Positions 1-64,000 of a stretch of 64,000 bases of DNA are shown in pieces. The notes beneath the pieces are model-generated. The model did not search any database. It saw nothing but the letters and a program-made list of their open reading frames with translations, and was not told the origin of the DNA. A program made the translations under genes and the position numbers. The stretch is taken from the NCBI GenBank assembly GCA_017450965.1, contig JAFSSQ010000061.1, forward strand, positions 1-64,000, read 5' to 3'. This stretch comes from Clostridia bacterium. Its GTDB lineage: Bacteria > Bacillota > Clostridia > Oscillospirales > CAG-272. Each line of letters opens with the position of its first letter. Position 1 is the first letter of the stretch.

Positions 1-117
1 AGCCCGCTTTTCTGTGTCCGGGAGGGGGAGAAAAGGAGCGTGAGAGAAAGAAAAACGGAGGATTTGAGAGATAAGGGGGCTTAAAATCAAAAAAACAGGA
101 AATTTTCGAAAAAAGGC

Positions 118-146
118 TTGACAGCGCGCCATGGGGATGATATAAT
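118..146 (+). promoter_or_regulatory. sigma-A promoter of rplM-rpsI
   Basis: A perfect TTGACA (118-123) and TATAAT (141-146) are separated by 17 bases, about 40 bases before the rplM start. The expected leader (about 35 nt) is too short to hold the L13 leader structure known from other Firmicutes. The 117 bases before it are purine-rich and show nothing else. Confidence 0.9.
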
Positions 147-187
147 GCAAGACGTTGTGAAAACAAAAATTATCGGAGGAATTTTGA

Positions 188-616
188 ATGTCCACTTTCA
201 TGGCGAAACCCGCAGAGATTGAACGCAAGTGGTATATTATCGACGCCGCCGGCCAACCTCTCGGGAAAACAGCGGTTACCGCCGCGACTCTGCTCCGCGG
301 TAAACACAAACCCGAATTCACCCCCCACGTCGATTGCGGAGAGTTCGTGATCGTGATCAACGCGGCCAAGGCCGTTTTGACCGGCAAAAAGCCCGAGCAG
401 AAGTTTTACCGTCATCACAGCGGTTACATCGGCGGGCTCAAGGAAATGAATTACAAAGAGCTCATGGCAAAGAAGCCGGAGCTGGCCGTTGAGCTGGCTG
501 TCAAGGGAATGCTTCCCGACAACACCCTCGGCCGCGCCGAGCTGACCCGCCTCAAGGTTTACGCGTATGAAAACCACAAGCACCAGGCGCAAAAGCCCGT
601 GCCCTATGAAGGCTGA
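188..616 (+). CDS. rplM: 50S ribosomal protein L13
   Basis: This is large-subunit ribosomal protein L13, 142 residues, the usual length. The opening ([17 protein letters not shown]) and the [16 protein letters not shown] stretch are typical of the family. The GGAGG at 175-179 sets the start at 188. It is followed after 23 bases by rpsI, the universal L13-S9 pair, and both are driven by the consensus promoter at 118-146. In many Firmicutes this pair follows ecfA1-ecfA2-ecfT-truA; here that module lies about 31 kb away. Identification is secure. Confidence 0.98.
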
Positions 617-639
617 GAGAAAGGACGGATAAGGAAACC

Positions 640-1041
640 ATGTATACAAGCGCAAAACCGTATTTTTACGGCACCGGCAGAAGAAAAAGCTCAATCGCCC
701 GCGTCCGCCTTTATCCCGGCACCGGCAACATCACCATCAACGGCAAGGATATCGACGAGTATTTCGGACTTGAAACGCTCAAGCTGATCGTCAACCAGCC
801 CTTTGGCGCCACCGGAACGGAAGGGAAGTTCGATATCGTCGCTTCCGTGAAGGGCGGCGGATTTTCCGGACAGGCCGGCGCGATCCGTCACGGTCTCTCC
901 CGTGCGCTCGTCCTCGCCGACGAAAACAACAAAGCCGCGCTGAAGGCCGCCGGGTTCCTCACCCGCGACCCTCGTATGAAGGAGCGCAAGAAGTACGGTC
1001 TCAAAGCCGCACGCCGCGCGCCTCAGTTCTCCAAGAGATAA
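640..1041 (+). CDS. rpsI: 30S ribosomal protein S9
   Basis: This is small-subunit ribosomal protein S9, 133 residues. It shows the family's N-terminal [15 protein letters not shown], the central [19 protein letters not shown] and the basic C-terminus ending in FSKR, which in S9 reaches the ribosomal P site. It sits 23 bases after rplM with its own GAAAGGA ribosome binding site and is followed by a strong terminator hairpin at 1061-1095, so the two genes form a closed operon. Confidence 0.98.
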
Positions 1042-1060
1042 CCTTCTCTTATCGGAATCA

Positions 1061-1095
1061 GCCGCCAAGCAGGATTTCCTGCCTGGCGGCTTTCT
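1061..1095 (+). terminator. terminator of rplM-rpsI
   Basis: A near-perfect 14-pair inverted repeat (GCCGCC...GGCGGC outer arms, one mismatch) is followed by TTTCTC. It lies 20 bases behind the rpsI stop codon. Confidence 0.85.
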
Positions 1096-1159
1096 CACTC
1101 CTCCTTCCGGTTTTATAACGAACGGAATGCTCGGAGACGGACGGGTCGGGATTTTTTTC

Positions 1160-1188
1160 TTGCAACTTTCCGGAATGTGTGATACAAT
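1160..1188 (+). promoter_or_regulatory. promoter of the lipoprotein gene at 1246
   Basis: TTGCAA (1160-1165) and TACAAT (1183-1188) have a 17-base spacer. The likely transcription start is about 50 bases before the 1246 start codon. Confidence 0.7.
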
Positions 1189-1245
1189 GAACGTAACAGA
1201 AAAACAGATCCCGAGAAACAGATCCCGGTTTTTATGGTGAACGAT

Positions 1246-1851
1246 ATGAAACTAAGACGCATGATCCCTATCTTGCTGGCGCTGGCGCTGCTTCTTTGCG
1301 CCTGCGGCCGGAACGTAAAGCCGACGGACACGGACGCGACGCCGACAACGCCCCTTCTCCCCGATTCGATCACGGAAACGGCAGAGGTCCCCTCCGCCGT
1401 TTCAAGCGAGCCGGCGGCGACAAAGCCGCAGGAAACGGAGACGGCGCCGGCTGAGTCCGACCCGATCCGCGGAGAGATCCCCGCCGATCCCGCCGCCAAG
1501 CTCGGTCTTTCTCTTGACTGGACCGCACAACCGCTTTCCGAAAACCGATATCGGATCACGGTGATCCTCTCTCTCAATTCCTTCTCGATTTTCGCGGGAG
1601 AACGCAGCGACGGAGAGCTTTCCCTTGGGACCCGCCGCATCACGTATCACAGCGACAAGATCGAGTATGAAGGGACAAAAAAAACCAAGATCGCTTTGAC
1701 CGAGTACACTTTTGAATACGAGTTTTCCGGAACGGGCGCGCGCTCCGTCCCGGTCAGCGCCTCCTGGCGTTTCGGCGGCGTTTACGCCGGGACCCCGGTC
1801 GACTGGCTCACGCTTGACGGGACGATCCTGCTCGATCGGACGGCGAGGTAA
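1246..1851 (+). CDS. putative lipoprotein of unknown function
   Basis: This predicted exported lipoprotein of 201 residues has a basic N-terminus (MKLRR), a hydrophobic stretch and a lipobox-like LLCAC with Cys20 as probable lipidation site. Residues about 22-85 are a Thr/Pro/Glu/Ala-rich linker. The remaining ~115 residues look like a compact beta-rich domain (SLDWTAQPLSENRYRITVIL...). An ATG at 1234 has no ribosome binding site, while GGTGA lies five bases before 1246, so 1246 is preferred. A small unknown gene follows after eight bases. I do not recognise the C-terminal domain; an extracytoplasmic role is inferred only from the export signal. Confidence 0.75.
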   Translation: MKLRRMIPILLALALLLCACGRNVKPTDTDATPTTPLLPDSITETAEVPSAVSSEPAATKPQETETAPAESDPIRGEIPADPAAKLGLSLDWTAQPLSENRYRITVILSLNSFSIFAGERSDGELSLGTRRITYHSDKIEYEGTKKTKIALTEYTFEYEFSGTGARSVPVSASWRFGGVYAGTPVDWLTLDGTILLDRTAR

Positions 1852-1859
1852 CGGCGGGG

Positions 1860-2180
1860 ATGACGGAAGTTACACTCACGGCGACGGGGGGATTGCGGTC
1901 CGCCCTGATCGATATCGAGTTTCATACCGCCTGTCTGGCGGCCGCCGGCGGCGGGGTGATCAAGTTTATCTGTTCCTTTGAAAACCCCGAGCGTTTCAGA
2001 CTGATCAAAAATCATCTGAAAATGATGCTCAAGGAGGGACGGATCAAACTGCTGGTCCCGGGGGAGGAGTTTGTCCCGGGAACGAGAGGCGCGAGAATCC
2101 TGGAGGAATACGTCCCCGATGCGCTGAGGGACAAGGATTTCGGGGAAAAACGGAGCAATATCTTCGTTTTGATGGTTTGA
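1860..2180 (+). CDS. hypothetical protein, 106 residues
   Basis: This small soluble protein, without signal peptide or membrane segment, starts eight bases after the preceding lipoprotein stop behind a G-rich ribosome binding site (GGCGGGG), so it is probably co-transcribed. It has an N-terminal strand (MTEVTLTATG), an Ala/Gly-rich turn and a basic amphipathic stretch (RFRLIKNHLKMMLKEGRIK). The C-terminus, KRSNIFVLMV, looks like a buried strand. I do not recognise the family. A terminator hairpin follows directly. Confidence 0.6.
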   Translation: MTEVTLTATGGLRSALIDIEFHTACLAAAGGGVIKFICSFENPERFRLIKNHLKMMLKEGRIKLLVPGEEFVPGTRGARILEEYVPDALRDKDFGEKRSNIFVLMV

Positions 2181-2188
2181 TCCAAAAG

Positions 2189-2221
2189 AAAAGCGGAAAG
2201 CCGCGAGGGCTTTCCGCTTTT
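2189..2221 (+). terminator. terminator after the lipoprotein/106-residue gene pair
   Basis: A perfect 14-pair stem (AAAAGCGGAAAGCC with its complement, loop GCGAG) ends in TTTT and sits nine bases after the stop codon at 2180. Confidence 0.85.
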
Positions 2222-2237
2222 GATCAGAAAGAGAAGA

Positions 2238-2265
2238 AAGGCAGCCGCGCTCGCGCGGCTGCCTT
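2238..2265 (-). terminator. terminator of clpB
   Basis: A perfect 13-base inverted repeat (AAGGCAGCCGCGC) begins just after the clpB stop; on the minus strand it is followed by a T-rich run. With 2189-2221 it forms back-to-back terminators between convergent genes. Confidence 0.8.
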
Positions 2266-2268
2266 CTC

Positions 2269-4878
2269 TTATGCCGGGTCCGCGGGCGCGGAAGCGCGGC
2301 AGATCAGCTCGCCGCCGCCGCAATCGACGGTCAGAAGCGTTTCGGGCGGCAGGTTTTCCGCGATCATCTTCTTTGCGATCAGCGTTTCCACGCGGGACTG
2401 GAGAAAACGCTTCAGCGGCCGCGCGCCGTAGATCGGGTCGTAGGCGGAGTCGATCACAAAGTCCTTCGCCGCGTCGGTCAGTTCAAGCGAGAGCCGGCGA
2501 TCCTCCAGTCGGCGGCAGAGCGAAACGAGCTGCAGATCAACGATCCGGCGGACGTCTTCTTTGGTAAGGGGTTTATAGAAGACGATATCGTCGAGCCGGT
2601 TGAGAAATTCGGGACGGAAGCTGCGGCGCAGCAGCGCCGTAACGCCGCTTTTCGCCGCTTCGGTCAGCTCGCCGTTTTCGATCCCGCCGAGGATGAGATC
2701 GGAGCCGAGGTTGGAGGTGAGGATGATGATCGTGTTCTTGAAATCCACGGTCCGTCCCTGACTGTCGGTGATCCTGCCGTCGTCGAGGACCTGCAGGAGA
2801 ATGTTGAAGACGTCCGGGTGCGCTTTTTCGATCTCGTCGAAAAGCACGACCGCGTAGGGCTTGCGGCGTACCGCCTCGGTAAGCTGTCCGGCCTCCTCGT
2901 AACCGACGTAGCCGGGAGGCGCCCCGATCAGCCGCGTCACGGAAAACTTTTCCATATATTCGCTCATATCGATCCGGACGAGGCTCTTTTCGTCGTCAAA
3001 GAGCGCTTCCGCCAGCGCCTTGGCAAGCTCGGTTTTGCCGACGCCGGTCGGCCCGAGGAAGAGGAAGGACCCGATCGGGCGGTTCTGATCCGCGATGCCG
3101 GCGCGGGAGCGCAGGATCGCCTCGCTGACCTTTTCGACCGCTTCGTTCTGCCCGATCACACGGCGGTGCAGGATCTCCGGCAGGCGCAGCAGCTTTTCCC
3201 GTTCGCCCTCCACCAGTTTAGAGACGGGGATCCCCGTCCAGCGGGAGACGATGCGGGCGATCTCGTCCTCCGTGACCCGGTCGCGCAGGAGCGTGCCGGG
3301 ACGTTCGGCGGCCTCCGCCAGTTTTTCCTCTTCCTCCAGCTCCTTGCGCAGGGAGGGGAGCTTGCCGTATTTCAGCTCGGCCGCTTTATTGAGATCGTAG
3401 CTGTTTTCCGCCTTTTCGATTTCGGCGTTCGTTTGTTCGATCTCCTCGCGCAGTCGCTGCACCTTGGAGATCGCGCTTTTTTCGTTTTCCCATTTCGCTT
3501 TCATTTCGCCGAAGCGGGCGCGCAGCTCGGAGAGTTCCCGCCGGATCTCCTCCAGATGCGCGAGGGAGAGCTTGTCGGTCTCCTTTTTCAGCGCCGCTTC
3601 CTCGATCTCGTGGCGCATGATCGCGCGGGAGATCTCATCGAGCTCGGTCGGCATGGAGTTCATCTCCGTTTTGATCATTGCGCACGCTTCGTCCACAAGG
3701 TCGATCGCCTTGTCGGGAAGGAAACGGTCGGAGATATAGCGGTTCGAGAGCGTTGCCGCCGCGATCAGCGCCTGGTCGGTGATCTTGACGCCGTGGTAAA
3801 CCTCGTAGCGCTGCTTCAGCCCCCGCAGGATCGCGATCGTGTCTTCCAGCGTCGGCTCGGGGATCAGAACGGGCTGAAAGCGCCGTTCCAGCGCGGCGTC
3901 CTTTTCGATATACTTGCGGTATTCGTTCAGGGTGGTGGCGCCGATGCAGTGCAGCTCGCCGCGCGCCAGCATCGGCTTGAGGAGGTTGCCCGCGTCCATC
4001 GAGCCCTCCGCGTTCCCGGCGCCGACGATGGTGTGCAGCTCGTCGATGAAGAGAAGGATCTTCCCCTCGCTCTGCTTGACCTCGTTTAAAACGGCTTTCA
4101 GCCGTTCCTCAAACTCGCCCCGGAACTTTGCGCCGGCTACGAGGGCGCCCATGTCAAGGGAAAAGACGGTGCGGTCCTTGAGATTGTCCGGTACGTCGCC
4201 GCGGACGATCCGCTGGGCAAGCCCTTCCGCGATCGCCGTTTTGCCGACGCCCGGCTCCCCGATCAGACAGGGGTTGTTTTTCGTTTTACGGGAGAGGATG
4301 CGGATCACGCTCCGGATCTCGTCGTCCCGCCCGATCACGGGGTCGAGCTTCTGCGCGCGCGCCTGCTCGACAAGGTCGGTGCCGTATTTTTTTAAGACGT
4401 CGTAGGTATCCTCGGGGTTGTCGCTTTCCACGCGCCGGTTCCCCCGTACGTCTTTGAGCGCCGTGAGAAAGCGCGTGCGCTCGATCCCCCGGCGGGAAAG
4501 AACGTCCTTCGTTTCCCGGTCCGCCTTTTCGAGCAGACCGAGGAAGAGATGCTCCACGGAGACGAAGGCGTCCTTCATCTTCGACGCTTCTTTTTCCGCC
4601 TCCGCGAGGACGGCGTCCGCCTCGGGGGAGAGATAGACCTCGCCGCCGCCCCCGGAGACCTTCGGGCGTTTGGCGATCGCGCCTTCCGTATCGGCGAGGA
4701 GGGCGGGTACGTCGCAGCCCATCCGGATGAGCAGCTGCCGGATCAGACCGTCCTCCGGCTCGCATAGAGCAAAGAGAAGATGAAGGGGCAGAAGAGTCTG
4801 ATTGCCGTATTCCGTCGCCATACGGCGGGCATTTTCGATGGTTTTGAGGGTGTTTTGCGTCAGGTTTTGCGTATTCAT
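2269..4878 (-). CDS. clpB: ATP-dependent chaperone ClpB
   Basis: This Hsp100 disaggregase of 869 residues uses ATP to thread aggregated proteins through its hexamer, working with DnaK. An N-terminal Clp repeat domain spans about 1-145. The first AAA+ domain has Walker A GEPGVGKT at 207-214. A long coiled-coil middle domain, about 405-530, marks ClpB and is absent from ClpA. The second AAA+ domain has GPTGVGKTE, the pore loop [13 protein letters not shown] and Walker [12 protein letters not shown]. No IGF-type ClpP-docking loop follows NLGSD, as expected for ClpB. It starts 12 bases after a ribbon-helix-helix gene, so the two are probably one operon. I saw no CIRCE element or CtsR box upstream. 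Confidence 0.97.
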
Positions 4879-4890
4879 GGATATACCTCC

Positions 4891-5529
4891 TTATAAAAAG
4901 ACAGGATAATCGGTGTGGTATTCGGCGAGAAGCCGTCGGACGGCCGCGGCGTTCTCGTCCCGGTCGTCCGGATGGGAAAAGAAGATCCGGACGCCTCGGT
5001 CAAACGCGCGGACGTAAGCGGAAAGCGCGTCCGAAAGATCCCGGACGGAAAACGCGCTTTGCGGGCGGAAACGCTTGACAAATCGCGCGTCGGGCGTCAG
5101 GACGCCGGGGTCTCCCCCTTCGTTTTCCTCCGCCGTGTTCCAAAGAGAGTAAAAAAGGGAAAAGAGCAGGATGAGCCGCGGGTTTTGCGTCCGCGCGGAA
5201 ACGCGCAGCTCCGCCGGCGCTTCTTCTTCCTTGTAAAAAGCAAGACAGTAGCGGACGGTGGGGTTATACTTGAACTCGATCGGAGCAAGCAGGGTCAGCA
5301 TCGACTCCGACGCGAGGGGCTGGATCCGGAAAAGATCGGACGCGGAAAAAGACCGCTCCAGAAGATCCAGCGCGTCCCGGACCCGGCTTTCCGGCGTTAC
5401 GTAGGAAACGTAGTCCGCCAGGATCTGGTTGATCAGCGCGGAACGGCTCGTTTTCATCGCATAGGCGGCGCGGTCGATCTGGGAGATCACGGCGTCGGAA
5501 AGGACCAGAGAATACACACTTTTTTTCAT
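4891..5529 (-). CDS. ribbon-helix-helix DNA-binding protein upstream of clpB
   Basis: This 212-residue protein begins with a CopG/MetJ-like ribbon-helix-helix segment (residues about 1-45): a strand KSVYSLVLS, then two helices with SRSALINQILADYV. The rest (about 50-212) is an unrecognised alpha/beta domain with no membrane segment. A GTG/ATG at 5547 would lie upstream of the predicted transcription start; AGGTGA before the ATG at 5529 gives a better start. The gene is 12 bases upstream of clpB on the same strand, and an inverted repeat covers the promoter, so it may repress itself and clpB. That role is inference; the RHH call is from sequence pattern only. Confidence 0.65.
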   Translation of the reverse strand: MKKSVYSLVLSDAVISQIDRAAYAMKTSRSALINQILADYVSYVTPESRVRDALDLLERSFSASDLFRIQPLASESMLTLLAPIEFKYNPTVRYCLAFYKEEEAPAELRVSARTQNPRLILLFSLFYSLWNTAEENEGGDPGVLTPDARFVKRFRPQSAFSVRDLSDALSAYVRAFDRGVRIFFSHPDDRDENAAAVRRLLAEYHTDYPVFL

Positions 5530-5547
5530 CGTCTCACCTCGGCGCAT

Positions 5548-5576
5548 ATTGTATCACAAACAAAATAATTTGTCAA
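5548..5576 (-). promoter_or_regulatory. promoter of the RHH-clpB operon
   Basis: On the minus strand TTGACA (5576-5571) and TACAAT (5553-5548) are 17 bases apart. Transcription should start near 5541, giving a leader of only about a dozen bases before the ATG at 5529. Confidence 0.85.
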
Positions 5577-5581
5577 TACAA
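5549..5581 (-). promoter_or_regulatory. candidate operator: inverted repeat over the RHH-clpB promoter
   Basis: Arms TTGTATCACAAA (5549-5560) and TTTGTCAATACAA (5569-5581) are inverted copies differing by one inserted base and one change around the centre, separated by eight bases. The repeat spans both the -35 and -10 boxes. Part of the symmetry could come from the consensus boxes themselves, which are weakly complementary. Confidence 0.5.
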
Positions 5582-5637
5582 TTATATAACTTTAACAACA
5601 TATTTTGCGGGACGAAACGGATCCCTCTTGACTTGCG

Positions 5638-5666
5638 GCGCTTTCCTTTATATAATAAATAGCGGG
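5638..5666 (+). promoter_or_regulatory. promoter of the lipoprotein/DUF6273 gene pair
   Basis: TTGACT (5638-5643) and TATAAT (5661-5666) have a 17-base spacer; the start codon at 5683 follows closely, so the leader is only about ten bases and carries the G-rich ribosome binding site. Confidence 0.85.
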
Positions 5667-5682
5667 GAAGGGGGGGATCGGC

Positions 5683-6357
5683 ATGAAAAAAGCGATACGG
5701 CTTGCGCTTTGCTGCCTTTTGGCTTTTTTTCTTGTTTCCTGTTCCGCCTTTTCTGATCCTTCTCCGGCTCAAACGGTTGAAAACGAGCCCGTTCTCGCCG
5801 TTCTCTCCGACGAAGCCGACGCGTCCCTCGCCTGCCGGAAGATTCTTGAGATGATCGCGTCCGACGCGCTCGTTTTTGCGGAGTTTGATGATCCGCGTTC
5901 CGCCGCGGACGGCTGCCGCGACCGGATCCTCGCCTCTCTCCTGGCGACCGGGTATTCCAAATACACCGGAAATACCGAAAAGATCGCCGCCGCGGAGCGG
6001 ATGTATCCGAAGCTCCGTATTTCGATGGTGATCCCCGCGACCGATTTTGAGAATACGGTCTACACTTCTTTCGGCGGGAGCAAAAGCGTCTATCACCGCG
6101 ACGGGAACGCCTTTTTCTATCTGACCAAGATCGGCGGGTACACCTTGTCCGGCCAGGCGCCGGCGGGGGCGGATCGGGTCGTGTTGCTTTCCGTCCGGGA
6201 GACGGAGCACGGCTATCTTGCCGATTTTTACGCGGAGAAGGGGATCCGCAGCTCTCCGCTTTATACCGGCGTCTTTGTCAAACGCGAGGACGCTTCCGTC
6301 TATCTTGCCCGGATCCGCCGGATCGCGGACGCAAAAATCATCGTACCGTCGGAGTAA
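5683..6357 (+). CDS. putative lipoprotein of unknown function
   Basis: This predicted lipoprotein of 224 residues has a signal peptide (MKKAIRLALCCLLAFFLVSC) with lipobox LVSC and Cys20 as the probable lipid anchor. The mature part is a mixed alpha/beta domain with no family motif I recognise; it resembles small clostridial extracytoplasmic lipoproteins of the DUF4358 type in size only. A run of G residues gives a strong ribosome binding site. The next gene begins two bases after the stop and encodes a membrane-anchored DUF6273 protein, so the pair is co-transcribed and may act together at the cell surface. Confidence 0.7.
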   Translation: MKKAIRLALCCLLAFFLVSCSAFSDPSPAQTVENEPVLAVLSDEADASLACRKILEMIASDALVFAEFDDPRSAADGCRDRILASLLATGYSKYTGNTEKIAAAERMYPKLRISMVIPATDFENTVYTSFGGSKSVYHRDGNAFFYLTKIGGYTLSGQAPAGADRVVLLSVRETEHGYLADFYAEKGIRSSPLYTGVFVKREDASVYLARIRRIADAKIIVPSE

Positions 6358-6359
6358 CT

Positions 6360-7823
6360 ATGAAAGCAAAAAAACAGACTGCCGTTTGCCGCGTCTGCGG
6401 CGAACCGATCCCTCTTTCCGACCGGCGGGTCCTTGTCTGTCCCGCGTGCGGCGCGAGCCAGCTCTCCCTGCCCGGCGCGCCGGAAGAAGAACAAACTCAT
6501 ATCGCCGACGCCTGCCGGTATCTCTCGCGCGGAGATTTTTACAGCGCGCTGCGTCTCTTTGAGGCGATCGACAAGACAGATCCCACGCCGCTTTCCCAAT
6601 GCGGAAAGCTGCTTGCCCGTTACGGGGTAACGGGCGCGCGCGGGCCCGCGGGAGAAGGGAAGGAGGAGGTATGCCTCCGCCTGACGATGACGGACGTGCG
6701 ATCCGACCCGGACTTTCTTGCCGCCAGGCGGGGAGCGGATCCCGAGGAGCGCGCTTTTCTCGACGCGCTCGCCGCCCGGATCGAAAAAGAAGAGGCGCGC
6801 CTCAAGCTCCGTGAAACGAAAGAAAAGCGCGAAAGGGAAGACCGGGAAGAAAACGGTTATTCCGAGGAGTATCTCGCGGCGCTGAAACGGGAAGAGGAGA
6901 GAAAAGCGCGGGAAAAACGCCTGCGCGAAGAAAAAGAGGCGGAAGAAAACAAGAAGGAAGAAGAAAAAGCGCGGCGGATCATCCGCGCACGCAGACGGGA
7001 GCTGATCGCGTCCGTTTTGAAGATCCTTCTTCCCGCCGCCGCCGTTTGTCTGGCTCTGCTTTTGGCGGGTGTCCTTTATTTCCGTCCGCTTGCCCGCTAC
7101 CGGAAGGCCGAAGCGGAGCTGGAAGCGGGGCATTACGCCTCCGCGGCGCGGCTTTTGCGGGAACTCGGCGATTTCAAGGACGCAAAAGAACTCCTTGACC
7201 CCTACCGCTTTTACGGACTTGAGGCGGGAGACGTCGTTTCCTTCGGTACTTATCCGCAGGAGACAAACGGCACGAAGACCCCGATCGAGTGGATCGTACT
7301 CGGCGAGGAGGAGGGAAACGTCCTTCTCCTTTCCCGCCGGATCCTTGACGTAAAAAAATACAACGAGACGCATATCTCCGTAACCTGGGAGACCTGCAGC
7401 CTCCGCGCGTGGCTGGGCGGCGAGTTTCTCAAAACCGCTTTTTCCGCGCAGGACCGCGAGCGGCTCGTTGAAACGGTCCGCACGACGGCGGACAATACGG
7501 CGCAGGGAACGCTTGGCGGCGCCCCGACCGCCGATACGGTCTTCTGTCTGTCCGCGGAGGAGGCAAAACGGTATTTCGGGGAGGCGGTGTCCGGCTCCGC
7601 GTCCGCCACGCCCTACGCTGTCGCTAAGTCGATCTATCAGGACGACGAGCCGGGATCGGACGCGTGCTGGTACTGGCTCCGCACGCCGGGCTCCAGCCAG
7701 TCGAACGCGGCGCGCGTCGATTTTGACGGGTCCGTCAATCTCCGCGGCGCCATGGTGGACTATTCCAAGTACGGCGTGAGACCGGCGATCGTCGTACAGA
7801 TCGCTGAATATCCGAGTGAATAA
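6360..7823 (+). CDS. zinc-ribbon membrane protein with C-terminal DUF6273 domain
   Basis: This 487-residue protein has three parts. An N-terminal zinc ribbon (CRVCG...CPACG, residues about 10-36) is followed by a charged helical region that becomes a Lys/Glu/Arg-rich coiled coil (about 140-210). One membrane segment lies near 220-243. Beyond it are a short TPR-like repeat (YRKAEAELEAGHYASAARLLRELGDFKDA) and a DUF6273 domain from about 282 to the end, with WETCSLRAWLGGEFL, WYWLRTPG and a final GVRPAIVV. DUF6273 is a common domain of unknown function in Clostridia, often on surface proteins. The topology suggests a cytoplasmic zinc ribbon and an exposed DUF6273 domain. It is tightly coupled to the upstream lipoprotein. 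Confidence 0.8.
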   Translation: MKAKKQTAVCRVCGEPIPLSDRRVLVCPACGASQLSLPGAPEEEQTHIADACRYLSRGDFYSALRLFEAIDKTDPTPLSQCGKLLARYGVTGARGPAGEGKEEVCLRLTMTDVRSDPDFLAARRGADPEERAFLDALAARIEKEEARLKLRETKEKREREDREENGYSEEYLAALKREEERKAREKRLREEKEAEENKKEEEKARRIIRARRRELIASVLKILLPAAAVCLALLLAGVLYFRPLARYRKAEAELEAGHYASAARLLRELGDFKDAKELLDPYRFYGLEAGDVVSFGTYPQETNGTKTPIEWIVLGEEEGNVLLLSRRILDVKKYNETHISVTWETCSLRAWLGGEFLKTAFSAQDRERLVETVRTTADNTAQGTLGGAPTADTVFCLSAEEAKRYFGEAVSGSASATPYAVAKSIYQDDEPGSDACWYWLRTPGSSQSNAARVDFDGSVNLRGAMVDYSKYGVRPAIVVQIAEYPSE

Positions 7824-7972
7824 AAAAAGGGCCGGACACCCGGAAAAAGCGTCTGGTTGATCGGCGTCCCCTGCGTTTTTCTCCCGAAAAGCGCGGGGGA
7901 TTTTGCTTTTCTGACGGGTTTTTCCCGCAATTTGAACAAAGGCGCTTATCGTTTCGCCGGCAAAACAAAGCG

Positions 7973-8011
7973 AATACACAAAAATACAAAAAGATAGAAT
8001 AAATATTCAAA
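7973..8011 (+). promoter_or_regulatory. candidate ArgR/AhrC operator (ARG box pair) upstream of argG
   Basis: The 18-mer at 7994-8011 fits the ARG box consensus WNTNAATWWWWATTNANW with one mismatch at its third base, and ends six bases before the -35 box of argG. A weaker box (three mismatches) lies at 7973-7990, exactly three bases away, the usual spacing of ARG box pairs. Position and target gene support it; the AT-rich context makes chance matches possible. Confidence 0.55.
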
Positions 8012-8017
8012 AAATGC

Positions 8018-8046
8018 TTGACAAACCGAATATCGGCGGTTATAAT
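8018..8046 (+). promoter_or_regulatory. promoter of argG
   Basis: A perfect TTGACA (8018-8023) and TATAAT (8041-8046) are 17 bases apart. The predicted transcript starts near 8053, which rules out the upstream in-frame ATG at 8014. Confidence 0.93.
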
Positions 8047-8088
8047 ATGCACAAAGGCGAAGACTGGCGCCGTCATACGAGGTTGGAT

Positions 8089-9312
8089 ATGGACAAAACA
8101 AAAATCAAAAAAGTCGTACTTGCTTATTCGGGCGGGCTGGATACCTCGATCATCATCCCGTGGCTGAAGGAAAACTACAATAACTGCGAGGTCGTCGCCG
8201 TTTCCGGCAACGTCGGACAGGCGGATGAGCTCGACGGGCTGGAGGAGAAGGCGAAAAAGACCGGCGCCTCCAAGCTGTACGTTCTCGATCTGACCGACGA
8301 GTACGTGGACGACTACATCATCCCGACGATGAAGGCCGGCGCCGTCTACGAGGATTACCTGCTCGGGACCTCTCACGCCCGTCCCTGTATCGCAAAGGGG
8401 CTGGTGGAGATCGCCAAAAAGGAAAAGGCGGACGCGATCTGCCACGGCTGCACCGGCAAAGGCAACGACCAGGTCCGGTTTGAGTTGGCGATCAAGCATT
8501 TTGCGCCCGATATGCCGATCATCGCGCCGTGGCGCGAATGGACGATCAAATCGAGAGACGAGGAGATCGATTACGCCGAGGCGCACGGCGTGCCGCTGAA
8601 GATCAGCCGGGAGACCAATTATTCCAAGGATAAAAACCTCTGGCACCTCTCCCACGAGGGACTGGATCTCGAGGATACCGCAAACGAGCCGCAGTATGAA
8701 AAGCCGGGATTTCTTGAGATGGGCGTTTCTCCGATCAACGCGCCGGACGCCCCCGCCTATCTGACCCTCTCGTTTGAAAAAGGCGTTCCGACCGCGCTCG
8801 ACGGGAAGAAGATGAGCGCCAAAAACATCATTCTGAAGCTGAACGAACTCGGCGGCGCAAACGGGATCGGCCTCCTCGATATCGTGGAAAACCGCCTCGT
8901 CGGGATGAAGTGCCGCGGCGTCTATGAAACGCCCGGCGGAACGATCCTCTATTTTGCGCACCGGAAGCTGGAAACCCTTTGCCTCGACAAGATGACGATG
9001 CACGAAAAGGAAAAACTGGCCATCACCTTCGGTGAGCTCGTTTACAACGGCCAGTGGTTTACCCCGCTCCGGGAGGCGCTCTCCGCCTTTGTGGACAAAA
9101 CCCAGGAGACGGTGACGGGCGAGGTGAAGCTGAAGCTCTACAAGGGCAATATCATCCTCGCGGGCCTCTCCAGTCCGTACTCCCTTTACAGCGAGGAGAT
9201 CGCCACCTTCGGCGAGAGCGATTACAACCAGAAGGACGCCGCCGGATTTATCAATCTGTACGGGCTCCCGATCAAGGTAAAAGCCCTCGTCGACGCGAAA
9301 AACAAGGAGTAA
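8089..9312 (+). CDS. argG: argininosuccinate synthase
   Basis: This enzyme condenses citrulline and aspartate with ATP to argininosuccinate, the penultimate step of arginine synthesis. From the ATG at 8089 it is 407 residues, the normal length, opening with the ATP-binding loop AYSGGLDTS. Later family motifs include [13 protein letters not shown] and [15 protein letters not shown]. The start is set by GAGGTTGG just before 8089; the in-frame ATG at 8014 lies inside the promoter. argH follows after three bases. A probable ArgR box lies upstream of the promoter. Confidence 0.97.
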
Positions 9313-9315
9313 CCG

Positions 9316-10695
9316 ATGGCAAAGCTTTGGGCGGGCAGGACGGACGGCGTTACCTCACGGCAGGCGGACGACTTCAATTCCTCGATCCGCTTTGACAGCC
9401 GGATGTACCGGGAGGACATCACGGGGAGCATCGCCCACGCGAAGATGCTGGCAAAATGCTCGATCCTGACCCCCGGCGAGGCGGAAACGATCATCGAAGG
9501 GCTTTGCGGGATCCTCTCGGATCTGGAAACGGGGAAGCTCCCGTTCGATCCGGACAGCGAAGACGTCCATATGTTCGTCGAGGAAACGCTGACGAAGCGG
9601 ATCGGCGACGCGGGAAAAAAACTCCATACCGCCCGCAGCCGAAACGATCAGGTCGCCCTTGACCTGCGTCTCTATCTCAAAAACGAGGGAAGCGCGATCC
9701 TCGCACAGCTGAAAGAGCTCGTCTCCGTGATCGCGGAGAAGGCGGAAGCGAGTAAGGCGCTGATCCTGCCGGGTTACACGCACCTCCAGCACGCGCAGCC
9801 GATCACCTTCGGCCATCATCTCTCTGCTTACGCCTATATGTTTCTGCGCGACGCGGACCGCATCCGGGACGCCCTGGCGCGTACCGACCTCTCGCCGATC
9901 GGATCCTGCGCCCTCGCGGGGACGACTTATCCGACCGACCGGGCGTACGAAGCGGAGCTGCTCGGCTTTTCCGGGATCGTCCCGAACAGCATCGACGGGG
10001 TATCCGACCGCGATTTTGCCATCGAGTTCCTTTCCGCGCTTGCGATTTTGATGATGCATCTCTCCCGTTTTTCGGAGGAGATCGTCCTCTGGTCAAGTTC
10101 GGAGTTCGGCTTTTTGCAGCTCTCGGACGCTTATACGACCGGCTCCTCGATCATGCCGCAGAAAAAGAATCCCGATATGGCGGAGCTTGTGCGGGGAAAG
10201 ACGGGGAGAGTTTACGGGGATCTTATGGCGATCCTCACCGTATTCAAGGGTCTTCCGCTCGCTTACAACAAGGATATGCAGGAAGACAAGGAAAGCGTCT
10301 TCGACGCCTGTGATACCGTCCGGGCGTGCCTCCCCGTGTTTACCGGGATGCTCGCCACGGCCGAGCCGAAAGCGGAGCGGATGCTCTCGGCGGCCAAAGA
10401 AGGGTTCCTCAACGCGACGGATCTGGCGGATTACCTCACCAAAAAGGGAATGCCGTTCCGGGACGCGTACCGCCTCTCCGGCCGGCTCGTCGCCGAGGCG
10501 ATCAGAGAGGGACGCTCCCTTGAAGATCTCCCGCTTGAAACCTATAAGTCCGAGTCCGAGCTCTTCGACGCGGATCTATACGGCGAGATCGGCCTTGCCG
10601 CCTGCGTGAATAAGCGAAGAAGCGCCGGAGGAACGTCCGTTTCCTCCGTGGAAGCGCAGCTTGCCGAAATCAAAGAAAAAATAAAAAAGATATAA
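9316..10695 (+). CDS. argH: argininosuccinate lyase
   Basis: This enzyme splits argininosuccinate into arginine and fumarate. It is 459 residues, the usual length for the fumarase/aspartase superfamily. Visible motifs are the substrate-binding HTARSRNDQVALD, the region TGSSIMPQKKNPD that carries the mobile catalytic loop (signature GSSxMPxKxN), and the histidine of GYTHLQHAQP. Its ribosome binding site (AAGGAG) overlaps the end of argG, so the two are translationally linked. No terminator is visible before the transporter gene that starts 30 bases on. Confidence 0.97.
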   Translation: MAKLWAGRTDGVTSRQADDFNSSIRFDSRMYREDITGSIAHAKMLAKCSILTPGEAETIIEGLCGILSDLETGKLPFDPDSEDVHMFVEETLTKRIGDAGKKLHTARSRNDQVALDLRLYLKNEGSAILAQLKELVSVIAEKAEASKALILPGYTHLQHAQPITFGHHLSAYAYMFLRDADRIRDALARTDLSPIGSCALAGTTYPTDRAYEAELLGFSGIVPNSIDGVSDRDFAIEFLSALAILMMHLSRFSEEIVLWSSSEFGFLQLSDAYTTGSSIMPQKKNPDMAELVRGKTGRVYGDLMAILTVFKGLPLAYNKDMQEDKESVFDACDTVRACLPVFTGMLATAEPKAERMLSAAKEGFLNATDLADYLTKKGMPFRDAYRLSGRLVAEAIREGRSLEDLPLETYKSESELFDADLYGEIGLAACVNKRRSAGGTSVSSVEAQLAEIKEKIKKI

Positions 10696-10725
10696 TTTTT
10701 TTCAAAGAAAGAAAGGAAAACCAAA

Positions 10726-11499
10726 ATGAAAAAGTTTGCATCCCTCCTCCTGACGGCCGCTCTGCTTGCGGCGTGCCTCCTCTTTACCGCCTGCGGCGCG
10801 AAAGACGAGAAAGTCCTCAACGTTTACACCAACGCCGGATTTGCCCCCTATGAGTACCTCGACGACAAAGGCAACGTCGTCGGCGTCGATATCGACGTCG
10901 TCAACTACATCGGCGAACAGCTCGGCTACAAGGTCGTCGTTCACGACATCGAGTTCAACGCGATCCTCAACGAAGTCTCCAAAGACAAAAACGCCGTCGG
11001 CGCCGCCGGTATGAGCAAGAAGGCGGAGCGCGACGAAGTGGCGCTTGCCAGCGAAGTTTACGCCACCTCCATCCAGTACATCATCGCGCCGAAGGGCACC
11101 TTCACCGGCGACCAGGTCAAGATGGCTGACGCGGTCGCGTATATCGCGGGTCTCGGCACGAAGGCGATCGGCGTTCAGAAGGGAACGACCGGCGCGGATA
11201 TGGTGAGCGAGGCGATCGCGAATACCGACGCTCAGGTCTTTGAGTACTCCAACGCGATCGTTGCGTCGAAGGATATCGGGACCACCGTTTCCGCCGTTGT
11301 CATCGACAAGATGCCCGCCGAGGCCATCTGCAAGAGCGACAGCAATCTTCAGTGCTGGTGCCTGGACGGCGATATGGAATCCTACGTAATGTACTTCAAC
11401 AAGGAAAACAGCGCTCTCGTGGCAGAGGTCAACGAGCTTCTCAAAAAGATGATCGCGGACGGCACGATCGATCAGTACACCGTCAAGCACAGCAGCTGA
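10726..11499 (+). CDS. amino-acid ABC transporter substrate-binding lipoprotein
   Basis: This family 3 (polar amino acid type) solute-binding protein of 257 residues is exported and probably lipid-anchored at Cys23 (LLFTAC lipobox). The mature protein begins with the typical strand LNVYTNAGFAPYEYLDDKGNVVGVDIDVVNYIGEQLGY. It delivers substrate to the permease and ATPase encoded next. The close position behind argGH suggests arginine or a related cationic amino acid, but substrate cannot be read from the sequence. It is shared with the ArgR-box transcript if argH is read through. Confidence 0.88.
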   Translation: MKKFASLLLTAALLAACLLFTACGAKDEKVLNVYTNAGFAPYEYLDDKGNVVGVDIDVVNYIGEQLGYKVVVHDIEFNAILNEVSKDKNAVGAAGMSKKAERDEVALASEVYATSIQYIIAPKGTFTGDQVKMADAVAYIAGLGTKAIGVQKGTTGADMVSEAIANTDAQVFEYSNAIVASKDIGTTVSAVVIDKMPAEAICKSDSNLQCWCLDGDMESYVMYFNKENSALVAEVNELLKKMIADGTIDQYTVKHSS

Positions 11500-11525
11500 T
11501 CCGGCGCCAGACACGCTGAAACTTC

Positions 11526-12233
11526 ATGACGTTTTCGGAAAAAATAGCAAAACTGTGGGATCTCCGGGGCTTGTTTGGTGAAAGCCTCGGATATTCCCTT
11601 TTGATCGCCTTTGGCGCCGTCGTTCTCGGGTTTATCATCGGCGTGATCCTTGCCGTTATCCGGATCGCTCCCAAAACAAATCCCGTGATCAAAGCTCTTG
11701 ACAAGATCGCCGTTCTCTATATCACCGTCATCCGCGGGACGCCTACCCTCGTCCAGCTTCTGATCCTTTATAACTCGGTGCTGGTCTGGTTCAAACGGAT
11801 GCCTACCAACCTCCTCGTTCCGATCATCGCGTTCGGGATTAATTCGGGCGCGTATATGGCGGAGATCATCCGTTCGGGGATCTCGGCGGTGGACGTCGGT
11901 CAGATGGAGGCGGGGCGCAGTATGGGCCTTTCCTGGCTGATCACGATGCGCCGGGTCATCATCCCCCAGGCGATCAAGACGGTCGTGCCGACGATCTTCA
12001 ACGAGATCATCATCCTCGTCAAGGAGACCTCGGTCGTCAGCTATATCGTTCTCAAGGTCAATTCCATCCAGAAGTACGACCTTCTCGGCATGGCGGAAAA
12101 ACAGGGACTGGCAACGCCCGCCTGCTATCTCGTGTTCCTCTTCTTTGCGGCGCTGCTTTACCTTACGATCGTTATGCTGCTCACCTTCCTTCAGCATCTG
12201 ATCGAAAGGAGGTTGAAGAAAAATGAACGGTAA
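11526..12233 (+). CDS. amino-acid ABC transporter permease
   Basis: This inner-membrane permease of the HisM/GlnP type has 235 residues and about five membrane helices. It carries the EAA-like coupling motif [25 protein letters not shown] that docks to the ATPase, and the family segment [14 protein letters not shown]. No convincing ribosome binding site precedes the ATG at 11526, so translation may depend on coupling to the upstream gene 26 bases away. It overlaps the ATPase gene by 11 bases. Confidence 0.92.
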
Positions 12234-13137
12234 TCTGATCGAGGTCCGGGGACTTTATAAGTATTTCGGAAAGCTGCAGGTCCTCAAGGGCGTTTCCTGC
12301 GGGATCAAAAAAGGGGAGCGGGTCGTGGTACTCGGCGCCTCCGGCTCGGGGAAGTCGACGATGCTCCGCTGTATGAACCTCCTGGAAAAACCGACCTACG
12401 GCGAGGTGTGGCTTGACGGAAACCTCCTAACGCCTGTCGACCCCTACCTGCACGAGGAGATCATCACGGCCTCCCGCACCTATAAAAAGATGCAGGCGGC
12501 GTCAAACGGCGCGGACAGCGCCGAGCTGATCGCAGAGATCAAAAAAGAAGACCTTCTCCACGAAAAACACGAAGGGGCGGAGTACGCCCGCAAGATGAAA
12601 GCTTTTTTCCGGGAGCACTACCTGGACGAAAACCAGGCGCGCGCCAAGGTCGGGATGGTCTTCCAGCATTTCAACCTTTTCAACAATCTGACGGTCCTCG
12701 AGAATATGACGCTGGCGCCGGTGGAGCTCAAGCTCAAGACAAAAGAAGAAGCCGAGAGCAAAGCGATGGAGCTGCTTTCCATGATCGGGCTGACCGACAA
12801 GGCGAACGCCTACCCCTCCACCCTGTCCGGCGGACAGAAGCAGAGGATCGCGATCGTCCGCTCGCTTTGTATGGATCCGCAGGTCATGCTCTTTGACGAG
12901 CCGACCTCCGCCCTCGACCCCGAGATGGTCGGAGAGGTGCTGGATCTGATGAAACGCCTTGCCGCCGAGGGAATGACGATGGTCGTCGTCACGCACGAGA
13001 TCGGCTTTGCCCGCGAGGTCGCCGACCGGGTGCTCTTTATGGCGGACGGTTTGATCGCCGAAAGCGGCACGCCGGACGAGATCTTCGGCGCTCCGAAGTG
13101 CGAACGCCTGCGCACCTTCCTCTCAAAAGTTCTGTGA
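12223..13137 (+). CDS. amino-acid ABC transporter ATP-binding protein with internal insertion
   Basis: This GlnQ/HisP-type ATPase energises the preceding permease. It shows Walker A GASGSGKS (38-45), Q-loop [11 protein letters not shown] (Gln148), signature TLSGGQKQR, Walker [15 protein letters not shown] and the switch His of [11 protein letters not shown]. At 304 residues it is about 55-60 longer than usual; the extra sequence lies between Walker A and the Q-loop, about residues 72-140, and is charged and helical. The strong AAGGAGG site lies inside the end of the permease gene. The insertion is in frame and all catalytic motifs are intact, so the protein should be active. Confidence 0.92.
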
Positions 13138-13141
13138 TAAC

Positions 13142-13177
13142 AAAAAAGATCCGCGCGGAAACGCGCGGATCTTTTTT
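13142..13177. terminator. bidirectional terminator between the ABC transporter and GGGtGRT operons
   Basis: A perfect 16-pair stem (AAAAAAGATCCGCGCG and complement) with a GAAA tetraloop has A-runs on one side and T-runs on the other, so it can stop transcripts from both convergent operons. Confidence 0.92.
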
Positions 13178-13184
13178 GTTCGTT

Positions 13185-14183
13185 TTACTTCATCGCTTCT
13201 TCGACCGCGACGGCGCAGGCGACGGTGGCGCCGACCATCGGGTTGTTGCCCATACCGATCAGGCCCATCATCTCGACGTGCGCGGGCACGGAGGAGGAGC
13301 CGGCGAACTGGGCGTCGGAGTGCATCCGGCCCATCGTGTCGGTCATACCGTAAGAGGAGGGACCGGCCGCCATGTTGTCGGGATGGAGCGTTCTGCCCGT
13401 TCCGCCGCCGGAAGCGACGGAGAAGTACTTCTTGCCGTTTTCCACGCACCATTTTTTGTAGGTGCCGGCAACGGGATGCTGGAAGCGGGTCGGGTTGGTG
13501 GAGTTGCCGGTGATGGAAACGCCCACGTTCTCGAGCTTCATGATCGCCACGCCCTCGGGGACGTTATCGGCGCCGTAGCAGCGGACCGCCGCGCGTGGGC
13601 CCTTGGAGTAGGGCGTTTCGGATACGATCTTGACCGTCTCGGAATAGGGATCGAACGCGGTTTCCACGTAGGTGAAGCCGTTGATGCGGGAGATGATGAA
13701 CGCGGCGTCCTTGCCGAGACCGTTTAAGATCACGCGCAGGGGATTCACGCGTACCTTGTTGGCGTTAAGGGCGATCTTGATCGCGCCTTCCGCGGCGGCA
13801 AAGCTCTCGTGACCGGCGAGGAAGCAGAAGCACTCCGTTTCCTCGGAGAGGAGCATTTTGCCGAGATTGCCGTGCCCGAGACCGACCTTGCGGTTCTCCG
13901 CGACGGAGCCGGGGATGCAGAAGGACTGGAGCCCCACGCCGATCGCGGCGGCGGCGTCGGCGGCTTTTTTGCAGCCGCTCTTGACGGCGATCGCGGTGCC
14001 GACCGTGTATGCCCAGACCGCGTTTTCAAAGCAGATGGGCTGGGTGCTGCGGACGATCTGATCCACGTCGATCCCGCGGGCAAGCGTGATCTCTTTGCAT
14101 TCGTCGATCGAGGAGATGCCGTATTCCTTCAAAGCGGCGAGGATCTTTGCCTCGCGTCTTTCATAGCCTTCAAAATTTGCCAT
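13185..14183 (-). CDS. GGGtGRT protein
   Basis: This is a member of the uncharacterised GGGtGRT family, 332 residues, soluble, named after the motif seen here as GGGTGRTLHP near residue 245. A second conserved block (SYGMTDTMGRMHSDAQFAGSS) and a Gly/Ala-rich C-terminus follow. Several cysteines are present but no CxxC cluster. The gene lies 15 bases downstream of a NifU-like scaffold gene, an association I know from other Clostridia, which hints at a role with Fe-S or another cofactor. Its biochemical function is not known to me. It is the last gene of a four-gene operon ending at the 13142-13177 terminator. Confidence 0.85.
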   Translation of the reverse strand: MANFEGYERREAKILAALKEYGISSIDECKEITLARGIDVDQIVRSTQPICFENAVWAYTVGTAIAVKSGCKKAADAAAAIGVGLQSFCIPGSVAENRKVGLGHGNLGKMLLSEETECFCFLAGHESFAAAEGAIKIALNANKVRVNPLRVILNGLGKDAAFIISRINGFTYVETAFDPYSETVKIVSETPYSKGPRAAVRCYGADNVPEGVAIMKLENVGVSITGNSTNPTRFQHPVAGTYKKWCVENGKKYFSVASGGGTGRTLHPDNMAAGPSSYGMTDTMGRMHSDAQFAGSSSVPAHVEMMGLIGMGNNPMVGATVACAVAVEEAMK

Positions 14184-14198
14184 CGTTCCGTCCTCCTC

Positions 14199-14897
14199 TT
14201 ATTCTTCTCTCGGGTCGATATAGCGGACCGCTTCGTCGAACCGGCCGTAGGTGCCCATCGATTTTTTGTAGGCCTCGTTCGGCTCCATGCCCTTCTTGAT
14301 AAAGTCGGTCATCTTGCCGATGGAAACGAACTCGTAACCGATCACCTGATCGTTTTCGTCAAGCGCCATCCGGGTGCAGTAGCCCTCGGTCATCTCGAGG
14401 TAGCGCACGCCCTTCGCGTTCGTGCCGTACATGGTGCCGACCATGCTGCGGTGACCTTTGCCGAGGTCCTCCATGCCCGCGCCGATGACCAGACCGTCTT
14501 CGGAGAAAGCGGACTGCGTGCGGCCGTAAACGATCTGCAGAAACAGCTCGCGCATCGCGGTGTTGATCGCGTCGCAGACGAGGTCGGTGTTCAGCGCCTC
14601 AAGGACGGTCTTGCCGGGCAGGATCTCCGCCGCCATCGCAGCGGAATGGGTCATGCCGGAGCAGCCGATCGTTTCGACGAGCGCTTCTTCGATCACGCCG
14701 TTTTTCACGTTGAGGGAGAGCTTGCAGGCGCCCTGCTGCGGCGCGCACCAGCCGATCCCGTGGGTATAGCCGGAAATATCGGTGATCTGCTTCGCCTCGA
14801 CCCAGCGGCCTTCCTCCGGGATCGGAGCGGGGCCGTGCTTCGGTCCCTTTGCGACGCAGCACATATTTTCCACTTCATTGGAATAATGGTAGCTCAT
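14199..14897 (-). CDS. NifU/IscU-like iron-sulfur cluster scaffold protein
   Basis: This 232-residue protein carries an IscU/NifU N-terminal-like fold. Three cysteines match the scaffold ligand positions: GACKL (first), ETIGCSGMTHSAAMAAEIL (second, cf. GCGSAIASS in IscU) and LVCDAINTAMREL (third). An N-terminal CC pair and a long C-terminal extension (after about residue 130) are not part of classical IscU. It probably assembles or carries an Fe-S cluster for a dedicated target, plausibly the GGGtGRT protein encoded next. No SufS/IscS cysteine desulfurase gene is in the window. Confidence 0.8.
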   Translation of the reverse strand: MSYHYSNEVENMCCVAKGPKHGPAPIPEEGRWVEAKQITDISGYTHGIGWCAPQQGACKLSLNVKNGVIEEALVETIGCSGMTHSAAMAAEILPGKTVLEALNTDLVCDAINTAMRELFLQIVYGRTQSAFSEDGLVIGAGMEDLGKGHRSMVGTMYGTNAKGVRYLEMTEGYCTRMALDENDQVIGYEFVSIGKMTDFIKKGMEPNEAYKKSMGTYGRFDEAVRYIDPREE

Positions 14898-14915
14898 GTT
14901 TTCCTCCCAAACTTT

Positions 14916-15494
14916 TTATTTCTTGATGATCTCGCCCCAGCACTCGCCAAAGGCGCAGGCGGCGTTCGCTTCATCGGTGTCGAGGTGAGCCGCGGCCTTG
15001 AACTTTGCGTTGACGCGGATCACAACGTCGTCAAAAACGGTCGTTCTCTCGGGGCTCTCGATGCGGAGCATCACGATCTCCTTTTCCTTCACGCCGAACG
15101 CTTCCGCGTCCTCGGGGGTGAGGTGGATATGGCGCTTTGCCACGATCACGCCCTCCGCGATTTCCAGCGCGCCGGCGGGGCCGACGATGCGGATCGGGGC
15201 GCTGCCCGCGATATCGCCGCTCTCGCGCACGGGGGCGTTTACGCCGAGGGTACGCGCGTCGGTGAAGGAGATCTCAACCTGCGTGGCGTTTCTTGCGGGA
15301 CCGAGAATGCTGACGTTGGGGATGGACTTTTTCGGTCCCTCCAGCGTAACGCGCTGCTCGGAGGCGAACTGGCCGGGCTGGCTCAGATCCTTTTTCTTGG
15401 TCAGGGTCGCGCCTTTGCCGAAGAGGACTTCGATATGCTCCTCGGTCAGGTGGACGTGCCGCGCGGAGGTCTCAACGATTACTTTGTTTGCCAT
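14916..15494 (-). CDS. pduL: phosphate propanoyltransferase (PduL-type phosphotransacylase)
   Basis: PduL moves acyl groups between CoA and phosphate (acetyl- or propionyl-CoA to the acyl phosphate), the step before substrate-level ATP formation by acetate kinase. The 192-residue protein has the two repeated zinc-binding motifs ARHVHLTEEHI (near the start) and AKRHIHLTPEDAEAFGV (about 117-133). It starts directly at the catalytic domain, with no microcompartment-targeting peptide, and no shell genes are nearby, so it is likely cytosolic. It sits between a Na/phosphate symporter and the NifU-like gene in one operon. The exact acyl substrate is not readable. Confidence 0.92.
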   Translation of the reverse strand: MANKVIVETSARHVHLTEEHIEVLFGKGATLTKKKDLSQPGQFASEQRVTLEGPKKSIPNVSILGPARNATQVEISFTDARTLGVNAPVRESGDIAGSAPIRIVGPAGALEIAEGVIVAKRHIHLTPEDAEAFGVKEKEIVMLRIESPERTTVFDDVVIRVNAKFKAAAHLDTDEANAACAFGECWGEIIKK

Positions 15495-15533
15495 GTCTCT
15501 TATCCTTTCTGTTCTATGTAAATAATAAGAATC

Positions 15534-17237
15534 TCAATCGTTTTCTTCGCCGCGCGTCATAATATATTTCTTGACGGCGACGGTGGATTTTTCTCCGTTG
15601 ATGGAATAGGCGATGTTGATCGCGTGGTCGGAGCAGCGTTCGAGGTCGGTCACGAGATCGGTGAAGATAACCCCGCCCTGCGGATCGCACTGGTCGTTTT
15701 TCAGCCGTTCGATATGGTGGGCGATCAGCGTTTCCTGGAGCTGGTCCACCTCCTCCTCCGCCTCGCTGATCGAGGGGAGAAGATCGAACTGCTCCCTGTC
15801 GTACGCTTCGATCGCCATCTTGACGACAAGCAGCGTTTTATCGGCGATGGTGTGCAGCTCCTCGATCGCCGGGGCGCTCATCAGCGTGGAGAGCTTGGCT
15901 CCGCCGATCTGGACGGTGTAGTCCGCCACGTTTTCCGCGTGGTCGCCGAGCCGCTCCACGTCGCTTGTAACGTGGAACATCATGCCGAGGCGCTCCAGAT
16001 CGTGGGGAGAGAGGTTTTTGCCGTGGAGGGCGATCAGGATGCCGGTGATCTCGTGGTTGAGGTAGTTGATCGTTTTTTCGCGTTCATAGACCCGTTCGGT
16101 CTCGTCTTCGTTCGACTCGAAAAAGGCGTGAAGAGAGAGCTTCAGGTTTTCCTCCGCAAGCCGGGCCATGCGAAGGATCTCGCGTTTGGCCTGCGCGACC
16201 GCGATCGAGGGGTTCAAGAGGACCTCGGGCGAGAGGTAGAGCAGCTTTTGCGATTCCATCTCCAGCTCCGGCAGCTCGGGGAAGCATTTGTAGGAAAACG
16301 CGGAGATCGGCTTGACGAGCGGGAGCAGGAGCAGGGAAGAGACCAGGTTGAAGAAGAGGTGCAGGTTTGCGATCTGCCGGGTGATATCGCCGGGAGAGAG
16401 CCGCTCGATGAAGGCGACGACCGTGGTATTCGTAAAGAGGGGGAAGAGGAGGGTGATGAGGAGGAAGAGCGCCGTTCCGATGACCTTGGCGGCAACGGAG
16501 GAGAGCGCGGTGCGCTTGGAGCCGCGGGACGCGCCGAGAGAGGCGATCACGACGGGAGAAGCGGCGCCGATATTCATGCCGAGGATCATATAAAAGACGG
16601 AGGAGAGATTAAAGGTGCCCGCGGCGGAAGAAACCAGAAGGACCTGGAGGATACCGATCGAGGCGGAGGAAGACTGGATGATCGCGGTGATGGCGAAACC
16701 GAAGAGGAGAGAGAGGAGCGGGTTGCTGAAGTTGGCAAGGAAGTTTCCGATCACGGTGGAAAGGTTGAGTGCGGTCGACGCCATTCCGACGAGATAGATC
16801 CCGACGAACAGCATTCCGAAGCCGAGGATGATATTTCCGGCTTTTTTGGCGGTGCGTCCCCGGATAAAGGTGGAAAAGACAACGCCGAGAAAGAGAAACA
16901 GCGGCGCGATCCGCTCGACCTTGAAGGCGATGATCTGCGCGGTGATCGTGGTACCGATGTTGGCGCCGAGCATCACGTACAGCGCCCGCGACATCTCCAT
17001 CAGCCCCGCGTTGACGAAGCCGACGAGCATCACGCTGGTCGCGCCCGAGCTCTGGATCAGGGCGGTCACAAGAATACCGGTCAGGAAAGCAAGGAGGGGC
17101 TTTTTCGTCATCCGCTCCAGCGCGTTGCGCAGTTTATCTCCGGCGAATGCTTTCAGCGAGGCGGTCATGAAGTTGATTCCGTAGAGGAAAAGACCGATCC
17201 CGCCGAGCAGGAGAAACATCCCGTATAAAACTTCCAT
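15534..17237 (-). CDS. Na/Pi cotransporter family protein with C-terminal PhoU-like domain
   Basis: This 567-residue protein joins a NptA-type membrane part (about residues 1-310, roughly eight helices) with a PhoU-like helical domain (about 345-560). The membrane part has the duplicated signature of the family, TALIQSSGATSVML and TAIIQSSSASIGIL. The family imports or exports phosphate with sodium; the PhoU-like domain is thought to regulate this. The downstream PduL uses phosphate as a substrate, a plausible reason for co-transcription (gap 39 bases, no terminator). A TATAAT-like box is present at 17301-17296 on the minus strand, but its -35 box is poor. Confidence 0.92.
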   Translation of the reverse strand: MEVLYGMFLLLGGIGLFLYGINFMTASLKAFAGDKLRNALERMTKKPLLAFLTGILVTALIQSSGATSVMLVGFVNAGLMEMSRALYVMLGANIGTTITAQIIAFKVERIAPLFLFLGVVFSTFIRGRTAKKAGNIILGFGMLFVGIYLVGMASTALNLSTVIGNFLANFSNPLLSLLFGFAITAIIQSSSASIGILQVLLVSSAAGTFNLSSVFYMILGMNIGAASPVVIASLGASRGSKRTALSSVAAKVIGTALFLLITLLFPLFTNTTVVAFIERLSPGDITRQIANLHLFFNLVSSLLLLPLVKPISAFSYKCFPELPELEMESQKLLYLSPEVLLNPSIAVAQAKREILRMARLAEENLKLSLHAFFESNEDETERVYEREKTINYLNHEITGILIALHGKNLSPHDLERLGMMFHVTSDVERLGDHAENVADYTVQIGGAKLSTLMSAPAIEELHTIADKTLLVVKMAIEAYDREQFDLLPSISEAEEEVDQLQETLIAHHIERLKNDQCDPQGGVIFTDLVTDLERCSDHAINIAYSINGEKSTVAVKKYIMTRGEEND

Positions 17238-17428
17238 CGTAAACGTCCTGTGCCGGACTCCTCCGTTATTATTTTAACATACTGATACGTTTAATATTAT
17301 AACATCGTTTTTTCAAGAAATCCACAAAAAACGATAAATTTCATCCGCGAATTTCAAAAACGGCAATTTGCCCGAAATCCGGAGAAGGGGGGACGGGGAT
17401 TTCTGTGATTTTGGCAAGAGAAGACGGG

Positions 17429-17460
17429 AAAAAGCGCGCCGGAGAGCAAGCGCGCTTTTT
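17429..17460 (-). terminator. terminator of the GH43-like gene
   Basis: An 11-pair inverted repeat (AAAAAGCGCGC and complement) with a ten-base loop lies just after the stop codon at 17465 on the minus strand and ends in a T-run. Confidence 0.8.
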
Positions 17461-17464
17461 GCGA

Positions 17465-19042
17465 TTATTTTGCGGAGGGAACGGGCTGGTAGGTGACGGT
17501 GGGGCCGCAGATGCAGGCGATATCCGCGCCGCCGTCCGGGTCCGGACGGAACTCCAGCCGGTCGAGATAAAGCGGGCGGGGATTGACTTTGCTTGTCGAC
17601 TGATGCGCGTGATAGAGAACGAACAGCTCGGTCCCGTCGGGGGAGGGGACGATAAAGGTGCAGCCGGGACCGTTTACGAGCGAGGTGGCGGAGAGGATGG
17701 GATTGTTTTTGTACTTTGTGAAGGGACCGAGGGGCGACTTACTGACGGCGTACCCTTCGCCGTAGGAGGTGGCAAAATGACTGCCGGCGTAGAAGAGATA
17801 GTAATACCCGTTGTGGAAGATCACGTTCGCCCGTTCGCAGACGCGGCCGGAATAGCCGTTTTCCTCCTTCTTTTCCCACGCCTCCGTCGGATAGACGAGA
17901 CGCGTGATCGTGGCGGGATCGATCGAAGCGACGCCCCCGTCAAAGGTGATCTCGGCGCCGTAGATCAGATTGCCGTAGGCGCGCTCCGTCGTATACCAGT
18001 AAAGATACTCTTTGCCGGAGACCGGATCCCGGAAGGGAAAGGCGCCGGCGCTCCCCTTGGCGCAGTAAGTTTCGTTCAGCGTCGTCTGCTTTGTCTGCGC
18101 GTAGGGGCCCGTTACCTTGTCGGAGGTGGCGACACAGATGAGAAGCTCGCTGTCGCTTCCGGTTTTGTAGGTGGTATAGAACATATAGAAGATCCCGTCT
18201 TTTTCATAAAGGGTGGGACCCCCGAAATACTTATGCCCGTAGAGCTTGGAAGAATCCGCCACGGCGCCGATGCTGCGGTAGCGGATCAGATCGGTCGTTT
18301 CCCGGCAGGAAAAGGAACCGGTCGAAAAAACGTAATAGACCCCGCCGTAATAAAAGGCGGTCGGGTCCGCGGCGTCGGACAGCAGCGGGTTGCGGTAAAG
18401 ATCGCCCTCCGGCGCGGCGTACTCCCCGAGCGTCCAGCTGCAAAAGGCCGTTTTGCTGCTGCCGTAGCAGGAAAGCGCGAGATACCGCTCTGCGGCGCGC
18501 GCGCAGCGGACGTTGATCAGCGGGCCGGTCTCGGCCGGATCCTTCTCGCCTCCGGTGCAGTAGACGGAGATCGCCGTGCTCTGCGCCGTCAGGAGGACGG
18601 ACGCTTCTTTGCCGAAAACGGCGTCGTGGGAGGCGAGAAGGGTTTGCCCTCCGTTTTGCTCGGAATAGAGGGAGACGCGGCCGTTCTTTGCGTCGATCCG
18701 GAGGAGGAGCGCGGAGGAAAATCCGCCGTCCTCCGTCTTTACTCCGTCAAAATAGAGCCCCAGCACCGATCTGGCGTCAAAGGAAGCGGTAAACGAGAGA
18801 AAAAAGTCCTTCGGGTGCTCCTCCCGCGAGAAAAGGAGCGCAGAAAAATCGTTGTCTTTTTGCATGATCGCGCCCTCGCTTTCGGTAAAATGTTCGTTAT
18901 CCTCCCAGAAGGACGCGGGGATCGGCTCGGTCGCGCCGTCCGGCGGGCTCGTACCCTCCGGCGTCCCGTTTGCGCAGGACGGAAGGAAAAGAAAAGAGAA
19001 AGAGAGGAGGAGCGCGGCGGTTCGTTTCAAAAAAACGGTCAT
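17465..19042 (-). CDS. GH43-like glycoside hydrolase lipoprotein
   Basis: This is an exported lipoprotein of 525 residues with lipobox FLPSC and probable lipid anchor at Cys23 after MTVFLKR. Residues about 40-200 form a beta-sandwich-like region. A five-bladed propeller of the GH43/GH32 clan follows from about residue 210, opening with LLSDAADPTAFYYGGVYYVFSTG, where the Asp of DPT matches the catalytic base position, and later blades such as GGPTLYEKDGIFYMFYTT and NGYYYLFYAGSHFAT. The family cleaves arabinose- or xylose-containing glycans; the substrate is not readable. The start at 19042 has GAAAGGAAG before it; an upstream in-frame ATG at 19108 lies inside the promoter. Confidence 0.8.
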   Translation of the reverse strand: MTVFLKRTAALLLSFSFLFLPSCANGTPEGTSPPDGATEPIPASFWEDNEHFTESEGAIMQKDNDFSALLFSREEHPKDFFLSFTASFDARSVLGLYFDGVKTEDGGFSSALLLRIDAKNGRVSLYSEQNGGQTLLASHDAVFGKEASVLLTAQSTAISVYCTGGEKDPAETGPLINVRCARAAERYLALSCYGSSKTAFCSWTLGEYAAPEGDLYRNPLLSDAADPTAFYYGGVYYVFSTGSFSCRETTDLIRYRSIGAVADSSKLYGHKYFGGPTLYEKDGIFYMFYTTYKTGSDSELLICVATSDKVTGPYAQTKQTTLNETYCAKGSAGAFPFRDPVSGKEYLYWYTTERAYGNLIYGAEITFDGGVASIDPATITRLVYPTEAWEKKEENGYSGRVCERANVIFHNGYYYLFYAGSHFATSYGEGYAVSKSPLGPFTKYKNNPILSATSLVNGPGCTFIVPSPDGTELFVLYHAHQSTSKVNPRPLYLDRLEFRPDPDGGADIACICGPTVTYQPVPSAK

Positions 19043-19096
19043 AGCCAGTCTTCCTTTCAGAGGCGGTTTCGGATCCCAACCGGGATTTTCTCCTTT

Positions 19097-19125
19097 ATTA
19101 TAGCGCAAAGCGTTTCGTTTGTAAA
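19097..19125 (-). promoter_or_regulatory. promoter of the GH43-like gene
   Basis: On the minus strand TTTACA (19125-19120) and TATAAT (19102-19097) have a 17-base spacer. This confirms 19042 rather than 19108 as the start codon. Confidence 0.8.
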
Positions 19126-19179
19126 GGATTTAGTCTGATTTGACGTGTCGGTTTTGCGGAAAAAAGTTTTTCGCCCCCC

Positions 19180-19206
19180 TTGACAAAGAGAGAAAAACGG
19201 TATAAT
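19180..19206 (+). promoter_or_regulatory. promoter of the arsR-P1B ATPase operon
   Basis: TTGACA (19180-19185) and TATAAT (19201-19206) are separated by only 15 bases; a second reading, TAATAT at 19203-19208, gives 17. Short spacers are typical of promoters activated by twisting regulators (MerR), but an ArsR repressor is encoded here. Confidence 0.75.
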
Positions 19207-19226
19207 ATATGAATAGCAATTCAAAT
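19207..19226 (+). promoter_or_regulatory. candidate ArsR/SmtB operator
   Basis: The inverted repeat ATATGAAT-AGCA-ATTCAAAT (seven of eight bases paired) starts right after the -10 box and covers the transcription start. TGAA...TTCA cores of this kind are the known binding sites of SmtB/CzrA-type repressors. Confidence 0.75.
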
Positions 19227-19259
19227 GAATGACCATACATACAAAAAACGGAGGCTCTG

Positions 19260-19610
19260 ATGAAACATTCTCACGAAAAGGAAAGGGAAGTGATCGAACG
19301 TCTGCCGCGGGACGAGGTCCTCGCCCATCTCGGTGACTTTTTTTCCGTGATCGGCGACTCGACGCGGATCAAGATCCTCTTTTCACTCTCCGACTCCGAG
19401 CTTTGTGTCGGCGCGATCTGCGAGATCCTCAACATGGAGCAGTCCGCGATCTCCCATCAGCTCAAGGTGCTGAAAAACGCGGATCTGATCCGCTGCCGCC
19501 GGGAAGGGCGGACCGTGATCTATTCGCTCTCCGACGGGCACGTGGAGGAGATCCTCCGCTCGGCCTATGAACATATCAGCGAGGAGGCGACAAAGCATGG
19601 AACGCGATGA
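19260..19610 (+). CDS. ArsR/SmtB-family metal-responsive repressor
   Basis: This 116-residue winged-helix repressor has the recognition helix segment MEQSAISHQLKVLKNADLI. In the last helix Asp92, His94, His105 and Glu108 reproduce the spacing of the zinc-sensing alpha-5 site of SmtB (D104, H106, H117, E120). A Cys49/Cys54 pair (ELCVGAIC) lies where CadC has its alpha-3 thiol site, but with different spacing. It should dissociate from the operator at 19207-19226 when zinc (or cadmium/cobalt) is high. The gene overlaps the metal-exporting ATPase by 14 bases. Confidence 0.9.
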   Translation: MKHSHEKEREVIERLPRDEVLAHLGDFFSVIGDSTRIKILFSLSDSELCVGAICEILNMEQSAISHQLKVLKNADLIRCRREGRTVIYSLSDGHVEEILRSAYEHISEEATKHGTR

Positions 19611-21510
19611 GAAGAAGATCCCCGCGGAGCGGGACGTTGAGAAAAGCGAAGAACGGGAGAGCCTTGCGCCCGCGCTGATCCGGATCGGCGCCGGCGCTCT
19701 GTTGCTGACCGTCGGGCTCTTGTTCGGCGGGACCGCCGGAGCGATCCTCTCCGTCGCCGCCTTTCTCCTTTGCGGGTATGAAACGGCGATCGGCGCCGTG
19801 CGCGAGATCGCCGAGGGGCATTTCTTTACCGAAGAACTTTTGATGACGGTCGCGGGGATCGCCGCGATCGTGATCGGCGAATATCCCGAGGCGGCGTCCG
19901 TGATGATCCTTTACTCGCTCGGCGAGGTGCTGGAGGAGGCGGCGGAGGGCCGGACGGAGCGCTCCGTCCGGGCGCTCGGAGAGATGAAGCCCGATACCGT
20001 TACCGTCCTGCGCGGCGGGCGGGAGTATACCGTCCGGCCGGAGGAGGTCGCGTGCGGGGAGACGGTTTTCGTCCGCCCCGGCGAGCGGATCGCGCTCGAC
20101 GGTGTGATCACGGAAGGGAAGACTTCTCTCTCCACGGCGGCGCTCACGGGCGAGTCGAAACCGCGCGACGTCGGAGAAGGGGATGAGGTCCTCGGCGGGA
20201 GCGTGAATCTCAGCGGCGCCGTCCGAATCCGCACGACCGCGGCGTACGGGGAGAGCACGGTCGCGCGGATCCTGCGCCTGATGGAGAAGTCCGCGGAGAG
20301 AAAGTCCGGCTTTGAGCGCACGGTCGACCGTTTTGCCGCGATCTACACGCCGGTCGTGTTTTTCGGGGCGCTCTTTCTCGCCGCCGTCCCGCCGCTTTTC
20401 GGCGCCGACTTCCGGACGTGGCTTTACCGCGGGCTGGTCTTTCTTGTTGCATCCTGTCCCTGCGCCTTCGTGATCTCGGTGCCTCTGACCTTTTTTGCGG
20501 GGATCGGCGGCGCCTCAAAGCGGGGGATCCTGATCAAGGGCGCCTCGGCGCTTGAGATCCTTGACAAAGCGGAAACGGCGGTCTTCGATAAAACGGGAAC
20601 GCTGACGGAAGGGTGCTTCTGCGTGACGGCGGTCCATCCCTCCGAGGGAACGGAGGAAGAGCTGCTTTCCACGGCGGCTCTCGCGGAAAGCGCAAGTCTC
20701 CATCCGATCGCGGAATCGGTCGTGAAGGCGGCGGGCGGCGCCCCCGATCTCAGCCGGATCAGCGGCGCGGAGGAACTGCCCGGGCTCGGCGCCCGCGCCG
20801 TGATCGACGGCGCCAGCGTCTGCGTCGGCAACGAAAAACTGATGCGCGAAGCGGGAGCGGAGATCGCCGGATGCCGTCACGACTGCACAACGGTCCATCT
20901 CTCCCGGGATGGGAAGTATATCGGCCATATCCTGATTTCCGATCAAGTGAAGAATAACGCCAAGGAAGCGATCGCGCGTCTGCGCCGGCTCGGCGTGCGC
21001 CGGACCGTGATGCTGACGGGAGACAGCGAGGCGATCGCCCGCGCCGTCGGCGAGGAGCTCGGGATCGACGAGGTCCGCGCGGGGCTGTTGCCGGAGGATA
21101 AAGCCGGCGCGATGCGGGATCTCCTCGCAGCAAAAAGCAAGGGAAAAAGCGTTCTCTTTGCGGGCGACGGGATGAACGACGCCCCGGTCCTGAAGCTCTG
21201 CGACGTTGGGATCGCGATGGGCGGGATCGGCAGCGACGCTGCGATCGAAGCCGCCGACGTCGTGATCTGCGACGACAAGCCGACAAAAATCGCCGAGGCG
21301 GTAGGCCACGCCCGCAAGACGATGCGGATCGTAAAGGAAAACATCGCGCTCGCTCTCGCCGTCAAGCTCGGCGTTCTCCTTCTGGGGGCGCTCGGCTTTG
21401 CCGGAATGTGGGCGGCGGTCGCCGCCGACGTCGGCGGGACGCTCGTCTGCATCCTCAACGCGATGCGCGCGCTGGCGCCGGGGCGCGAAGAGGCGCGCTT
21501 TCTCTCTTGA
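19597..21510 (+). CDS. zinc/cadmium-type P1B ATPase
   Basis: This heavy-metal exporter of 637 residues has the phosphatase loop TGES (184-187), metal-binding CPC in the sixth membrane helix (287-289), phosphorylation motif DKTGT (331-335), the SLHP motif and the hinge GDGMNDAP. A Lys in the penultimate helix and DVGG in the last one match the P1B-2 (Zn/Cd/Pb) subgroup. The usual N-terminal HMA domain with CxxC is missing; residues 1-22 are a short charged tail. The start at 19597 lies inside the repressor gene, behind GAGGAGG, so the two are coupled. The final codons overlap the -35 box of the next promoter. Confidence 0.93.
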   Translation: MERDEKKIPAERDVEKSEERESLAPALIRIGAGALLLTVGLLFGGTAGAILSVAAFLLCGYETAIGAVREIAEGHFFTEELLMTVAGIAAIVIGEYPEAASVMILYSLGEVLEEAAEGRTERSVRALGEMKPDTVTVLRGGREYTVRPEEVACGETVFVRPGERIALDGVITEGKTSLSTAALTGESKPRDVGEGDEVLGGSVNLSGAVRIRTTAAYGESTVARILRLMEKSAERKSGFERTVDRFAAIYTPVVFFGALFLAAVPPLFGADFRTWLYRGLVFLVASCPCAFVISVPLTFFAGIGGASKRGILIKGASALEILDKAETAVFDKTGTLTEGCFCVTAVHPSEGTEEELLSTAALAESASLHPIAESVVKAAGGAPDLSRISGAEELPGLGARAVIDGASVCVGNEKLMREAGAEIAGCRHDCTTVHLSRDGKYIGHILISDQVKNNAKEAIARLRRLGVRRTVMLTGDSEAIARAVGEELGIDEVRAGLLPEDKAGAMRDLLAAKSKGKSVLFAGDGMNDAPVLKLCDVGIAMGGIGSDAAIEAADVVICDDKPTKIAEAVGHARKTMRIVKENIALALAVKLGVLLLGALGFAGMWAAVAADVGGTLVCILNAMRALAPGREEARFLS

Positions 21511-21535
21511 CATCGCCGTTTTTTCTCCGTATAAT
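21507..21535 (+). promoter_or_regulatory. promoter of the metallophosphoesterase gene
   Basis: A perfect TTGACA (21507-21512) and TATAAT (21530-21535) have a 17-base spacer. The -35 box includes the stop codon (21508-21510) of the upstream ATPase gene. Confidence 0.93.
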
Positions 21536-21563
21536 GAATTTGTAATTTTTGACGGAGGACAAG

Positions 21564-23333
21564 ATGAAAAAAGCGCTGGCGTTTTTCTTTGCCTTGACCC
21601 TTTTCCTTTCCGGGGCGTTTTCCGGGTTTGCCGCCGAGGCGAAAAAGGGATTTTTGTTCCCGTCAAACTGCGTGTATCAGATCGACAAAATGCCGGATCG
21701 GACGCCGAACACGATGGAGGCGGAGATCCTGTTTTCCCGCGGCTTTTCCGCAAGTACCCGGGGCGGCGTTCTGATCGGGACCTATTCCGGAGAAAACTGT
21801 CTCAACTTTGAGATCGCCAAGTCCGGGCATCCCCGTATCTACTGGGTCGGGGACGATCTGGAGGTTCACGACTGTGTTTTCGACAAAGTCGACGTACTGA
21901 CCGGGATCTGGATCCGGCTTGCTCTTGTCCGCGATACGGAAAAAAAGGAAGCGCGCTGTTATCTCAACGGGAAGCTCGCCCAGACCCTTTCCTTTGAAGA
22001 CGAGACGGACGGAACGATCAAACTCGGGCATTTTGTGCTCGGGGGCGATATGCGGTCCGGCAACACGGTGTACTTCCGGGGAACGATGCGCTCGCTCGCC
22101 CTTTGGGAGGGCGTCCGTGAGGAGAAGGACCTCTCGCGGGAAGAACTCGCTTTTTCCGGAGACGAAATGATGTTTTTTGATCTCTCCGACATGGAGGAGC
22201 GGGAGCCGAAGCTCATTCCCGACCGGACCGGGCACGGCTATGACGCCGCGCACGATACTTTCTGGATCTCCGGGGCTGAGGAGCCGACGGGGTATTCCCA
22301 TTCGATTGCCGTGATCGGCGATACGCAGGTCGTGACGGAGAGCTATCCGAAAAATCTGACCAAGATTTACGATTGGCTCCTTGCGAACCGGGAAAGCCGG
22401 AAGATCAGCTTTGTGATCGGGCTCGGCGACATCACCAACCACAGCACCGACGAAGAGTGGAGCGCGGCGAGGGAAAGCATTTTCAAGCTGAGCGGCCAGA
22501 TCCCCTACATTCTCTGCCGGGGCAACCACGATACGAACGCCACGTTTACCAAGGCGTTCGGCGGCACCGAATACCAGAAGCAGCTTTGCGGCACGTTCAG
22601 CGTGCTCGGCAACGCTTTTCAGCTCTTAAGCGCCGGAGGGACGGACTATCTGATCATCACGCTGGATTACGGGCCGACTGATTCCGCACTCACGTGGGCT
22701 TCCCGCCTGATTGAAAAATATCCGGACCGCAAGGTCATCATCGCCACGCATGGCTATCTCACCTACGACGAGCGGCATCTCGATTACGACGACAAGTTCA
22801 CGCCGAACAAGGAGCCGAACGGGACCCGCAACAACGGCGAGGAGATCTGGGAGAAGCTCGTCTCCAAACATGAGCAGATCTTTCTCGTCCTGTGCGGACA
22901 CATTACCTCCAACCGCGTCGTAACGGTCCGGAGGACGGGGAAAAACGGCAATCTCGTGACCGAGATCCTCAGCGACGGACAAGGGGTGGACGCCGTCGTC
23001 CAAAACGGCGCGGGGCTGATCACGATGCTCTACTTTGCCGAGGACGGATCGCGCATCGACGTCCGGTATTATTCGGCGATCCGGAACCGGTATTATATGA
23101 GCGGAAATCAATATGCGATCTCGCTTTCCGCGGATCCGAAGCCGACGGAAACGGGCGCGGCGAACGGGGAAGCTCCCAACGAGGCGGACGGCGGATCTCC
23201 CGCGGTCACGGAAACGCCGGATGAGCCTCGCGCCGCGGAAGGGAACGGGACGGTCCTGCTCGCCGCCGGGATCTCCTGCACCGTCCTTGCCGCCGTGTTC
23301 GCCGTTTTTCTGATCCGAAAAAAGAAAAACTGA
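21564..23333 (+). CDS. surface-anchored calcineurin-like metallophosphoesterase with LamG-like domain
   Basis: This 589-residue exported protein has a signal peptide (MKKALAFFFALTLFLSGAFSGFAA), a concanavalin/LamG-like domain (about 28-205), a calcineurin-like phosphoesterase domain (about 245-505), a Glu/Pro/Thr-rich stalk and a final membrane helix ending in RKKKN. The two-metal site is visible: GDTQ, GLGDITNHS, CRGNHDT, THGYLTYD and LCGHITSNR. It should hydrolyse a phosphoester outside the cell; the substrate is unknown. The ATG at 21564 has GGAGGA before it; an upstream in-frame ATG at 21549 has none. A PHP phosphoesterase gene follows after 56 bases. Confidence 0.88.
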   Translation: MKKALAFFFALTLFLSGAFSGFAAEAKKGFLFPSNCVYQIDKMPDRTPNTMEAEILFSRGFSASTRGGVLIGTYSGENCLNFEIAKSGHPRIYWVGDDLEVHDCVFDKVDVLTGIWIRLALVRDTEKKEARCYLNGKLAQTLSFEDETDGTIKLGHFVLGGDMRSGNTVYFRGTMRSLALWEGVREEKDLSREELAFSGDEMMFFDLSDMEEREPKLIPDRTGHGYDAAHDTFWISGAEEPTGYSHSIAVIGDTQVVTESYPKNLTKIYDWLLANRESRKISFVIGLGDITNHSTDEEWSAARESIFKLSGQIPYILCRGNHDTNATFTKAFGGTEYQKQLCGTFSVLGNAFQLLSAGGTDYLIITLDYGPTDSALTWASRLIEKYPDRKVIIATHGYLTYDERHLDYDDKFTPNKEPNGTRNNGEEIWEKLVSKHEQIFLVLCGHITSNRVVTVRRTGKNGNLVTEILSDGQGVDAVVQNGAGLITMLYFAEDGSRIDVRYYSAIRNRYYMSGNQYAISLSADPKPTETGAANGEAPNEADGGSPAVTETPDEPRAAEGNGTVLLAAGISCTVLAAVFAVFLIRKKKN

Positions 23334-23389
23334 AAACCGGATACGCTCCGGATAAAAAAGGCTGTTTGCCGGCCGGGAAGGAAATCTCT

Positions 23390-24415
23390 ATGAAACAGTA
23401 TCTGCTTCCGGAAACAGGGCAATTCTACAAAGCGAACCTCCATTGCCACACGACCGTTTCGGACGGGAAACTGACGCCGGAACAGGTGAAGGAGGCGTAC
23501 AAGGCGCACGGCTATTCCGTCGTGGCGTATACCGACCACGACGTGATGATCCCGCACGACGATCTGAACGACGAGGGGTTTCTTGCTCTCCACGGCTACG
23601 AGATCGAGTGCAGCCAGTGGGACGTGATGCCGACGAAAGCGCGCAAGACCTGTCATCTTTGCCTGATTGCAAAGGATCCCGACAAGCCGGAGCAGGTCTG
23701 CTGGCACAGGGCCAAATACATGATCGGGCACGGCGCCGAGTACCGCGATCAGGTCAAATTCGACGAATCCCAGCCGGATTTTGAGCGGGCGTATACGCCG
23801 GAAAAGATCAACGAGATCATCAAAACCGCGAAGGAGCACGGCTTTTTCGTGACCTACAACCACCCCGTCTGGTCGCTTGAGAGTTATCCCGAATATATCA
23901 GCTACGAGGGGATGGACGCGATGGAGATCTGCAATTACTCCTGCTTTGTGTCCGGCTATACGGAATATAACGGCAAGATCTACGACGATATGCTGCGGGC
24001 GGGGAAGAGGATCGCCTGCGTCGGCGCGGACGACAATCACAACTCCCGCCCGTTTACCAGCAGACGGGTCGATTCATGCGGCGCGTTTGTGATGATCAAA
24101 GCGGAAAAACTTGACTACCGCGCGATCACGTCCGCGTTGGAGGAAAAAGATTTTTACGCTTCTCAGGGACCGGAGATCCGCTCGCTCTGGTTTGAAGACG
24201 GCCGTCTTTGCGTGAGAAGCTCCGCCGCGGAACGGATCGTGATGACGACCGGGACCCGCAAGCTCCGCTCGGTCATGCGCGAGGCGGGGCAGACGCTTAA
24301 GAGCGCTTCCTTTGAAGTGGATCCCGAAGACGTTTACGTCCGGATCACGGTCGAGGACAAATACGGAAAAAAAGCGGACAGCCGCGCGTATTTTATCGAC
24401 GAGCTTGCCTTTTGA
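23390..24415 (+). CDS. PHP-domain metal-dependent phosphoesterase
   Basis: This 341-residue cytosolic protein has the PHP hydrolase motifs: NLHCHTTVSDG (first metal pair), YTDHD, HGYEIEC, YNHPVW and VGADDNH, which together ligate up to three metals. Family members hydrolyse nucleoside or small-molecule phosphoesters. The gene follows the metallophosphoesterase on the same strand and probably shares its transcript, pointing to a shared phosphoester substrate, but none can be named. The start at 23390 follows GGGAAGGA; an earlier in-frame ATG at 23366 has no site. A strong terminator follows. Confidence 0.88.
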   Translation: MKQYLLPETGQFYKANLHCHTTVSDGKLTPEQVKEAYKAHGYSVVAYTDHDVMIPHDDLNDEGFLALHGYEIECSQWDVMPTKARKTCHLCLIAKDPDKPEQVCWHRAKYMIGHGAEYRDQVKFDESQPDFERAYTPEKINEIIKTAKEHGFFVTYNHPVWSLESYPEYISYEGMDAMEICNYSCFVSGYTEYNGKIYDDMLRAGKRIACVGADDNHNSRPFTSRRVDSCGAFVMIKAEKLDYRAITSALEEKDFYASQGPEIRSLWFEDGRLCVRSSAAERIVMTTGTRKLRSVMREAGQTLKSASFEVDPEDVYVRITVEDKYGKKADSRAYFIDELAF

Positions 24416-24418
24416 ACG

Positions 24419-24456
24419 AAAAAAGATCGCGCCGCGGCGGCGGCGCGATCTTTTTT
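24419..24456. terminator. bidirectional terminator between PHP and yebC genes
   Basis: A 16-pair stem (AAAAAAGATCGCGCCG and complement, loop CGGCGG) flanked by A- and T-runs lies between convergent genes. Confidence 0.92.
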
Positions 24457-24458
24457 TG

Positions 24459-25193
24459 CTATTCTTCGTCGCAGTTTTCCCAGTTGTGGAAAACGTCCTG
24501 CACGTCGTCGTTGTCTTCCAGCATCTCGAGAAGGGTCTGCATATTTTTGATATCGTCCTCTTTTTCCAGCGTGACGAAGACGGAAGGGACCTTATCGTGA
24601 TCGGCGGAGGCGATCTTGTAGCCGGCCGCTTCCAAGGCGTCCCGCACGGTGTAGAGGTCGCCGAACTCGGTGGTGATCTGGAAGGAGCCTTCCTGATACT
24701 CCACGTCGCTCGCACCCGCTTCCAGCGCTGTTTCCATCAGTTTGTCCTCGTCGGGGACATCCTCCTCCGCGATGAGGATCACGCCCTGATCGGAGAAGAG
24801 GTAGGAGACGCAGCCGTTGGTTCCGAGGTTGCCGCCGAACTTGTCAAAATAATGGCGGATCTCCGGGCCGGTGCGGTTTTTGTTGTCGGTCGCGGTGGTC
24901 ACGATCAGCGCGACGCCGCCGGGGCCGTACCCCTCGTAGGTGATCTCGTCGTAGACGATGCTGTTATCGCCGGAAAACTTCTTCAGGATCCGCTCGATAT
25001 TGTCGTTCGGGACGTTGTTCGCTTTTGCTTTGGCGATCAGCTCGCGCAGTTTTCCGTTGGAGGCGGGATCGGCGCCGCCCTCGCGGATGGCGATGGACAT
25101 TTCCTTCCCGATCTTGGTGAAGATCTTGGCGCGCTGCGCGTCGGTCTTCTCCTTTTTGTGCATGATATTTTTCCATTTGCTGTGTCCGGACAT
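24459..25193 (-). CDS. yebC: YebC/PmpR-family DNA- and ribosome-associated protein
   Basis: The 244-residue protein begins MSGHSKWKNIMHKKEKTDAQ, the diagnostic opening of the YebC/PmpR family, and continues with GPGGVALIV and an acidic C-terminus. Members act as transcription regulators or, as shown for some, as translation factors relieving ribosome stalling. It starts 11 bases after the argS stop, so it is in one operon with it. This is the only intact gene I found in the window that ends in TAG, which matters for judging the interrupted clpE gene at 37637. Confidence 0.95.
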   Translation of the reverse strand: MSGHSKWKNIMHKKEKTDAQRAKIFTKIGKEMSIAIREGGADPASNGKLRELIAKAKANNVPNDNIERILKKFSGDNSIVYDEITYEGYGPGGVALIVTTATDNKNRTGPEIRHYFDKFGGNLGTNGCVSYLFSDQGVILIAEEDVPDEDKLMETALEAGASDVEYQEGSFQITTEFGDLYTVRDALEAAGYKIASADHDKVPSVFVTLEKEDDIKNMQTLLEMLEDNDDVQDVFHNWENCDEE

Positions 25194-25204
25194 GATAATA
25201 CCTC

Positions 25205-26911
25205 TCAGATTTTATTCGGCGTTTTCAGGCAGATCAGGTGCAGGGCCGTTCCCAGCACCGTTTTGACGGAACGGACGAGCGCAAGGCGCATCGCTTTTGT
25301 CGGAGCGTCCGCCGACAGGATGGGGCAGTCGTGATAAAACCGGTTGAACGCGGTGCAAAGGTCGAGGATATAACGGGTGATATAGCTCGGCTCGTAATCC
25401 GTGAGCGCCGCGCTTACCGTCTCGCCGAAGCGGGAAAGCGCGCGGGAGAGCTCCAGCTCCGCCGCGCCCGCGGCCGCGTAATCGGGAACGCCGGAGGCGT
25501 CCGCCTTTTCGAGGATCGAGCAGCAGCGCGCATACGAGTACTGAGCGTAGGGGCCGGTGTTGCCGTCGAAGGAAAGCGCCGTTTCCAGATCGAAGTTGAT
25601 ATCCCTTGTGCGGTTGTTGGAAAGATAGTGGAAGACGACGGCGCCGACGCCTACCTCCTCCGCCACCTTGTCCTTGTCGGGGAGATCGGGCGTTTTTTCT
25701 TCGATGATGGCGCGCACCTTTTCGATCGCCATGCGGAAGAGATCCCGCAGGAGGATGACGTTGCCGGTGCGTGTGGCAAGCTTTTCTCCGTTGATGCTGA
25801 CGGTGCCGTACGGAACGTGCACCAGCTCGTCCTTGGCCCAGGGATAACCCATCAGCTCCAGTACCTTGAACCATTGCTTGAAGTGCAGGGACTGACCGGC
25901 GGAGGTGACGTAAACGCATTTGTCGAACCCGTAGGTCTTTTTCCGGTAAAGGGCGGCGGCGATGTCGCGCGCGGGATAGAGGGAGGAGCCGTCCCGCTTG
26001 AGGATCAGGCAGGGGGGCATCCCGTAGTCGTCGAGCCGGACGACCGAGGCGCCGTCGTCGATCTCGAGCAGGCCGGCGCGGCGCATCTCCTCGATCGCGG
26101 CGGGCATCTTGTCGGAGTAAAAGCTCTCGCCCGCGTAGGAATCGAACTCGATCCCGAGCTGATCGTAGGTAACTTTGTATTCTTTCAGGCTGATCTCGAT
26201 GAACTTTTTCCAGAGCGCGGTGTCTTCCGGGTCTCCGTGCTCCAGACGGGTGAACTCCGCGCGGGCGGCGTCGTTGAGGGAGGGATCCCGCTCCGCCTCC
26301 TCGTGGAACTTCACGTAGAGGGCGACGAGGTCGTCCACGGTCGCCCGGTCGATATCGACGGACCCCCACCGGCGGAAGGCGACGATCATCTTGCCGAACT
26401 GCGTGCCCCAGTCGCCGAGATAGTTGATCCCGACGCAGCGGTAACCGGCAAAGGCGAAAAGCAGTTTGAGGGAGTGGCCGATCACGGTCGTGCCGAGATG
26501 GCCGATGTGAAAGGGCTTTGCCACGTTCGGGGAGGAGTAGTCGAGGACGACCGTTTTCCCCTCGCCGGTCCCGGGCGAGCCGTAGCGCTCTCCCTGCCGC
26601 TCGATATCCGAGACGACGTGAGAAACGAACGCGCCGGCCGCAAGGCGGAAGTTGAGATAGCCCCCGGCAACGGACGTTTCCGCGATATAGGGATCGGAAA
26701 AGCCCTCGGCAAGGCGCGCGGCGATCGCGGGAGGAGCGGCGCGCAGGCTTTTTGAGAGTTTGAAGCAGGGAAACGCCAGATCGCCCATCGCGGCGTCCGG
26801 CGGGTATTCCAGCATCGCCGCGATCTCTTCGCTTGTCACGGCGTCGGTCCCGAACCGTTCGGCGACGGCGCGCGAAAGAGCGGCTGCAACGGAGTTTTTG
26901 ACGGCTTGCAT
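25205..26911 (-). CDS. argS: arginyl-tRNA synthetase
   Basis: This class I synthetase (568 residues) charges tRNA-Arg. The HIGH motif is visible as SSPNVAKPFHIGHLGTT. The second signature is atypical, as usual in ArgRS (TRTGNVILLRDL). The C-terminal DALR anticodon domain has PYAQYSYARCCSILEKA. The ATG at 26911 has GGAAAGGAA before it; an in-frame ATG at 26968 falls in the -35 box of the promoter. No T-box leader is present. Confidence 0.97.
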   Translation of the reverse strand: MQAVKNSVAAALSRAVAERFGTDAVTSEEIAAMLEYPPDAAMGDLAFPCFKLSKSLRAAPPAIAARLAEGFSDPYIAETSVAGGYLNFRLAAGAFVSHVVSDIERQGERYGSPGTGEGKTVVLDYSSPNVAKPFHIGHLGTTVIGHSLKLLFAFAGYRCVGINYLGDWGTQFGKMIVAFRRWGSVDIDRATVDDLVALYVKFHEEAERDPSLNDAARAEFTRLEHGDPEDTALWKKFIEISLKEYKVTYDQLGIEFDSYAGESFYSDKMPAAIEEMRRAGLLEIDDGASVVRLDDYGMPPCLILKRDGSSLYPARDIAAALYRKKTYGFDKCVYVTSAGQSLHFKQWFKVLELMGYPWAKDELVHVPYGTVSINGEKLATRTGNVILLRDLFRMAIEKVRAIIEEKTPDLPDKDKVAEEVGVGAVVFHYLSNNRTRDINFDLETALSFDGNTGPYAQYSYARCCSILEKADASGVPDYAAAGAAELELSRALSRFGETVSAALTDYEPSYITRYILDLCTAFNRFYHDCPILSADAPTKAMRLALVRSVKTVLGTALHLICLKTPNKI

Positions 26912-26939
26912 AATCGGTTCCTTTCCAAAAGATCGTTTT

Positions 26940-26968
26940 ATTTTATCATATCGGATTGTGTTTTTCAA
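26940..26968 (-). promoter_or_regulatory. promoter of argS-yebC
   Basis: On the minus strand TTGAAA (26968-26963) and TAAAAT (26945-26940) have a 17-base spacer. Confidence 0.7.
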
Positions 26969-26989
26969 GAGCGAATTGCAAAAAAAGAG

Positions 26990-27020
26990 AGGCGGGAGCG
27001 GCTGAAAACCGCTCCCGCCT
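26990..27020 (-). terminator. terminator of yfhO
   Basis: A 12-pair stem (AGGCGGGAGCGG and complement) follows the yfhO stop at 27026 on the minus strand and is followed there by CTCTTTTTTTT. Confidence 0.9.
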
Positions 27021-27025
27021 CCGTT

Positions 27026-29971
27026 TTACAGAGAGCTTGCGTCGTTCGGTTCCTCCGGCGTCCCGTCGGCGGAGGGGGGAACGGGCCCCGTGACGTATTC
27101 ATCCGGGATCACAGGGGGACCCTCCTGGACAGGCACCGGGATCGGCCCCGGATCGGGGAGGGGAGCGCCGTCCGGCGCGGGATCCGGGGTCGGCGTATCG
27201 TCCGGCGGGAAGACCCGCGCGATGAGGATCCGGAGCTTTTTGTCAAAAATCACGATCAGGAGGAACGCGGCAAGTCCGATCGCGGTGAAGACGCGCCCCC
27301 AGACGATCGCGCGGGAGAGATAGCGCAGCTCCAGCGTGTGTTCGCCCGGCGTAACGTCGAAGGCGAGCAGCGCGTCGAGCGTTTCATAGACCTCGACCTG
27401 CTCTCCGTCGAGATAGACGTTCCAGCCCTCGTCGTAGGGAATGGAGGTGAAGACCATCGTCTGATCCTCGCCCGCTGTGATTTTTCCGTAAAAATGCGTT
27501 TCCGTGTATTCTTCGATCTGATAGCAGCTCTCGGCGAGCTTTGCCATCACCTCTTCAAAGACCGCGGTGTCGATATACCAGAAATAGCTCTGCCCGCTCA
27601 TGATATACAGATCGTCTTTTTTGAGTTTCATCTTGACGTTGATCTCGTCGCCCGCGCTGAAGGAGCCGAGATTGACGATCCGGCAGGTCTCGTTGCCGTA
27701 ATAGGTCCCGTAGGACTGACCGTTGAGCGTGAGATCCACCTCGCGCGGATAAAGGGAGGGGAAGTAACAGTAGACGGTCCCGTCCGTTTCGGCGGTGGTG
27801 CCGAGTTCCAGCGCGGCCGAGGCCTTGGAGTTGATCGGCGCGTATTTTTTGTGCAGGGAGACGAAGGTCGCGTTAAGATTATCGTAGGAGATCGAGGGCT
27901 CCGCCAGCTTTTTGAAGATCCGGATCTCCGTTTCGGAGCCGAGCATCGCCGTAACGATCGCGTTCATCCGGTCAAAGGGATTGCGCAGCTCCTTGTAGGG
28001 GATCGTTTCTCCGCCGTCCTCGTCCTCCTCGCCGGCGGCCTCGTTGGGATTGCTCAGATAGACCGTCTGCAGGTCGCCGTTTACCGCGTAGGCAAGGGAG
28101 AGCGCGTAGGCGTTGCGGTAGGCGGTGTAGCCGTTTTCCTTGTCGGTGAGATAGGGCTCGCCCCACAGCTCGTCCACCGTGTCGTCGTCCGTCTTCGCGA
28201 TCAGGTATTTCAGCCCGAGCAGCGTATCGGAGACCGGGGTGCCGCCGAGGTATTTCGACCAGTGGGACTTGGAGGAATAGCCCATCTGCTGCAAAAAGAG
28301 GATGGTCGAGGCGTTTAAGGTGGAGGTGGAATTGGAAAGACCGCGGAAGCCGAGCGCAAGCGGGTCGTTGACCTTGCGGTGCTCGTTTTTCTCCATCCGG
28401 TAGAAGGAGGTGTCGGCGTCTTTTACTTCGTCGACGATCGGCTGGATCTTGTCGATAAAGTCGTGATAGGAATCGTAGGAGGAGATCACGACGTCCTCGT
28501 CGAGCGCCACGAGATTAAGAAGACCGGCGCTGAACATCTCGAGAGAGACGAGCACGCACATCACGGCGGCGCAGGTATCTTTTGCCGCGCTCCGGTTGGA
28601 AAAGGACAGCCCGATGCAGTAGATCGCGATGAAGGCGAGCGAGAGCCACACGGCGGCAAAATCCGGCATATTCTTCAGATCCAGCTTCTGCATGATCATG
28701 ACGGCGACGGCGAGAACGGCGGAAATGCCGAGAAAGATCTTCGGCGAATACTCGCCCATCTCCTCGTACGCCTTCCGGCCGGAAACGAGGATCACGAAAC
28801 AGAGCATAAAGCTGTAGCGGTAGTTGAGCCAGTTGGGAAGCTGGAACCCGTGCCACGCCATATCCACCGGATTGAAATTGAAGCAGAGGATGAAAAGAAT
28901 GATCAAAATCGCGGTGCCGACCCGCTCGCGCGCCGAGCGTTTGCGGGAAAGGAAGTAAAGCGGGAGGCAGAAGAGAGCGAGAATGCCGCTGTAAACGACG
29001 GGGAGCCCCTCCGGGCGGACGGTATCGTAGCTGCCGATGAAGAACTTGCTGAAAAAGTCAAGGAAATCAAACCGTTGATTCGGGGGGAAGGTGGGGTTCT
29101 GGAAGGTGTTTTTGCCGAAGGAGAGCGCGTAGACCGCCGGCATCGTGATGATCATCGCGATCGCCAGCGCGATCGCGGAGAAAAGCGCGACCCGCAGAAC
29201 GGAACGGAAGAAGTGCCAGCGCTCGCCGAGGGGATTGTTTTCCGCCGGGGTGCGGGAGAAATAGGCGTAAACGGAGTAGATGGCGACGAAGAAGCACATC
29301 ATGTAGCCGATATAGAAATTGCTGAGAACGGCGAGCGCGAAGGAAACGGTAAAGAGCGCGTATTTCCGCTTTGCGATCAGCTCCTCGATCCCGAGCGCGA
29401 TGAGGGGGAGCAGGAAGACGCAGTCGATCCACATCGTATTGTGCTGATAGACGACGCAGTAGCCGCACAGGGCGTACATCGTGGAGAACATCACCGTCGC
29501 GGCCTTGGATTTCACCTTGGCGGAGCGGTGGAGGTAGTAGCCGAAGGTCAGACCGCAGAGCCCGCACTTGATCACGAACATCGTGTAGAGCGCTTCGAGG
29601 ATCGCGTGCTTCGGGAAGAGGCAGACGAGATAGGAAAGAGGGCTGGCGAGATAGTAGGCGTAGATCCCCATGAACTCCCCGCCGAGCGCGCGGCCGAAAG
29701 AGTAAAGGAGGCTTCCCTCGCCGTAGACAAAGTCGCGCAGCGCCTCAAAGAAATAGACGTACTGCCCGTTGAGATCGAGGACGAGGACGGAGCTGCGCCC
29801 GAACGGGAACGTCCCCATGACGGCGTAGATGACGAACATCAGCGACGCGGGGAGGAGAAAAGCGAAAAAGAGGTAGGCTTTCGGATTGTTTTTTACCAAA
29901 CGCTGCCACGCGCGGGAGAAAAGCGAACGCTTGGCGGTAACGTCCGGAAGAAATCCGGCATCGGGATTCAT
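27026..29971 (-). CDS. YfhO-family membrane protein
   Basis: This large integral membrane protein of 981 residues has about a dozen helices in the first 480 residues, a long extracytoplasmic beta-rich region (about 500-895) and a final helix near 895-915. The first loop motif DLNGQYVYFFEALRD and the repeated GxxMGIYAYYLASPLSYLV are typical of the YfhO family, GT-C-fold glycosyltransferases that decorate lipoteichoic acid or wall polymers. After the last helix a Pro/Asp-rich tail of about 60 residues extends, which I do not know from the family. It is followed by argS but separated from it by a terminator and promoter. Confidence 0.9.
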   Translation of the reverse strand: MNPDAGFLPDVTAKRSLFSRAWQRLVKNNPKAYLFFAFLLPASLMFVIYAVMGTFPFGRSSVLVLDLNGQYVYFFEALRDFVYGEGSLLYSFGRALGGEFMGIYAYYLASPLSYLVCLFPKHAILEALYTMFVIKCGLCGLTFGYYLHRSAKVKSKAATVMFSTMYALCGYCVVYQHNTMWIDCVFLLPLIALGIEELIAKRKYALFTVSFALAVLSNFYIGYMMCFFVAIYSVYAYFSRTPAENNPLGERWHFFRSVLRVALFSAIALAIAMIITMPAVYALSFGKNTFQNPTFPPNQRFDFLDFFSKFFIGSYDTVRPEGLPVVYSGILALFCLPLYFLSRKRSARERVGTAILIILFILCFNFNPVDMAWHGFQLPNWLNYRYSFMLCFVILVSGRKAYEEMGEYSPKIFLGISAVLAVAVMIMQKLDLKNMPDFAAVWLSLAFIAIYCIGLSFSNRSAAKDTCAAVMCVLVSLEMFSAGLLNLVALDEDVVISSYDSYHDFIDKIQPIVDEVKDADTSFYRMEKNEHRKVNDPLALGFRGLSNSTSTLNASTILFLQQMGYSSKSHWSKYLGGTPVSDTLLGLKYLIAKTDDDTVDELWGEPYLTDKENGYTAYRNAYALSLAYAVNGDLQTVYLSNPNEAAGEEDEDGGETIPYKELRNPFDRMNAIVTAMLGSETEIRIFKKLAEPSISYDNLNATFVSLHKKYAPINSKASAALELGTTAETDGTVYCYFPSLYPREVDLTLNGQSYGTYYGNETCRIVNLGSFSAGDEINVKMKLKKDDLYIMSGQSYFWYIDTAVFEEVMAKLAESCYQIEEYTETHFYGKITAGEDQTMVFTSIPYDEGWNVYLDGEQVEVYETLDALLAFDVTPGEHTLELRYLSRAIVWGRVFTAIGLAAFLLIVIFDKKLRILIARVFPPDDTPTPDPAPDGAPLPDPGPIPVPVQEGPPVIPDEYVTGPVPPSADGTPEEPNDASSL

Positions 29972-30005
29972 GGACAGACTCTCCTTGTAAACGAAATCTT
30001 TTTCA

Positions 30006-30034
30006 AGTTTACCACAATATACGCCGAAAGTAAA
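30006..30034 (-). promoter_or_regulatory. possible promoter of yfhO
   Basis: On the minus strand TTTACT (30034-30029) and TAAACT (30011-30006) have a 17-base spacer. Both boxes deviate from consensus. Confidence 0.45.
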
Positions 30035-30101
30035 GAATTTCCTTGAAAAAAGCGGGGAGAGAATGCGCGCTTACTAAATGGAAAATATTTGAAAATAGGA
30101 T

Positions 30102-30130
30102 TTGACTATTTGGGAATACCGTGCTATAAT
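30102..30130 (+). promoter_or_regulatory. promoter of the ruvC operon
   Basis: TTGACT (30102-30107) and TATAAT (30125-30130) have a 17-base spacer; transcription should start near 30137. Confidence 0.9.
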
Positions 30131-30160
30131 ATCAAAGATAAGATGGGAGAGGAGTGTAAA

Positions 30161-30661
30161 ATGGTCGTTTTAGGGATCGATCCGGGGCTTGCCATCGTCG
30201 GCTGGGGCGCTCTCCAGGCGACGAAGGGCGCCTTCCGCGTCCTCGGGTACGGATGCATCCGGACGCCGGCGCATACGCCGGTGCCGAAGCGCCTTGCCGC
30301 GATCTACGCGGACATGAACACGCTCCTTTCCACCTTCAAGCCGGACGCGCTCTCGGTCGAGGAGCTCTTCTGGAACACCAATCAGACGACGGGGATCCAG
30401 GTTGCGGAGGCGCGCGGCGTGATCCTGACGGCGGCGGAGCAGCACGGCGTTTCCGTGTACGAATACACCCCCCTGCAGGTCAAGCAGGCGGTGGTCGGGT
30501 ACGGACGGGCGGAAAAGAAACAGGTGATCGCGATGGTCACCTCGCTTCTCAGCCTGAAAAAACCGCCGAGCCCGGACGACACGGCGGACGCGCTTGCCCT
30601 GGCGATCTGCCACGCGAGCTGCGCGCAGTCATCCCTTGCCGGATTTCCTGTGAGATATTGA
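30161..30661 (+). CDS. ruvC: Holliday junction endonuclease RuvC
   Basis: RuvC resolves Holliday junctions by paired nicks. The 166-residue protein has the catalytic acids in LGIDPGLAIVGWG (Asp), LSVEELFW (Glu) and PDDTADALALAICH (Asp pair). An in-frame ATG at 30089 lies upstream of the promoter; GGAGAGGAG before 30161 sets the start. The usual partners ruvA-ruvB are not adjacent; an rRNA-type methyltransferase and the ECF transporter genes follow instead. Confidence 0.96.
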   Translation: MVVLGIDPGLAIVGWGALQATKGAFRVLGYGCIRTPAHTPVPKRLAAIYADMNTLLSTFKPDALSVEELFWNTNQTTGIQVAEARGVILTAAEQHGVSVYEYTPLQVKQAVVGYGRAEKKQVIAMVTSLLSLKKPPSPDDTADALALAICHASCAQSSLAGFPVRY

Positions 30662-30671
30662 GAGAAACGAT

Positions 30672-31556
30672 ATGTGGGTAAGCGACGCTTGGAAAGACTA
30701 TGAACTGATCGACGCCTCCGGCGGAGAACGGCTGGAGCGGTGGGGACGGTACGTCCTGATCCGCCCGGATCCGCAGGTCATCTGGACCTCCGAACGGAGC
30801 GCCGCCGAGTGGAAAAAACCGAACGCTTCTTACCGCCGCCGCGGCGGCGGCGGGGCGTGGGAGGAAAACGCGCTCCCGGAGCGCTGGACGATCGGATATC
30901 GGGATCTGCGTTTCATCATCGCGCCGGGCGGCTTTAAGCACACGGGACTGTTTCCCGAGCAGGCGGCAAACTGGGACTGGTTTTCCGCTCTGATCCGGGC
31001 GGCCGGCCGACCGGTGCGCGTGCTCAACCTGTTCGCCTATACGGGCGGCGCCACGGTCGCGGCAGCCGCGGCGGGCGCTTCCGTCTGCCACGTCGACGCG
31101 GCGAAGGGGATGGTCCAGCGGGCGAGAGAAAACGCCGCGGAGAGCGGACTTTCCGACAAGCCGATCCGCTATATCGTCGACGACGTGCGCAAGTTCCTTC
31201 TGCGGGAAAAGCGGAGAGAGTCTTTCTACGAGGCGGTCATCATGGACCCCCCGTCCTACGGCAGAGGGCCGAACGGGGAGGTCTGGAAGCTCGAGGACTC
31301 GATCGAGGAGCTGATCCGGCTCGCGGTCGGCGTTCTCTCCGACGCGCCCCTCTTTTTCCTGCTCAATTCTTATTCCACCGGGCTCTCGCCCCTTGCCATG
31401 CGGCACGTCCTGACGGCGGAGCTTACGCGCGCGGGATACGCCTTTTTCGCCGAGGAGGGCGAGCTTGCCCTGAGAGAACGCGACGGATCGTTTCTCCCCT
31501 GCGGGGGCAGCGTGCGCGTCGCGTTTGAAGAGAAAGGACGGATATGCCGAAGCTGA
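30672..31556 (+). CDS. class I SAM-dependent methyltransferase (RlmI-like)
   Basis: The 294-residue protein resembles the methyltransferase half of RlmI/RlmK rRNA methyltransferases: SAM motif LNLFAYTGGATVAAAAAGA, second acidic loop HVDAAKG, and motif IV MDPPSYGRGPNGEVWKL. There is no PUA domain at the N-terminus. A glycine/arginine-rich stretch (RRRGGGGAW) lies near residue 55. It probably methylates a base of rRNA, with the target unknown. It starts 10 bases after ruvC and overlaps ecfA1 by 13 bases. Confidence 0.85.
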   Translation: MWVSDAWKDYELIDASGGERLERWGRYVLIRPDPQVIWTSERSAAEWKKPNASYRRRGGGGAWEENALPERWTIGYRDLRFIIAPGGFKHTGLFPEQAANWDWFSALIRAAGRPVRVLNLFAYTGGATVAAAAAGASVCHVDAAKGMVQRARENAAESGLSDKPIRYIVDDVRKFLLREKRRESFYEAVIMDPPSYGRGPNGEVWKLEDSIEELIRLAVGVLSDAPLFFLLNSYSTGLSPLAMRHVLTAELTRAGYAFFAEEGELALRERDGSFLPCGGSVRVAFEEKGRICRS

Positions 31557-32431
31557 CCGAACCCGTCCCGCTGATCGAAACGCGGGATCTCTCTTATACG
31601 TATCCGGACGACGATCCTTCCGACGACGTTCCCGCGGTGAAGAACGTTTCCCTGAAGGTTTACGAAGGGGAACACGTCGCCTTGCTCGGGCACAACGGCT
31701 CGGGCAAGTCCACGCTTGCGAAACTCCTCAACCAGATCCTTGTTCCCCAGTCCGGCGAGGTGCTGATCGACGGCAAAAGCTGCCGCGATCTCGGGGAGGA
31801 CGACCTCTTTGATCTCCGCAAGAATATCGAGATGGTCTTCCAGAACCCGGACAATCAGCTTGTCGCCACGGTCGTGGAGGAGGATATCGCCTTCGGACCG
31901 GAAAACCTCGGGGTCCCCCCGGAGGAGATCCGGCGCCGGGTGGACGAAGCGCTGGACGCCGTGGGGATGCGCGAGTACGCGAAAACCTCGCCGCATATGC
32001 TCTCCGGCGGTCAGAAACAGCGGATCGCCGTTGCGGGGATCCTGGCGATGATGCCGCGCTGTATCATCTTTGACGAGGCGACGGCGATGCTCGACCCCTC
32101 CGGCCGGGAGGAAGTGATGGAAACGGCGTGCCGCCTCAACCGCGAGCGCGGGATCACGATCATCAATATCACCCACCGGATGTCGGAAGCCGTGCGCGCC
32201 GACCGCGTTTACGTGATGCACGAGGGGAGCATGATCCTCTCGGGGACGCCGCGCGAGGTCTTTTCCCATATCGAAACGCTCCGGGACGTCGCGCTGGAGG
32301 CGCCGGCGGAAACGGAACTGCTCTATTCTCTCAACCGCCTCGGCGGGGACTTTCCTCTCCCCGTGCTCGACGCGGATCTCTGCGCCGATCTGATCGCGCA
32401 ACGCTATCGGGAAACGAAAAATCATGGTTAA
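31544..32431 (+). CDS. ecfA1: ECF transporter ATP-binding protein A1
   Basis: One of two ATPases of the energy-coupling-factor module that drives vitamin and metal uptake by separate S-components. The 295-residue protein has Walker A GHNGSGKS, Q-loop MVFQNPDNQLVATVVEEDIAFGPEN (typical EcfA), signature LSGGQKQR, Walker B CIIFDEATAMLDP and the switch His in NITHRM. It overlaps the next gene, ecfA2, by eight bases. No S-component gene is in the window, as is usual for group II ECF modules. Confidence 0.95.
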   Translation: MPKLTEPVPLIETRDLSYTYPDDDPSDDVPAVKNVSLKVYEGEHVALLGHNGSGKSTLAKLLNQILVPQSGEVLIDGKSCRDLGEDDLFDLRKNIEMVFQNPDNQLVATVVEEDIAFGPENLGVPPEEIRRRVDEALDAVGMREYAKTSPHMLSGGQKQRIAVAGILAMMPRCIIFDEATAMLDPSGREEVMETACRLNRERGITIINITHRMSEAVRADRVYVMHEGSMILSGTPREVFSHIETLRDVALEAPAETELLYSLNRLGGDFPLPVLDADLCADLIAQRYRETKNHG

Positions 32432-33281
32432 AATCCAACTTGAAAACGTTTGCTATACTTACGGCCCCGGAACGCCTTTTGCCAAAGCCGCGCTGAAAAA
32501 CGTCAGTCTTTCGGTCGAGGCGGGCCGGATCACCGGGATCATCGGGCATACCGGATCCGGCAAGTCGACGCTCGTGCGGATGTTCAACGGTCTGCTCTCA
32601 CCCGATTCCGGGCGCGTTCTTCTCGACGGCGTCGATATCAACGCCGACAAAAAGGCGCTTTCCTCCGTCCGCTGCCGCGTCGGACTCGTGATGCAGTATC
32701 CCGAATATCAGCTTTTTGACGAAACGGTGGAAAAGGACATCGCCTTCGGTCCGCGGAACATGGGCCTTCCCCCGGAGGAGATCGCCGCGCGGGTCCGGGA
32801 AGCCGCCGGCTTTACCGGGCTCGGGGAGGAGATCCTCTCCAAATCTCCCTTCGATCTCTCCGGCGGGCAGAAGCGCCGCGTCGCGATCGCGGGGATCCTG
32901 GCGATGAAGCCGGAGGTCCTTGTACTCGACGAGCCGGCGGCCGGCCTTGATCCGAAGGGAAGACGGGAGATCCTCGGCGGACTCGTCCGCTACCGGGACA
33001 CGACCGGCGCCGCCGTGGTGATCGTCAGCCACAACATGGAAGATATGGCGAGCTACGCCGACCGGATCGTCGTTCTCCGGAAAGCGGAAACGGCGTTTGA
33101 GGGCGCTCCCGCGGAGGTCTTCGCCCGCCGGCGGGAGCTGGAAGAAAACGGACTTGACGTGCCGGACGCCGTCAGGATCGCCGATAAACTGAGGGAGCGG
33201 GGCGTTCCCGTTCCCGAAGAGATCTGTACCGTGGAAGAGGAGGCGGCGTATCTCTCCCGTCTGCTCTCTCTCCAAAAATAA
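32424..33281 (+). CDS. ecfA2: ECF transporter ATP-binding protein A2
   Basis: The second ECF ATPase (285 residues) pairs with EcfA1. It shows Walker A GHTGSGKS, Q-loop LVMQYPEYQLFDETVEKDIAFGPRN, signature LSGGQKRR, Walker B VLVLDEPAAGLDP and switch His in VSHNMEDM. Its start lies within ecfA1 with only a weak ribosome binding site, consistent with translational coupling. Confidence 0.95.
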   Translation: MVKIQLENVCYTYGPGTPFAKAALKNVSLSVEAGRITGIIGHTGSGKSTLVRMFNGLLSPDSGRVLLDGVDINADKKALSSVRCRVGLVMQYPEYQLFDETVEKDIAFGPRNMGLPPEEIAARVREAAGFTGLGEEILSKSPFDLSGGQKRRVAIAGILAMKPEVLVLDEPAAGLDPKGRREILGGLVRYRDTTGAAVVIVSHNMEDMASYADRIVVLRKAETAFEGAPAEVFARRRELEENGLDVPDAVRIADKLRERGVPVPEEICTVEEEAAYLSRLLSLQK

Positions 33282-33314
33282 AACCGGCGGCTTTGCCGCA
33301 GAAATCGGACCGTT

Positions 33315-34136
33315 ATGCTGAAAGATGTCACGCTCGGACAGTATTTTCCGGGCACCTCGTTTTTGCACAGGGTCGATCCGAGGACAAAGGTCCTCCTCTC
33401 GCTCTGCTATATCGTTGCGCTGTTCTGCGTCAAAAGCGCTTTGGGGATGCTTCTCTGCGCCCTGACGCTCGTCTCGTTCCACGCCGCGAGCCGGATCCCG
33501 GTCCGCACCGTGGCAAACGGGATCAAGCCGATCCTCTTCATCCTGATTTTCACCTTTCTTATCAACCTCTTCTGGACGCGCGGCGAGACCCTCCTCGTTT
33601 CCTGGAAATTCATCCGCATCTACCGCGAGGGGGTCGTGACCGCCCTGATGATGGCGGTCAGGATCCTCCTCCTTGTGACCGGGTCCAGCATTTTTCTCAC
33701 CTATACCACTTCCCCCATCATGCTGACCGACGCGCTGGAACAGCTCCTCTCTCCTCTCAAAAAGATCAAGGTCCCCGTGCACGACTTTTCGATGATGATG
33801 ACGATCGCGCTCCGCTTTATCCCGACCCTGATCGAGGAAACGGACCGCATCATGGACGCGCAGCGCGCGAGGGGCGCCTCCTTTTCGACCGGAGGTCTGA
33901 TCAAACGGGCCAAGGCCCTGATCCCCGTTCTGATCCCGCTTTTCGTGTGCGCCTTCAAGCGCGCGGACGATCTCGCCGTCGCCATGGAATGCCGCTGTTA
34001 TCGCGGCGGGGAAGGGCGCACGCGGATGACCGTTCTCCGCTTTTCTTTCGCGGATTACCTTCTGATGGTTTCCGGCCTCGCTCTGATCGCTGTCGTGATC
34101 CTTCTCAATCACGTTCCGCTGAGGATCTCGCTATGA
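33315..34136 (+). CDS. ecfT: ECF transporter membrane component EcfT
   Basis: The shared membrane subunit that links the two ATPases to S-components, 273 residues with about five helices. The opening LKDVTLGQYFPGTSFLHRVDPRTKVLLSL is typical. Of the two coupling motifs, the first reads ARG (QRARGAS), while the second reads CRC in AMECRCYRGGEGRTRM instead of ARG. No good ribosome binding site precedes the ATG at 33315. The stop overlaps the truA start (ATGA). Confidence 0.94.
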   Translation: MLKDVTLGQYFPGTSFLHRVDPRTKVLLSLCYIVALFCVKSALGMLLCALTLVSFHAASRIPVRTVANGIKPILFILIFTFLINLFWTRGETLLVSWKFIRIYREGVVTALMMAVRILLLVTGSSIFLTYTTSPIMLTDALEQLLSPLKKIKVPVHDFSMMMTIALRFIPTLIEETDRIMDAQRARGASFSTGGLIKRAKALIPVLIPLFVCAFKRADDLAVAMECRCYRGGEGRTRMTVLRFSFADYLLMVSGLALIAVVILLNHVPLRISL

Positions 34137-34918
34137 AGCTTCTTCTCGAACTCTCGTTCGTCGGGACGGATTTTTGCGGCTGGCAGGTCCAGCCGAACGG
34201 CCGCACCGTGCAGGGGGTGATGACGGAAACGTCCTCCCGGCTGTTTGGCTGCGACTCTCTCGTGACCGGATGCAGCCGCACCGACAGCGGCGTCCACGCG
34301 CTCTCCTTTTTTTGCACGGTGGAAAACGGACTTGACGGATGCCCGATCCCGCCGGAGCGGATCCCGAAGGCGTACGCCGCTCTCCTGCCGCCGGACGTTT
34401 CGGTCCGCCGCGCCGTTTTGGTCGGAGCGGATTTCCACCCGCGCTACTGCGCGATCGAAAAAGAATACGTTTATCGCGTCCGCACCGCGCCTTTTCCAGA
34501 TCCGTTCGGGTACGGCCGGGAATACTTTTTCCCCGCGCCGCTGACCGAACGGGGGGTCGAAAAGATGCGGGAGACGGCCGCCGCCCTCTGCGGAACGCAC
34601 GATTTTTCCGCCTTTATGGCGGCGGGATCCAAGATCACCGACCCCGTGCGCACCGTTTTTTCCTGCGAGGTACGGCGCGCGCCGGACGGGCAGACGCTGG
34701 AGATCGAAGCGGCGGCGGACGGCTTTCTCTACCACATGGTCCGGATCATCAGCGGAACGCTCCTCGAGATCGGGCGGGGCGCGCGGGAGCCGGAGTCCGT
34801 TGCCGCGTTACTGAAAAACCGGGACAGAAGCGAGGCTGGGCCCACCGCGCCCGCCTGCGGACTGTATCTGAAACGGGTGAAATACCCCGAAGGGATCCTA
34901 CCCCCGAAGAACGTTTGA
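34133..34918 (+). CDS. truA: tRNA pseudouridine synthase A
   Basis: TruA converts U38-U40 of tRNA anticodon arms to pseudouridine. From the ATG at 34133 the protein is 261 residues, the normal length, opening LLLELSFVGTDFCGWQVQPNGRTVQG. The catalytic aspartate is in GCSRTDSGVHAL. The frame stays open far upstream into ecfT, but only this start, four bases overlapping the ecfT stop, gives a normal TruA. The order ecfA1-ecfA2-ecfT-truA is conserved in Firmicutes. Confidence 0.95.
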   Translation: MKLLLELSFVGTDFCGWQVQPNGRTVQGVMTETSSRLFGCDSLVTGCSRTDSGVHALSFFCTVENGLDGCPIPPERIPKAYAALLPPDVSVRRAVLVGADFHPRYCAIEKEYVYRVRTAPFPDPFGYGREYFFPAPLTERGVEKMRETAAALCGTHDFSAFMAAGSKITDPVRTVFSCEVRRAPDGQTLEIEAAADGFLYHMVRIISGTLLEIGRGAREPESVAALLKNRDRSEAGPTAPACGLYLKRVKYPEGILPPKNV

Positions 34919-34935
34919 AGAAAGGAGCGAAGACC

Positions 34936-36240
34936 GTGAAAGACGACCGCAGCCGCCGGCGCGGGGCCGGGGCAAAAGACGAACCCCTTTCCGCCGTTCT
35001 GCCGGATCAAGACGCGGCGCTTCCCGCAAATCTGCCGCAAAACGGCGGGGAAGACGATCTTGAGGATCTTCGCGCCAAGTTCGGCGGCGCCCGGCCGGGC
35101 GAGTATTATACCAAGGTTTCCAAACGCTATCGCGGCGGCAAGATCTTTCTCATCCTTCTTTTGATCGCCCTGATCCTTCTGATCTTCGTCTTCGGCGCCG
35201 GCAGCTTTACCTACGCCAATCTCCGCTATCTCGCGCGCAACCTCGGCGAGGCGACGCTCGGCGGCGGGGAACGCGCCGAAGAGATCGCGATCGGAGCGGA
35301 CGGAAACGCCGATTTTGCCGTTTTCAAAGGGAAGATCGCCGTGGCGGGCGAGTCCGGCGTTTCACTTTACCGCGCCTCCGGCAAAGAGCTTTATACGGAA
35401 AAGATCGCTCTCGGCGCGCCGCGCCTGATCGCCTCCGACCGCTATTTTCTCCTCTGGAGCGCCGGTGAGAACTCCTACGGCGTCTTCAACGCCGTCTCCC
35501 TTCTCAAGACCGCGACGCTCGACTACCCGATCTACGGAGCCGCCTTGGCGGAGAACGGCAGTTACGCCCTGATCACCAAGACCCGCCTGTATCCTTCCTC
35601 CGTTTTCCTCTACGACCGGAATTTCAAACTGAAAACGGAGTATAATAAGTCTGACGCTTATTATTCCTCGGTCGCCTTTTCGGAAGACGGGAAGACGATC
35701 GCGCTCCTCTCCTTTTCCGTGCAAAGCGGCTTTTACAGCACGCTGCTTGAGGTCTACGGGATCGGGGAGACGGAGCCGACCTTTACCTGCCGTTTTGCAA
35801 AAGAGTTTCCCATCGCCTGCTTTCTCGCCTCAAACGGAAGGGCGGTGCTCGTGACCGACGCCGCGTATTCCTCTTACGACGCGGAGGGGAAGGAAATCTT
35901 CCGGCGGGAGTATAACGGTACGCCGGTCAAAACGCTTTTCTCGGACGGCTCGCTCGCTTTGCTCTTTACCGAGCAAAACCGGCGCGGGACACGGGTGCTT
36001 CTCTCCGCACTGACGGGAGAAACGCTCTTGGACGCTTACGCCGAGCCGGACGTCTCGGACGCCGTCTTCTATCAGGGCAGGATCGCCGTTCTCTCTCTCG
36101 TAACGGAGATCTTCGATCCCGCGACCGGGGAGAGGACCGTTCTGGAAAAAGAAAAAGGCGCCGTCGCGCTGCTGGCCGACGGGGACGCGCTTTACTCTTG
36201 CTCGAAGGAACGCATCGCGCTCCTTTTGCCGAAAGAATAA
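34936..36240 (+). CDS. DUF5711-type membrane-anchored beta-propeller protein
   Basis: From a GTG at 34936, preceded by AAAGGAGCG, this protein has 434 residues. A charged cytoplasmic tail of about 68 residues precedes one membrane helix (about 69-93, KIFLILLLIALILLIFVF). The exterior part is made of repeated beta blades (such as SYALITKTRLYPSSVFLYDR and SDAYYSSVAFSEDGKTIALL), resembling the DUF5711 family of clostridial proteins. Its function is unknown. The upstream frame is open into truA but out of register with it, so longer starts are rejected. It is 17 bases downstream of truA. Confidence 0.75.
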   Translation: MKDDRSRRRGAGAKDEPLSAVLPDQDAALPANLPQNGGEDDLEDLRAKFGGARPGEYYTKVSKRYRGGKIFLILLLIALILLIFVFGAGSFTYANLRYLARNLGEATLGGGERAEEIAIGADGNADFAVFKGKIAVAGESGVSLYRASGKELYTEKIALGAPRLIASDRYFLLWSAGENSYGVFNAVSLLKTATLDYPIYGAALAENGSYALITKTRLYPSSVFLYDRNFKLKTEYNKSDAYYSSVAFSEDGKTIALLSFSVQSGFYSTLLEVYGIGETEPTFTCRFAKEFPIACFLASNGRAVLVTDAAYSSYDAEGKEIFRREYNGTPVKTLFSDGSLALLFTEQNRRGTRVLLSALTGETLLDAYAEPDVSDAVFYQGRIAVLSLVTEIFDPATGERTVLEKEKGAVALLADGDALYSCSKERIALLLPKE

Positions 36241-36266
36241 TTCCGATCTGCGGAAAGGGGAAACAA

Positions 36267-36986
36267 ATGGGTATTTTTGTTGATATTTTTTTCGTTGTCG
36301 CTGTTCTGATCATCATCATCGTCTGCACGGCGCGCGGGTTTGTGAAAACGATGATCCAGCTTTTTTCCTTCATTCTCTCCCTTGCGATCGCCATCCTGTT
36401 CTGTTCGCAGCTTGCGGGCGTGATCGCGGACAAGTGGCTCGACGATCCCATCACGGGCAAGGTGGAAGAAAAGATCGGTTCTCTCGCGCAGAAGGCGGAC
36501 GGCGTAACCTACGATCTCTCCGCGCTTTTCGGGGAAAAACAGCCCGAGTTTTTCGATCTTCTTACGCGTTACAGCGCGGATAAGGCCGCGCTGGAAGAAG
36601 ATTACGGGACGATCACGGACGGAACGGAAAGTACCGTGCGCGATCTTTCCCGGCGCATTTCCGCGCCGATCGTCCGGATCCTTTCCTACGTGATCGCGTT
36701 TGCCGTTCTCTTCATCGGATCGGCGCTCGTTCTCCTGATCATTTCCGCGATCCTCAACTCGGTGGCAAAGCTCCCGGTTCTCAAACAACTCAACAGCTTT
36801 CTCGGTTTTCTCTGCGGGCTCTTGCTTGCGGCCGCCTTCGTGTTCGTTTTCGCCACGCTGGCCGTCTATCTTTTTGATAAGCTCGCCGTCGTGTATCCCG
36901 ATACCATTCCGACGGATCTGAAAGAAGATTCTTTCTTCCTCAAGAACTGTTCCGATTTCAGAGTGCTGACAAGGTTGTTTTCCTGA
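36267..36986 (+). CDS. CvpA-family membrane protein
   Basis: This 239-residue integral membrane protein has about four helices, with the family-type opening IFFVVAVLIIIIVCTARGFVKTMIQLFSFILSLAIAILF and a second hydrophobic pair at about 140-215. The loop between them is hydrophilic. CvpA-family proteins have been linked to colicin V production, envelope integrity and biofilm; the molecular role is unclear. The start at 36267 has GGAAAGGGG before it. Confidence 0.85.
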   Translation: MGIFVDIFFVVAVLIIIIVCTARGFVKTMIQLFSFILSLAIAILFCSQLAGVIADKWLDDPITGKVEEKIGSLAQKADGVTYDLSALFGEKQPEFFDLLTRYSADKAALEEDYGTITDGTESTVRDLSRRISAPIVRILSYVIAFAVLFIGSALVLLIISAILNSVAKLPVLKQLNSFLGFLCGLLLAAAFVFVFATLAVYLFDKLAVVYPDTIPTDLKEDSFFLKNCSDFRVLTRLFS

Positions 36987-36998
36987 CAGAGGTTTTTT

Positions 36999-37583
36999 AT
37001 GAACGTCAAAAATCTTCCCAATTTGCTCTCCTGTCTGCGGCTGATCGCCGCGATCGTGTTCCCCTTTCTCTTTTTCTCCCTCTATCCCAATACCGTTCCC
37101 GCGATGATCCTTTTCGTGTTCGCGGGTCTGACGGACGTTCTGGACGGGTATCTTGCGCGCCGGAACGGATGGGTCAGCGATCTCGGAAAGATCCTGGATC
37201 CCTTGGCCGACAAACTGATGCAGGCCGCCGTGCTGCTCTCGCTTACGGTCAAGGGGATCATTCCGCTCTGGATCACCGTCCTGTATCTTTTCAAGGAGCT
37301 CTTGATGCTCAGCGGCGCGACCGTCGTTCTCAAAACCGCCAAAACGGTCGTGGTGAGCCGATGGTGCGGCAAGCTGGCCGCTTTCGTCTTTTACGCCGCG
37401 ATGGTCGTCCTCGGACTTTTCGGCGAGCGGCTGGGGGCCGGATGGGTCCTTGCGATCTCTCTTACCACGCTTGCCGCCGCGCTGCTTGCTTTGATCGTTT
37501 ATCTTCCCGACTTTTTCCGGTACGCGGGAAAGGACCCCGATCCGGCGGAAAAAACCGGAGAGCATCAGGCGGAGAGCCGGTAA
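36999..37583 (+). CDS. pgsA: CDP-diacylglycerol-glycerol-3-phosphate phosphatidyltransferase-type enzyme
   Basis: A CDP-alcohol phosphatidyltransferase of 194 residues with about six membrane helices. The active-site motif DG-x2-AR-x8-G-x3-D-x3-D is complete (DGYLARRNGWVSDLGKILDPLAD). PgsA makes phosphatidylglycerol phosphate, the precursor of phosphatidylglycerol and cardiolipin. The opening NVKNLPNLLSCLRLIAA fits PgsA better than phosphatidylserine synthase, but the alcohol substrate is not proved by sequence. Confidence 0.88.
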   Translation: MNVKNLPNLLSCLRLIAAIVFPFLFFSLYPNTVPAMILFVFAGLTDVLDGYLARRNGWVSDLGKILDPLADKLMQAAVLLSLTVKGIIPLWITVLYLFKELLMLSGATVVLKTAKTVVVSRWCGKLAAFVFYAAMVVLGLFGERLGAGWVLAISLTTLAAALLALIVYLPDFFRYAGKDPDPAEKTGEHQAESR

Positions 37584-37636
37584 CGGGCTCCGGCGATTTC
37601 GATACGATTCAGGTTACTTAGCGAAAGGAAAAACGT

Positions 37637-39922
37637 ATGCAAATGTTGTGTTCCCGCTGCCACAAGCGGCTTGCCGTCGTGTTCGTCACGAAGATGGAAA
37701 AAGGCGAAACGGTCAACGAGGGCTTTTGCCTCCCCTGCGCGAAAGAGCTCGGCATCAAGCCGATCAACGATATGCTCAGCAATATGGGGATCGGCGATCA
37801 GGACGTGGAACGGCTGACCGGCGACGTGGAGAATATGATGAACGCCATGCTCCCCTCGGAGGACGAGGAGGACGGCGGTGCTCCCGCGATCGACATTCCC
37901 CGGATCTTCAGCCAGGGGCCGTTTTCGGGAGGGGCGAAGCCTTCCTCCGCGGCGCCGGGCAGGGAGAAAAAGAAAAAAGAAGAAAAATACAAGTATCTGG
38001 CCGCCTACTGCCAGAATCTGACCGCGAAGGCGGCGGAAGGAAAGCTCGACCGGATCGTCGGGCGGGAGCGGGAGCTGGAGCGCGTGATCCAGATCCTCTG
38101 CCGCCGGCAAAAGAACAATCCCTGCCTGATCGGCGAGCCGGGCGTCGGCAAAACCGCGATCGCGGAAGCGCTCGCGCAGCGGATCGCCGCGGGCGAGGTC
38201 CCGTATATGATGCAGGATAAGCAGATCTATCTCGTCGATCTGACCGCCCTTGTCGCCGGCACGCAGTTCAGGGGGCAGTTTGAGTCCCGCGTGCTCGGAC
38301 TGATCAATGATGTCAAGACGGCAGGCAACGTGATCCTCGTCATCGACGAGGTGCACAACATCGCCAGCGCCGGCGACGCCGAGGGAAGCATGAACGCCGC
38401 CAATATCATGAAACCGGCGCTCTCCCGCGGGGACATCCGGGTCATCGGCGCCACCACGCTCAACGAGTACCGCAAGTATATCGAAAAGGATACGGCGCTC
38501 GAGCGCCGCTTCCAGCCCGTTATGGTAAACGAACCTTCCGTTGCGGAAACGGAGAAAATGCTGGCGGGCATCAAGCATTATTACGAAGATTATCACGGGA
38601 TCCGCATCCCCGATTCCGTTCTCCGGAACGCCGTTTCACTTTCCGAGCGCTATATCACCGACCGCTACCTCCCCGACAAGGCCATCGACCTGATCGACGA
38701 GGCGGCCTCGCATATCTCCCTTTCCTCCGCGGTGATCAACGATCTGCGCCGCAAGAGGGAAGAACAGCGTAAGCTCGGAGCGGAAAAGGAGCGGCTCGAG
38801 GCGCTGCCGGACACGAGCGAGGCGGAGCAGGAGAAAAAGTACGCCGCGCTCGCGGATCTCAAAACCCGCGACGCGAAGCTGACGGAGGAGCTGGCGGAGC
38901 TGGAGGAAAAAGCGTCCGCGGTCTTTCTTACCGTGACGGATCTGGCCGACGTGATCGAGATCTGGACGGGGATCCCCGCCTCCTCGATCAGCGAGGACGA
39001 GTTTGAAAAGATCGACCGGCTGGAAGAAAATCTGAAAAAGCGGATCATCGGCCAGGACGAGGCGATCTCTGCCGTCGCGCGCGCCGTCAAGCGCAGCCGG
39101 GCGGGCGTTTCCTACAAAAGAAAGCCCGTTTCCTTCATCTTCGCCGGGCCGACCGGCGTGGGGAAGACCGAGCTTGTCAAGCAGCTTGCCGCGCAGCTTT
39201 TCGACTCGCCCGAGACTCTCATCCGGCTCGATATGTCCGAGTTTATGGAAAAGCACTCCGTCTCCAAGATCATCGGCGCGCCTCCCGGCTACGTCGGGTA
39301 TGACGAGGCGGGGCAGCTCACCGAAAAGATCCGCCGCCGTCCTTACAGCGTGGTGCTGTTCGACGAGATCGAAAAGGCGCACAGGGACGTATAGAACGTT
39401 CTTCTCCAGATCCTCGACGACGGAAAGATCACCGACGCGCACGGCAAGACCGTCAATTTCGAGAACACCCTGATCGTGATGACGACCAACGCGGGCGCGG
39501 AGCGCTCCGCCGGGATCACCGGCTTTTCCGCGAGCGAGGAGCAGACCTCCTCCGCCCGGACCATGAAGGCGCTGGAGAGCTTTCTCCGTCCGGAGTTTAT
39601 CAACCGCGTGGACGAGATCATCACCTTCCGGTCGCTGACCAAAGAGGATTTCTCCGCGATCTCCGTGATCATGCTCGATCAGCTCGCGGAGGCGCTCGCG
39701 GAGCGCGGAATCCGTTTCCGTTACTCTCCCGCCGCCGCGGCGTATATCGGAGAGAACTCGTATTCCTCCCGTTTCGGCGCGCGCAATATGCGTCGCTTCA
39801 TCCAGGTCCGCGTGGAGGACCCCCTTGCCAACGCGATCGTGGCCGCGCGGGAGAAAAAGATCGCCGAGGCGTTTCTGGATGCGGCGGAAGGCGCCCTGTC
39901 CGTCACCTGTACCGAATCCTGA
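37637..39922 (+). pseudogene. clpE: ClpE-type AAA+ ATPase gene interrupted by one in-frame amber codon
   Basis: The full frame would encode 761 residues. The N-terminus has a zinc finger C5-x2-C8-x22-C31-x2-C34, the pattern of Gram-positive ClpE. The first AAA+ domain has GEPGVGKTA, the second GPTGVGKTE, pore loop [13 protein letters not shown] and Walker [10 protein letters not shown]. Codon 586 (39392-39394) is TAG, where relatives have Tyr or Phe (DV-Y/F-N-LLQ). The same frame then continues for 176 codons with intact sensor and C-terminal motifs (MTTNAGAE, a GITGF loop like the ClpP-docking loop, LRPEFINRVDEII). The truncated product of 585 residues would lack sensor 1, the ClpP loop and the lid of the second ring. 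Sequencing error, a fresh nonsense mutation or suppression are all possible. Confidence 0.85.
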
Positions 39923-39937
39923 CAAAAGAGGCGTGAT

Positions 39938-41992
39938 ATGACCGAGGGAATCAGCACAAAAACGGCGGCGGAGGTCGCGCGTCACTACGCTACCTCCGAT
40001 ACCGACGGGCTGACGTCAAAGGAAGCCGCCAAGCGGCTCAAGTTTTTCGGACAAAACAAAATCTACGACGCGCTGCCGGAGAGGCGGGTCCGCGCCCTGG
40101 CGGGGATCTTCTTCTCGCCTTCCGGCATCCTCTTTCTCACCGCGGTCGTCTGCGGGATGGCCGCCGGCGTGAGCGGAGCGCCGGCCGGCGCGATCCTCTA
40201 CGCCGCCGGCGCGCTGGCGCTGGCGTTCATCCGCGCGCGCTCGCAAAAGATTTTTGCGGCGCTCCGGGAGTGCGGGATCCCGCGCGCCAAGATCATTCGC
40301 GACGGACGCCCGAGGATCGTCGACAGCCGCCGGCTCGTTCCGGGGGATCTCGTCCTTTTTGCGGCGGGAGACGTCGTTTCGGCGGATTGCCGCATCGTCT
40401 ACGAAAACGGCCTCCGCGTGCAGGAAACGGCAGGCGAGGACGGTTATCGCGTGACGGAAAAGACCGCGTCGGAATGTCCCGAGGCGATCGCGCCGTCCGA
40501 GATGCGGAATATGCTTTTTGCCAATTCCACGGTCCTGGCGGGCGGCGCCCGCGCGATCGTGACCGATACCGGCCGGGATACGCTGGTTTTAACCGACTCC
40601 GGCGGGGAGCCGGTAGCGCTCCCCGGGTCGGAGACTTCCGTTCTCCTTGAGAGCGTGAAAAAGGAGGGAAGAGTCCGGTCTCTGATCGGCGCCGCCCTCT
40701 TGCTTCTCTCGGCGCTCGGGATCCTCTTCTTCCGGCAGCAGGATCTGCTCTCGGATCTTCTTCTCGCGGTCTCCGCCCTGATCTTCGCCGTATGCGGTGC
40801 CCGCGATACCCTCTTTCTCTTTGCCGCGGCGTCCGCGTTTGACTTTGCCGCAACGGACAAAAGGGGAAAAGCGCTGATCAAAAATCCGGGCGCTGTCGAC
40901 GGGCTGGCGTATACCGACGCCGTCGTGATCGGGGAAGCGGTCGCGGCGGGACACGCCGCCGCGCTGAAGAAAAAGTTTTCCCCTTACGGGATCCGCGTTT
41001 ACGTCACCTGTTCGCCGGAGAGCGCGGATGCGCTCGCGGCGCAGGCGGGCGGCGTGACGGCGTATTCGCCGTACGAGGCCGCGGAAAAAGAGGGAAGCGC
41101 CCCCGTCGCCGTGATCTGCCGTACGCCGGCGGAACGCACGAAGCTTGTAACCCTGCTCACCGAGGCGGGAGCGCGGGTCGCTTCCGTCGCTTCCACGCAG
41201 GGGCATCTCGGGATGCTGACGGCATCCGCCGTTTCCTTCTGCTGTACGCCGATCACGGGGAAGTACCGGACGTTGACCGACTTTTCGCTGGAAGATATCG
41301 ACCGCAGCGCCGGTAACGAATCGATGATGAAAAACGCGGACGTGCTGTGCGATCCGACGCCGGACGCCTGCCTTTCCGCCGTTTCCGCGGTCCGCGCTCT
41401 CACAAAAAAGCTGACCGCGATCGGACGCGCGATCGACGCCGCCGTTCTGGCCGCCTTCTTCCTCGTTTTCGCGTCCCTTGTGTCGCCTTACCGGTTTCTG
41501 ACGGTTCCCGGACTGCTTGCCGCCTTCTTCCCGGTTCTTCTTGCCGGCACGGCGGCGCTGGCGGGACTGCGCGGGCGTGATACGCGGCCCGAGCCGGCGT
41601 CTGTCACCCGCCGCGCCCGCTGGCAGGGCGCCGTTTCCTCCGTTCTTTGGATTGCCCTCTTTCTCTTCACCGTATTTCTCTCCGACAAAAACGGCTATTC
41701 CGTTCTCTCCTTCCTTTCCGGTGCGGGCGTGCTCTCGCTCTGGTTTTATATCGGCTTTTTCTTCCTCTTCTTTTTGCCGGACGGCGTTGCGGGGAAGGTC
41801 TGGATCAGCCGCTTCATCCCTTTGCTTTCCGCCGCCGTTTTTTCCCTTGCGGCGTTTTTCCTCCCTTTTGCCGGTGCGCTCTTTTCCGCTTCCGTCAGCG
41901 CGGCGGGTATGCTTCTCGCTTTGCTTCCCGCGTTTGCCGCTCCGCTGATGACGGCAATCAGTATCTCCCTTTTTACCAAAATACAAAAATAA
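39938..41992 (+). CDS. P-type-ATPase-like membrane protein lacking catalytic residues (pseudoenzyme)
   Basis: The 684-residue protein follows the plan of a P2-type cation ATPase. An N-terminal cation-ATPase segment (GLTSKEAAKRLKFFGQNKI, 24-42) is followed by two helices and an actuator-like domain (RLVPGDLVLFAAGDVVSADCRIV, 132-154), two further helices (about 246-302), a soluble domain (about 305-500) and a block of about six helices. Every catalytic motif is altered: TGES reads AGED (165-168), the DKTGT position reads IGEAV after TDAVV (326-335), TGD reads TCS (357-359), and GDGxND reads QGHLGM (420-425). The nucleotide-binding domain is missing. It starts 15 bases after clpE. It cannot pump by the usual cycle; a binding or regulatory role is inferred. 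Confidence 0.75.
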   Translation: MTEGISTKTAAEVARHYATSDTDGLTSKEAAKRLKFFGQNKIYDALPERRVRALAGIFFSPSGILFLTAVVCGMAAGVSGAPAGAILYAAGALALAFIRARSQKIFAALRECGIPRAKIIRDGRPRIVDSRRLVPGDLVLFAAGDVVSADCRIVYENGLRVQETAGEDGYRVTEKTASECPEAIAPSEMRNMLFANSTVLAGGARAIVTDTGRDTLVLTDSGGEPVALPGSETSVLLESVKKEGRVRSLIGAALLLLSALGILFFRQQDLLSDLLLAVSALIFAVCGARDTLFLFAAASAFDFAATDKRGKALIKNPGAVDGLAYTDAVVIGEAVAAGHAAALKKKFSPYGIRVYVTCSPESADALAAQAGGVTAYSPYEAAEKEGSAPVAVICRTPAERTKLVTLLTEAGARVASVASTQGHLGMLTASAVSFCCTPITGKYRTLTDFSLEDIDRSAGNESMMKNADVLCDPTPDACLSAVSAVRALTKKLTAIGRAIDAAVLAAFFLVFASLVSPYRFLTVPGLLAAFFPVLLAGTAALAGLRGRDTRPEPASVTRRARWQGAVSSVLWIALFLFTVFLSDKNGYSVLSFLSGAGVLSLWFYIGFFFLFFLPDGVAGKVWISRFIPLLSAAVFSLAAFFLPFAGALFSASVSAAGMLLALLPAFAAPLMTAISISLFTKIQK

Positions 41993-42028
41993 TACACCAA
42001 ACCGTACATCAGAAAGGATCCAAGACTT

Positions 42029-42877
42029 ATGGCTGAAGAAAAACAGGGCTGCACCCACGACTGTTCCACCTGCGGACAAGCGTGCAGCAGCCGGCAGCAG
42101 GCGGGACCGAACGAGTTCGCCGCGCCCGCTAACGAGTACAGCAACGTAAAGAACGTGATCGCCGTGATCAGCGGCAAGGGAGGCGTGGGGAAGTCTCTCG
42201 TGACCGCTCTGCTCGCCGTCAATATGCGCCGGCGCGGCTACAGCGTCGCCGTTCTGGACGCGGATATCACGGGCCCTTCCATGCCGAAGGCGTTCGGCGT
42301 TTCGGGCGACGTGACCGGTCAGGACGGGCAGATCTTTCCGCTCGTTTCCAAAACGGGGATCGAGATGATGAGCGTCAATCTCCTGCTGGAGGATGAGACC
42401 AAGCCGGTCGTGTGGCGCGGTCCGGTGATCGCCGGCACCGTCAAACAGTTCTGGACGGACGTTGTCTGGAACGACGTGGACTATCTCTTCGTGGATATGC
42501 CTCCCGGAACCGGCGACGTTCCGCTGACCGTGTTTCAGAGCCTGCCCGTGACCGGCGCGATCGTGGTAACGAGTCCCCAGGATCTTGTTTCCATGATCGT
42601 CAAAAAGTCCGTCAACATGGCCAATCTGATGAAGATCCCGGTCGTCGGCCTGGTCGAAAATATGAGCGGCGTCGTCTGCCCGAAGTGCGGGGAGAGGATC
42701 GACGTTTTCGGCGAGAGCCACGCAAAAGAAACCGCCGACGAAATGGGGATCCCGCTTCTCGCGCAGATCCCGCTTGACCCCCGGCTTGCCAAGCTGTGCG
42801 ACAAGGGGATCATCGAACTTTACGAAAACGATTATCTGGACCGGGCGGCGGACGCGCTGGAAAAGCAGAACGCCTGA
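42029..42877 (+). CDS. Mrp/NBP35-family Fe-S cluster carrier ATPase
   Basis: This 282-residue P-loop protein of the Mrp/ApbC/NBP35 family has a deviant Walker A GKGGVGKS near residue 50, switch motif LDADITGPSMPKAFGV, VDMPPGTGD, and a C-terminal CPKC pair used to bind a bridging Fe-S cluster. An additional N-terminal cysteine cluster (CTHDCSTCGQACSS) resembles that of eukaryotic-type NBP35. It likely carries Fe-S clusters to apo-proteins. It follows the P-type-like gene by 36 bases with an AGAAAGGA site. Confidence 0.93.
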   Translation: MAEEKQGCTHDCSTCGQACSSRQQAGPNEFAAPANEYSNVKNVIAVISGKGGVGKSLVTALLAVNMRRRGYSVAVLDADITGPSMPKAFGVSGDVTGQDGQIFPLVSKTGIEMMSVNLLLEDETKPVVWRGPVIAGTVKQFWTDVVWNDVDYLFVDMPPGTGDVPLTVFQSLPVTGAIVVTSPQDLVSMIVKKSVNMANLMKIPVVGLVENMSGVVCPKCGERIDVFGESHAKETADEMGIPLLAQIPLDPRLAKLCDKGIIELYENDYLDRAADALEKQNA

Positions 42878-42901
42878 CCCGATCCGGAGAAAGGATCCCG
42901 T

Positions 42902-44200
42902 ATGCTCCCGATCACGGAAATCGCAAAACAAATGAAGGCCGCCGCGCCGTTTGTCGCCGCGATGGAGGCAAACCGGCGCAGCGAGGCGCTTCTCGGCGCC
43001 GCCGCTCTCCTGCGTGAAAATGCGGAAGAGATTTTCCGGGAAAACGAAAAGGATATGGCGCTCTCCGACTCTCTGGCCCTCCCGCTGAAAAAGCGGCTCC
43101 GTTTTGACCGTCCGAAGCTGGAGACGGTCTGCCGGGGGCTGGAGGAGCTTGCCGCCCTTCCCGATCCCGTCGGGACCGTTACGCTGCGGCGGGAACTTGA
43201 CCGCGACCTGGTCCTCTCCCGCATCAGCGTGCCGATCGGCGTGATCGGCGTCGTCTTCGAGTCCCGCCCGGACGCGCTCGTCCAGATCTCCGGCCTTTGC
43301 TTTCGGAGCGGGAACTGCGCGATCCTCAAAGGAGGAAGCGAGGCGCTCCATACCAACCGTATCCTCTTTTCACTGATGCGGCAGGCGTCGCTTTCCGCCG
43401 GCTTTCCGGAGGCGGCGTACGCTCTGGCGGAGACGCGCGAGGAGATCGGCGAACTGCTTGCCTGCGACGCCTGGGTCGATCTTCTCATCCCGCGGGGATC
43501 GAACGCCTTTGTCCGCTACATCATGGATCACACCCGCATCCCCGTCCTGGGGCACGCCGCCGGCGTCTGCCATATCTACGTGGACGCCGCCGCCGATCTT
43601 GCCCGCGCGGCAAAGATCGTTCTTGACGCGAAGACCCAGTATCCCGCCGCCTGCAATGCGGTGGAAACGCTGCTCGTCGCCCGGCCGGTCGCTCCCGTGT
43701 TTTTCGCTATCCTTACCGGGCGGATCAAAGCCTTTGAAGCGGAAAACGGAAAAAAGATCCGCCTTCTCGGAACGCCGGAGGCCGCCGCGATCCTTTCCTG
43801 CGAGCAGGCGGGGGAAGACGACTTCGGCCATGAGTTTTCCGATCTCACGCTCGCCGTAAAGCTCGTCGCGGACGTTGACGAGGCGATCGACCATATCAAC
43901 CGCTTCGGCAGTCATCACACCGACGCGATCCTGACCGAGGACGACGTGGCGGCCGAGCGCTTTTTCCGCCTTGTGGATTCCGCCGGCGTCTACCGCAACT
44001 GCTCCACCCGCTTTGCCGACGGTTACCGCTATGGCTTCGGCGCGGAGGTGGGGATCAGCACCTCGAAGATCCACGCAAGAGGACCCGTCGGTGTGGAAGG
44101 TCTTCTTACCTACAAGTATCTGATCGAAGGAACAGGGCAAACCGTGGGTGAATACGCAAACGGGAGCCGGTCGTTTCATTTCCGCGATCTGCCGTGCTGA
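42902..44200 (+). CDS. proA: gamma-glutamyl phosphate reductase
   Basis: ProA reduces gamma-glutamyl phosphate with NADPH to glutamate semialdehyde in proline synthesis. The 432-residue protein shows VPIGVIGVVFESRPDALVQI, the cofactor region NCAILKGGSEALHTN, and the catalytic cysteine in TQYPAACNAVETLL. proB is not adjacent. It sits 24 bases after the Mrp gene with a GGAGAAAGGA site, so it may be part of the same long transcript. Confidence 0.96.
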   Translation: MLPITEIAKQMKAAAPFVAAMEANRRSEALLGAAALLRENAEEIFRENEKDMALSDSLALPLKKRLRFDRPKLETVCRGLEELAALPDPVGTVTLRRELDRDLVLSRISVPIGVIGVVFESRPDALVQISGLCFRSGNCAILKGGSEALHTNRILFSLMRQASLSAGFPEAAYALAETREEIGELLACDAWVDLLIPRGSNAFVRYIMDHTRIPVLGHAAGVCHIYVDAAADLARAAKIVLDAKTQYPAACNAVETLLVARPVAPVFFAILTGRIKAFEAENGKKIRLLGTPEAAAILSCEQAGEDDFGHEFSDLTLAVKLVADVDEAIDHINRFGSHHTDAILTEDDVAAERFFRLVDSAGVYRNCSTRFADGYRYGFGAEVGISTSKIHARGPVGVEGLLTYKYLIEGTGQTVGEYANGSRSFHFRDLPC

Positions 44201-44254
44201 GCGGCGATCTGCGTTTTGCTGTAACGGAAAATAAAACTATATCTGGAGGCTGCT

Positions 44255-46246
44255 ATGATCGAGATCGTTAAGTCGGAAAAAGGGTACGCGCTTGCGGCAA
44301 ACGGAAAAACTTACGCTTGGATCCTTTCCGCGGAAGGCGCGACGGACACCTTTGAAAAGCTGGAGGACGGCGCGTGGAGATGGCGCCGGCATACCGGAAA
44401 ACCCGTCGACCGGATGCGGATGGAGGTCGTTTTGCCCGGCGATCCGACCTTCACGATGGTTCCCGCCGTCAGCTACAACGGCAACGGATGGGGCAAAACG
44501 CCGGAATACGTCGGCGATCGCGCGGAGGACGGAACCCCGTGGAGCTGGGCGTCTCACCGCATGACGATCCCCGCCTGCACGTACAGCGAAAACGACGCCG
44601 TCAGCATCGCGCTGATGGCGGAGCCGAACGCAAACTGCGCCTGCTCGCTTTACAAGACGGACGAAGGGGAAAAGCACGTCCTGATTTTCCCGGAAGAGGA
44701 AAAACCGAAAACCCTTCACCGGCATTTCTGGGGCGAGCCGTTCGAGGGGACGATGGAGCCGAGATGCGACTTCGAGGGGATCCTCTTCGCCGCGCTCTCG
44801 GATGGAACAGAGCACCGCTACAAGGGGCTTCTTGATTTTGCATGGCGCTACTACGGGCACCCGATCAAACCGCCGAAAAGCGCGAAGGAGCTTTACCGTC
44901 TTTCCATCGCCTACGCGCGGTATCTCCTGCAAAAGGAACGGGACGGCTTTATCGGTTTTACCAGCGGCGCGCACTGGATCCCGAAGCTGAACGGGTATCA
45001 GAAGTCCGAGCACGGCTACGAGCTCGGATGGGTGGGGCAGAACGCCTCGTTTGCCGCGGCGTTTATCGAAGACTACATTCAAAACGGCGACAAAGAAAAT
45101 CTGGAGATCGGGCTTGCGGTTTTGGACGGCTGGCTGAAATACGGACTGACGAGCGACCGCTTCATCGTGGCTCACAAGATGTACGGACGGGATACGGATC
45201 CCATCTACGATCTCCCCTTTGAAACGATGACCAAGGACGATATCGACCCGTGGGATTTCCCGGAGGGAAAGCTCGAGGGGATCCTTTCCCGCATGGTCGG
45301 AAGACCACGGCCCGACAGAAACAAGATCCCCGGCAGCGACGCCTGCAACCTCGGCACCGGCGCGGAAGGATACTTTGAAGCGTACGATCTTCTGAAAACG
45401 ATCGGGATCGACCGCCCGGAATATGTCGCGGCCGCGATCAAGACCTGCGATTTCGCGCTTGAAAGTCAGGACGAAAACGGGTGCTTTGCCAAGTCCTGGG
45501 ACAACGAAGGAAACGTGCTCTCCAAAAAAGGGACGATCGGCTGCTTTTTGATCCTGCCGCTCGTGAACGCGTACAGGAGAACGCGGGAGAAAAAATACCT
45601 CGACGCCGCGGCCCGCGCGTTTGACTTTTATTGCGAAGGATTGGAGCGCGACGGCTTTACGACAGCCGGCGCGCTGGATACGTACAGTATCGACAAGGAG
45701 TCTGCGTCTCCTTTGCTCCGGGACGCGCTGGCGCTTTACGAAGCGACGGGCGAGAAGTCGTATCTCGAACGCGCCGAAAAGATCGCGTGGTATCTCTGTA
45801 CCTGGATGATGCACTTCACGGTCGATTATCCGGAGGGATCCCCGATCCGCAAGCTGGAATACGACACCTTCGGCGCGACGAGCGTTTCGACCCCGCATCA
45901 GGCGCTTGACCAGTACGCGCTGCGCGACGTGCTTTCCTTTATGAAGCTATACGAGCTGACCGGCTTTCTTCAGTGGCGCGAGCGCGCGATCGCCTTCTGG
46001 TGCAACGCCTGCCAGGGGATCTCGGACGGAACGCTCTACGTCAACGGCCGTCTGCGCCCCGCCGGCTCGCAGGACGAGGCGATCTTCCACACCCGCTGGG
46101 GCCGGCACACCGTGCCTCCCTTTATGCCTTCCCAGTGGCTCGCTTCCTGGCCCTGCGCATTCCGGCTGGAAAATCTGCGCTGGCATCCGGATTGGTCTCT
46201 CTTCGACGAGGGGCTGACGGAGATCGAGGGAAAGATCAAAGGTTGA
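44255..46246 (+). CDS. alpha/alpha-toroid glycan-active-like protein of unknown specificity
   Basis: This 663-residue protein has no signal peptide. An N-terminal beta-sandwich-like part (about 1-215) is followed by a helical part (about 220-640) with repeated hairpins typical of six-hairpin glycosidases (EGYFEAYDLLKTIG, YVAAAIKTCDFALESQDENGCFAKSWDNEG, KYLDAAARAFDFY, SYLERAEKIAWYL). Many Trp, Tyr and acidic residues line the repeats, as in sugar-binding enzymes such as GH88/105 or GH127-type proteins, but I cannot assign a family or catalytic residue. A GGAGG site precedes the ATG. It is the last gene of the long plus-strand run, ended by a strong terminator. Confidence 0.65.
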   Translation: MIEIVKSEKGYALAANGKTYAWILSAEGATDTFEKLEDGAWRWRRHTGKPVDRMRMEVVLPGDPTFTMVPAVSYNGNGWGKTPEYVGDRAEDGTPWSWASHRMTIPACTYSENDAVSIALMAEPNANCACSLYKTDEGEKHVLIFPEEEKPKTLHRHFWGEPFEGTMEPRCDFEGILFAALSDGTEHRYKGLLDFAWRYYGHPIKPPKSAKELYRLSIAYARYLLQKERDGFIGFTSGAHWIPKLNGYQKSEHGYELGWVGQNASFAAAFIEDYIQNGDKENLEIGLAVLDGWLKYGLTSDRFIVAHKMYGRDTDPIYDLPFETMTKDDIDPWDFPEGKLEGILSRMVGRPRPDRNKIPGSDACNLGTGAEGYFEAYDLLKTIGIDRPEYVAAAIKTCDFALESQDENGCFAKSWDNEGNVLSKKGTIGCFLILPLVNAYRRTREKKYLDAAARAFDFYCEGLERDGFTTAGALDTYSIDKESASPLLRDALALYEATGEKSYLERAEKIAWYLCTWMMHFTVDYPEGSPIRKLEYDTFGATSVSTPHQALDQYALRDVLSFMKLYELTGFLQWRERAIAFWCNACQGISDGTLYVNGRLRPAGSQDEAIFHTRWGRHTVPPFMPSQWLASWPCAFRLENLRWHPDWSLFDEGLTEIEGKIKG

Positions 46247-46254
46247 TTCCGATC

Positions 46255-46287
46255 AAAAAAGACGACCGCTTGCCGGTCGTCTTTTTT
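46255..46287. terminator. bidirectional terminator between convergent genes
   Basis: A 14-pair stem (AAAAAAGACGACCG and complement, loop CTTGC) with A- and T-runs on either side separates the toroid protein gene and the DUF4358 lipoprotein gene. Confidence 0.92.
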
Positions 46288-46302
46288 ATCGGTTTGTACG
46301 GG

Positions 46303-46788
46303 TCATTTGCGCAGGGCGTTTTCAAGCGCGGAAAGGAAGGCGGTCTCTTCGCTCTGCGAGAGGATCGTGTAGCCGACGTAGCTGCCGTAGGTAAAGCACT
46401 TCGCGTTGTCGAGCTTCGGCTTTTCCGAGGCGTTGTAGCGCCCGTCCCAGGAGGAGCGGCGCCCGGTGAGGTAGGTCTCCAGCGCGGTGCGGATCGCGGC
46501 GGCGTCCGCCTCGCTTTTCGCGCGGAAGATCGCGTACTCGTCGATCGACAGAGCGCCCGTCGGGGTGCGGACGATCGCGTCGTCATACAGGGCGGGATCG
46601 ACTTCAAGGAAAAACTCCAGATACTCGTCGGAGGCGTTCGCAAGGTTGGACGCCTGCGAGATCGCCGGTTCCGCCGCGGCCGCGATCGTTTGGACCGCAA
46701 CGTCGGTTTTGTAGGACGGGGCGGCGGAGCAGGCGAAGAGCGAGACGAAAAGGATCGCCGAAAGGGCGGATACAAGGATTTTTTTCAT
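46303..46788 (-). CDS. DUF4358 lipoprotein
   Basis: This 161-residue exported lipoprotein has signal peptide MKKILVSALSAILFVSLFAC with lipobox LFAC (Cys20). The mature part fits DUF4358: an alternating helix/strand domain with an AIFRAKSEADAAAIRTALETYL helix and a final GYTILSQSE strand. The family is common in gut Clostridia, usually near genes for SGNH or MBOAT acyltransferase-like proteins; here an SGNH protein gene lies 16 bases upstream. Function unknown; acting on or near exported acylated polymers is inference from this context. Confidence 0.82.
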   Translation of the reverse strand: MKKILVSALSAILFVSLFACSAAPSYKTDVAVQTIAAAAEPAISQASNLANASDEYLEFFLEVDPALYDDAIVRTPTGALSIDEYAIFRAKSEADAAAIRTALETYLTGRRSSWDGRYNASEKPKLDNAKCFTYGSYVGYTILSQSEETAFLSALENALRK

Positions 46789-46804
46789 TCTGTTCTCCTA
46801 TCGT

Positions 46805-47878
46805 TCAGGTAACGGGATGGGTGCGGACAAAGGAGAGAACGGCGCGGAACCCGGCGGTATTGAGATGGATCCCGTCGCCGTGGTCGGCGTTGTAAGCGGC
46901 GATGAGCTGACCGTTTTCGTCGCTCATAACCGTATGGCTCCAGATCAGCGGGATGTTTCTCTCTTCACATTCCGCAAGCAGCCACTCGTTGCGCAGGTCG
47001 ACGCGGCTGTTTTTGATCGAGGTGAGACTGTCGATCGTGGGATAGATGGTCTGGAACGCGAGCTTGGTATTCGGACTGTTTTCTTTTACGATATCGGAAA
47101 CGGCCTTCACCTGTTTCCGGAAGTACTGTTCCCGTTTTTCTTCGCTCCAGGTCGAGTTCCCGTCGGCGGAGAAGTTGATCCCGAGCGTTACGATAAGGAT
47201 CTTCGGCTTTGCCCGGCCGAGCGCTTCTGCGATGGTGATCTCCTCCCAATCGCCGAAGGATTTCTCACCGTCCGGCCATTTGATGGTTTTGTTTGCAATA
47301 TCCACAAAGTCGATCGTTCCGCCGGGACCTGCCCAGATATGATCGTAGGAGACGAGATCTTTTGCGTACACCATCATCCCGTAGGTCGTGGAGTCGCCGA
47401 GGAAATATACGTCCTTCAGATAGTCGGCGCCATGATCCGCCGTCTCCGGGACGATAACGGAAGAGGTGGGAATGCCGGGATCGGGCGGCGTGACCGGCGC
47501 CGTTTCCGTCACGGGGGTTGTGACGGGGTCGTCCGTTTCGGGCGTATCCGTCGCGGGCGTCGTTTCAGGCGGGGTCGCGGTATCGGGCGGCAGGAGAGCG
47601 GTGGCGGCGTCCGTCGTCCGGTTCTCCGTTTCAACGGGAGCGGTGGGCGGCGTTTCGCTGCCGGAAACGGGCGGCTCGCTCTCCGCCGCGCGTGTGGCGG
47701 AAGAAGCGGGCGGATCGTTCGGCGCCTGCGCTTTTTGCCGGATCAGGATACCGAAAAAGATCACCCCGGTCAAAAGAGTGAGGACGGAAAGCGCGGCCAG
47801 CACTCTGACCAGAGCGGCGTTGAGCGCGGCGCGGTTGGCGTTTGCGGATTTGCGGTCGTGCTGCGGAGTGTGATTCAT
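46805..47878 (-). CDS. membrane-anchored SGNH/GDSL hydrolase
   Basis: The 357-residue protein has a short cytoplasmic tail, one membrane helix (about 23-43), a Pro/Thr/Glu-rich linker (about 50-125) and an SGNH hydrolase domain. The active-site blocks are visible: FLGDSTTYG (Ser), GPGG (Gly), TLGINFS (Asn position) and DGIHLNTAG (Asp-x-x-His). Such proteins remove or transfer acyl groups on surface glycans. The ATG at 47878 with AAAGAGG upstream is preferred over one at 47923. It lies one base after the stop of the small membrane protein gene, so coupling is certain. Confidence 0.87.
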   Translation of the reverse strand: MNHTPQHDRKSANANRAALNAALVRVLAALSVLTLLTGVIFFGILIRQKAQAPNDPPASSATRAAESEPPVSGSETPPTAPVETENRTTDAATALLPPDTATPPETTPATDTPETDDPVTTPVTETAPVTPPDPGIPTSSVIVPETADHGADYLKDVYFLGDSTTYGMMVYAKDLVSYDHIWAGPGGTIDFVDIANKTIKWPDGEKSFGDWEEITIAEALGRAKPKILIVTLGINFSADGNSTWSEEKREQYFRKQVKAVSDIVKENSPNTKLAFQTIYPTIDSLTSIKNSRVDLRNEWLLAECEERNIPLIWSHTVMSDENGQLIAAYNADHGDGIHLNTAGFRAVLSFVRTHPVT

Positions 47879-47879
47879 G

Positions 47880-48269
47880 TCAATCCTCTTTGTTTTGTTT
47901 GAAAATGCGGAAAAACAGCGCACGGAAAACCATAAACAGAAGATACAGCAGGGAGGAAAAGAACAGGGCGACGATCACCTGCGCGCCGGTCCCTGCTTTC
48001 TTCAAAACCACGGCGTAAAAGAAAAGAAAGGAGCCGACGCAAAGAAGAAAGTGCAGAAGATACGCAAGCGGCCGCGGGAGCTTGGAGGAAAGAATAAGAA
48101 AGGAAAAGGAGATCGCGACGGATACGGCGAACAGAGAAAACAGCGTGAAAAGATCCATCACGGGACGCTCCGCTTCGGAAAACGCGGAGGCGAGCAGATA
48201 AAAGAAAAACACGATCGTAGTGAAGATCACGCAGGAACGGGAGAGCATCGCCGCTATTTTTTTGTTCAT
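47880..48269 (-). CDS. small four-helix membrane protein
   Basis: This 129-residue protein has four predicted membrane helices (about 10-28, 38-60, 66-88, 95-118) and a basic C-terminal end. No family motif is recognised; size and topology resemble DUF3021-like proteins but I cannot confirm that. The ATG at 48269 is chosen because the GGGAGG site overlaps an earlier GTG at 48275. It is the first gene of a three-gene operon with the SGNH hydrolase and the DUF4358 lipoprotein. Confidence 0.7.
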   Translation of the reverse strand: MNKKIAAMLSRSCVIFTTIVFFFYLLASAFSEAERPVMDLFTLFSLFAVSVAISFSFLILSSKLPRPLAYLLHFLLCVGSFLFFYAVVLKKAGTGAQVIVALFFSSLLYLLFMVFRALFFRIFKQNKED

Positions 48270-48295
48270 ATCCACCTCCCGGAAAGTTCCTTTCT

Positions 48296-48324
48296 ATCAT
48301 AGCACAGGAGAAGGGGATATGCAA
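48296..48324 (-). promoter_or_regulatory. promoter of the membrane protein-SGNH-DUF4358 operon
   Basis: On the minus strand TTGCAT (48324-48319) and TATGAT (48301-48296) have a 17-base spacer, 27 bases before the start codon. Confidence 0.7.
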
Positions 48325-48380
48325 GAGGTTGCGAAAAATAAAAAGTTCCCGGTTTCTCCGAGATTTTTTTGCCGTGGCTG

Positions 48381-48409
48381 TTGAAAAAAGAGAGGGGATG
48401 ATGTAAAAT
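48381..48409 (+). promoter_or_regulatory. promoter of the MBL-gltX-glnS operon
   Basis: TTGAAA (48381-48386) and TAAAAT (48404-48409) have a 17-base spacer. It is divergent from the promoter at 48296-48324. Confidence 0.7.
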
Positions 48410-48437
48410 AATAGAGATTATTCCGTTGGAGGACGCG

Positions 48438-49040
48438 ATGCAGGTCTATTCCCATCTCCCGGACGGAACGGAATCCGATTCCTATCTTCTCCTCGACGGG
48501 GAGGAAGGGATCTGGATCGATCCCTCCGTTCCCCTTGCGGCGTTTGGTTTGCCGCACACGCCCCGGATCACGGCGATCCTCTTGACCCACGGGCATTTTG
48601 ACCATATCCTGGCGCTGGAGCAGGCGGCGCGTATTTGCCCCCGCGTGTTTGCGGGTCGGGCGGACCTTCCGATGCTTGCCGATCCGTACGCAAACGCGTC
48701 CGCCCTCTTCGGCTTTCCCCCCGTCCGCTACGGCGGCGAGGTCCGCCCGCTCTCCGACGGCGACGAGATCGCCTTTTCCGGCGCGTCGGTGCGGGTGATC
48801 GCCGCGCCGGGCCATACGGCGGGATCGGTCGTTTATCGCTGCGGGGACCGCCTTTTTACCGGCGACACGCTCTTTTGCGGCGGTGTGGGAAGGACCGATC
48901 TTCCGACCGGCTCCCCGGCCGAGCTGCGGCGCTCGCTTGCCCGGCTTGCGGCGCTGGAGGGAGAGTGCGAGATCTATCCCGGACACGGATGCGCCACCAC
49001 CCTTTCACACGAACGAAAATATAACAGCTGGCTCTCTTGA
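48438..49040 (+). CDS. MBL-fold metallo-hydrolase (glyoxalase II-like)
   Basis: This 200-residue cytosolic metallo-beta-lactamase-fold hydrolase has the metal motif THGHFDHI, a second ligand set in APGHTAGSVVY, and GDTLFCGGVGRTDL, as in short glyoxalase II-like thioesterases. The final YPGHG completes the site. The substrate is unknown, probably a small thioester. The ATG at 48438 has GGAGG before it; 48426 does not. It is the first gene of an operon with gltX and glnS (gap 15 bases). Confidence 0.9.
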   Translation: MQVYSHLPDGTESDSYLLLDGEEGIWIDPSVPLAAFGLPHTPRITAILLTHGHFDHILALEQAARICPRVFAGRADLPMLADPYANASALFGFPPVRYGGEVRPLSDGDEIAFSGASVRVIAAPGHTAGSVVYRCGDRLFTGDTLFCGGVGRTDLPTGSPAELRRSLARLAALEGECEIYPGHGCATTLSHERKYNSWLS

Positions 49041-49055
49041 CAGAGGAGGAAACAG

Positions 49056-50717
49056 ATGGATTATCAGAAATTAGCGGGGCTTCTTTTCCCCGAGGTGAAG
49101 GAAACGCCGGAGGATATGGAAAAACGGTATCCCCCGCGCAGCCTCCCGGAAGGGGCGAAGGTCACGCGTTTTGCCCCCAGCCCCACCGGGTTTGTCCACT
49201 TCGGCGGTCTATTTCCGACCCGCGTGGGGGAGCGGCTTGCCCATCAGTCGGGCGGCGTATTTTATCTCCGCATCGAGGATACCGACGCAAAGCGCGAGGT
49301 CCCCGGCGCGGCGGAAGCGCTGATCCGAACGCTCGCCGCGTACGGCGTTGCCTTCGACGAAGGCCCCGTCGTCGGCGGGGAAAAAGGCGATTACGGCCCC
49401 TACCGCCAACGGCAGCGCGCCGCGATCTATCACGTTTTTGCCAAGCGTCTGGTCGAGGAAGGGAAGGCCTATCCCTGCTTTGCAAGCGAGGAGGAGCTTG
49501 ACCGGATCCGCGCCGAGCAGACCTCTCTCAAGGTCAATCCCGGCTATTACGGGAAATGGGCGATCTGGCGGGACCGGCCGTTTGAGGAGATCGAGGAGAA
49601 GCTGAAAGCGGGCGAGCCCTTCGTTCTGCGGTTCCGCTCGGAGGGGTCGATCGAAAACAAGATCCGCTTTACCGATCTCGTCAAGGGCGATCTGGAGCTG
49701 ACGGAAAACGACTGCGATCACGTCCTCTTAAAAAGCGACGGGATCCCCACCTACCATTTTGCGCACGCGGTCGACGACCATCTGATGCGCACGACCCACG
49801 TCATCCGCGGGGAGGAATGGCTGCCGAGCCTGCCCTTCCACATCCAGCTTTTCCGCGCGCTCGGGTTCAAACTGCCGAAATACATCCACATCGCCCAGCT
49901 GATGAAGATGGAGGGCGGCTCCAAGAAAAAGCTCTCCAAGCGCGATAAAGGGACCGATATGGAGTATTACCGCAGGGAAGGATACTCTCCCGACGCGGTC
50001 GTGGAATACGTGATGACGCTGCTCAATTCCAACTACGAGGAGTGGCACGCGCAAAACCCGGACAAAAAGTGGTCGGACTTCCCCTTCTCGCTCAAAAAAA
50101 TGAGCCCGTCCGGCTGCCTTTTCGATTTTGATAAGCTCAATGACGTCTCCAAAAACGCGGTCTCCCGCATGACGGCAAAGGAAGTAACCGACGCCGTGTG
50201 CGCGTGGGCGAAGGACTTTTCGCCGGAGCTTTATTCTGAGCTTGCGGCGGATCCCGCCTACGCCGAGCAGGTCTTCTCGATCGGCCGGGGCGGCCCGAAG
50301 CCGCGCAAGGATTTTGCCGTCTGGAGCGAGGTGGAAGGACAGTTCGGGTATTTCTGGGATCGTTTTTACCGCGCGGGCGAGTATCCCGAGGGGTATGATC
50401 CCGCCCTGATCGCCGCCATCCTCGGCGCGTATCTTTCCGTTTATTCCCCCGGCGACGACCAGAGCGCGTGGTTTGAGAAGATCAAGGATCTCGCCGAGCG
50501 TTTCGGCTTTGCGAGAGAGACGAAAGAGTATAAGAAAAATCCGGAAGCGTACAAGGGCAGCGTCGGAACGGTCAGCGCGTTCCTGCGCGTCGCTCTGACC
50601 GGGAGACAGACCTCGCCCGATTTATACGAGGTGATGCGCGTGCTGGGAGAAACGCGCGTCAGAGAGAGGATCGAACGGGAAGCGTCCAGACTTTTGAAAG
50701 GAGCGGACAATGGCTGA
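49056..50717 (+). CDS. gltX: glutamyl-tRNA synthetase
   Basis: This class I synthetase (553 residues) charges tRNA with glutamate. The HIGH-type motif reads FAPSPTGFVHFGGLFPTR, with Phe-Gly in place of the usual Ile-Gly, and KMSKS reads KKKLSKRDKG. The length is slightly above typical bacterial GluRS (about 470-500), and the region EDTDAKREVPGA is canonical. It overlaps glnS by eight bases. With a GlnRS present, this enzyme could be discriminating (tRNA-Glu only), but that cannot be read off directly. Confidence 0.94.
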   Translation: MDYQKLAGLLFPEVKETPEDMEKRYPPRSLPEGAKVTRFAPSPTGFVHFGGLFPTRVGERLAHQSGGVFYLRIEDTDAKREVPGAAEALIRTLAAYGVAFDEGPVVGGEKGDYGPYRQRQRAAIYHVFAKRLVEEGKAYPCFASEEELDRIRAEQTSLKVNPGYYGKWAIWRDRPFEEIEEKLKAGEPFVLRFRSEGSIENKIRFTDLVKGDLELTENDCDHVLLKSDGIPTYHFAHAVDDHLMRTTHVIRGEEWLPSLPFHIQLFRALGFKLPKYIHIAQLMKMEGGSKKKLSKRDKGTDMEYYRREGYSPDAVVEYVMTLLNSNYEEWHAQNPDKKWSDFPFSLKKMSPSGCLFDFDKLNDVSKNAVSRMTAKEVTDAVCAWAKDFSPELYSELAADPAYAEQVFSIGRGGPKPRKDFAVWSEVEGQFGYFWDRFYRAGEYPEGYDPALIAAILGAYLSVYSPGDDQSAWFEKIKDLAERFGFARETKEYKKNPEAYKGSVGTVSAFLRVALTGRQTSPDLYEVMRVLGETRVRERIEREASRLLKGADNG

Positions 50718-52362
50718 AAACACGAATTTTATTGAAGAGATCGTAGAAAAAGACCTTGCCTCCGGGCATTGCAAGCGGATCCACACCCGCTTCCCGCCCG
50801 AGCCGAACGGCTATCTGCATATCGGCAGCGCCAAGGCGATCTGGATCAATTCCTCGATCGCCAAAAAGTACGGCGGGCTCTTTAACCTCCGTTACGACGA
50901 TACGAACCCATCGAAGGAGGATACCGAATACGTCGACTCGATCTTAAACGATCTTCGCTGGCTCGGATGCGAGCCGACCGGCGGCGTTTTTTACGGATCC
51001 GATTACTTTGACCGCTGCTATGAATTTGCCGTCAAGCTGATCAAAGAAGGAAAGGCCTACGTCTGCGATCTTTCCGCCGAGGAGATGCGCGAATACCGCG
51101 GCACGCTGACCGAGCCGGGCAGGGAAAGCCCCTGGCGCGGACGGAGCGTGGAGGAAAACCTCAATCTCTTTGAGCGGATGAAAAACGGGGAGTTCGAGGA
51201 CGGCGCGAAGACCCTGCGCGCCAAGATCGACATGGCCTCCCCGAACATCAACCTCCGCGATCCCGCGATCTACCGGATCCTCCACACCTCCCATCACCGG
51301 CAGGGGGATAAGTGGTGCATCTATCCGCTTTACGATTTTGCCCATCCGATCCAGGACGCGCTGGAGGGGATCACCCATTCCCTCTGCTCGATCGAGTTTG
51401 AAAATCACCGTCCCCTCTACGATTGGGTGATCGAGAACGTCGGCTTCGACCCGAAGCCGAAACAGCGGGAGTTTGCCCGTCTGAACGTAACCTATACCGT
51501 GATGAGCAAGCGTTATCTGCGCGCGCTCGTGGAGCGGGGGCTGGTCGACGGATGGGACGACCCGCGGATGCCGACGATCTGCGCGCTGAGACGCCGCGGC
51601 TATACGCCGGAGGCGATCTTCGATTTTGTCCGGCGGGCGGGCGTCGCCAAGGCGTACAGCGTCGTCGATATCGAACTGTTGGAGCATTGCATCCGGGAGG
51701 AGCTCAACGCCGGCGCGCCGCGCCGGATCGCGGTCCTCGATCCGGTGAAGGTCGTGATCGAAAACTACCCCGAGGGGAAAACGGAGTATTTCGATCTCCC
51801 GAATATCCCCGGTAAGGAAGAAGCGGGCGTCCGGTCCGTTCCTTTCACCCGCGAGCTCTATATCGAGCGCGCCGATTTCGAGGAGGTCCCGCCGCCGAAG
51901 TTCCACCGCCTGAAGCCGGACGGAGAGGTCCGGCTGATGGGGGCGTATCTCGTCCGCTGCAAAGAGGTAAAAAAGGATCCCTCCGGCCGGATCACCGAGA
52001 TCGTCTGCACGGCGGATCTGGAGGCCGGAAACGGCAATCCGCTTGACGGACGCAAGGTGAAGGGGACGATCCACTGGCTCTCCGCCGCTCACGCCGCCGA
52101 CGCGACCGTGATGCTTTACGACAAGCTCTTTACCATCCCCAACGTCGGCGATATCCCGGAAGGGAAGACCTTTGACGATTATCTCAATCCCAATTCCGCC
52201 GAAAAGCTGGAGGGCGTCAAGGTAGAGCCCTCCGCCCTCGAGGACGGCGCCGGTCCCCGCTTCCAGTTCGTACGTACGGGCTACTTCGTCCGCGATACGA
52301 AAAACGCAAACACCTTCAACCGCATCGTCGGTCTGAAGGACAGCTACAAACCGGGTGAATAA
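50710..52362 (+). CDS. glnS: glutaminyl-tRNA synthetase
   Basis: GlnRS charges tRNA-Gln directly. The 550-residue protein has HIGH as PPEPNGYLHIGSAKAIW and KMSKS as VMSKRYL, plus the GlnRS-specific YDDTNPSKEDTEYVDSI and a C-terminal anticodon-binding beta-barrel pair. Many Firmicutes lack GlnRS and use GatCAB transamidation; those with it probably gained it by transfer. No gatCAB genes are in the window. It overlaps gltX by eight bases, so the two are made together. A strong terminator follows. Confidence 0.96.
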   Translation: MAENTNFIEEIVEKDLASGHCKRIHTRFPPEPNGYLHIGSAKAIWINSSIAKKYGGLFNLRYDDTNPSKEDTEYVDSILNDLRWLGCEPTGGVFYGSDYFDRCYEFAVKLIKEGKAYVCDLSAEEMREYRGTLTEPGRESPWRGRSVEENLNLFERMKNGEFEDGAKTLRAKIDMASPNINLRDPAIYRILHTSHHRQGDKWCIYPLYDFAHPIQDALEGITHSLCSIEFENHRPLYDWVIENVGFDPKPKQREFARLNVTYTVMSKRYLRALVERGLVDGWDDPRMPTICALRRRGYTPEAIFDFVRRAGVAKAYSVVDIELLEHCIREELNAGAPRRIAVLDPVKVVIENYPEGKTEYFDLPNIPGKEEAGVRSVPFTRELYIERADFEEVPPPKFHRLKPDGEVRLMGAYLVRCKEVKKDPSGRITEIVCTADLEAGNGNPLDGRKVKGTIHWLSAAHAADATVMLYDKLFTIPNVGDIPEGKTFDDYLNPNSAEKLEGVKVEPSALEDGAGPRFQFVRTGYFVRDTKNANTFNRIVGLKDSYKPGE

Positions 52363-52365
52363 AAG

Positions 52366-52404
52366 AAAAAACCGTCTCGCTCCGAAAGAGCGAGACGGTT
52401 TTTC
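52366..52404. terminator. bidirectional terminator between glnS and the ClpC-like gene
   Basis: A 16-pair stem (AAAAACCGTCTCGCTC and complement, loop CGAAA) flanked by A- and T-runs lies between the convergent stop codons. Confidence 0.93.
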
Positions 52405-54693
52405 TTATACCGCGGCTTCCTCTTTTTCCCAGACGACGGTCCCGTCCCGGAGCACGGCGGAGACCGGCTCGCCTTTTTGGATCCTGCCGGCGATCACCGC
52501 TTCCGAGAGCGGCTCCCGCAGCAGCCGGTCGACGGAGCGGCGCACGCTGCGGGCGCCGAAGACAGCGCACTCGCAAAGGTCCGGGATCTCTTGCGCCAGA
52601 TCCGGCGGGACGGAAAGAAGATAGTCCTTTTTCCGCGTTTCCGCTATCAGCTTTCCGATCTCAAGCTCCGCGATCCGGATCAGCGCCGACCGGGAAAGAG
52701 GAGAAAAGGGAATAATATCGTCAAGACGGTTGAGCAGCTCGGGGGAGAAGGTCTTTTGCAGCTCGCCCCGCGTCTCCGCGGCGGAGGGGGCTCTCTCCCG
52801 GAACCCGATCGTCCCTTTCGGATCCGCCCACGCGTTCGTCGTCAGGACGACGACGGTGCCGCGGAAGTCGACCGCCCGGCCGCGGCTGTCTTTGAGGAAG
52901 CCGGTGTCCAGGATCTGGAGCAGAACGTTTCCGATGCTTTTGTCCGCCTTTTCCGCTTCGTCGAAGAGGACGAGAGAATAGGGATGCTTGCGCACCGAGT
53001 CGCAGAGGTAGGCGCCCTCGTCGTACCCGACGTAGCCGGGCGGCGCGCCGAGAAGCTTGGAGACGCTGTGCTTTTCTCCGTATTCCGACATATCCAGCCG
53101 GATGAGCGACTCGGCGGAGGGATAGAGTTCTTCGGCGAGGCGGAGGGCAAGCTCGGTCTTGCCTACGCCAGTCGGACCGCAAAAGAGAAAGGAGGCTTGC
53201 GGCCGGTCGCCGGGGAGAAGACCCGCTTTGGATCGGAGAACGGCGGAGCAGACCCGGCGGCACGCGTCCTCCTGCCCGACGACCCGGCCGTTTAACGCCG
53301 CGAAGAGAGAGGAAAACTTCCGGTTTTCCGCCGACAGTAATTCCGAAACGGAGATCCCGATTTCCTCCGCGAGCGCCTCGGCGACCGAGCGGCGCGTGAG
53401 AAGGGGCGGGGACGCCGGGAGCGGCGTTTTCTCTCCCTTCTGCGCCTCCGACGCTTCCAGAGAAAGCTTGGAGCACGCCTCATCGAGCAGATCGAGCGCT
53501 TTGTCCGGCTGGTGGCGCCCCGGGATATACTGGGCGCTGTAAAAGACCGCCGCTTCGATCGCGTCCTCGCCGATCCGGATCCGGTGATGCTCCTCGTAGT
53601 TTTTCTTCACGCCCGCGAGGATCCGCTTCGTTTCGCTTTCCGAAGGCTCGGAAACGAAGAGCGGCTGAAAGCGCCTTTCAAAGGCCGGATCCTTTTCCAC
53701 GTGCCGGAGGTATTCGTCAAAGGTCGTCGCCCCGATCACGCGGATCTCCCCGCGCGCAAGCACGGGCTTGAGGATGTTGGCGGCGTCGAGCGCCCCTTCC
53801 GCCGCGCCGGCGCCGATCACGGCGTGGATCTCGTCAATAAACAGAATCACGTCGCGGCTTTTCTGCAGTTCGGAAAGGACCCCGCGCAGCCGCTCCTCAA
53901 ACTCTCCGCGGTATTTGGCGCCCGCCACGAGGGAGGAGAGGTCAAGGGAATAGATCTGCTTCCCGATCAGATCCTCCGGCACGTCGTATTCCGCGATCCG
54001 CTCGGCAAGCCCCTCCACGATCGCCGTTTTTCCGACGCCGGGTTCCCCGATCAGCATGGGATTGCTTTTCGTTTTGCGGGAGAGAATGCGGATCAGCCGT
54101 TCCGTTTCCTTTTCCCGCCCGATCACGGGATCCGAGAGACCGTTTTTCGCCTGCTCGGTCAGGTTTTTGCCGTACAGAGAGAGGTAGGGGAGCCGGCGGG
54201 AGCGGCCTTCCTGATACGGCGCTCCCTTTTTGTCCTGCATCAGGATCTCGCGGTCGGAGAGAGAGGAGAAAAACGCGGAGAGATCCCCCTTCACGTCGGC
54301 GGGCGAAACGCCGCAGAGGCGGATCAGCCGTTCGGCGGCGCAGTCGTTTTCCTGCAGCAGCGCGCAAAGGATATGCTCGGTCCCGATCAGCTGAAAACCG
54401 AGCTTTTCGCAGATCTCGCCGGAGGCGGAGATGATCTTTCTCGCCTTCGGCGTCATGTCCTCGGGGGTGAGGACGGTCTTTACCCCCTTGCCCGACAGTT
54501 CGCTCAGCTTAGTCAAAAGCAGTTTGTTCGTCAGCCCCCGCGTTTCGAGGATCTTGCAGGCGACGCCGCCGCGGCTTTTGAGCAGTCCGGAGAGAAGATG
54601 CTCGCTTCCGATATAGGTGTGTCCGAGTTCCTCGGCCGTTTCTTTGGCAAAATTGAGAGAGTCTTTCGCTCTCGGCGTAAAGTTTCGTTTCAT
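52405..54693 (-). CDS. ClpC/ClpA-like AAA+ ATPase without a middle domain
   Basis: This 762-residue unfoldase has an N-terminal Clp repeat domain (about 1-145; FTPRAKDSLNFAKETAEELGHTYIGSEHLL), a first AAA+ domain with GEPGVGKTA, and a second with GPTGVGKTE, pore loop [13 protein letters not shown] and Walker B LFDEAEKAD. The DPKGTIGF segment after sensor 1 matches the ClpP-docking loop. The M-domain found in ClpC, which binds McsB/MecA adaptors, is missing between the rings; only a short Ala/Pro linker is present. The second Walker B has Ala (DEAEK) where DEIEK is usual. Two adjacent ATGs (54696, 54693) follow GGAGG; the second has better spacing. It is divergent from cysK; no CtsR box was seen. 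Confidence 0.9.
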   Translation of the reverse strand: MKRNFTPRAKDSLNFAKETAEELGHTYIGSEHLLSGLLKSRGGVACKILETRGLTNKLLLTKLSELSGKGVKTVLTPEDMTPKARKIISASGEICEKLGFQLIGTEHILCALLQENDCAAERLIRLCGVSPADVKGDLSAFFSSLSDREILMQDKKGAPYQEGRSRRLPYLSLYGKNLTEQAKNGLSDPVIGREKETERLIRILSRKTKSNPMLIGEPGVGKTAIVEGLAERIAEYDVPEDLIGKQIYSLDLSSLVAGAKYRGEFEERLRGVLSELQKSRDVILFIDEIHAVIGAGAAEGALDAANILKPVLARGEIRVIGATTFDEYLRHVEKDPAFERRFQPLFVSEPSESETKRILAGVKKNYEEHHRIRIGEDAIEAAVFYSAQYIPGRHQPDKALDLLDEACSKLSLEASEAQKGEKTPLPASPPLLTRRSVAEALAEEIGISVSELLSAENRKFSSLFAALNGRVVGQEDACRRVCSAVLRSKAGLLPGDRPQASFLFCGPTGVGKTELALRLAEELYPSAESLIRLDMSEYGEKHSVSKLLGAPPGYVGYDEGAYLCDSVRKHPYSLVLFDEAEKADKSIGNVLLQILDTGFLKDSRGRAVDFRGTVVVLTTNAWADPKGTIGFRERAPSAAETRGELQKTFSPELLNRLDDIIPFSPLSRSALIRIAELEIGKLIAETRKKDYLLSVPPDLAQEIPDLCECAVFGARSVRRSVDRLLREPLSEAVIAGRIQKGEPVSAVLRDGTVVWEKEEAAV

Positions 54694-54807
54694 CATATCC
54701 TCCGATCCGGGAGATTCTTTCCCGGCGCCGCCCGGCTTATACGCCGGACGCCTGAAAAATATCCCGGGAACGCCCCCGAGATTTTGAAAGTTTTGCGCGG
54801 TTGGATA

Positions 54808-54836
54808 TTGACTTGATGCGTTTGGCTTGCTATAAT
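54808..54836 (+). promoter_or_regulatory. promoter of cysK-prs
   Basis: TTGACT (54808-54813) and TATAAT (54831-54836) have a 17-base spacer. The leader is about 20 bases and carries a GGAGGGG site, too short for a riboswitch or T-box. Confidence 0.9.
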
Positions 54837-54861
54837 AAACATATCGGAGGGGGGTGTTTTT

Positions 54862-55797
54862 ATGCGTGAAGTTGTCAACAGCATTTCCGGCATGATCGGA
54901 AACACTCCTTTGCTTTACTGCAAGCGTTTTTCCTCCCATATCAAAGCGCACGCCTCACTTTATGCGAAACTGGAGAACGGAAACCCCACGGGCAGCATAA
55001 AAGACAGGGCGGCTTTTTATATGTTGGAGGAAGCGATCAAAGAGGGAAAACTGCAAAAGGACTCCGTCGTCGTGGAACCGACCAGCGGGAACACGGGGAT
55101 CGGCCTTGCCGCGCTCTGCGCCTCCGTCGGCATCCGGTGTATCATCGTGATGCCGGACAGCATGACGCCCGAGCGGATCAAGATCATGAAACGCTACGGC
55201 GCGGAGGTGATCCTGACGCAGGGAGAGCTCGGCATGCAGGGCTCGATCGACCGGGCAAAGCGCATGGCGGAAGACAACGAAAAGGTCTTCGTCCCCTCCC
55301 AGTTTGAGAACCCCGCCAACGCGCTGGCCCATTACCGGACGACCGGTCCGGAGATCTGGCGCCAGACGGAGGGGAAGATCGACGTTTTCATTTCCGCCGT
55401 CGGAAGCGGCGGGACGCTGACGGGCGTTGCCCGTTACCTTTTGGAAAAAAAACCGGATATCCGCGTCGTCGCCGTGGAACCGGAAGAGTCTCCCGTCCTT
55501 TCCGGCGGGGCCGCCGGACGGCACGGGATCCAGGGGATCGGAGCCGGTTTCATTCCGGAGATTCTGGACGTTTCCCTGATTTCAGAAGTCATTACCGTTC
55601 CGACCAAAGTTGCGATTTTGGCGGCGCGGAAGTTTATCGCGGTAGAGGGGGCGTTTGTCGGAATTTCGTCCGGCGCCGCCGTCGCCGCCGCCGCCAAGCT
55701 GGCGGTCAAAGAAGAGTACGACGGGAAAAACGTCGTTTTCATCTGCCCGGACAGCGCCGACCGGTATTACGGGACCGCGCTTTTCGATAACGATTAA
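54862..55797 (+). CDS. cysK: cysteine synthase (O-acetylserine sulfhydrylase)
   Basis: This PLP enzyme (311 residues) makes cysteine from O-acetylserine and sulfide. The PLP lysine is in NPTGSIKDRAAFYML, followed by PTSGNTGIGLAALCA and the phosphate loop VGSGGTLTGVARYL. The substrate loop reads PTSGNTG, typical of CysK rather than cystathionine beta-synthase. The gene has a perfect -10 box and GGAGGGG site, and is followed after 38 bases by the PRPP synthetase gene. Confidence 0.95.
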   Translation: MREVVNSISGMIGNTPLLYCKRFSSHIKAHASLYAKLENGNPTGSIKDRAAFYMLEEAIKEGKLQKDSVVVEPTSGNTGIGLAALCASVGIRCIIVMPDSMTPERIKIMKRYGAEVILTQGELGMQGSIDRAKRMAEDNEKVFVPSQFENPANALAHYRTTGPEIWRQTEGKIDVFISAVGSGGTLTGVARYLLEKKPDIRVVAVEPEESPVLSGGAAGRHGIQGIGAGFIPEILDVSLISEVITVPTKVAILAARKFIAVEGAFVGISSGAAVAAAAKLAVKEEYDGKNVVFICPDSADRYYGTALFDND

Positions 55798-55835
55798 CCG
55801 AAACAAGCGGAATACAAATCAATAGCGGAGGAAGT

Positions 55836-56978
55836 ATGAACGACTACTTATACGGTGAACTGAGCGTGATTGCGATGCGCGGAACGGAGGATTTTGCCGC
55901 TCAGGTCGATAACTATCTGAAGGACTGGCGCTGGCACGTGGAGGACGAAAGCTTTATCGTCCAGGCGGAGTGCCCCCGCTTCGGCACCGGCGAAGGCAAG
56001 GGGCTGATCCATCAGTCGATGCGCGGCCGGGACGTATATATCATCGTGGACTGCTTCAACCACGGCGTGACCTACAAAATGTACGGGCAGACCGTTCCCA
56101 TGGGGCCGGACGACCATTACTGCGATCTCAAGCGGATCATCGGGGCGATCGGCGGCAAGGCGCGCCGGATCTCCGTGATCATGCCGATGCTCTACTGCGG
56201 CCGCCAGCATAACCGCACCGCGCGCGAGTCTCTCGACTGCGCGTCCGCGCTCCAGGAGCTGATCTCCATGGGCGTCTCCAATATCATCACCTTTGACGCG
56301 CATGATCCCCGCGTGCAGAACGCGATCCCCCTCGGCGGTTTTGACAACGTGAAGCCGACCTACCAGATGATCAAGGCGCTCATCAAGACCGTTCCGGACA
56401 TCTGCATCGACCGGGAAAATCTGATGATCATCTCCCCCGACGAGGGCGGGATGGGCCGTTGTATGTACTATTCGTCCACGCTGGGGCTCGATCTCGGGAT
56501 GTTCTATAAGCGCCGCGACTATTCCACCGTGGTCGACGGGATGAACCCGATCGTCGCGCACGAGTTCCTCGGCAACGACATCCAGGGCAAGGACGTGATC
56601 GTGGTCGACGACATGATCTCCTCCGGCAGCTCGATCATCGACGTGGCAAAACAGCTGAAGGAAAAGGGCGCCAGACGGATCTTCGTTTTTGCCTCCTTCG
56701 GTCTCTTCTGCAACGGACTGGAGCGGATGGACGCCGCTTACCGCGACGGGCTGATCACCAAGATCTTCACCACCAATCTGGTCTACCGCGCCCCCGAGCT
56801 TCTGAAGCGGGAGTGGTATACCGAGGTCAATCTCTGCAAATACGTTGCGTATATCATCGACACGCTCAATCACGACGAAACGATCAGCAACCTGCTCAAT
56901 CCGTCGAAGCGGATCAAAAAGATCCTCGCAAAGCATCTGGCCGAAATCAGCGGCGAGGGCGAAGAAAAGGCAAACTGA
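55836..56978 (+). CDS. long, divergent ribose-phosphate pyrophosphokinase
   Basis: This 380-residue protein resembles PRPP synthetase, which transfers pyrophosphate from ATP to ribose 5-phosphate, but is about 60 residues longer than the usual 310-320. The PRPP-binding loop reads VIVVDDMISSGSSI, the flexible-loop KRR is present (FYKRRDYS), and FDAHDPRVQNAI matches the DxHxxxxQ metal/ATP motif. The N-terminus (MNDYLYGELSVIAMRGTEDFA) and the C-terminal ~60 residues differ from the classical enzyme. It should supply PRPP for nucleotides, histidine and tryptophan. A terminator follows. Confidence 0.88.
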   Translation: MNDYLYGELSVIAMRGTEDFAAQVDNYLKDWRWHVEDESFIVQAECPRFGTGEGKGLIHQSMRGRDVYIIVDCFNHGVTYKMYGQTVPMGPDDHYCDLKRIIGAIGGKARRISVIMPMLYCGRQHNRTARESLDCASALQELISMGVSNIITFDAHDPRVQNAIPLGGFDNVKPTYQMIKALIKTVPDICIDRENLMIISPDEGGMGRCMYYSSTLGLDLGMFYKRRDYSTVVDGMNPIVAHEFLGNDIQGKDVIVVDDMISSGSSIIDVAKQLKEKGARRIFVFASFGLFCNGLERMDAAYRDGLITKIFTTNLVYRAPELLKREWYTEVNLCKYVAYIIDTLNHDETISNLLNPSKRIKKILAKHLAEISGEGEEKAN

Positions 56979-56991
56979 CAGACCGTTCCCC

Positions 56992-57017
56992 AAAAGCCGT
57001 CCGCAAGGGCGGCTTTA
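56992..57017. terminator. bidirectional terminator after prs-type gene
   Basis: A ten-pair stem with one G-U pair (AAAGCCGTCC, loop GCAA) ends in TTTA and overlaps the stop codon of the convergent LysM-GH18 gene. Confidence 0.75.
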
Positions 57018-58301
57018 TTCTTGTTCGATGCGGAAAACAGCGGCGGTGAGCAGCCAGAGCTGGGGGAAATAGCGGTTGACGGTCCAAACGCCGAAGCCGG
57101 GGAGGTTGTAGTCGATCACCGTCTCCAGCATCGCGTTTGCCGAGCGCCCGTCTTCAAACCACGTTTCGTATTCCTGCGGGATCTCCTGCACCGTGTCGGT
57201 ATAAAGGAAATAGGGGGAGGCGCTTTCCTCGCTGTAAAGAATATCGGCGCGTTTTTCGCCGGCGAGGGCGAGCGCCTGCAGATTGGAGAGATAGCGCGGC
57301 CCCTCTCCCTCCGGCGGATCGGGGATCTTCCAGGAATAGGCAAAGTTCGGAGTCCCGAGCGAGATCTTGGCGGGCGGAACGAGCTCCGTCAGCGTATTGA
57401 GCGACGCGCGGACGCGGTCGATCGGCGCGATCGCGGTCGGGCCGCTTCTCACGGAGCCCCAGGTATAAGCCGTCAGAAAGACGCCGTCCGCCGCTTCGCC
57501 GAGGCGGCGGAGCCACTCTCCGTCCTGCGGGAATCGGTCGGAGGACGGTGCGTCGGCGGGCGGGATCGCGACGGAGAGCCGGACGGTTTCCGGGAGGGCG
57601 TCCTTCACTTTGCGCAAGAGGAGAAGATACGCTTCTTTCTGTGCGTCCGCGATTTCTTCAAAATAGAAGAGGACGCCGCGGTAACGTTTTTCCGTTACGG
57701 CGCTTTTCAGATCGGCGATCAGGCGCTCCGTCTTTCCGGGATCCGAAAGGATCGCGGGGAGCGCGCCGGGGTCGTAGCAGCCCTCGCTGTCCAGAGAGGA
57801 GAGGACGAGATGCGGGGCGGTCTCGTATTCGGAGGCGAGTTTGAGCAGGATCTCGTCGTCCGGCTCGGTAAGGGACCCGTCCGCCCGGATCCCGGCGGAA
57901 AAGACGTACAGCCTTGTGAGATACGGGAGGGTGCGGCGCAGCGCGGCCTCGTCGGCGTCCGGCATGGCAAAGCCCTCGGTCGCGGCGCTGCCGATCTGCG
58001 CGTCCCGGTAACGGATCACCAGCGTCTGGCCCGGGAAAATGTCCGGCAAGCCGCCGAGGACGGGGTTGGCCTGATAGAGGGAGCGCATCGGCACGCCGAA
58101 GCGCTTTGACAGGCCGAAGAGCGTTTCCCCCTTTCGCACCCGGTGGGTAACGGCGGGGGAAAGGAGCACCAGCGTTTGCCCCGGGACAAGGCGGTCCGCG
58201 TCGTAGAGGAGATTGTCCCCTACGATCTGGTTTTCGGACAGGGAATGCTTTTTGGCGATGGAATAGAGAGTGTCGCCCTTTTGAACGGTGTAAACGGTCA
58301 T
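57015..58301 (-). CDS. LysM-GH18 protein (spore/peptidoglycan type)
   Basis: This 428-residue protein has two LysM repeats (YTVQKGDTLYSIAKKH at about 4-45; HRVRKGETLFGLSKRF at about 53-97) that bind peptidoglycan or chitin-like glycans, and a GH18 barrel (about 105-428), the architecture of the spore-lytic enzymes SleL/YaaH. No signal peptide is present, as in spore coat/cortex proteins. The catalytic strand reads GVLFYFEE near 209-216, where active GH18 enzymes have DxDxE; the Glu remains but both Asp positions are Leu and Tyr. Activity is therefore uncertain. The ATG at 58301 follows GAGGGG. Confidence 0.85.
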   Translation of the reverse strand: MTVYTVQKGDTLYSIAKKHSLSENQIVGDNLLYDADRLVPGQTLVLLSPAVTHRVRKGETLFGLSKRFGVPMRSLYQANPVLGGLPDIFPGQTLVIRYRDAQIGSAATEGFAMPDADEAALRRTLPYLTRLYVFSAGIRADGSLTEPDDEILLKLASEYETAPHLVLSSLDSEGCYDPGALPAILSDPGKTERLIADLKSAVTEKRYRGVLFYFEEIADAQKEAYLLLLRKVKDALPETVRLSVAIPPADAPSSDRFPQDGEWLRRLGEAADGVFLTAYTWGSVRSGPTAIAPIDRVRASLNTLTELVPPAKISLGTPNFAYSWKIPDPPEGEGPRYLSNLQALALAGEKRADILYSEESASPYFLYTDTVQEIPQEYETWFEDGRSANAMLETVIDYNLPGFGVWTVNRYFPQLWLLTAAVFRIEQE

Positions 58302-58391
58302 AAAACCCCTCACAGAAAAAAGATCAGTTATCTATATGCAAGCACGGCGGGAAAGATTTCCGTTCTTTTTTCAAAGCGATGAAAAATAGTC

Positions 58392-58420
58392 TTGACAAGA
58401 GGGGGCGGAGTATGTATAAT
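58392..58420 (+). promoter_or_regulatory. promoter of rpsU
   Basis: A perfect TTGACA (58392-58397) and TATAAT (58415-58420) have a 17-base spacer; the transcript should start near 58427. Confidence 0.93.
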
Positions 58421-58426
58421 GATACT

Positions 58427-58444
58427 GTTGCCGGAAGCGGCAAC
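58427..58444 (+). promoter_or_regulatory. hairpin at the 5' end of the rpsU transcript
   Basis: GTTGCCG and CGGCAAC pair perfectly around a GAAG loop, starting at the predicted first transcribed base and followed by CTTTTA and then the G-rich ribosome binding site. It could protect the 5' end or act in feedback. Confidence 0.5.
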
Positions 58445-58472
58445 CTTTTAAGCGAAGGGGGGGAAACAAGTC

Positions 58473-58649
58473 GTGGCAGAGATTCGGGTAAAAGATGGCG
58501 AGACTCTTGACAGCGCCCTTCGCAGATTCAAACGTCAGTGCGCTCGCTCCGGTGTCCTTGCGGAGCTTCGCAAGAGAGAACACTACGAAAAGCCGAGCGT
58601 CAAACGCAAGAAGAAGTCGGAAGCTGCAAGAAAACGCAAGTATAAGTAA
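58473..58649 (+). CDS. rpsU: 30S ribosomal protein S21
   Basis: This small basic protein of 58 residues reads [20 protein letters not shown] and goes on through a [20 protein letters not shown] segment to a Lys/Arg-rich tail (RKRKYK), which is S21 of the small ribosomal subunit, involved in translation initiation. It starts with GTG at 58473, preceded by a run of G residues. It has its own consensus promoter and terminator, so it is a single-gene transcription unit. In many Firmicutes rpsU is next to yqeY; here neighbours are unrelated. Confidence 0.97.
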
Positions 58650-58663
58650 TCTTCTATCACAAG

Positions 58664-58699
58664 AAAAACGGCGGAACTCAACGAGTTCCGCCGTTTTTT
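58664..58699. terminator. bidirectional terminator behind rpsU
   Basis: A perfect 16-pair stem (AAAAACGGCGGAACTC and complement, loop AAC) ends in TTTTTT and lies between convergent genes. Confidence 0.93.
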
Positions 58700-58705
58700 C
58701 GTATC

Positions 58706-59506
58706 TCATCGCTCCGGGAAATAGGAGGTTTCGGCGGCGCGGATCAGGCGCCGGTAAAAGGAGGAGAAGAGAAGAAAACGGACAAGGCACAGGCCGGAAA
58801 GAAGAAGAAAACGGATCAAAAACACGAGAGAGAGGAGAGAAGCGGGATCCCCGAGGGACGAGAGCCACGGCGGGAGGAGAAAAAGCGCCGCCGCCAAAAA
58901 CCGCGCGATCAGAAGGAGGAGCGGAAGAGAGGAGGGAAGCGGCGGGCGCGCGTTGCGGAGAACGGCCCGCGCGGCGGACCGCGCCGCCAAAAAAAGGAGG
59001 AAAAACGCAAGCGCGTTGCATAAAAGGAGCAGATCCGCGAGGACGAGCCAAAGCGGGGTTTTCAGGATGAGGGCGAACGGCTCGGGGAGGGCGATCCCGC
59101 AAAGCCCGGGGGAAAAGAAAAGCAAGAGGGATGCGGGGATCAAAAGTGCGAACAGAACGGCAAAGAAAAGGGAAGCGATCCGCAAAAAGAGGAGCGCGCC
59201 GGTGCGCATCGCGCCGTCGGAGATCTGCTTTGCCGAGGAAAGAAGCAAAAAGACGGCGAGCGTGAAGACGAGGCAGGGAGGATCGACGGCGGGAAGCACG
59301 GAAACAGCTCCTCCGGTCTCCCGGAAAGAAAACGAGGAGAGAAGAAAGAAGAGAAGCTGCACGATCGCGAACGCGCGGAAAGCACGGGAGCGGAGAGAGT
59401 CCGATAGGATCTCGCCGAAGGTGAGATGGATGCTGTACCCCTGCCCCGGCCGGTAAGGCGGCGGCGTGTAGGGGGTCTGATCTTCTTTGCGGCTTTGTTC
59501 ATTCAT
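58706..59506 (-). CDS. multi-pass membrane protein of unknown function
   Basis: This 266-residue protein has a Pro/Tyr-rich N-terminal tail of about 25 residues (YTPPPYRPGQGYS) and about six membrane helices rich in Leu and Phe. No family motif is recognised. It overlaps the end of the FkbM methyltransferase gene by eight bases, so the two are co-translated. The ATG at 59506 has GGAAAGGGG upstream. Confidence 0.7.
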   Translation of the reverse strand: MNEQSRKEDQTPYTPPPYRPGQGYSIHLTFGEILSDSLRSRAFRAFAIVQLLFFLLSSFSFRETGGAVSVLPAVDPPCLVFTLAVFLLLSSAKQISDGAMRTGALLFLRIASLFFAVLFALLIPASLLLFFSPGLCGIALPEPFALILKTPLWLVLADLLLLCNALAFFLLFLAARSAARAVLRNARPPLPSSLPLLLLIARFLAAALFLLPPWLSSLGDPASLLSLVFLIRFLLLSGLCLVRFLLFSSFYRRLIRAAETSYFPER

Positions 59507-60602
59507 GGGAAACGTCCCCTTTCCATTTTTCGTTCGGAACGGCGGTCAGAATTACGTCCCACGCGGGACACACGTCGGCGCGGGAGAGATAAAAGCGGTA
59601 CGCGGGACAAAGCTCCGCGATCAGCAGCGGAAGAGAGAAAAAGTCTTTTGCGCGGTGATAAACGGAAACGGCCAAAGCGGGGCGGTCGCGGCGGATCAGT
59701 TCTCTTGCTCCCAGGAGCGCGTCCCTTTCGCACCCTTCCACGTCCAGCTTGATATAGTCGCATCCGGCGGCTTCCGGGAGGGAGTCGAGCGCGCAGGTTT
59801 TCGCAAGCGTTTTTCCGCCCTCTCCAAAATGAGCGCCGCGGTTGCCCCCGCCGGAGAAGGGGAGCTCGTCGTCGCGGGAGGAAAGCCCCACGGGATAAAA
59901 GCAAAGGCGGACGCGTTCGGAGGAAAGGCTTTGAAGACGGGAGAAGGAGGCCGGATCCGGCTCAAAGCAGTATAGCTCCCGCAGAGAGGGGAAGCGGGCG
60001 ATCATCTCCTTCGCGGTGTCGCCGCGGTAGGCGCCGCCGTCGACCGCTTTGCGGACGCTGTCCGGCTCGATGAGAGCGTAGAGCCGCTCCTGCGGCGCTG
60101 CGGCGCGAAAGAGATCGGCAGGCGTCTCCGTCCGTTTGCAGCGCAGCAGCGCGTCAAAGAGGGTAAGCGAGAGGGGGTCGCGAAAGAGAGAGCGGGCGCG
60201 TGAGATCTCGTCTTCGTGCTCCGCGAGGAACGCTTCGTCCGTCCACTCCTCGCCAAAGAGCGGAAGATCGGGGACGAAAACGATCCCGCCGGCGGCTTCG
60301 ACCCGCGCAAAGAGGAGGCGGGCTTCCGCACCGGAGCAGCCGAAGGAGACGATCGCGGCAAAGCCTTCCGGTTCCTTTTTTGCCACGTCGGAAAGCGAGA
60401 GAACGGGGAAGCCGGCAAACGTCTGCCCCCGGACGTACCCGTCGCTGGCAAAGACCCCGGAGGGGGAAAGACCGCAGCGCCTGAGATACGCAAACGCCTT
60501 TTCCGCCCCGTTGCCCATCCCGTAAAGGTAGACCGGGATCCCCGAGCCGCGGAGAAAGGAGGCGGGGGAGACGCGCGCAGGATCATAAAAATAACGCTTC
60601 AT
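59499..60602 (-). CDS. FkbM-family methyltransferase
   Basis: The 367-residue protein has an N-terminal Rossmann-like region (IPVYLYGMGNGAEKAFAYLRRCGLSP...) and a C-terminal FkbM-type SAM methyltransferase domain from about residue 185, with VDGGAYRGDTAKEMI, a YCFEPDPASF second motif and IKLDVEGCERDALLGA. FkbM enzymes O-methylate sugars or natural-product hydroxyls; the N-terminal part resembles nucleotide/sugar-binding regions often joined to them in surface-glycan loci. The gene is divergent from the HIT gene, with only a weak ribosome binding site before the ATG at 60602. The target is unknown. Confidence 0.82.
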   Translation of the reverse strand: MKRYFYDPARVSPASFLRGSGIPVYLYGMGNGAEKAFAYLRRCGLSPSGVFASDGYVRGQTFAGFPVLSLSDVAKKEPEGFAAIVSFGCSGAEARLLFARVEAAGGIVFVPDLPLFGEEWTDEAFLAEHEDEISRARSLFRDPLSLTLFDALLRCKRTETPADLFRAAAPQERLYALIEPDSVRKAVDGGAYRGDTAKEMIARFPSLRELYCFEPDPASFSRLQSLSSERVRLCFYPVGLSSRDDELPFSGGGNRGAHFGEGGKTLAKTCALDSLPEAAGCDYIKLDVEGCERDALLGARELIRRDRPALAVSVYHRAKDFFSLPLLIAELCPAYRFYLSRADVCPAWDVILTAVPNEKWKGDVSHE

Positions 60603-60604
60603 GC

Positions 60605-60633
60605 TTGACCTTGACGAAAAAAGAGAGTAGAAT
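60605..60633 (+). promoter_or_regulatory. possible promoter of the HIT gene
   Basis: TTGACC (60605-60610) and TAGAAT (60628-60633) have a 17-base spacer, about 25 bases before the start codon. Confidence 0.6.
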
Positions 60634-60658
60634 AAAGAGGAAAGAAAGAGGTGATGGT

Positions 60659-61000
60659 ATGGATTGTCTGTTCTGCAAAATCATCGAAGGGAAGATCCCT
60701 TCCGCTCCCGTCTGGTCGGACGAGTGGTGCTATGCCTTCAAGGATATCAATCCGCAGGCGCCGGTCCACGTGATCGTCGTGCCGAGGGCGCACGTCGAGA
60801 GCGCGGACGGGATCTACGAGGGCAACAGCGTGTACGTTGCCAAGATCTTTGAGGCGATCCCGAAGATCGCAAAAGAACTCGACCTGGGAAAGGGCTACCG
60901 CGTGATCACGAATATCGGCGAGCACGGGTGCCAGTCGGTCAAGCATCTGCACTTCCATCTGCTCGGCGGCACGCAGCTGCCGGACCGGATGGCGAACTGA
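60659..61000 (+). CDS. HIT-family nucleotide-binding hydrolase
   Basis: This 113-residue protein has the histidine-triad active site HLHFHLLGG near its C-terminus, a CLFC pair near the start that with a later His binds zinc in HinT-like proteins, and the core NPQAPVHVIVVPRAH. HIT proteins hydrolyse nucleoside phosphoramidates and adenylylated molecules. The ATG at 60659 follows AGAAAGAGGTG; an in-frame ATG at 60605 lies in the promoter. Confidence 0.95.
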   Translation: MDCLFCKIIEGKIPSAPVWSDEWCYAFKDINPQAPVHVIVVPRAHVESADGIYEGNSVYVAKIFEAIPKIAKELDLGKGYRVITNIGEHGCQSVKHLHFHLLGGTQLPDRMAN

Positions 61001-61005
61001 AAAAG

Positions 61006-61044
61006 AACGCAAGGCGGTGAGAGAACCTCGCCGCCTTTTGCGTT
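61006..61044. terminator. terminator between the HIT and aspartate kinase genes
   Basis: A long stem (AACGCAAGGCGG with its complement, interrupted by a two-base bulge) lies between convergent stop codons; TTTT runs occur at 61036 and after 61043. Confidence 0.75.
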
Positions 61045-61046
61045 GT

Positions 61047-62363
61047 TTATTTGACAAACTCTTCGTATACCGCCTCGATCGCCCGGGGGTAGTCCTCCTC
61101 GTCGACGCCGAGGATGATATTGATCTCGCTGGATCCCTGGTCGATCATGCGGATGTTCACGCCCTTCGAGGCGGCGGCGCGGAAGACGCGGCCGGCGGTT
61201 CCCTTCGCGCTGATCATGCCCCGTCCCACAACGGCGATGATCGCAAGCCCCCGTTCCACGGAGATGCTGTCCGGCTCGACCGCGCGGGAAATGTCGTTGA
61301 CGACGGCTTCTTTTTTTCCGTCGAGCTCCTTGTCGGCGATCACAACGCTCATCGTGTCGATTCCGGAGGGGAGATGCTCGAAGGAGATCCGGTGCCTCTC
61401 CAGCACCTCAAGGACCTTGCGGCCGAAGCCGATCTCCGCGTTCATCATATCTTTTTCGATCGTGATGACGGAAAACCCGACCTTGCCCGCGATCCCGGTG
61501 ATGACCGTTTCGTAGTTGTAGAACTTGCTCGTCGGGACGATCATCGTCCCCTTTTCTTCCGGGGCGTTGGTGTTTTTGATATTGATCGGGATGCCCGCGA
61601 TCCGGACGGGGAAGACGGCGTCCTCGTGCAGAACGGTCGCGCCCATATAGGAGAGCTCGCGCAGCTCCCGGTAGGTGATCTCGTCGATCGTGCGCGGGTT
61701 GCGCACGATGCGCGGGTCCGCCATCAGAAAGCCGGAAACGTCGGTCCAGTTTTCGTAGAGAGAGGCGGATACGGCGCGCGCCACGATCGAGCCGGTGATA
61801 TCCGACCCGCCGCGGGAGAAGGTCTTGATCGTGCCGTTTGGCATCGACCCGTAAAAGCCGGGGAGAACGGCGCGCTCGTGCTTGCGCAGCACGGCGGAGA
61901 GAGCGGCGTTCGTCTGTTCCGCGTCAAAGGTCCCGTCTTCCTTGAAGAAGATATACTTTGCCGTGTCGATAAAATCGTAATCCAGATATTTTGCCAGGAT
62001 GATGGCGTTGAGATACTCCCCGCGGCTTGCGGCGTAATCGCGGCCGGGATGGTGGAGGAGCGCCGCCGAGATGCGCGCAAACTCGGCGGAGAGATCGAGA
62101 TCGAGCGCAAGCCCGGTGATGATCGCCTCGTAGCGCCCGCGGATCCGGTTGAAGAGATCCTCAAAGGGCAGATCGCGGGAGGCGAGATCGTAGACCTCGT
62201 AGAGCATATCCGTGACCTTGACGTCTTCCGGACGGCTTTTGCCCGGCGCGGAAGCGACCACGTAGCGCCGCTCGCTGTCGGCGCGGATGATCTCTGCAAC
62301 TTTTTTGAACTGTTCGGCGTTCGCGAGAGAGGAGCCGCCGAATTTTACGGCTTTGACTGACAT
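61047..62363 (-). CDS. aspartate kinase
   Basis: Aspartate kinase (438 residues) phosphorylates aspartate, the first step to lysine, threonine, methionine and diaminopimelate. It opens VKAVKFGGSSLANAEQ (kinase motif) and has the family motif FSRGGSDITGSIVARA. Two ACT domains follow from about residue 300, where end products inhibit. It is a single-function enzyme without homoserine dehydrogenase. A perfect promoter lies 37 bases upstream; the short leader has no room for a lysine riboswitch. Confidence 0.95.
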   Translation of the reverse strand: MSVKAVKFGGSSLANAEQFKKVAEIIRADSERRYVVASAPGKSRPEDVKVTDMLYEVYDLASRDLPFEDLFNRIRGRYEAIITGLALDLDLSAEFARISAALLHHPGRDYAASRGEYLNAIILAKYLDYDFIDTAKYIFFKEDGTFDAEQTNAALSAVLRKHERAVLPGFYGSMPNGTIKTFSRGGSDITGSIVARAVSASLYENWTDVSGFLMADPRIVRNPRTIDEITYRELRELSYMGATVLHEDAVFPVRIAGIPINIKNTNAPEEKGTMIVPTSKFYNYETVITGIAGKVGFSVITIEKDMMNAEIGFGRKVLEVLERHRISFEHLPSGIDTMSVVIADKELDGKKEAVVNDISRAVEPDSISVERGLAIIAVVGRGMISAKGTAGRVFRAAASKGVNIRMIDQGSSEINIILGVDEEDYPRAIEAVYEEFVK

Positions 62364-62400
62364 TTTATCACCTGTTACCTAAACGTGAAATCATACGTTG

Positions 62401-62429
62401 ATTATAAAACAGAAGGGAAGAATTGTCAA
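62401..62429 (-). promoter_or_regulatory. promoter of the aspartate kinase gene
   Basis: On the minus strand a perfect TTGACA (62429-62424) and TATAAT (62406-62401) have a 17-base spacer. Confidence 0.93.
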
Positions 62430-62454
62430 GAAAAGAGGGAAAAGAGCGGAAAAA

Positions 62455-64000
62455 TCAGTCGCTCCCGGCGCCGTCCGACGCGCGGTACCCCTCCGCGTAT
62501 TTCTTGGCCTGCGCAAGGAACATCTTGTAGTAGATCCCCCGGCGGTCCATCAGCTCGGCGTGCGTTCCCTCCTCCGCGACCCGGCCGCCGGAGATGACGA
62601 TGATCTGATCGGCGGAGACGGCGCTGGAGAGACGGTGGGAAACGAAAAGCGTAGTCTTTCCGGAGCGCAGAGCGTCGAACTTATTGAAGATCTCCTGTTC
62701 GGCGAGCGCGTCGAGGGACGCGGTCGGTTCGTCTAATATCATTATATCGGAATCTTTGAAATATGCCCGGGCGATCGAAAGCTTTTGCCACTGTCCGGTG
62801 GAAAGCTCGGTCCCGGTTTCCTCAAAGAGACGGGTAAGCGGCGTGTCGTAGCCGCGCGGCATCGGCTCGATAAAGGCGTCGGCGCCGCTCTCGTGCGCCG
62901 CGTAGCGCATCCGCTCCTCCCGGTCGGTGCGGGAGAGATCGCCGAAGCTGATGTTGTCCCCGGCGGAGACCGCGTACTGCCCGAAGTCCTGGAAAAGGAT
63001 CCCGAAGAGATCGTAATAGGCGGAGGTGTCGAGCGTTCGGATATCCGCGCCGTCAAGCAGGATCGTTCCCTCGGTCGGATCGTAGAGGCGGGTGAGGAGC
63101 TTGATGATGGTGGTTTTTCCCGCGCCGTTGATCCCGACGAGCACGGCCGTGCTGCCCGGCCGGATGGTAAAGCTCACGTCGTCAAGGACCTTTTTCTCCG
63201 AGCCGGGATAGGAAAAGCTGACGCGGCGGAACTCGATCTTGTGCGGGATCCCGCGCGCGGGCTCTGCGGGTATTTCCGCCGTGGAAACGATCTTCCGTTT
63301 TTCCTTCAAAAAGAGCATCAGATTGTCGATAAAGAGCGTTCCCTCGTAGATCGCGGATCCGGAGACGATCAGAGAGGAGATCGAACCGGTGATCGAAGAA
63401 AGCGCGCCGGTGTAAAGACTGTAATCGCCGATCTGCAGCACGCCCCGGTAGACCTGATACGCCACGTAGAGGAAGAGGACGCAGTAGCCGGACAGAGAGA
63501 GCAGGGAAAAACCGGTTTTCCAAAGGCTTTCCCGCACGATCAGGCGCCGGATCCCGCGGTAGTATTTGGTAAAGACCGTTTTGTACCGGCGGATAAAGTC
63601 GTCGGAAAGATCCATCAGGCGGATCTCTTTTGCCCGGTCCTTGTTGACCAGAACGTCGGTGTAATAGTTCATCTCCCGGCGGTCTTTGGAGTTGCGGCGC
63701 ATATAAAGAAAGGTTTTTTTACGGAAGATGAAATTGATCAGCGCGGTCGGAACGGCGAGCAGCAGCATCAGAACCGGCGCCCAGAAGGAAAGACCGGCGA
63801 GGATCACGACGAAGGAGATCATCGTGATGATATGACTGAGACCGTCGAAGAAGGAATTGACGATCTGCACGGGCCGGTTTCCCGCTTCGCGGTTGGCGTT
63901 TTCAAGCCGCTCGTAAAAAGAGGGATCGTCAAAGCTGGCGAGATCGAGCTCTTTGGTCTTTTCGGCGATCATCATCTTGATATGATGGGAGACGAGCTCC
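62455..64000 (-). CDS. ABC exporter subunit (fused membrane and ATPase domains), cut by window end
   Basis: The open frame runs off the window at 64000 without a stop, so the start is outside. The visible part has the later membrane helices (including KTGFSLLSLSGYCVLFLYVAYQVY) and an ATPase domain with Walker A GINGAGKT, Q-loop ILFQDFGQYAVSAGDNISFG, signature LSTGQ (usually LSGGQ), Walker B IMILDEPTASLDA and switch His in FVSHRLSS. Its form is that of a type IV half-transporter exporting lipids, peptides or drugs. The QDFGQY region and LSTGQ resemble the group paired with bacteriocin/lantibiotic loci, but substrate is not readable. The ATG at 63975 is internal, not the true start. Confidence 0.9.
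   Translation of the reverse strand, partial: ELVSHHIKMMIAEKTKELDLASFDDPSFYERLENANREAGNRPVQIVNSFFDGLSHIITMISFVVILAGLSFWAPVLMLLLAVPTALINFIFRKKTFLYMRRNSKDRREMNYYTDVLVNKDRAKEIRLMDLSDDFIRRYKTVFTKYYRGIRRLIVRESLWKTGFSLLSLSGYCVLFLYVAYQVYRGVLQIGDYSLYTGALSSITGSISSLIVSGSAIYEGTLFIDNLMLFLKEKRKIVSTAEIPAEPARGIPHKIEFRRVSFSYPGSEKKVLDDVSFTIRPGSTAVLVGINGAGKTTIIKLLTRLYDPTEGTILLDGADIRTLDTSAYYDLFGILFQDFGQYAVSAGDNISFGDLSRTDREERMRYAAHESGADAFIEPMPRGYDTPLTRLFEETGTELSTGQWQKLSIARAYFKDSDIMILDEPTASLDALAEQEIFNKFDALRSGKTTLFVSHRLSSAVSADQIIVISGGRVAEEGTHAELMDRRGIYYKMFLAQAKKYAEGYRASDGAGSD

Follow-up and report, generated by a model that had tools for sequence, protein, structure and literature searches.

In uncultured Clostridia an ion pump has apparently become a membrane protein that no longer pumps. 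The gene in question, of 684 codons, is located directly behind clpE in the window, the whole stretch of 64,000 nucleotides that was analysed. We propose that its product belongs to an old P2-type pseudoenzyme family, and that this membrane protein does not pump but has a role tied to ClpE, most likely by offering its actuator (A) domain as a docking platform; we give this reading a probability of roughly 0.4. That the proteins of this family do not pump is inferred, there being no phosphoenzyme or transport data, and we hold it with high confidence. The step that makes the protein an adaptor of ClpE is tentative, as it is inferred from operon linkage and weak co-loss without interaction data.

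A P2A-type ATPase homologue without catalytic motifs

The features of the gene, all on the forward strand, are the following.

39926-39931, +, ribosome-binding-site-like AAGAGG, 6 nt 5' of the ATG (sequence; pattern match with 1 mismatch)
39938-41992, +, gene of the dead P2-type ATPase homologue, a pseudoenzyme of 684 aa (open reading frame, Pfam, genus orthologues, dN/dS)
39953-40150, +, Cation_ATPase_N segment, residues 6-71 (Pfam PF00690, E 4e-9)
40274-40633, +, A domain, residues 113-232, TGES loop lost (conservation, dN/dS)
40667-40837, +, membrane segments M3-M4, with PEGL of M4 changed to CGAR, residues 286-289 (hydropathy, alignment)
40868-41392, +, P-domain remnant, residues 311-485, without a nucleotide-binding domain (alignment to relatives with a degenerate N domain; partial model)
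40931-40945, +, position of the phosphorylation motif DKTGT, reading GEAVA, residues 332-336 (alignment columns)
41192-41206, +, position of the hinge motif GDGxND, reading STQGH, residues 419-423 (alignment columns)
41411-41977, +, hydrophobic block M5-M10, residues 492-680, with the M5/M6 cation-site residues lost (hydropathy, alignment columns)

An earlier, sequence-only reading had described 684 codons without a stop or a frameshift, and the open reading frame 39938-41992 matches this exactly. Pfam matched the protein only to Cation_ATPase_N (residues 6-71) and E1-E2_ATPase (residues 115-285, E 4e-16), both above the gathering cut-offs; the scan gave neither a hydrolase nor a nucleotide-binding match. 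A phmmer search against solved P2A pumps aligned only residues 7-327 (LMCA1, lmo0841, E 2.5e-19), stopping near residue 327, where the phosphorylation loop is expected to begin; past this point each of three elements, phosphorylation loop, hinge and nucleotide-binding domain, is altered or missing. A profile of the window genus alone likewise aligned over residues 7-327 only. A profile of the wider dead family, the relatives without catalytic motifs described below, aligned with LMCA1 from end to end (profile positions 4-907, E 8e-124), with the phosphorylation and hinge loops in register, and E1-E2_ATPase was matched in all 19 members scanned. By hydropathy, the 684-aa protein has about ten membrane segments, arranged as in P2 pumps: two pairs followed by a block of about six. 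At the level of sequence, the P-type plan claimed in the sequence-only reading is thus borne out by Pfam, phmmer, hydropathy and the LMCA1 profile alignment, with the restriction that the window protein by itself aligns over residues 7-327 only. By homology, as judged from sequence, the protein is a member of the P2A group of the P-type ATPase superfamily. We regard the long antisense open reading frame at 40589-43351 as an artefact and attribute it to the GC richness of the coding sequence.

Structure prediction added little. The AlphaFold2 model of the full-length protein, made from a three-sequence alignment, had a pLDDT of 36. A model of the P-domain piece reached 56 overall and contained an alternating strand-helix core (block pLDDT ~70-89), and a fold search of this model against the PDB gave no significant match.

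Alignment to the relatives defined what became of each motif. The loss of DKTGT and of GDGxND that had been read from the letters is upheld, and the registers had to be corrected: the DKTGT position reads GEAVA, one residue on from the proposed IGEAV, and the hinge position reads STQGH rather than QGHLGM, placing S419 and H423 at the first and second Asp, respectively. The TGES loop of the A domain aligns with AGEDG, in agreement with the AGED proposed. The nucleotide-binding domain had been called absent, which is correct for the window genus, where KGA is missing with it; most relatives, of ~900 aa, keep a degenerate one.

The catalytic loss is shared by a clade

The dead protein is present in six of six genomes of the window genus, none with motifs or stops (orthologue identities of 93, 75, 37 and 36%, plus one partial copy at a contig edge). 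Many relatives beyond the genus likewise lack DKTGT and GDGxND. Profile A1, built from 19 motif-less relatives outside the window genus, gave strong matches in about half of the 198 genomes of the family and in 25 of 50 genomes of the order's second family. Profile score alone was rejected as a marker of the dead family: active class-level matches reach 482-526 bits, and many dead members score lower. Since the score fails to separate dead from active proteins, the sequence behind clpE was read directly, and membership was defined by position behind clpE together with motif loss. In this way 75 P-type homologues were found directly behind clpE in the two families, one locus per genome except for two in genome G016; they include 14 of 18 loci from genomes initially scored negative by the profile. 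The two loci of G016 (L053 and L056) are similar clpE and dead-pump pairs on two contigs, perhaps a duplication or mixed strains.

DKTGT was found in none of the 75, and GDGxND is absent from every member read. The best class-level matches outside the order (12 checked) all carry DKTGT and GDGxND, and 11 also TGES. The branch separating dead from active sequences had 100% SH-aLRT support in a tree of 76 rows and again in a tree of 54 rows that included wider active pumps and an outgroup. The outgroup joins the active pumps; the dead sequences are therefore a single clade that divides by family, as expected, as far as these trees go, if they arose once and were passed on vertically. The trees were quick and some branches are long, leaving inner placements unsure, and the genomes are mostly metagenome drafts. 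The nucleotide-binding domain is absent in the window genus and a few others, among them G021, and the second tree groups the window genus with G021 at low support. Judging habitat by the labels of public relatives (uncultured Clostridia and uncultured Ruminococcus), the genomes that carry the dead family are those of uncultured Clostridia from gut and rumen, spread over dozens of genera.

Some members depart from the usual length or sequence. Longer dead pumps of 1057-1265 aa were seen at L074, L072 and L051 (G014, G240 and G054), that of G054 ending in a long acidic, Asp/Glu-rich tail. The open reading frame behind clpE in G205 (L148:7319-9424) scores 27 bits with the family profile and may be an extreme member or something else, so that its membership is unsure.

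Remodelling of the membrane core

Among 61 aligned members, an Asp occupies the phosphorylation column in three, and the Pro of M4 is kept in none. The other core positions were counted over 56 aligned rows, leaving out the window genus, in which all cation-site and core polar residues of M4, M5 and M6 are lost. Of these rows, 49 retain the M4 acid and 42 the M6 Asp, while Arg has replaced the M5 Glu in 40 and Gly the M6 Asn in 55; the Glu of TGES remains in nine and the KGA Gly of the degenerate N domain in 47. The same new residues are fixed in the transmembrane core, which decay would not do, hence we regard the change as remodelling. The dead family as a whole lacks, as shown at the level of sequence, the residues needed for an aspartyl phosphate and a pump cycle.

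Isolated motif parts do survive (DK in G365 and G361; Asp and TGEA in G019) and could be taken to mean that these proteins still pump through unusual chemistry, with a migrated acceptor residue. We find this barely credible, as the phosphorylation Asp and the first hinge Asp were never found together (0 of 61 aligned members) and the window genus is entirely without a nucleotide-binding domain. A passive channel or facilitator, in which the pump scaffold is now a gated pore with no need of ATP, would suit the intact ten-segment membrane block and the M4 and M6 acids, which are mostly kept. However, the M5 Arg facing these two acids argues for a closed, salt-bridged core, and the M4, M5 and M6 core residues are missing from the window genus; we consider such a pore very improbable.

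Purifying selection in the window genus is strongest on the actuator domain

Pairwise dN/dS between the window protein and its two nearest genus relatives was ~0.15 and ~0.20. By region, the A domain is the most constrained part of the protein, with values of 0.02 and 0.07 for the two relatives as compared with 0.12-0.23 elsewhere, and its fold residues R121, G136, D137, D150, R152 and G202 were kept in all members sampled. Purifying selection therefore acts, within the window genus, on a protein without catalytic motifs. Selection was measured inside this genus only; with that restriction, the dead pumps qualify as a pseudoenzyme family, having catalytic loss fixed throughout a clade that purifying selection maintains. 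Over the dead family most of the protein evolves fast, with end branches often near 1 change per site, as would be expected of a weakly constrained sequence; this counts against our preferred reading.

The long branches, together with the absence of the gene behind clpE in ~10 genomes of the family and the extreme divergence of the G205 copy (profile score 27), are what could be expected of a dead paralogue drifting out slowly and retained only through useful operon neighbours. Against such a passenger stand the 75 copies without an active one among them, the low dN/dS of the A domain (0.02-0.07) and the conservation of both replacements and gene order across two families, and we think it highly unlikely. 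A lone decayed pseudogene among DKTGT-bearing homologues, the outcome that would have refuted the sequence-only reading, is excluded by the absence of DKTGT from all 75 loci, the supported dead clade and purifying selection in the genus. The selection for a non-pumping role suggested in that reading is well supported; which of its three options, regulator, sensor or scaffold, applies is not settled. Of the checks it had proposed, a profile search traced homologues to two families of the order, dN/dS indicated purifying selection, and the homologues keep the same neighbours, with clpE adjacency and the upstream order conserved.

The dead-pump gene is linked to clpE

The neighbouring genes, on the same strand, are listed below.

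34339-36240, +, gene of a DUF5711 membrane protein in the same operon; the listed open reading frame is probably over-long at its 5' end (synteny; PF18975 in the G003 orthologue)
36198-36986, +, cvpA-like gene in the same operon, with a probable start near 36267 (homology to the G003 CvpA reference, which matches Pfam Colicin_V)
37637-39922, +, clpE, with an N-terminal CxxC..CxxC, two AAA+ modules and one in-frame TAG (Pfam AAA_2, AAA_lid_9, ClpB_D2-small)
42029-42877, +, gene of an Mrp/NBP35-type P-loop ATPase, directly downstream of the dead pump (Pfam PF10609, synteny)

Between cvpA and clpE lies an open reading frame (36999-37583) that resembles, by eye, a CDP-alcohol phosphatidyltransferase. 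The AAGAGG sequence preceding the dead-pump gene begins ~4 nt past the clpE stop, and for this reason the two genes are probably co-transcribed; chance matches to such a Shine-Dalgarno-like pattern are also frequent. The placement of the gene downstream of an interrupted clpE is as originally described, and the interruption proved to be a single in-frame TAG at 39392-39394, so that a frameshifted clpE was rejected. The closest relative (G002) has TTG there, and intact clpE products in relatives are of 761 aa; the TAG could represent a true nonsense mutation, a difference between strains or a mistake in the assembly.

The order ecfA-ecfA-ecfT-truA-DUF5711-cvpA-clpE-dead pump was found at almost all loci that extend far enough to reveal it, and in 60 of the 75 loci the dead-pump gene lies -30 to +60 nt from clpE. 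The Mrp/NBP35-type gene adjoins the dead pump in part of the family only. Adjacency to clpE, which the sequence-only reading had noted merely as a matter of neighbourhood, is the most constant feature of the dead family. The converse does not hold: clpE occurs without a dead pump behind it in ~10 genomes of the window's family, and unrelated genes follow it in 10 genomes sampled from other families or, within the second family, from other genera, indicating that ClpE does not need the dead pump. In G182, one of the genomes without a dead pump, an open reading frame resembling by eye a HAD-type phosphatase directly follows clpE (L139:7305-7937). In G035, G185 and G199 we detected neither ClpE, the only match being ClpC-like, nor a dead pump, which is a weak signal of co-loss. 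A search of the open-access literature on ClpE with CvpA found nothing.

Taken alone, the operon linkage can be accounted for by co-expression, which counts against the ClpE step. A rival reading is a non-pumping membrane sensor. An ion, a lipid or a nucleotide would bind to the remodelled core, with its M4 acid, M5 Arg and M6 acid, or to the cytosolic domains, the A domain would pass the signal on, and the clpE linkage would reflect shared stress regulation only. Such a protein would explain the family-specific polar residues conserved in the membrane core and the constraint on the A domain, and the degenerate N domain of many relatives, with its KGA Gly in 47 of 56, might still bind a ligand. 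We nevertheless see it as rather unlikely, because in the window genus, where the gene is still selected, neither the N domain nor any polar residue of the core remains, and an output partner is not known.

If the dead protein served to regulate an active P-type pump of its own cell, it would have a precedent in inactive paralogues that activate an active relative, such as the trypanosomatid AdoMetDC prozyme (PMC5201418). All six window-genus genomes also encode a second, longer P-type homologue, and that of the window genome, its one other homologue (P2A pump G000:C23), has TGES, DKTGT and GDGxND. However, genus g117 (3/3 draft genomes) has the dead pump and no active P2A pump that we could find, genus g26 (3/3) has it with only weak matches to pumps of another type, and the dead gene is linked to clpE rather than to a pump gene. 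Since g117 keeps the dead protein without a detected P2A pump, the protein is not simply a subunit of such a pump; the dead-only genera disfavour a prozyme-type partnership, which we judge improbable.

A proposed role at the membrane

The docking platform tied to ClpE remains our preferred reading. A catalytically dead P2-type family would have arisen once in this Clostridia order, directly behind clpE, and would have been inherited together with clpE thereafter. As inferred from homology, its members would be ten-helix membrane proteins whose A domain and remodelled P domain lie on the cytosolic side. In most members the M5 Arg is inferred to face the retained M4 and M6 acids in place of the bound cation, and owing to this the pump core is probably held in a single conformation. 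The A domain, being the most constrained part, may serve as a docking surface, whose likeliest client would be the co-encoded AAA+ unfoldase ClpE, which would thereby come to the membrane next to CvpA and the DUF5711 protein. In its most specific form, a single conversion of a pump into a membrane-embedded AAA+ adaptor whose A domain recruits ClpE beside these two proteins, the proposal is a somewhat unlikely one. Were recruitment of ClpE by the A domain true, it would add a new type of Clp system, one tethered to the membrane.

Few pumps have been studied as thoroughly as the P-type ATPases, and we found no earlier description, in the open-access literature, of a whole P-type clade without catalysis; the claim of the sequence-only reading that no such family had been described held in the literature searched. 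As a natural set in which some members have a nucleotide-binding domain and others do not, the dead pumps separate the reasons for retaining the fold from the needs of catalysis. Their link to clpE offers a concrete, testable partner and could reveal a route by which Clp unfoldases are brought to the membrane. Such genes will probably be labelled cation-transporting ATPases by automated pipelines, a warning for annotation.

Comparison with known systems

The dead family resembles the P2A Ca2+-ATPases (LMCA1/lmo0841, SERCA) in domain order, in full-length profile alignment and in the fold residues of the A domain. It differs from them in the loss of DKTGT, the hinge, TGES and PEGL, in the replacement of cation-site residues and, in the window genus, in the absence of a nucleotide-binding domain.

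Known pseudoenzymes, including iRhoms, prozymes and pseudokinases, act as regulators or scaffolds (PMC3149277, PMC5201418, PMC8141879). They share with the dead pumps a conserved clade in which the fold is kept and catalysis lost, whereas the papers found describe no P-type ATPase among such pseudoenzymes; a search of open-access literature for a pseudoenzyme or pseudo-ATPase among P-type ATPases found none. For CATP-1 of C. elegans, which keeps its phosphorylation Asp D409, a pump-independent function was proposed (PMC11631496), and scaffold roles were suggested for P4 ATPases (PMC10654040). The suggested untying of function from transport is common to these proteins and the dead family, but CATP-1 retains D409 and the P4 proteins are flippases, whereas the dead family is a whole clade without the motifs.

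The adaptors MecA and McsB of Clp/AAA+ unfoldases are soluble proteins, in contrast to the ten-helix dead pump, whose interaction with ClpE is inferred. If the adaptor reading is right, the dead pump would have its working principle in common with MecA and McsB.
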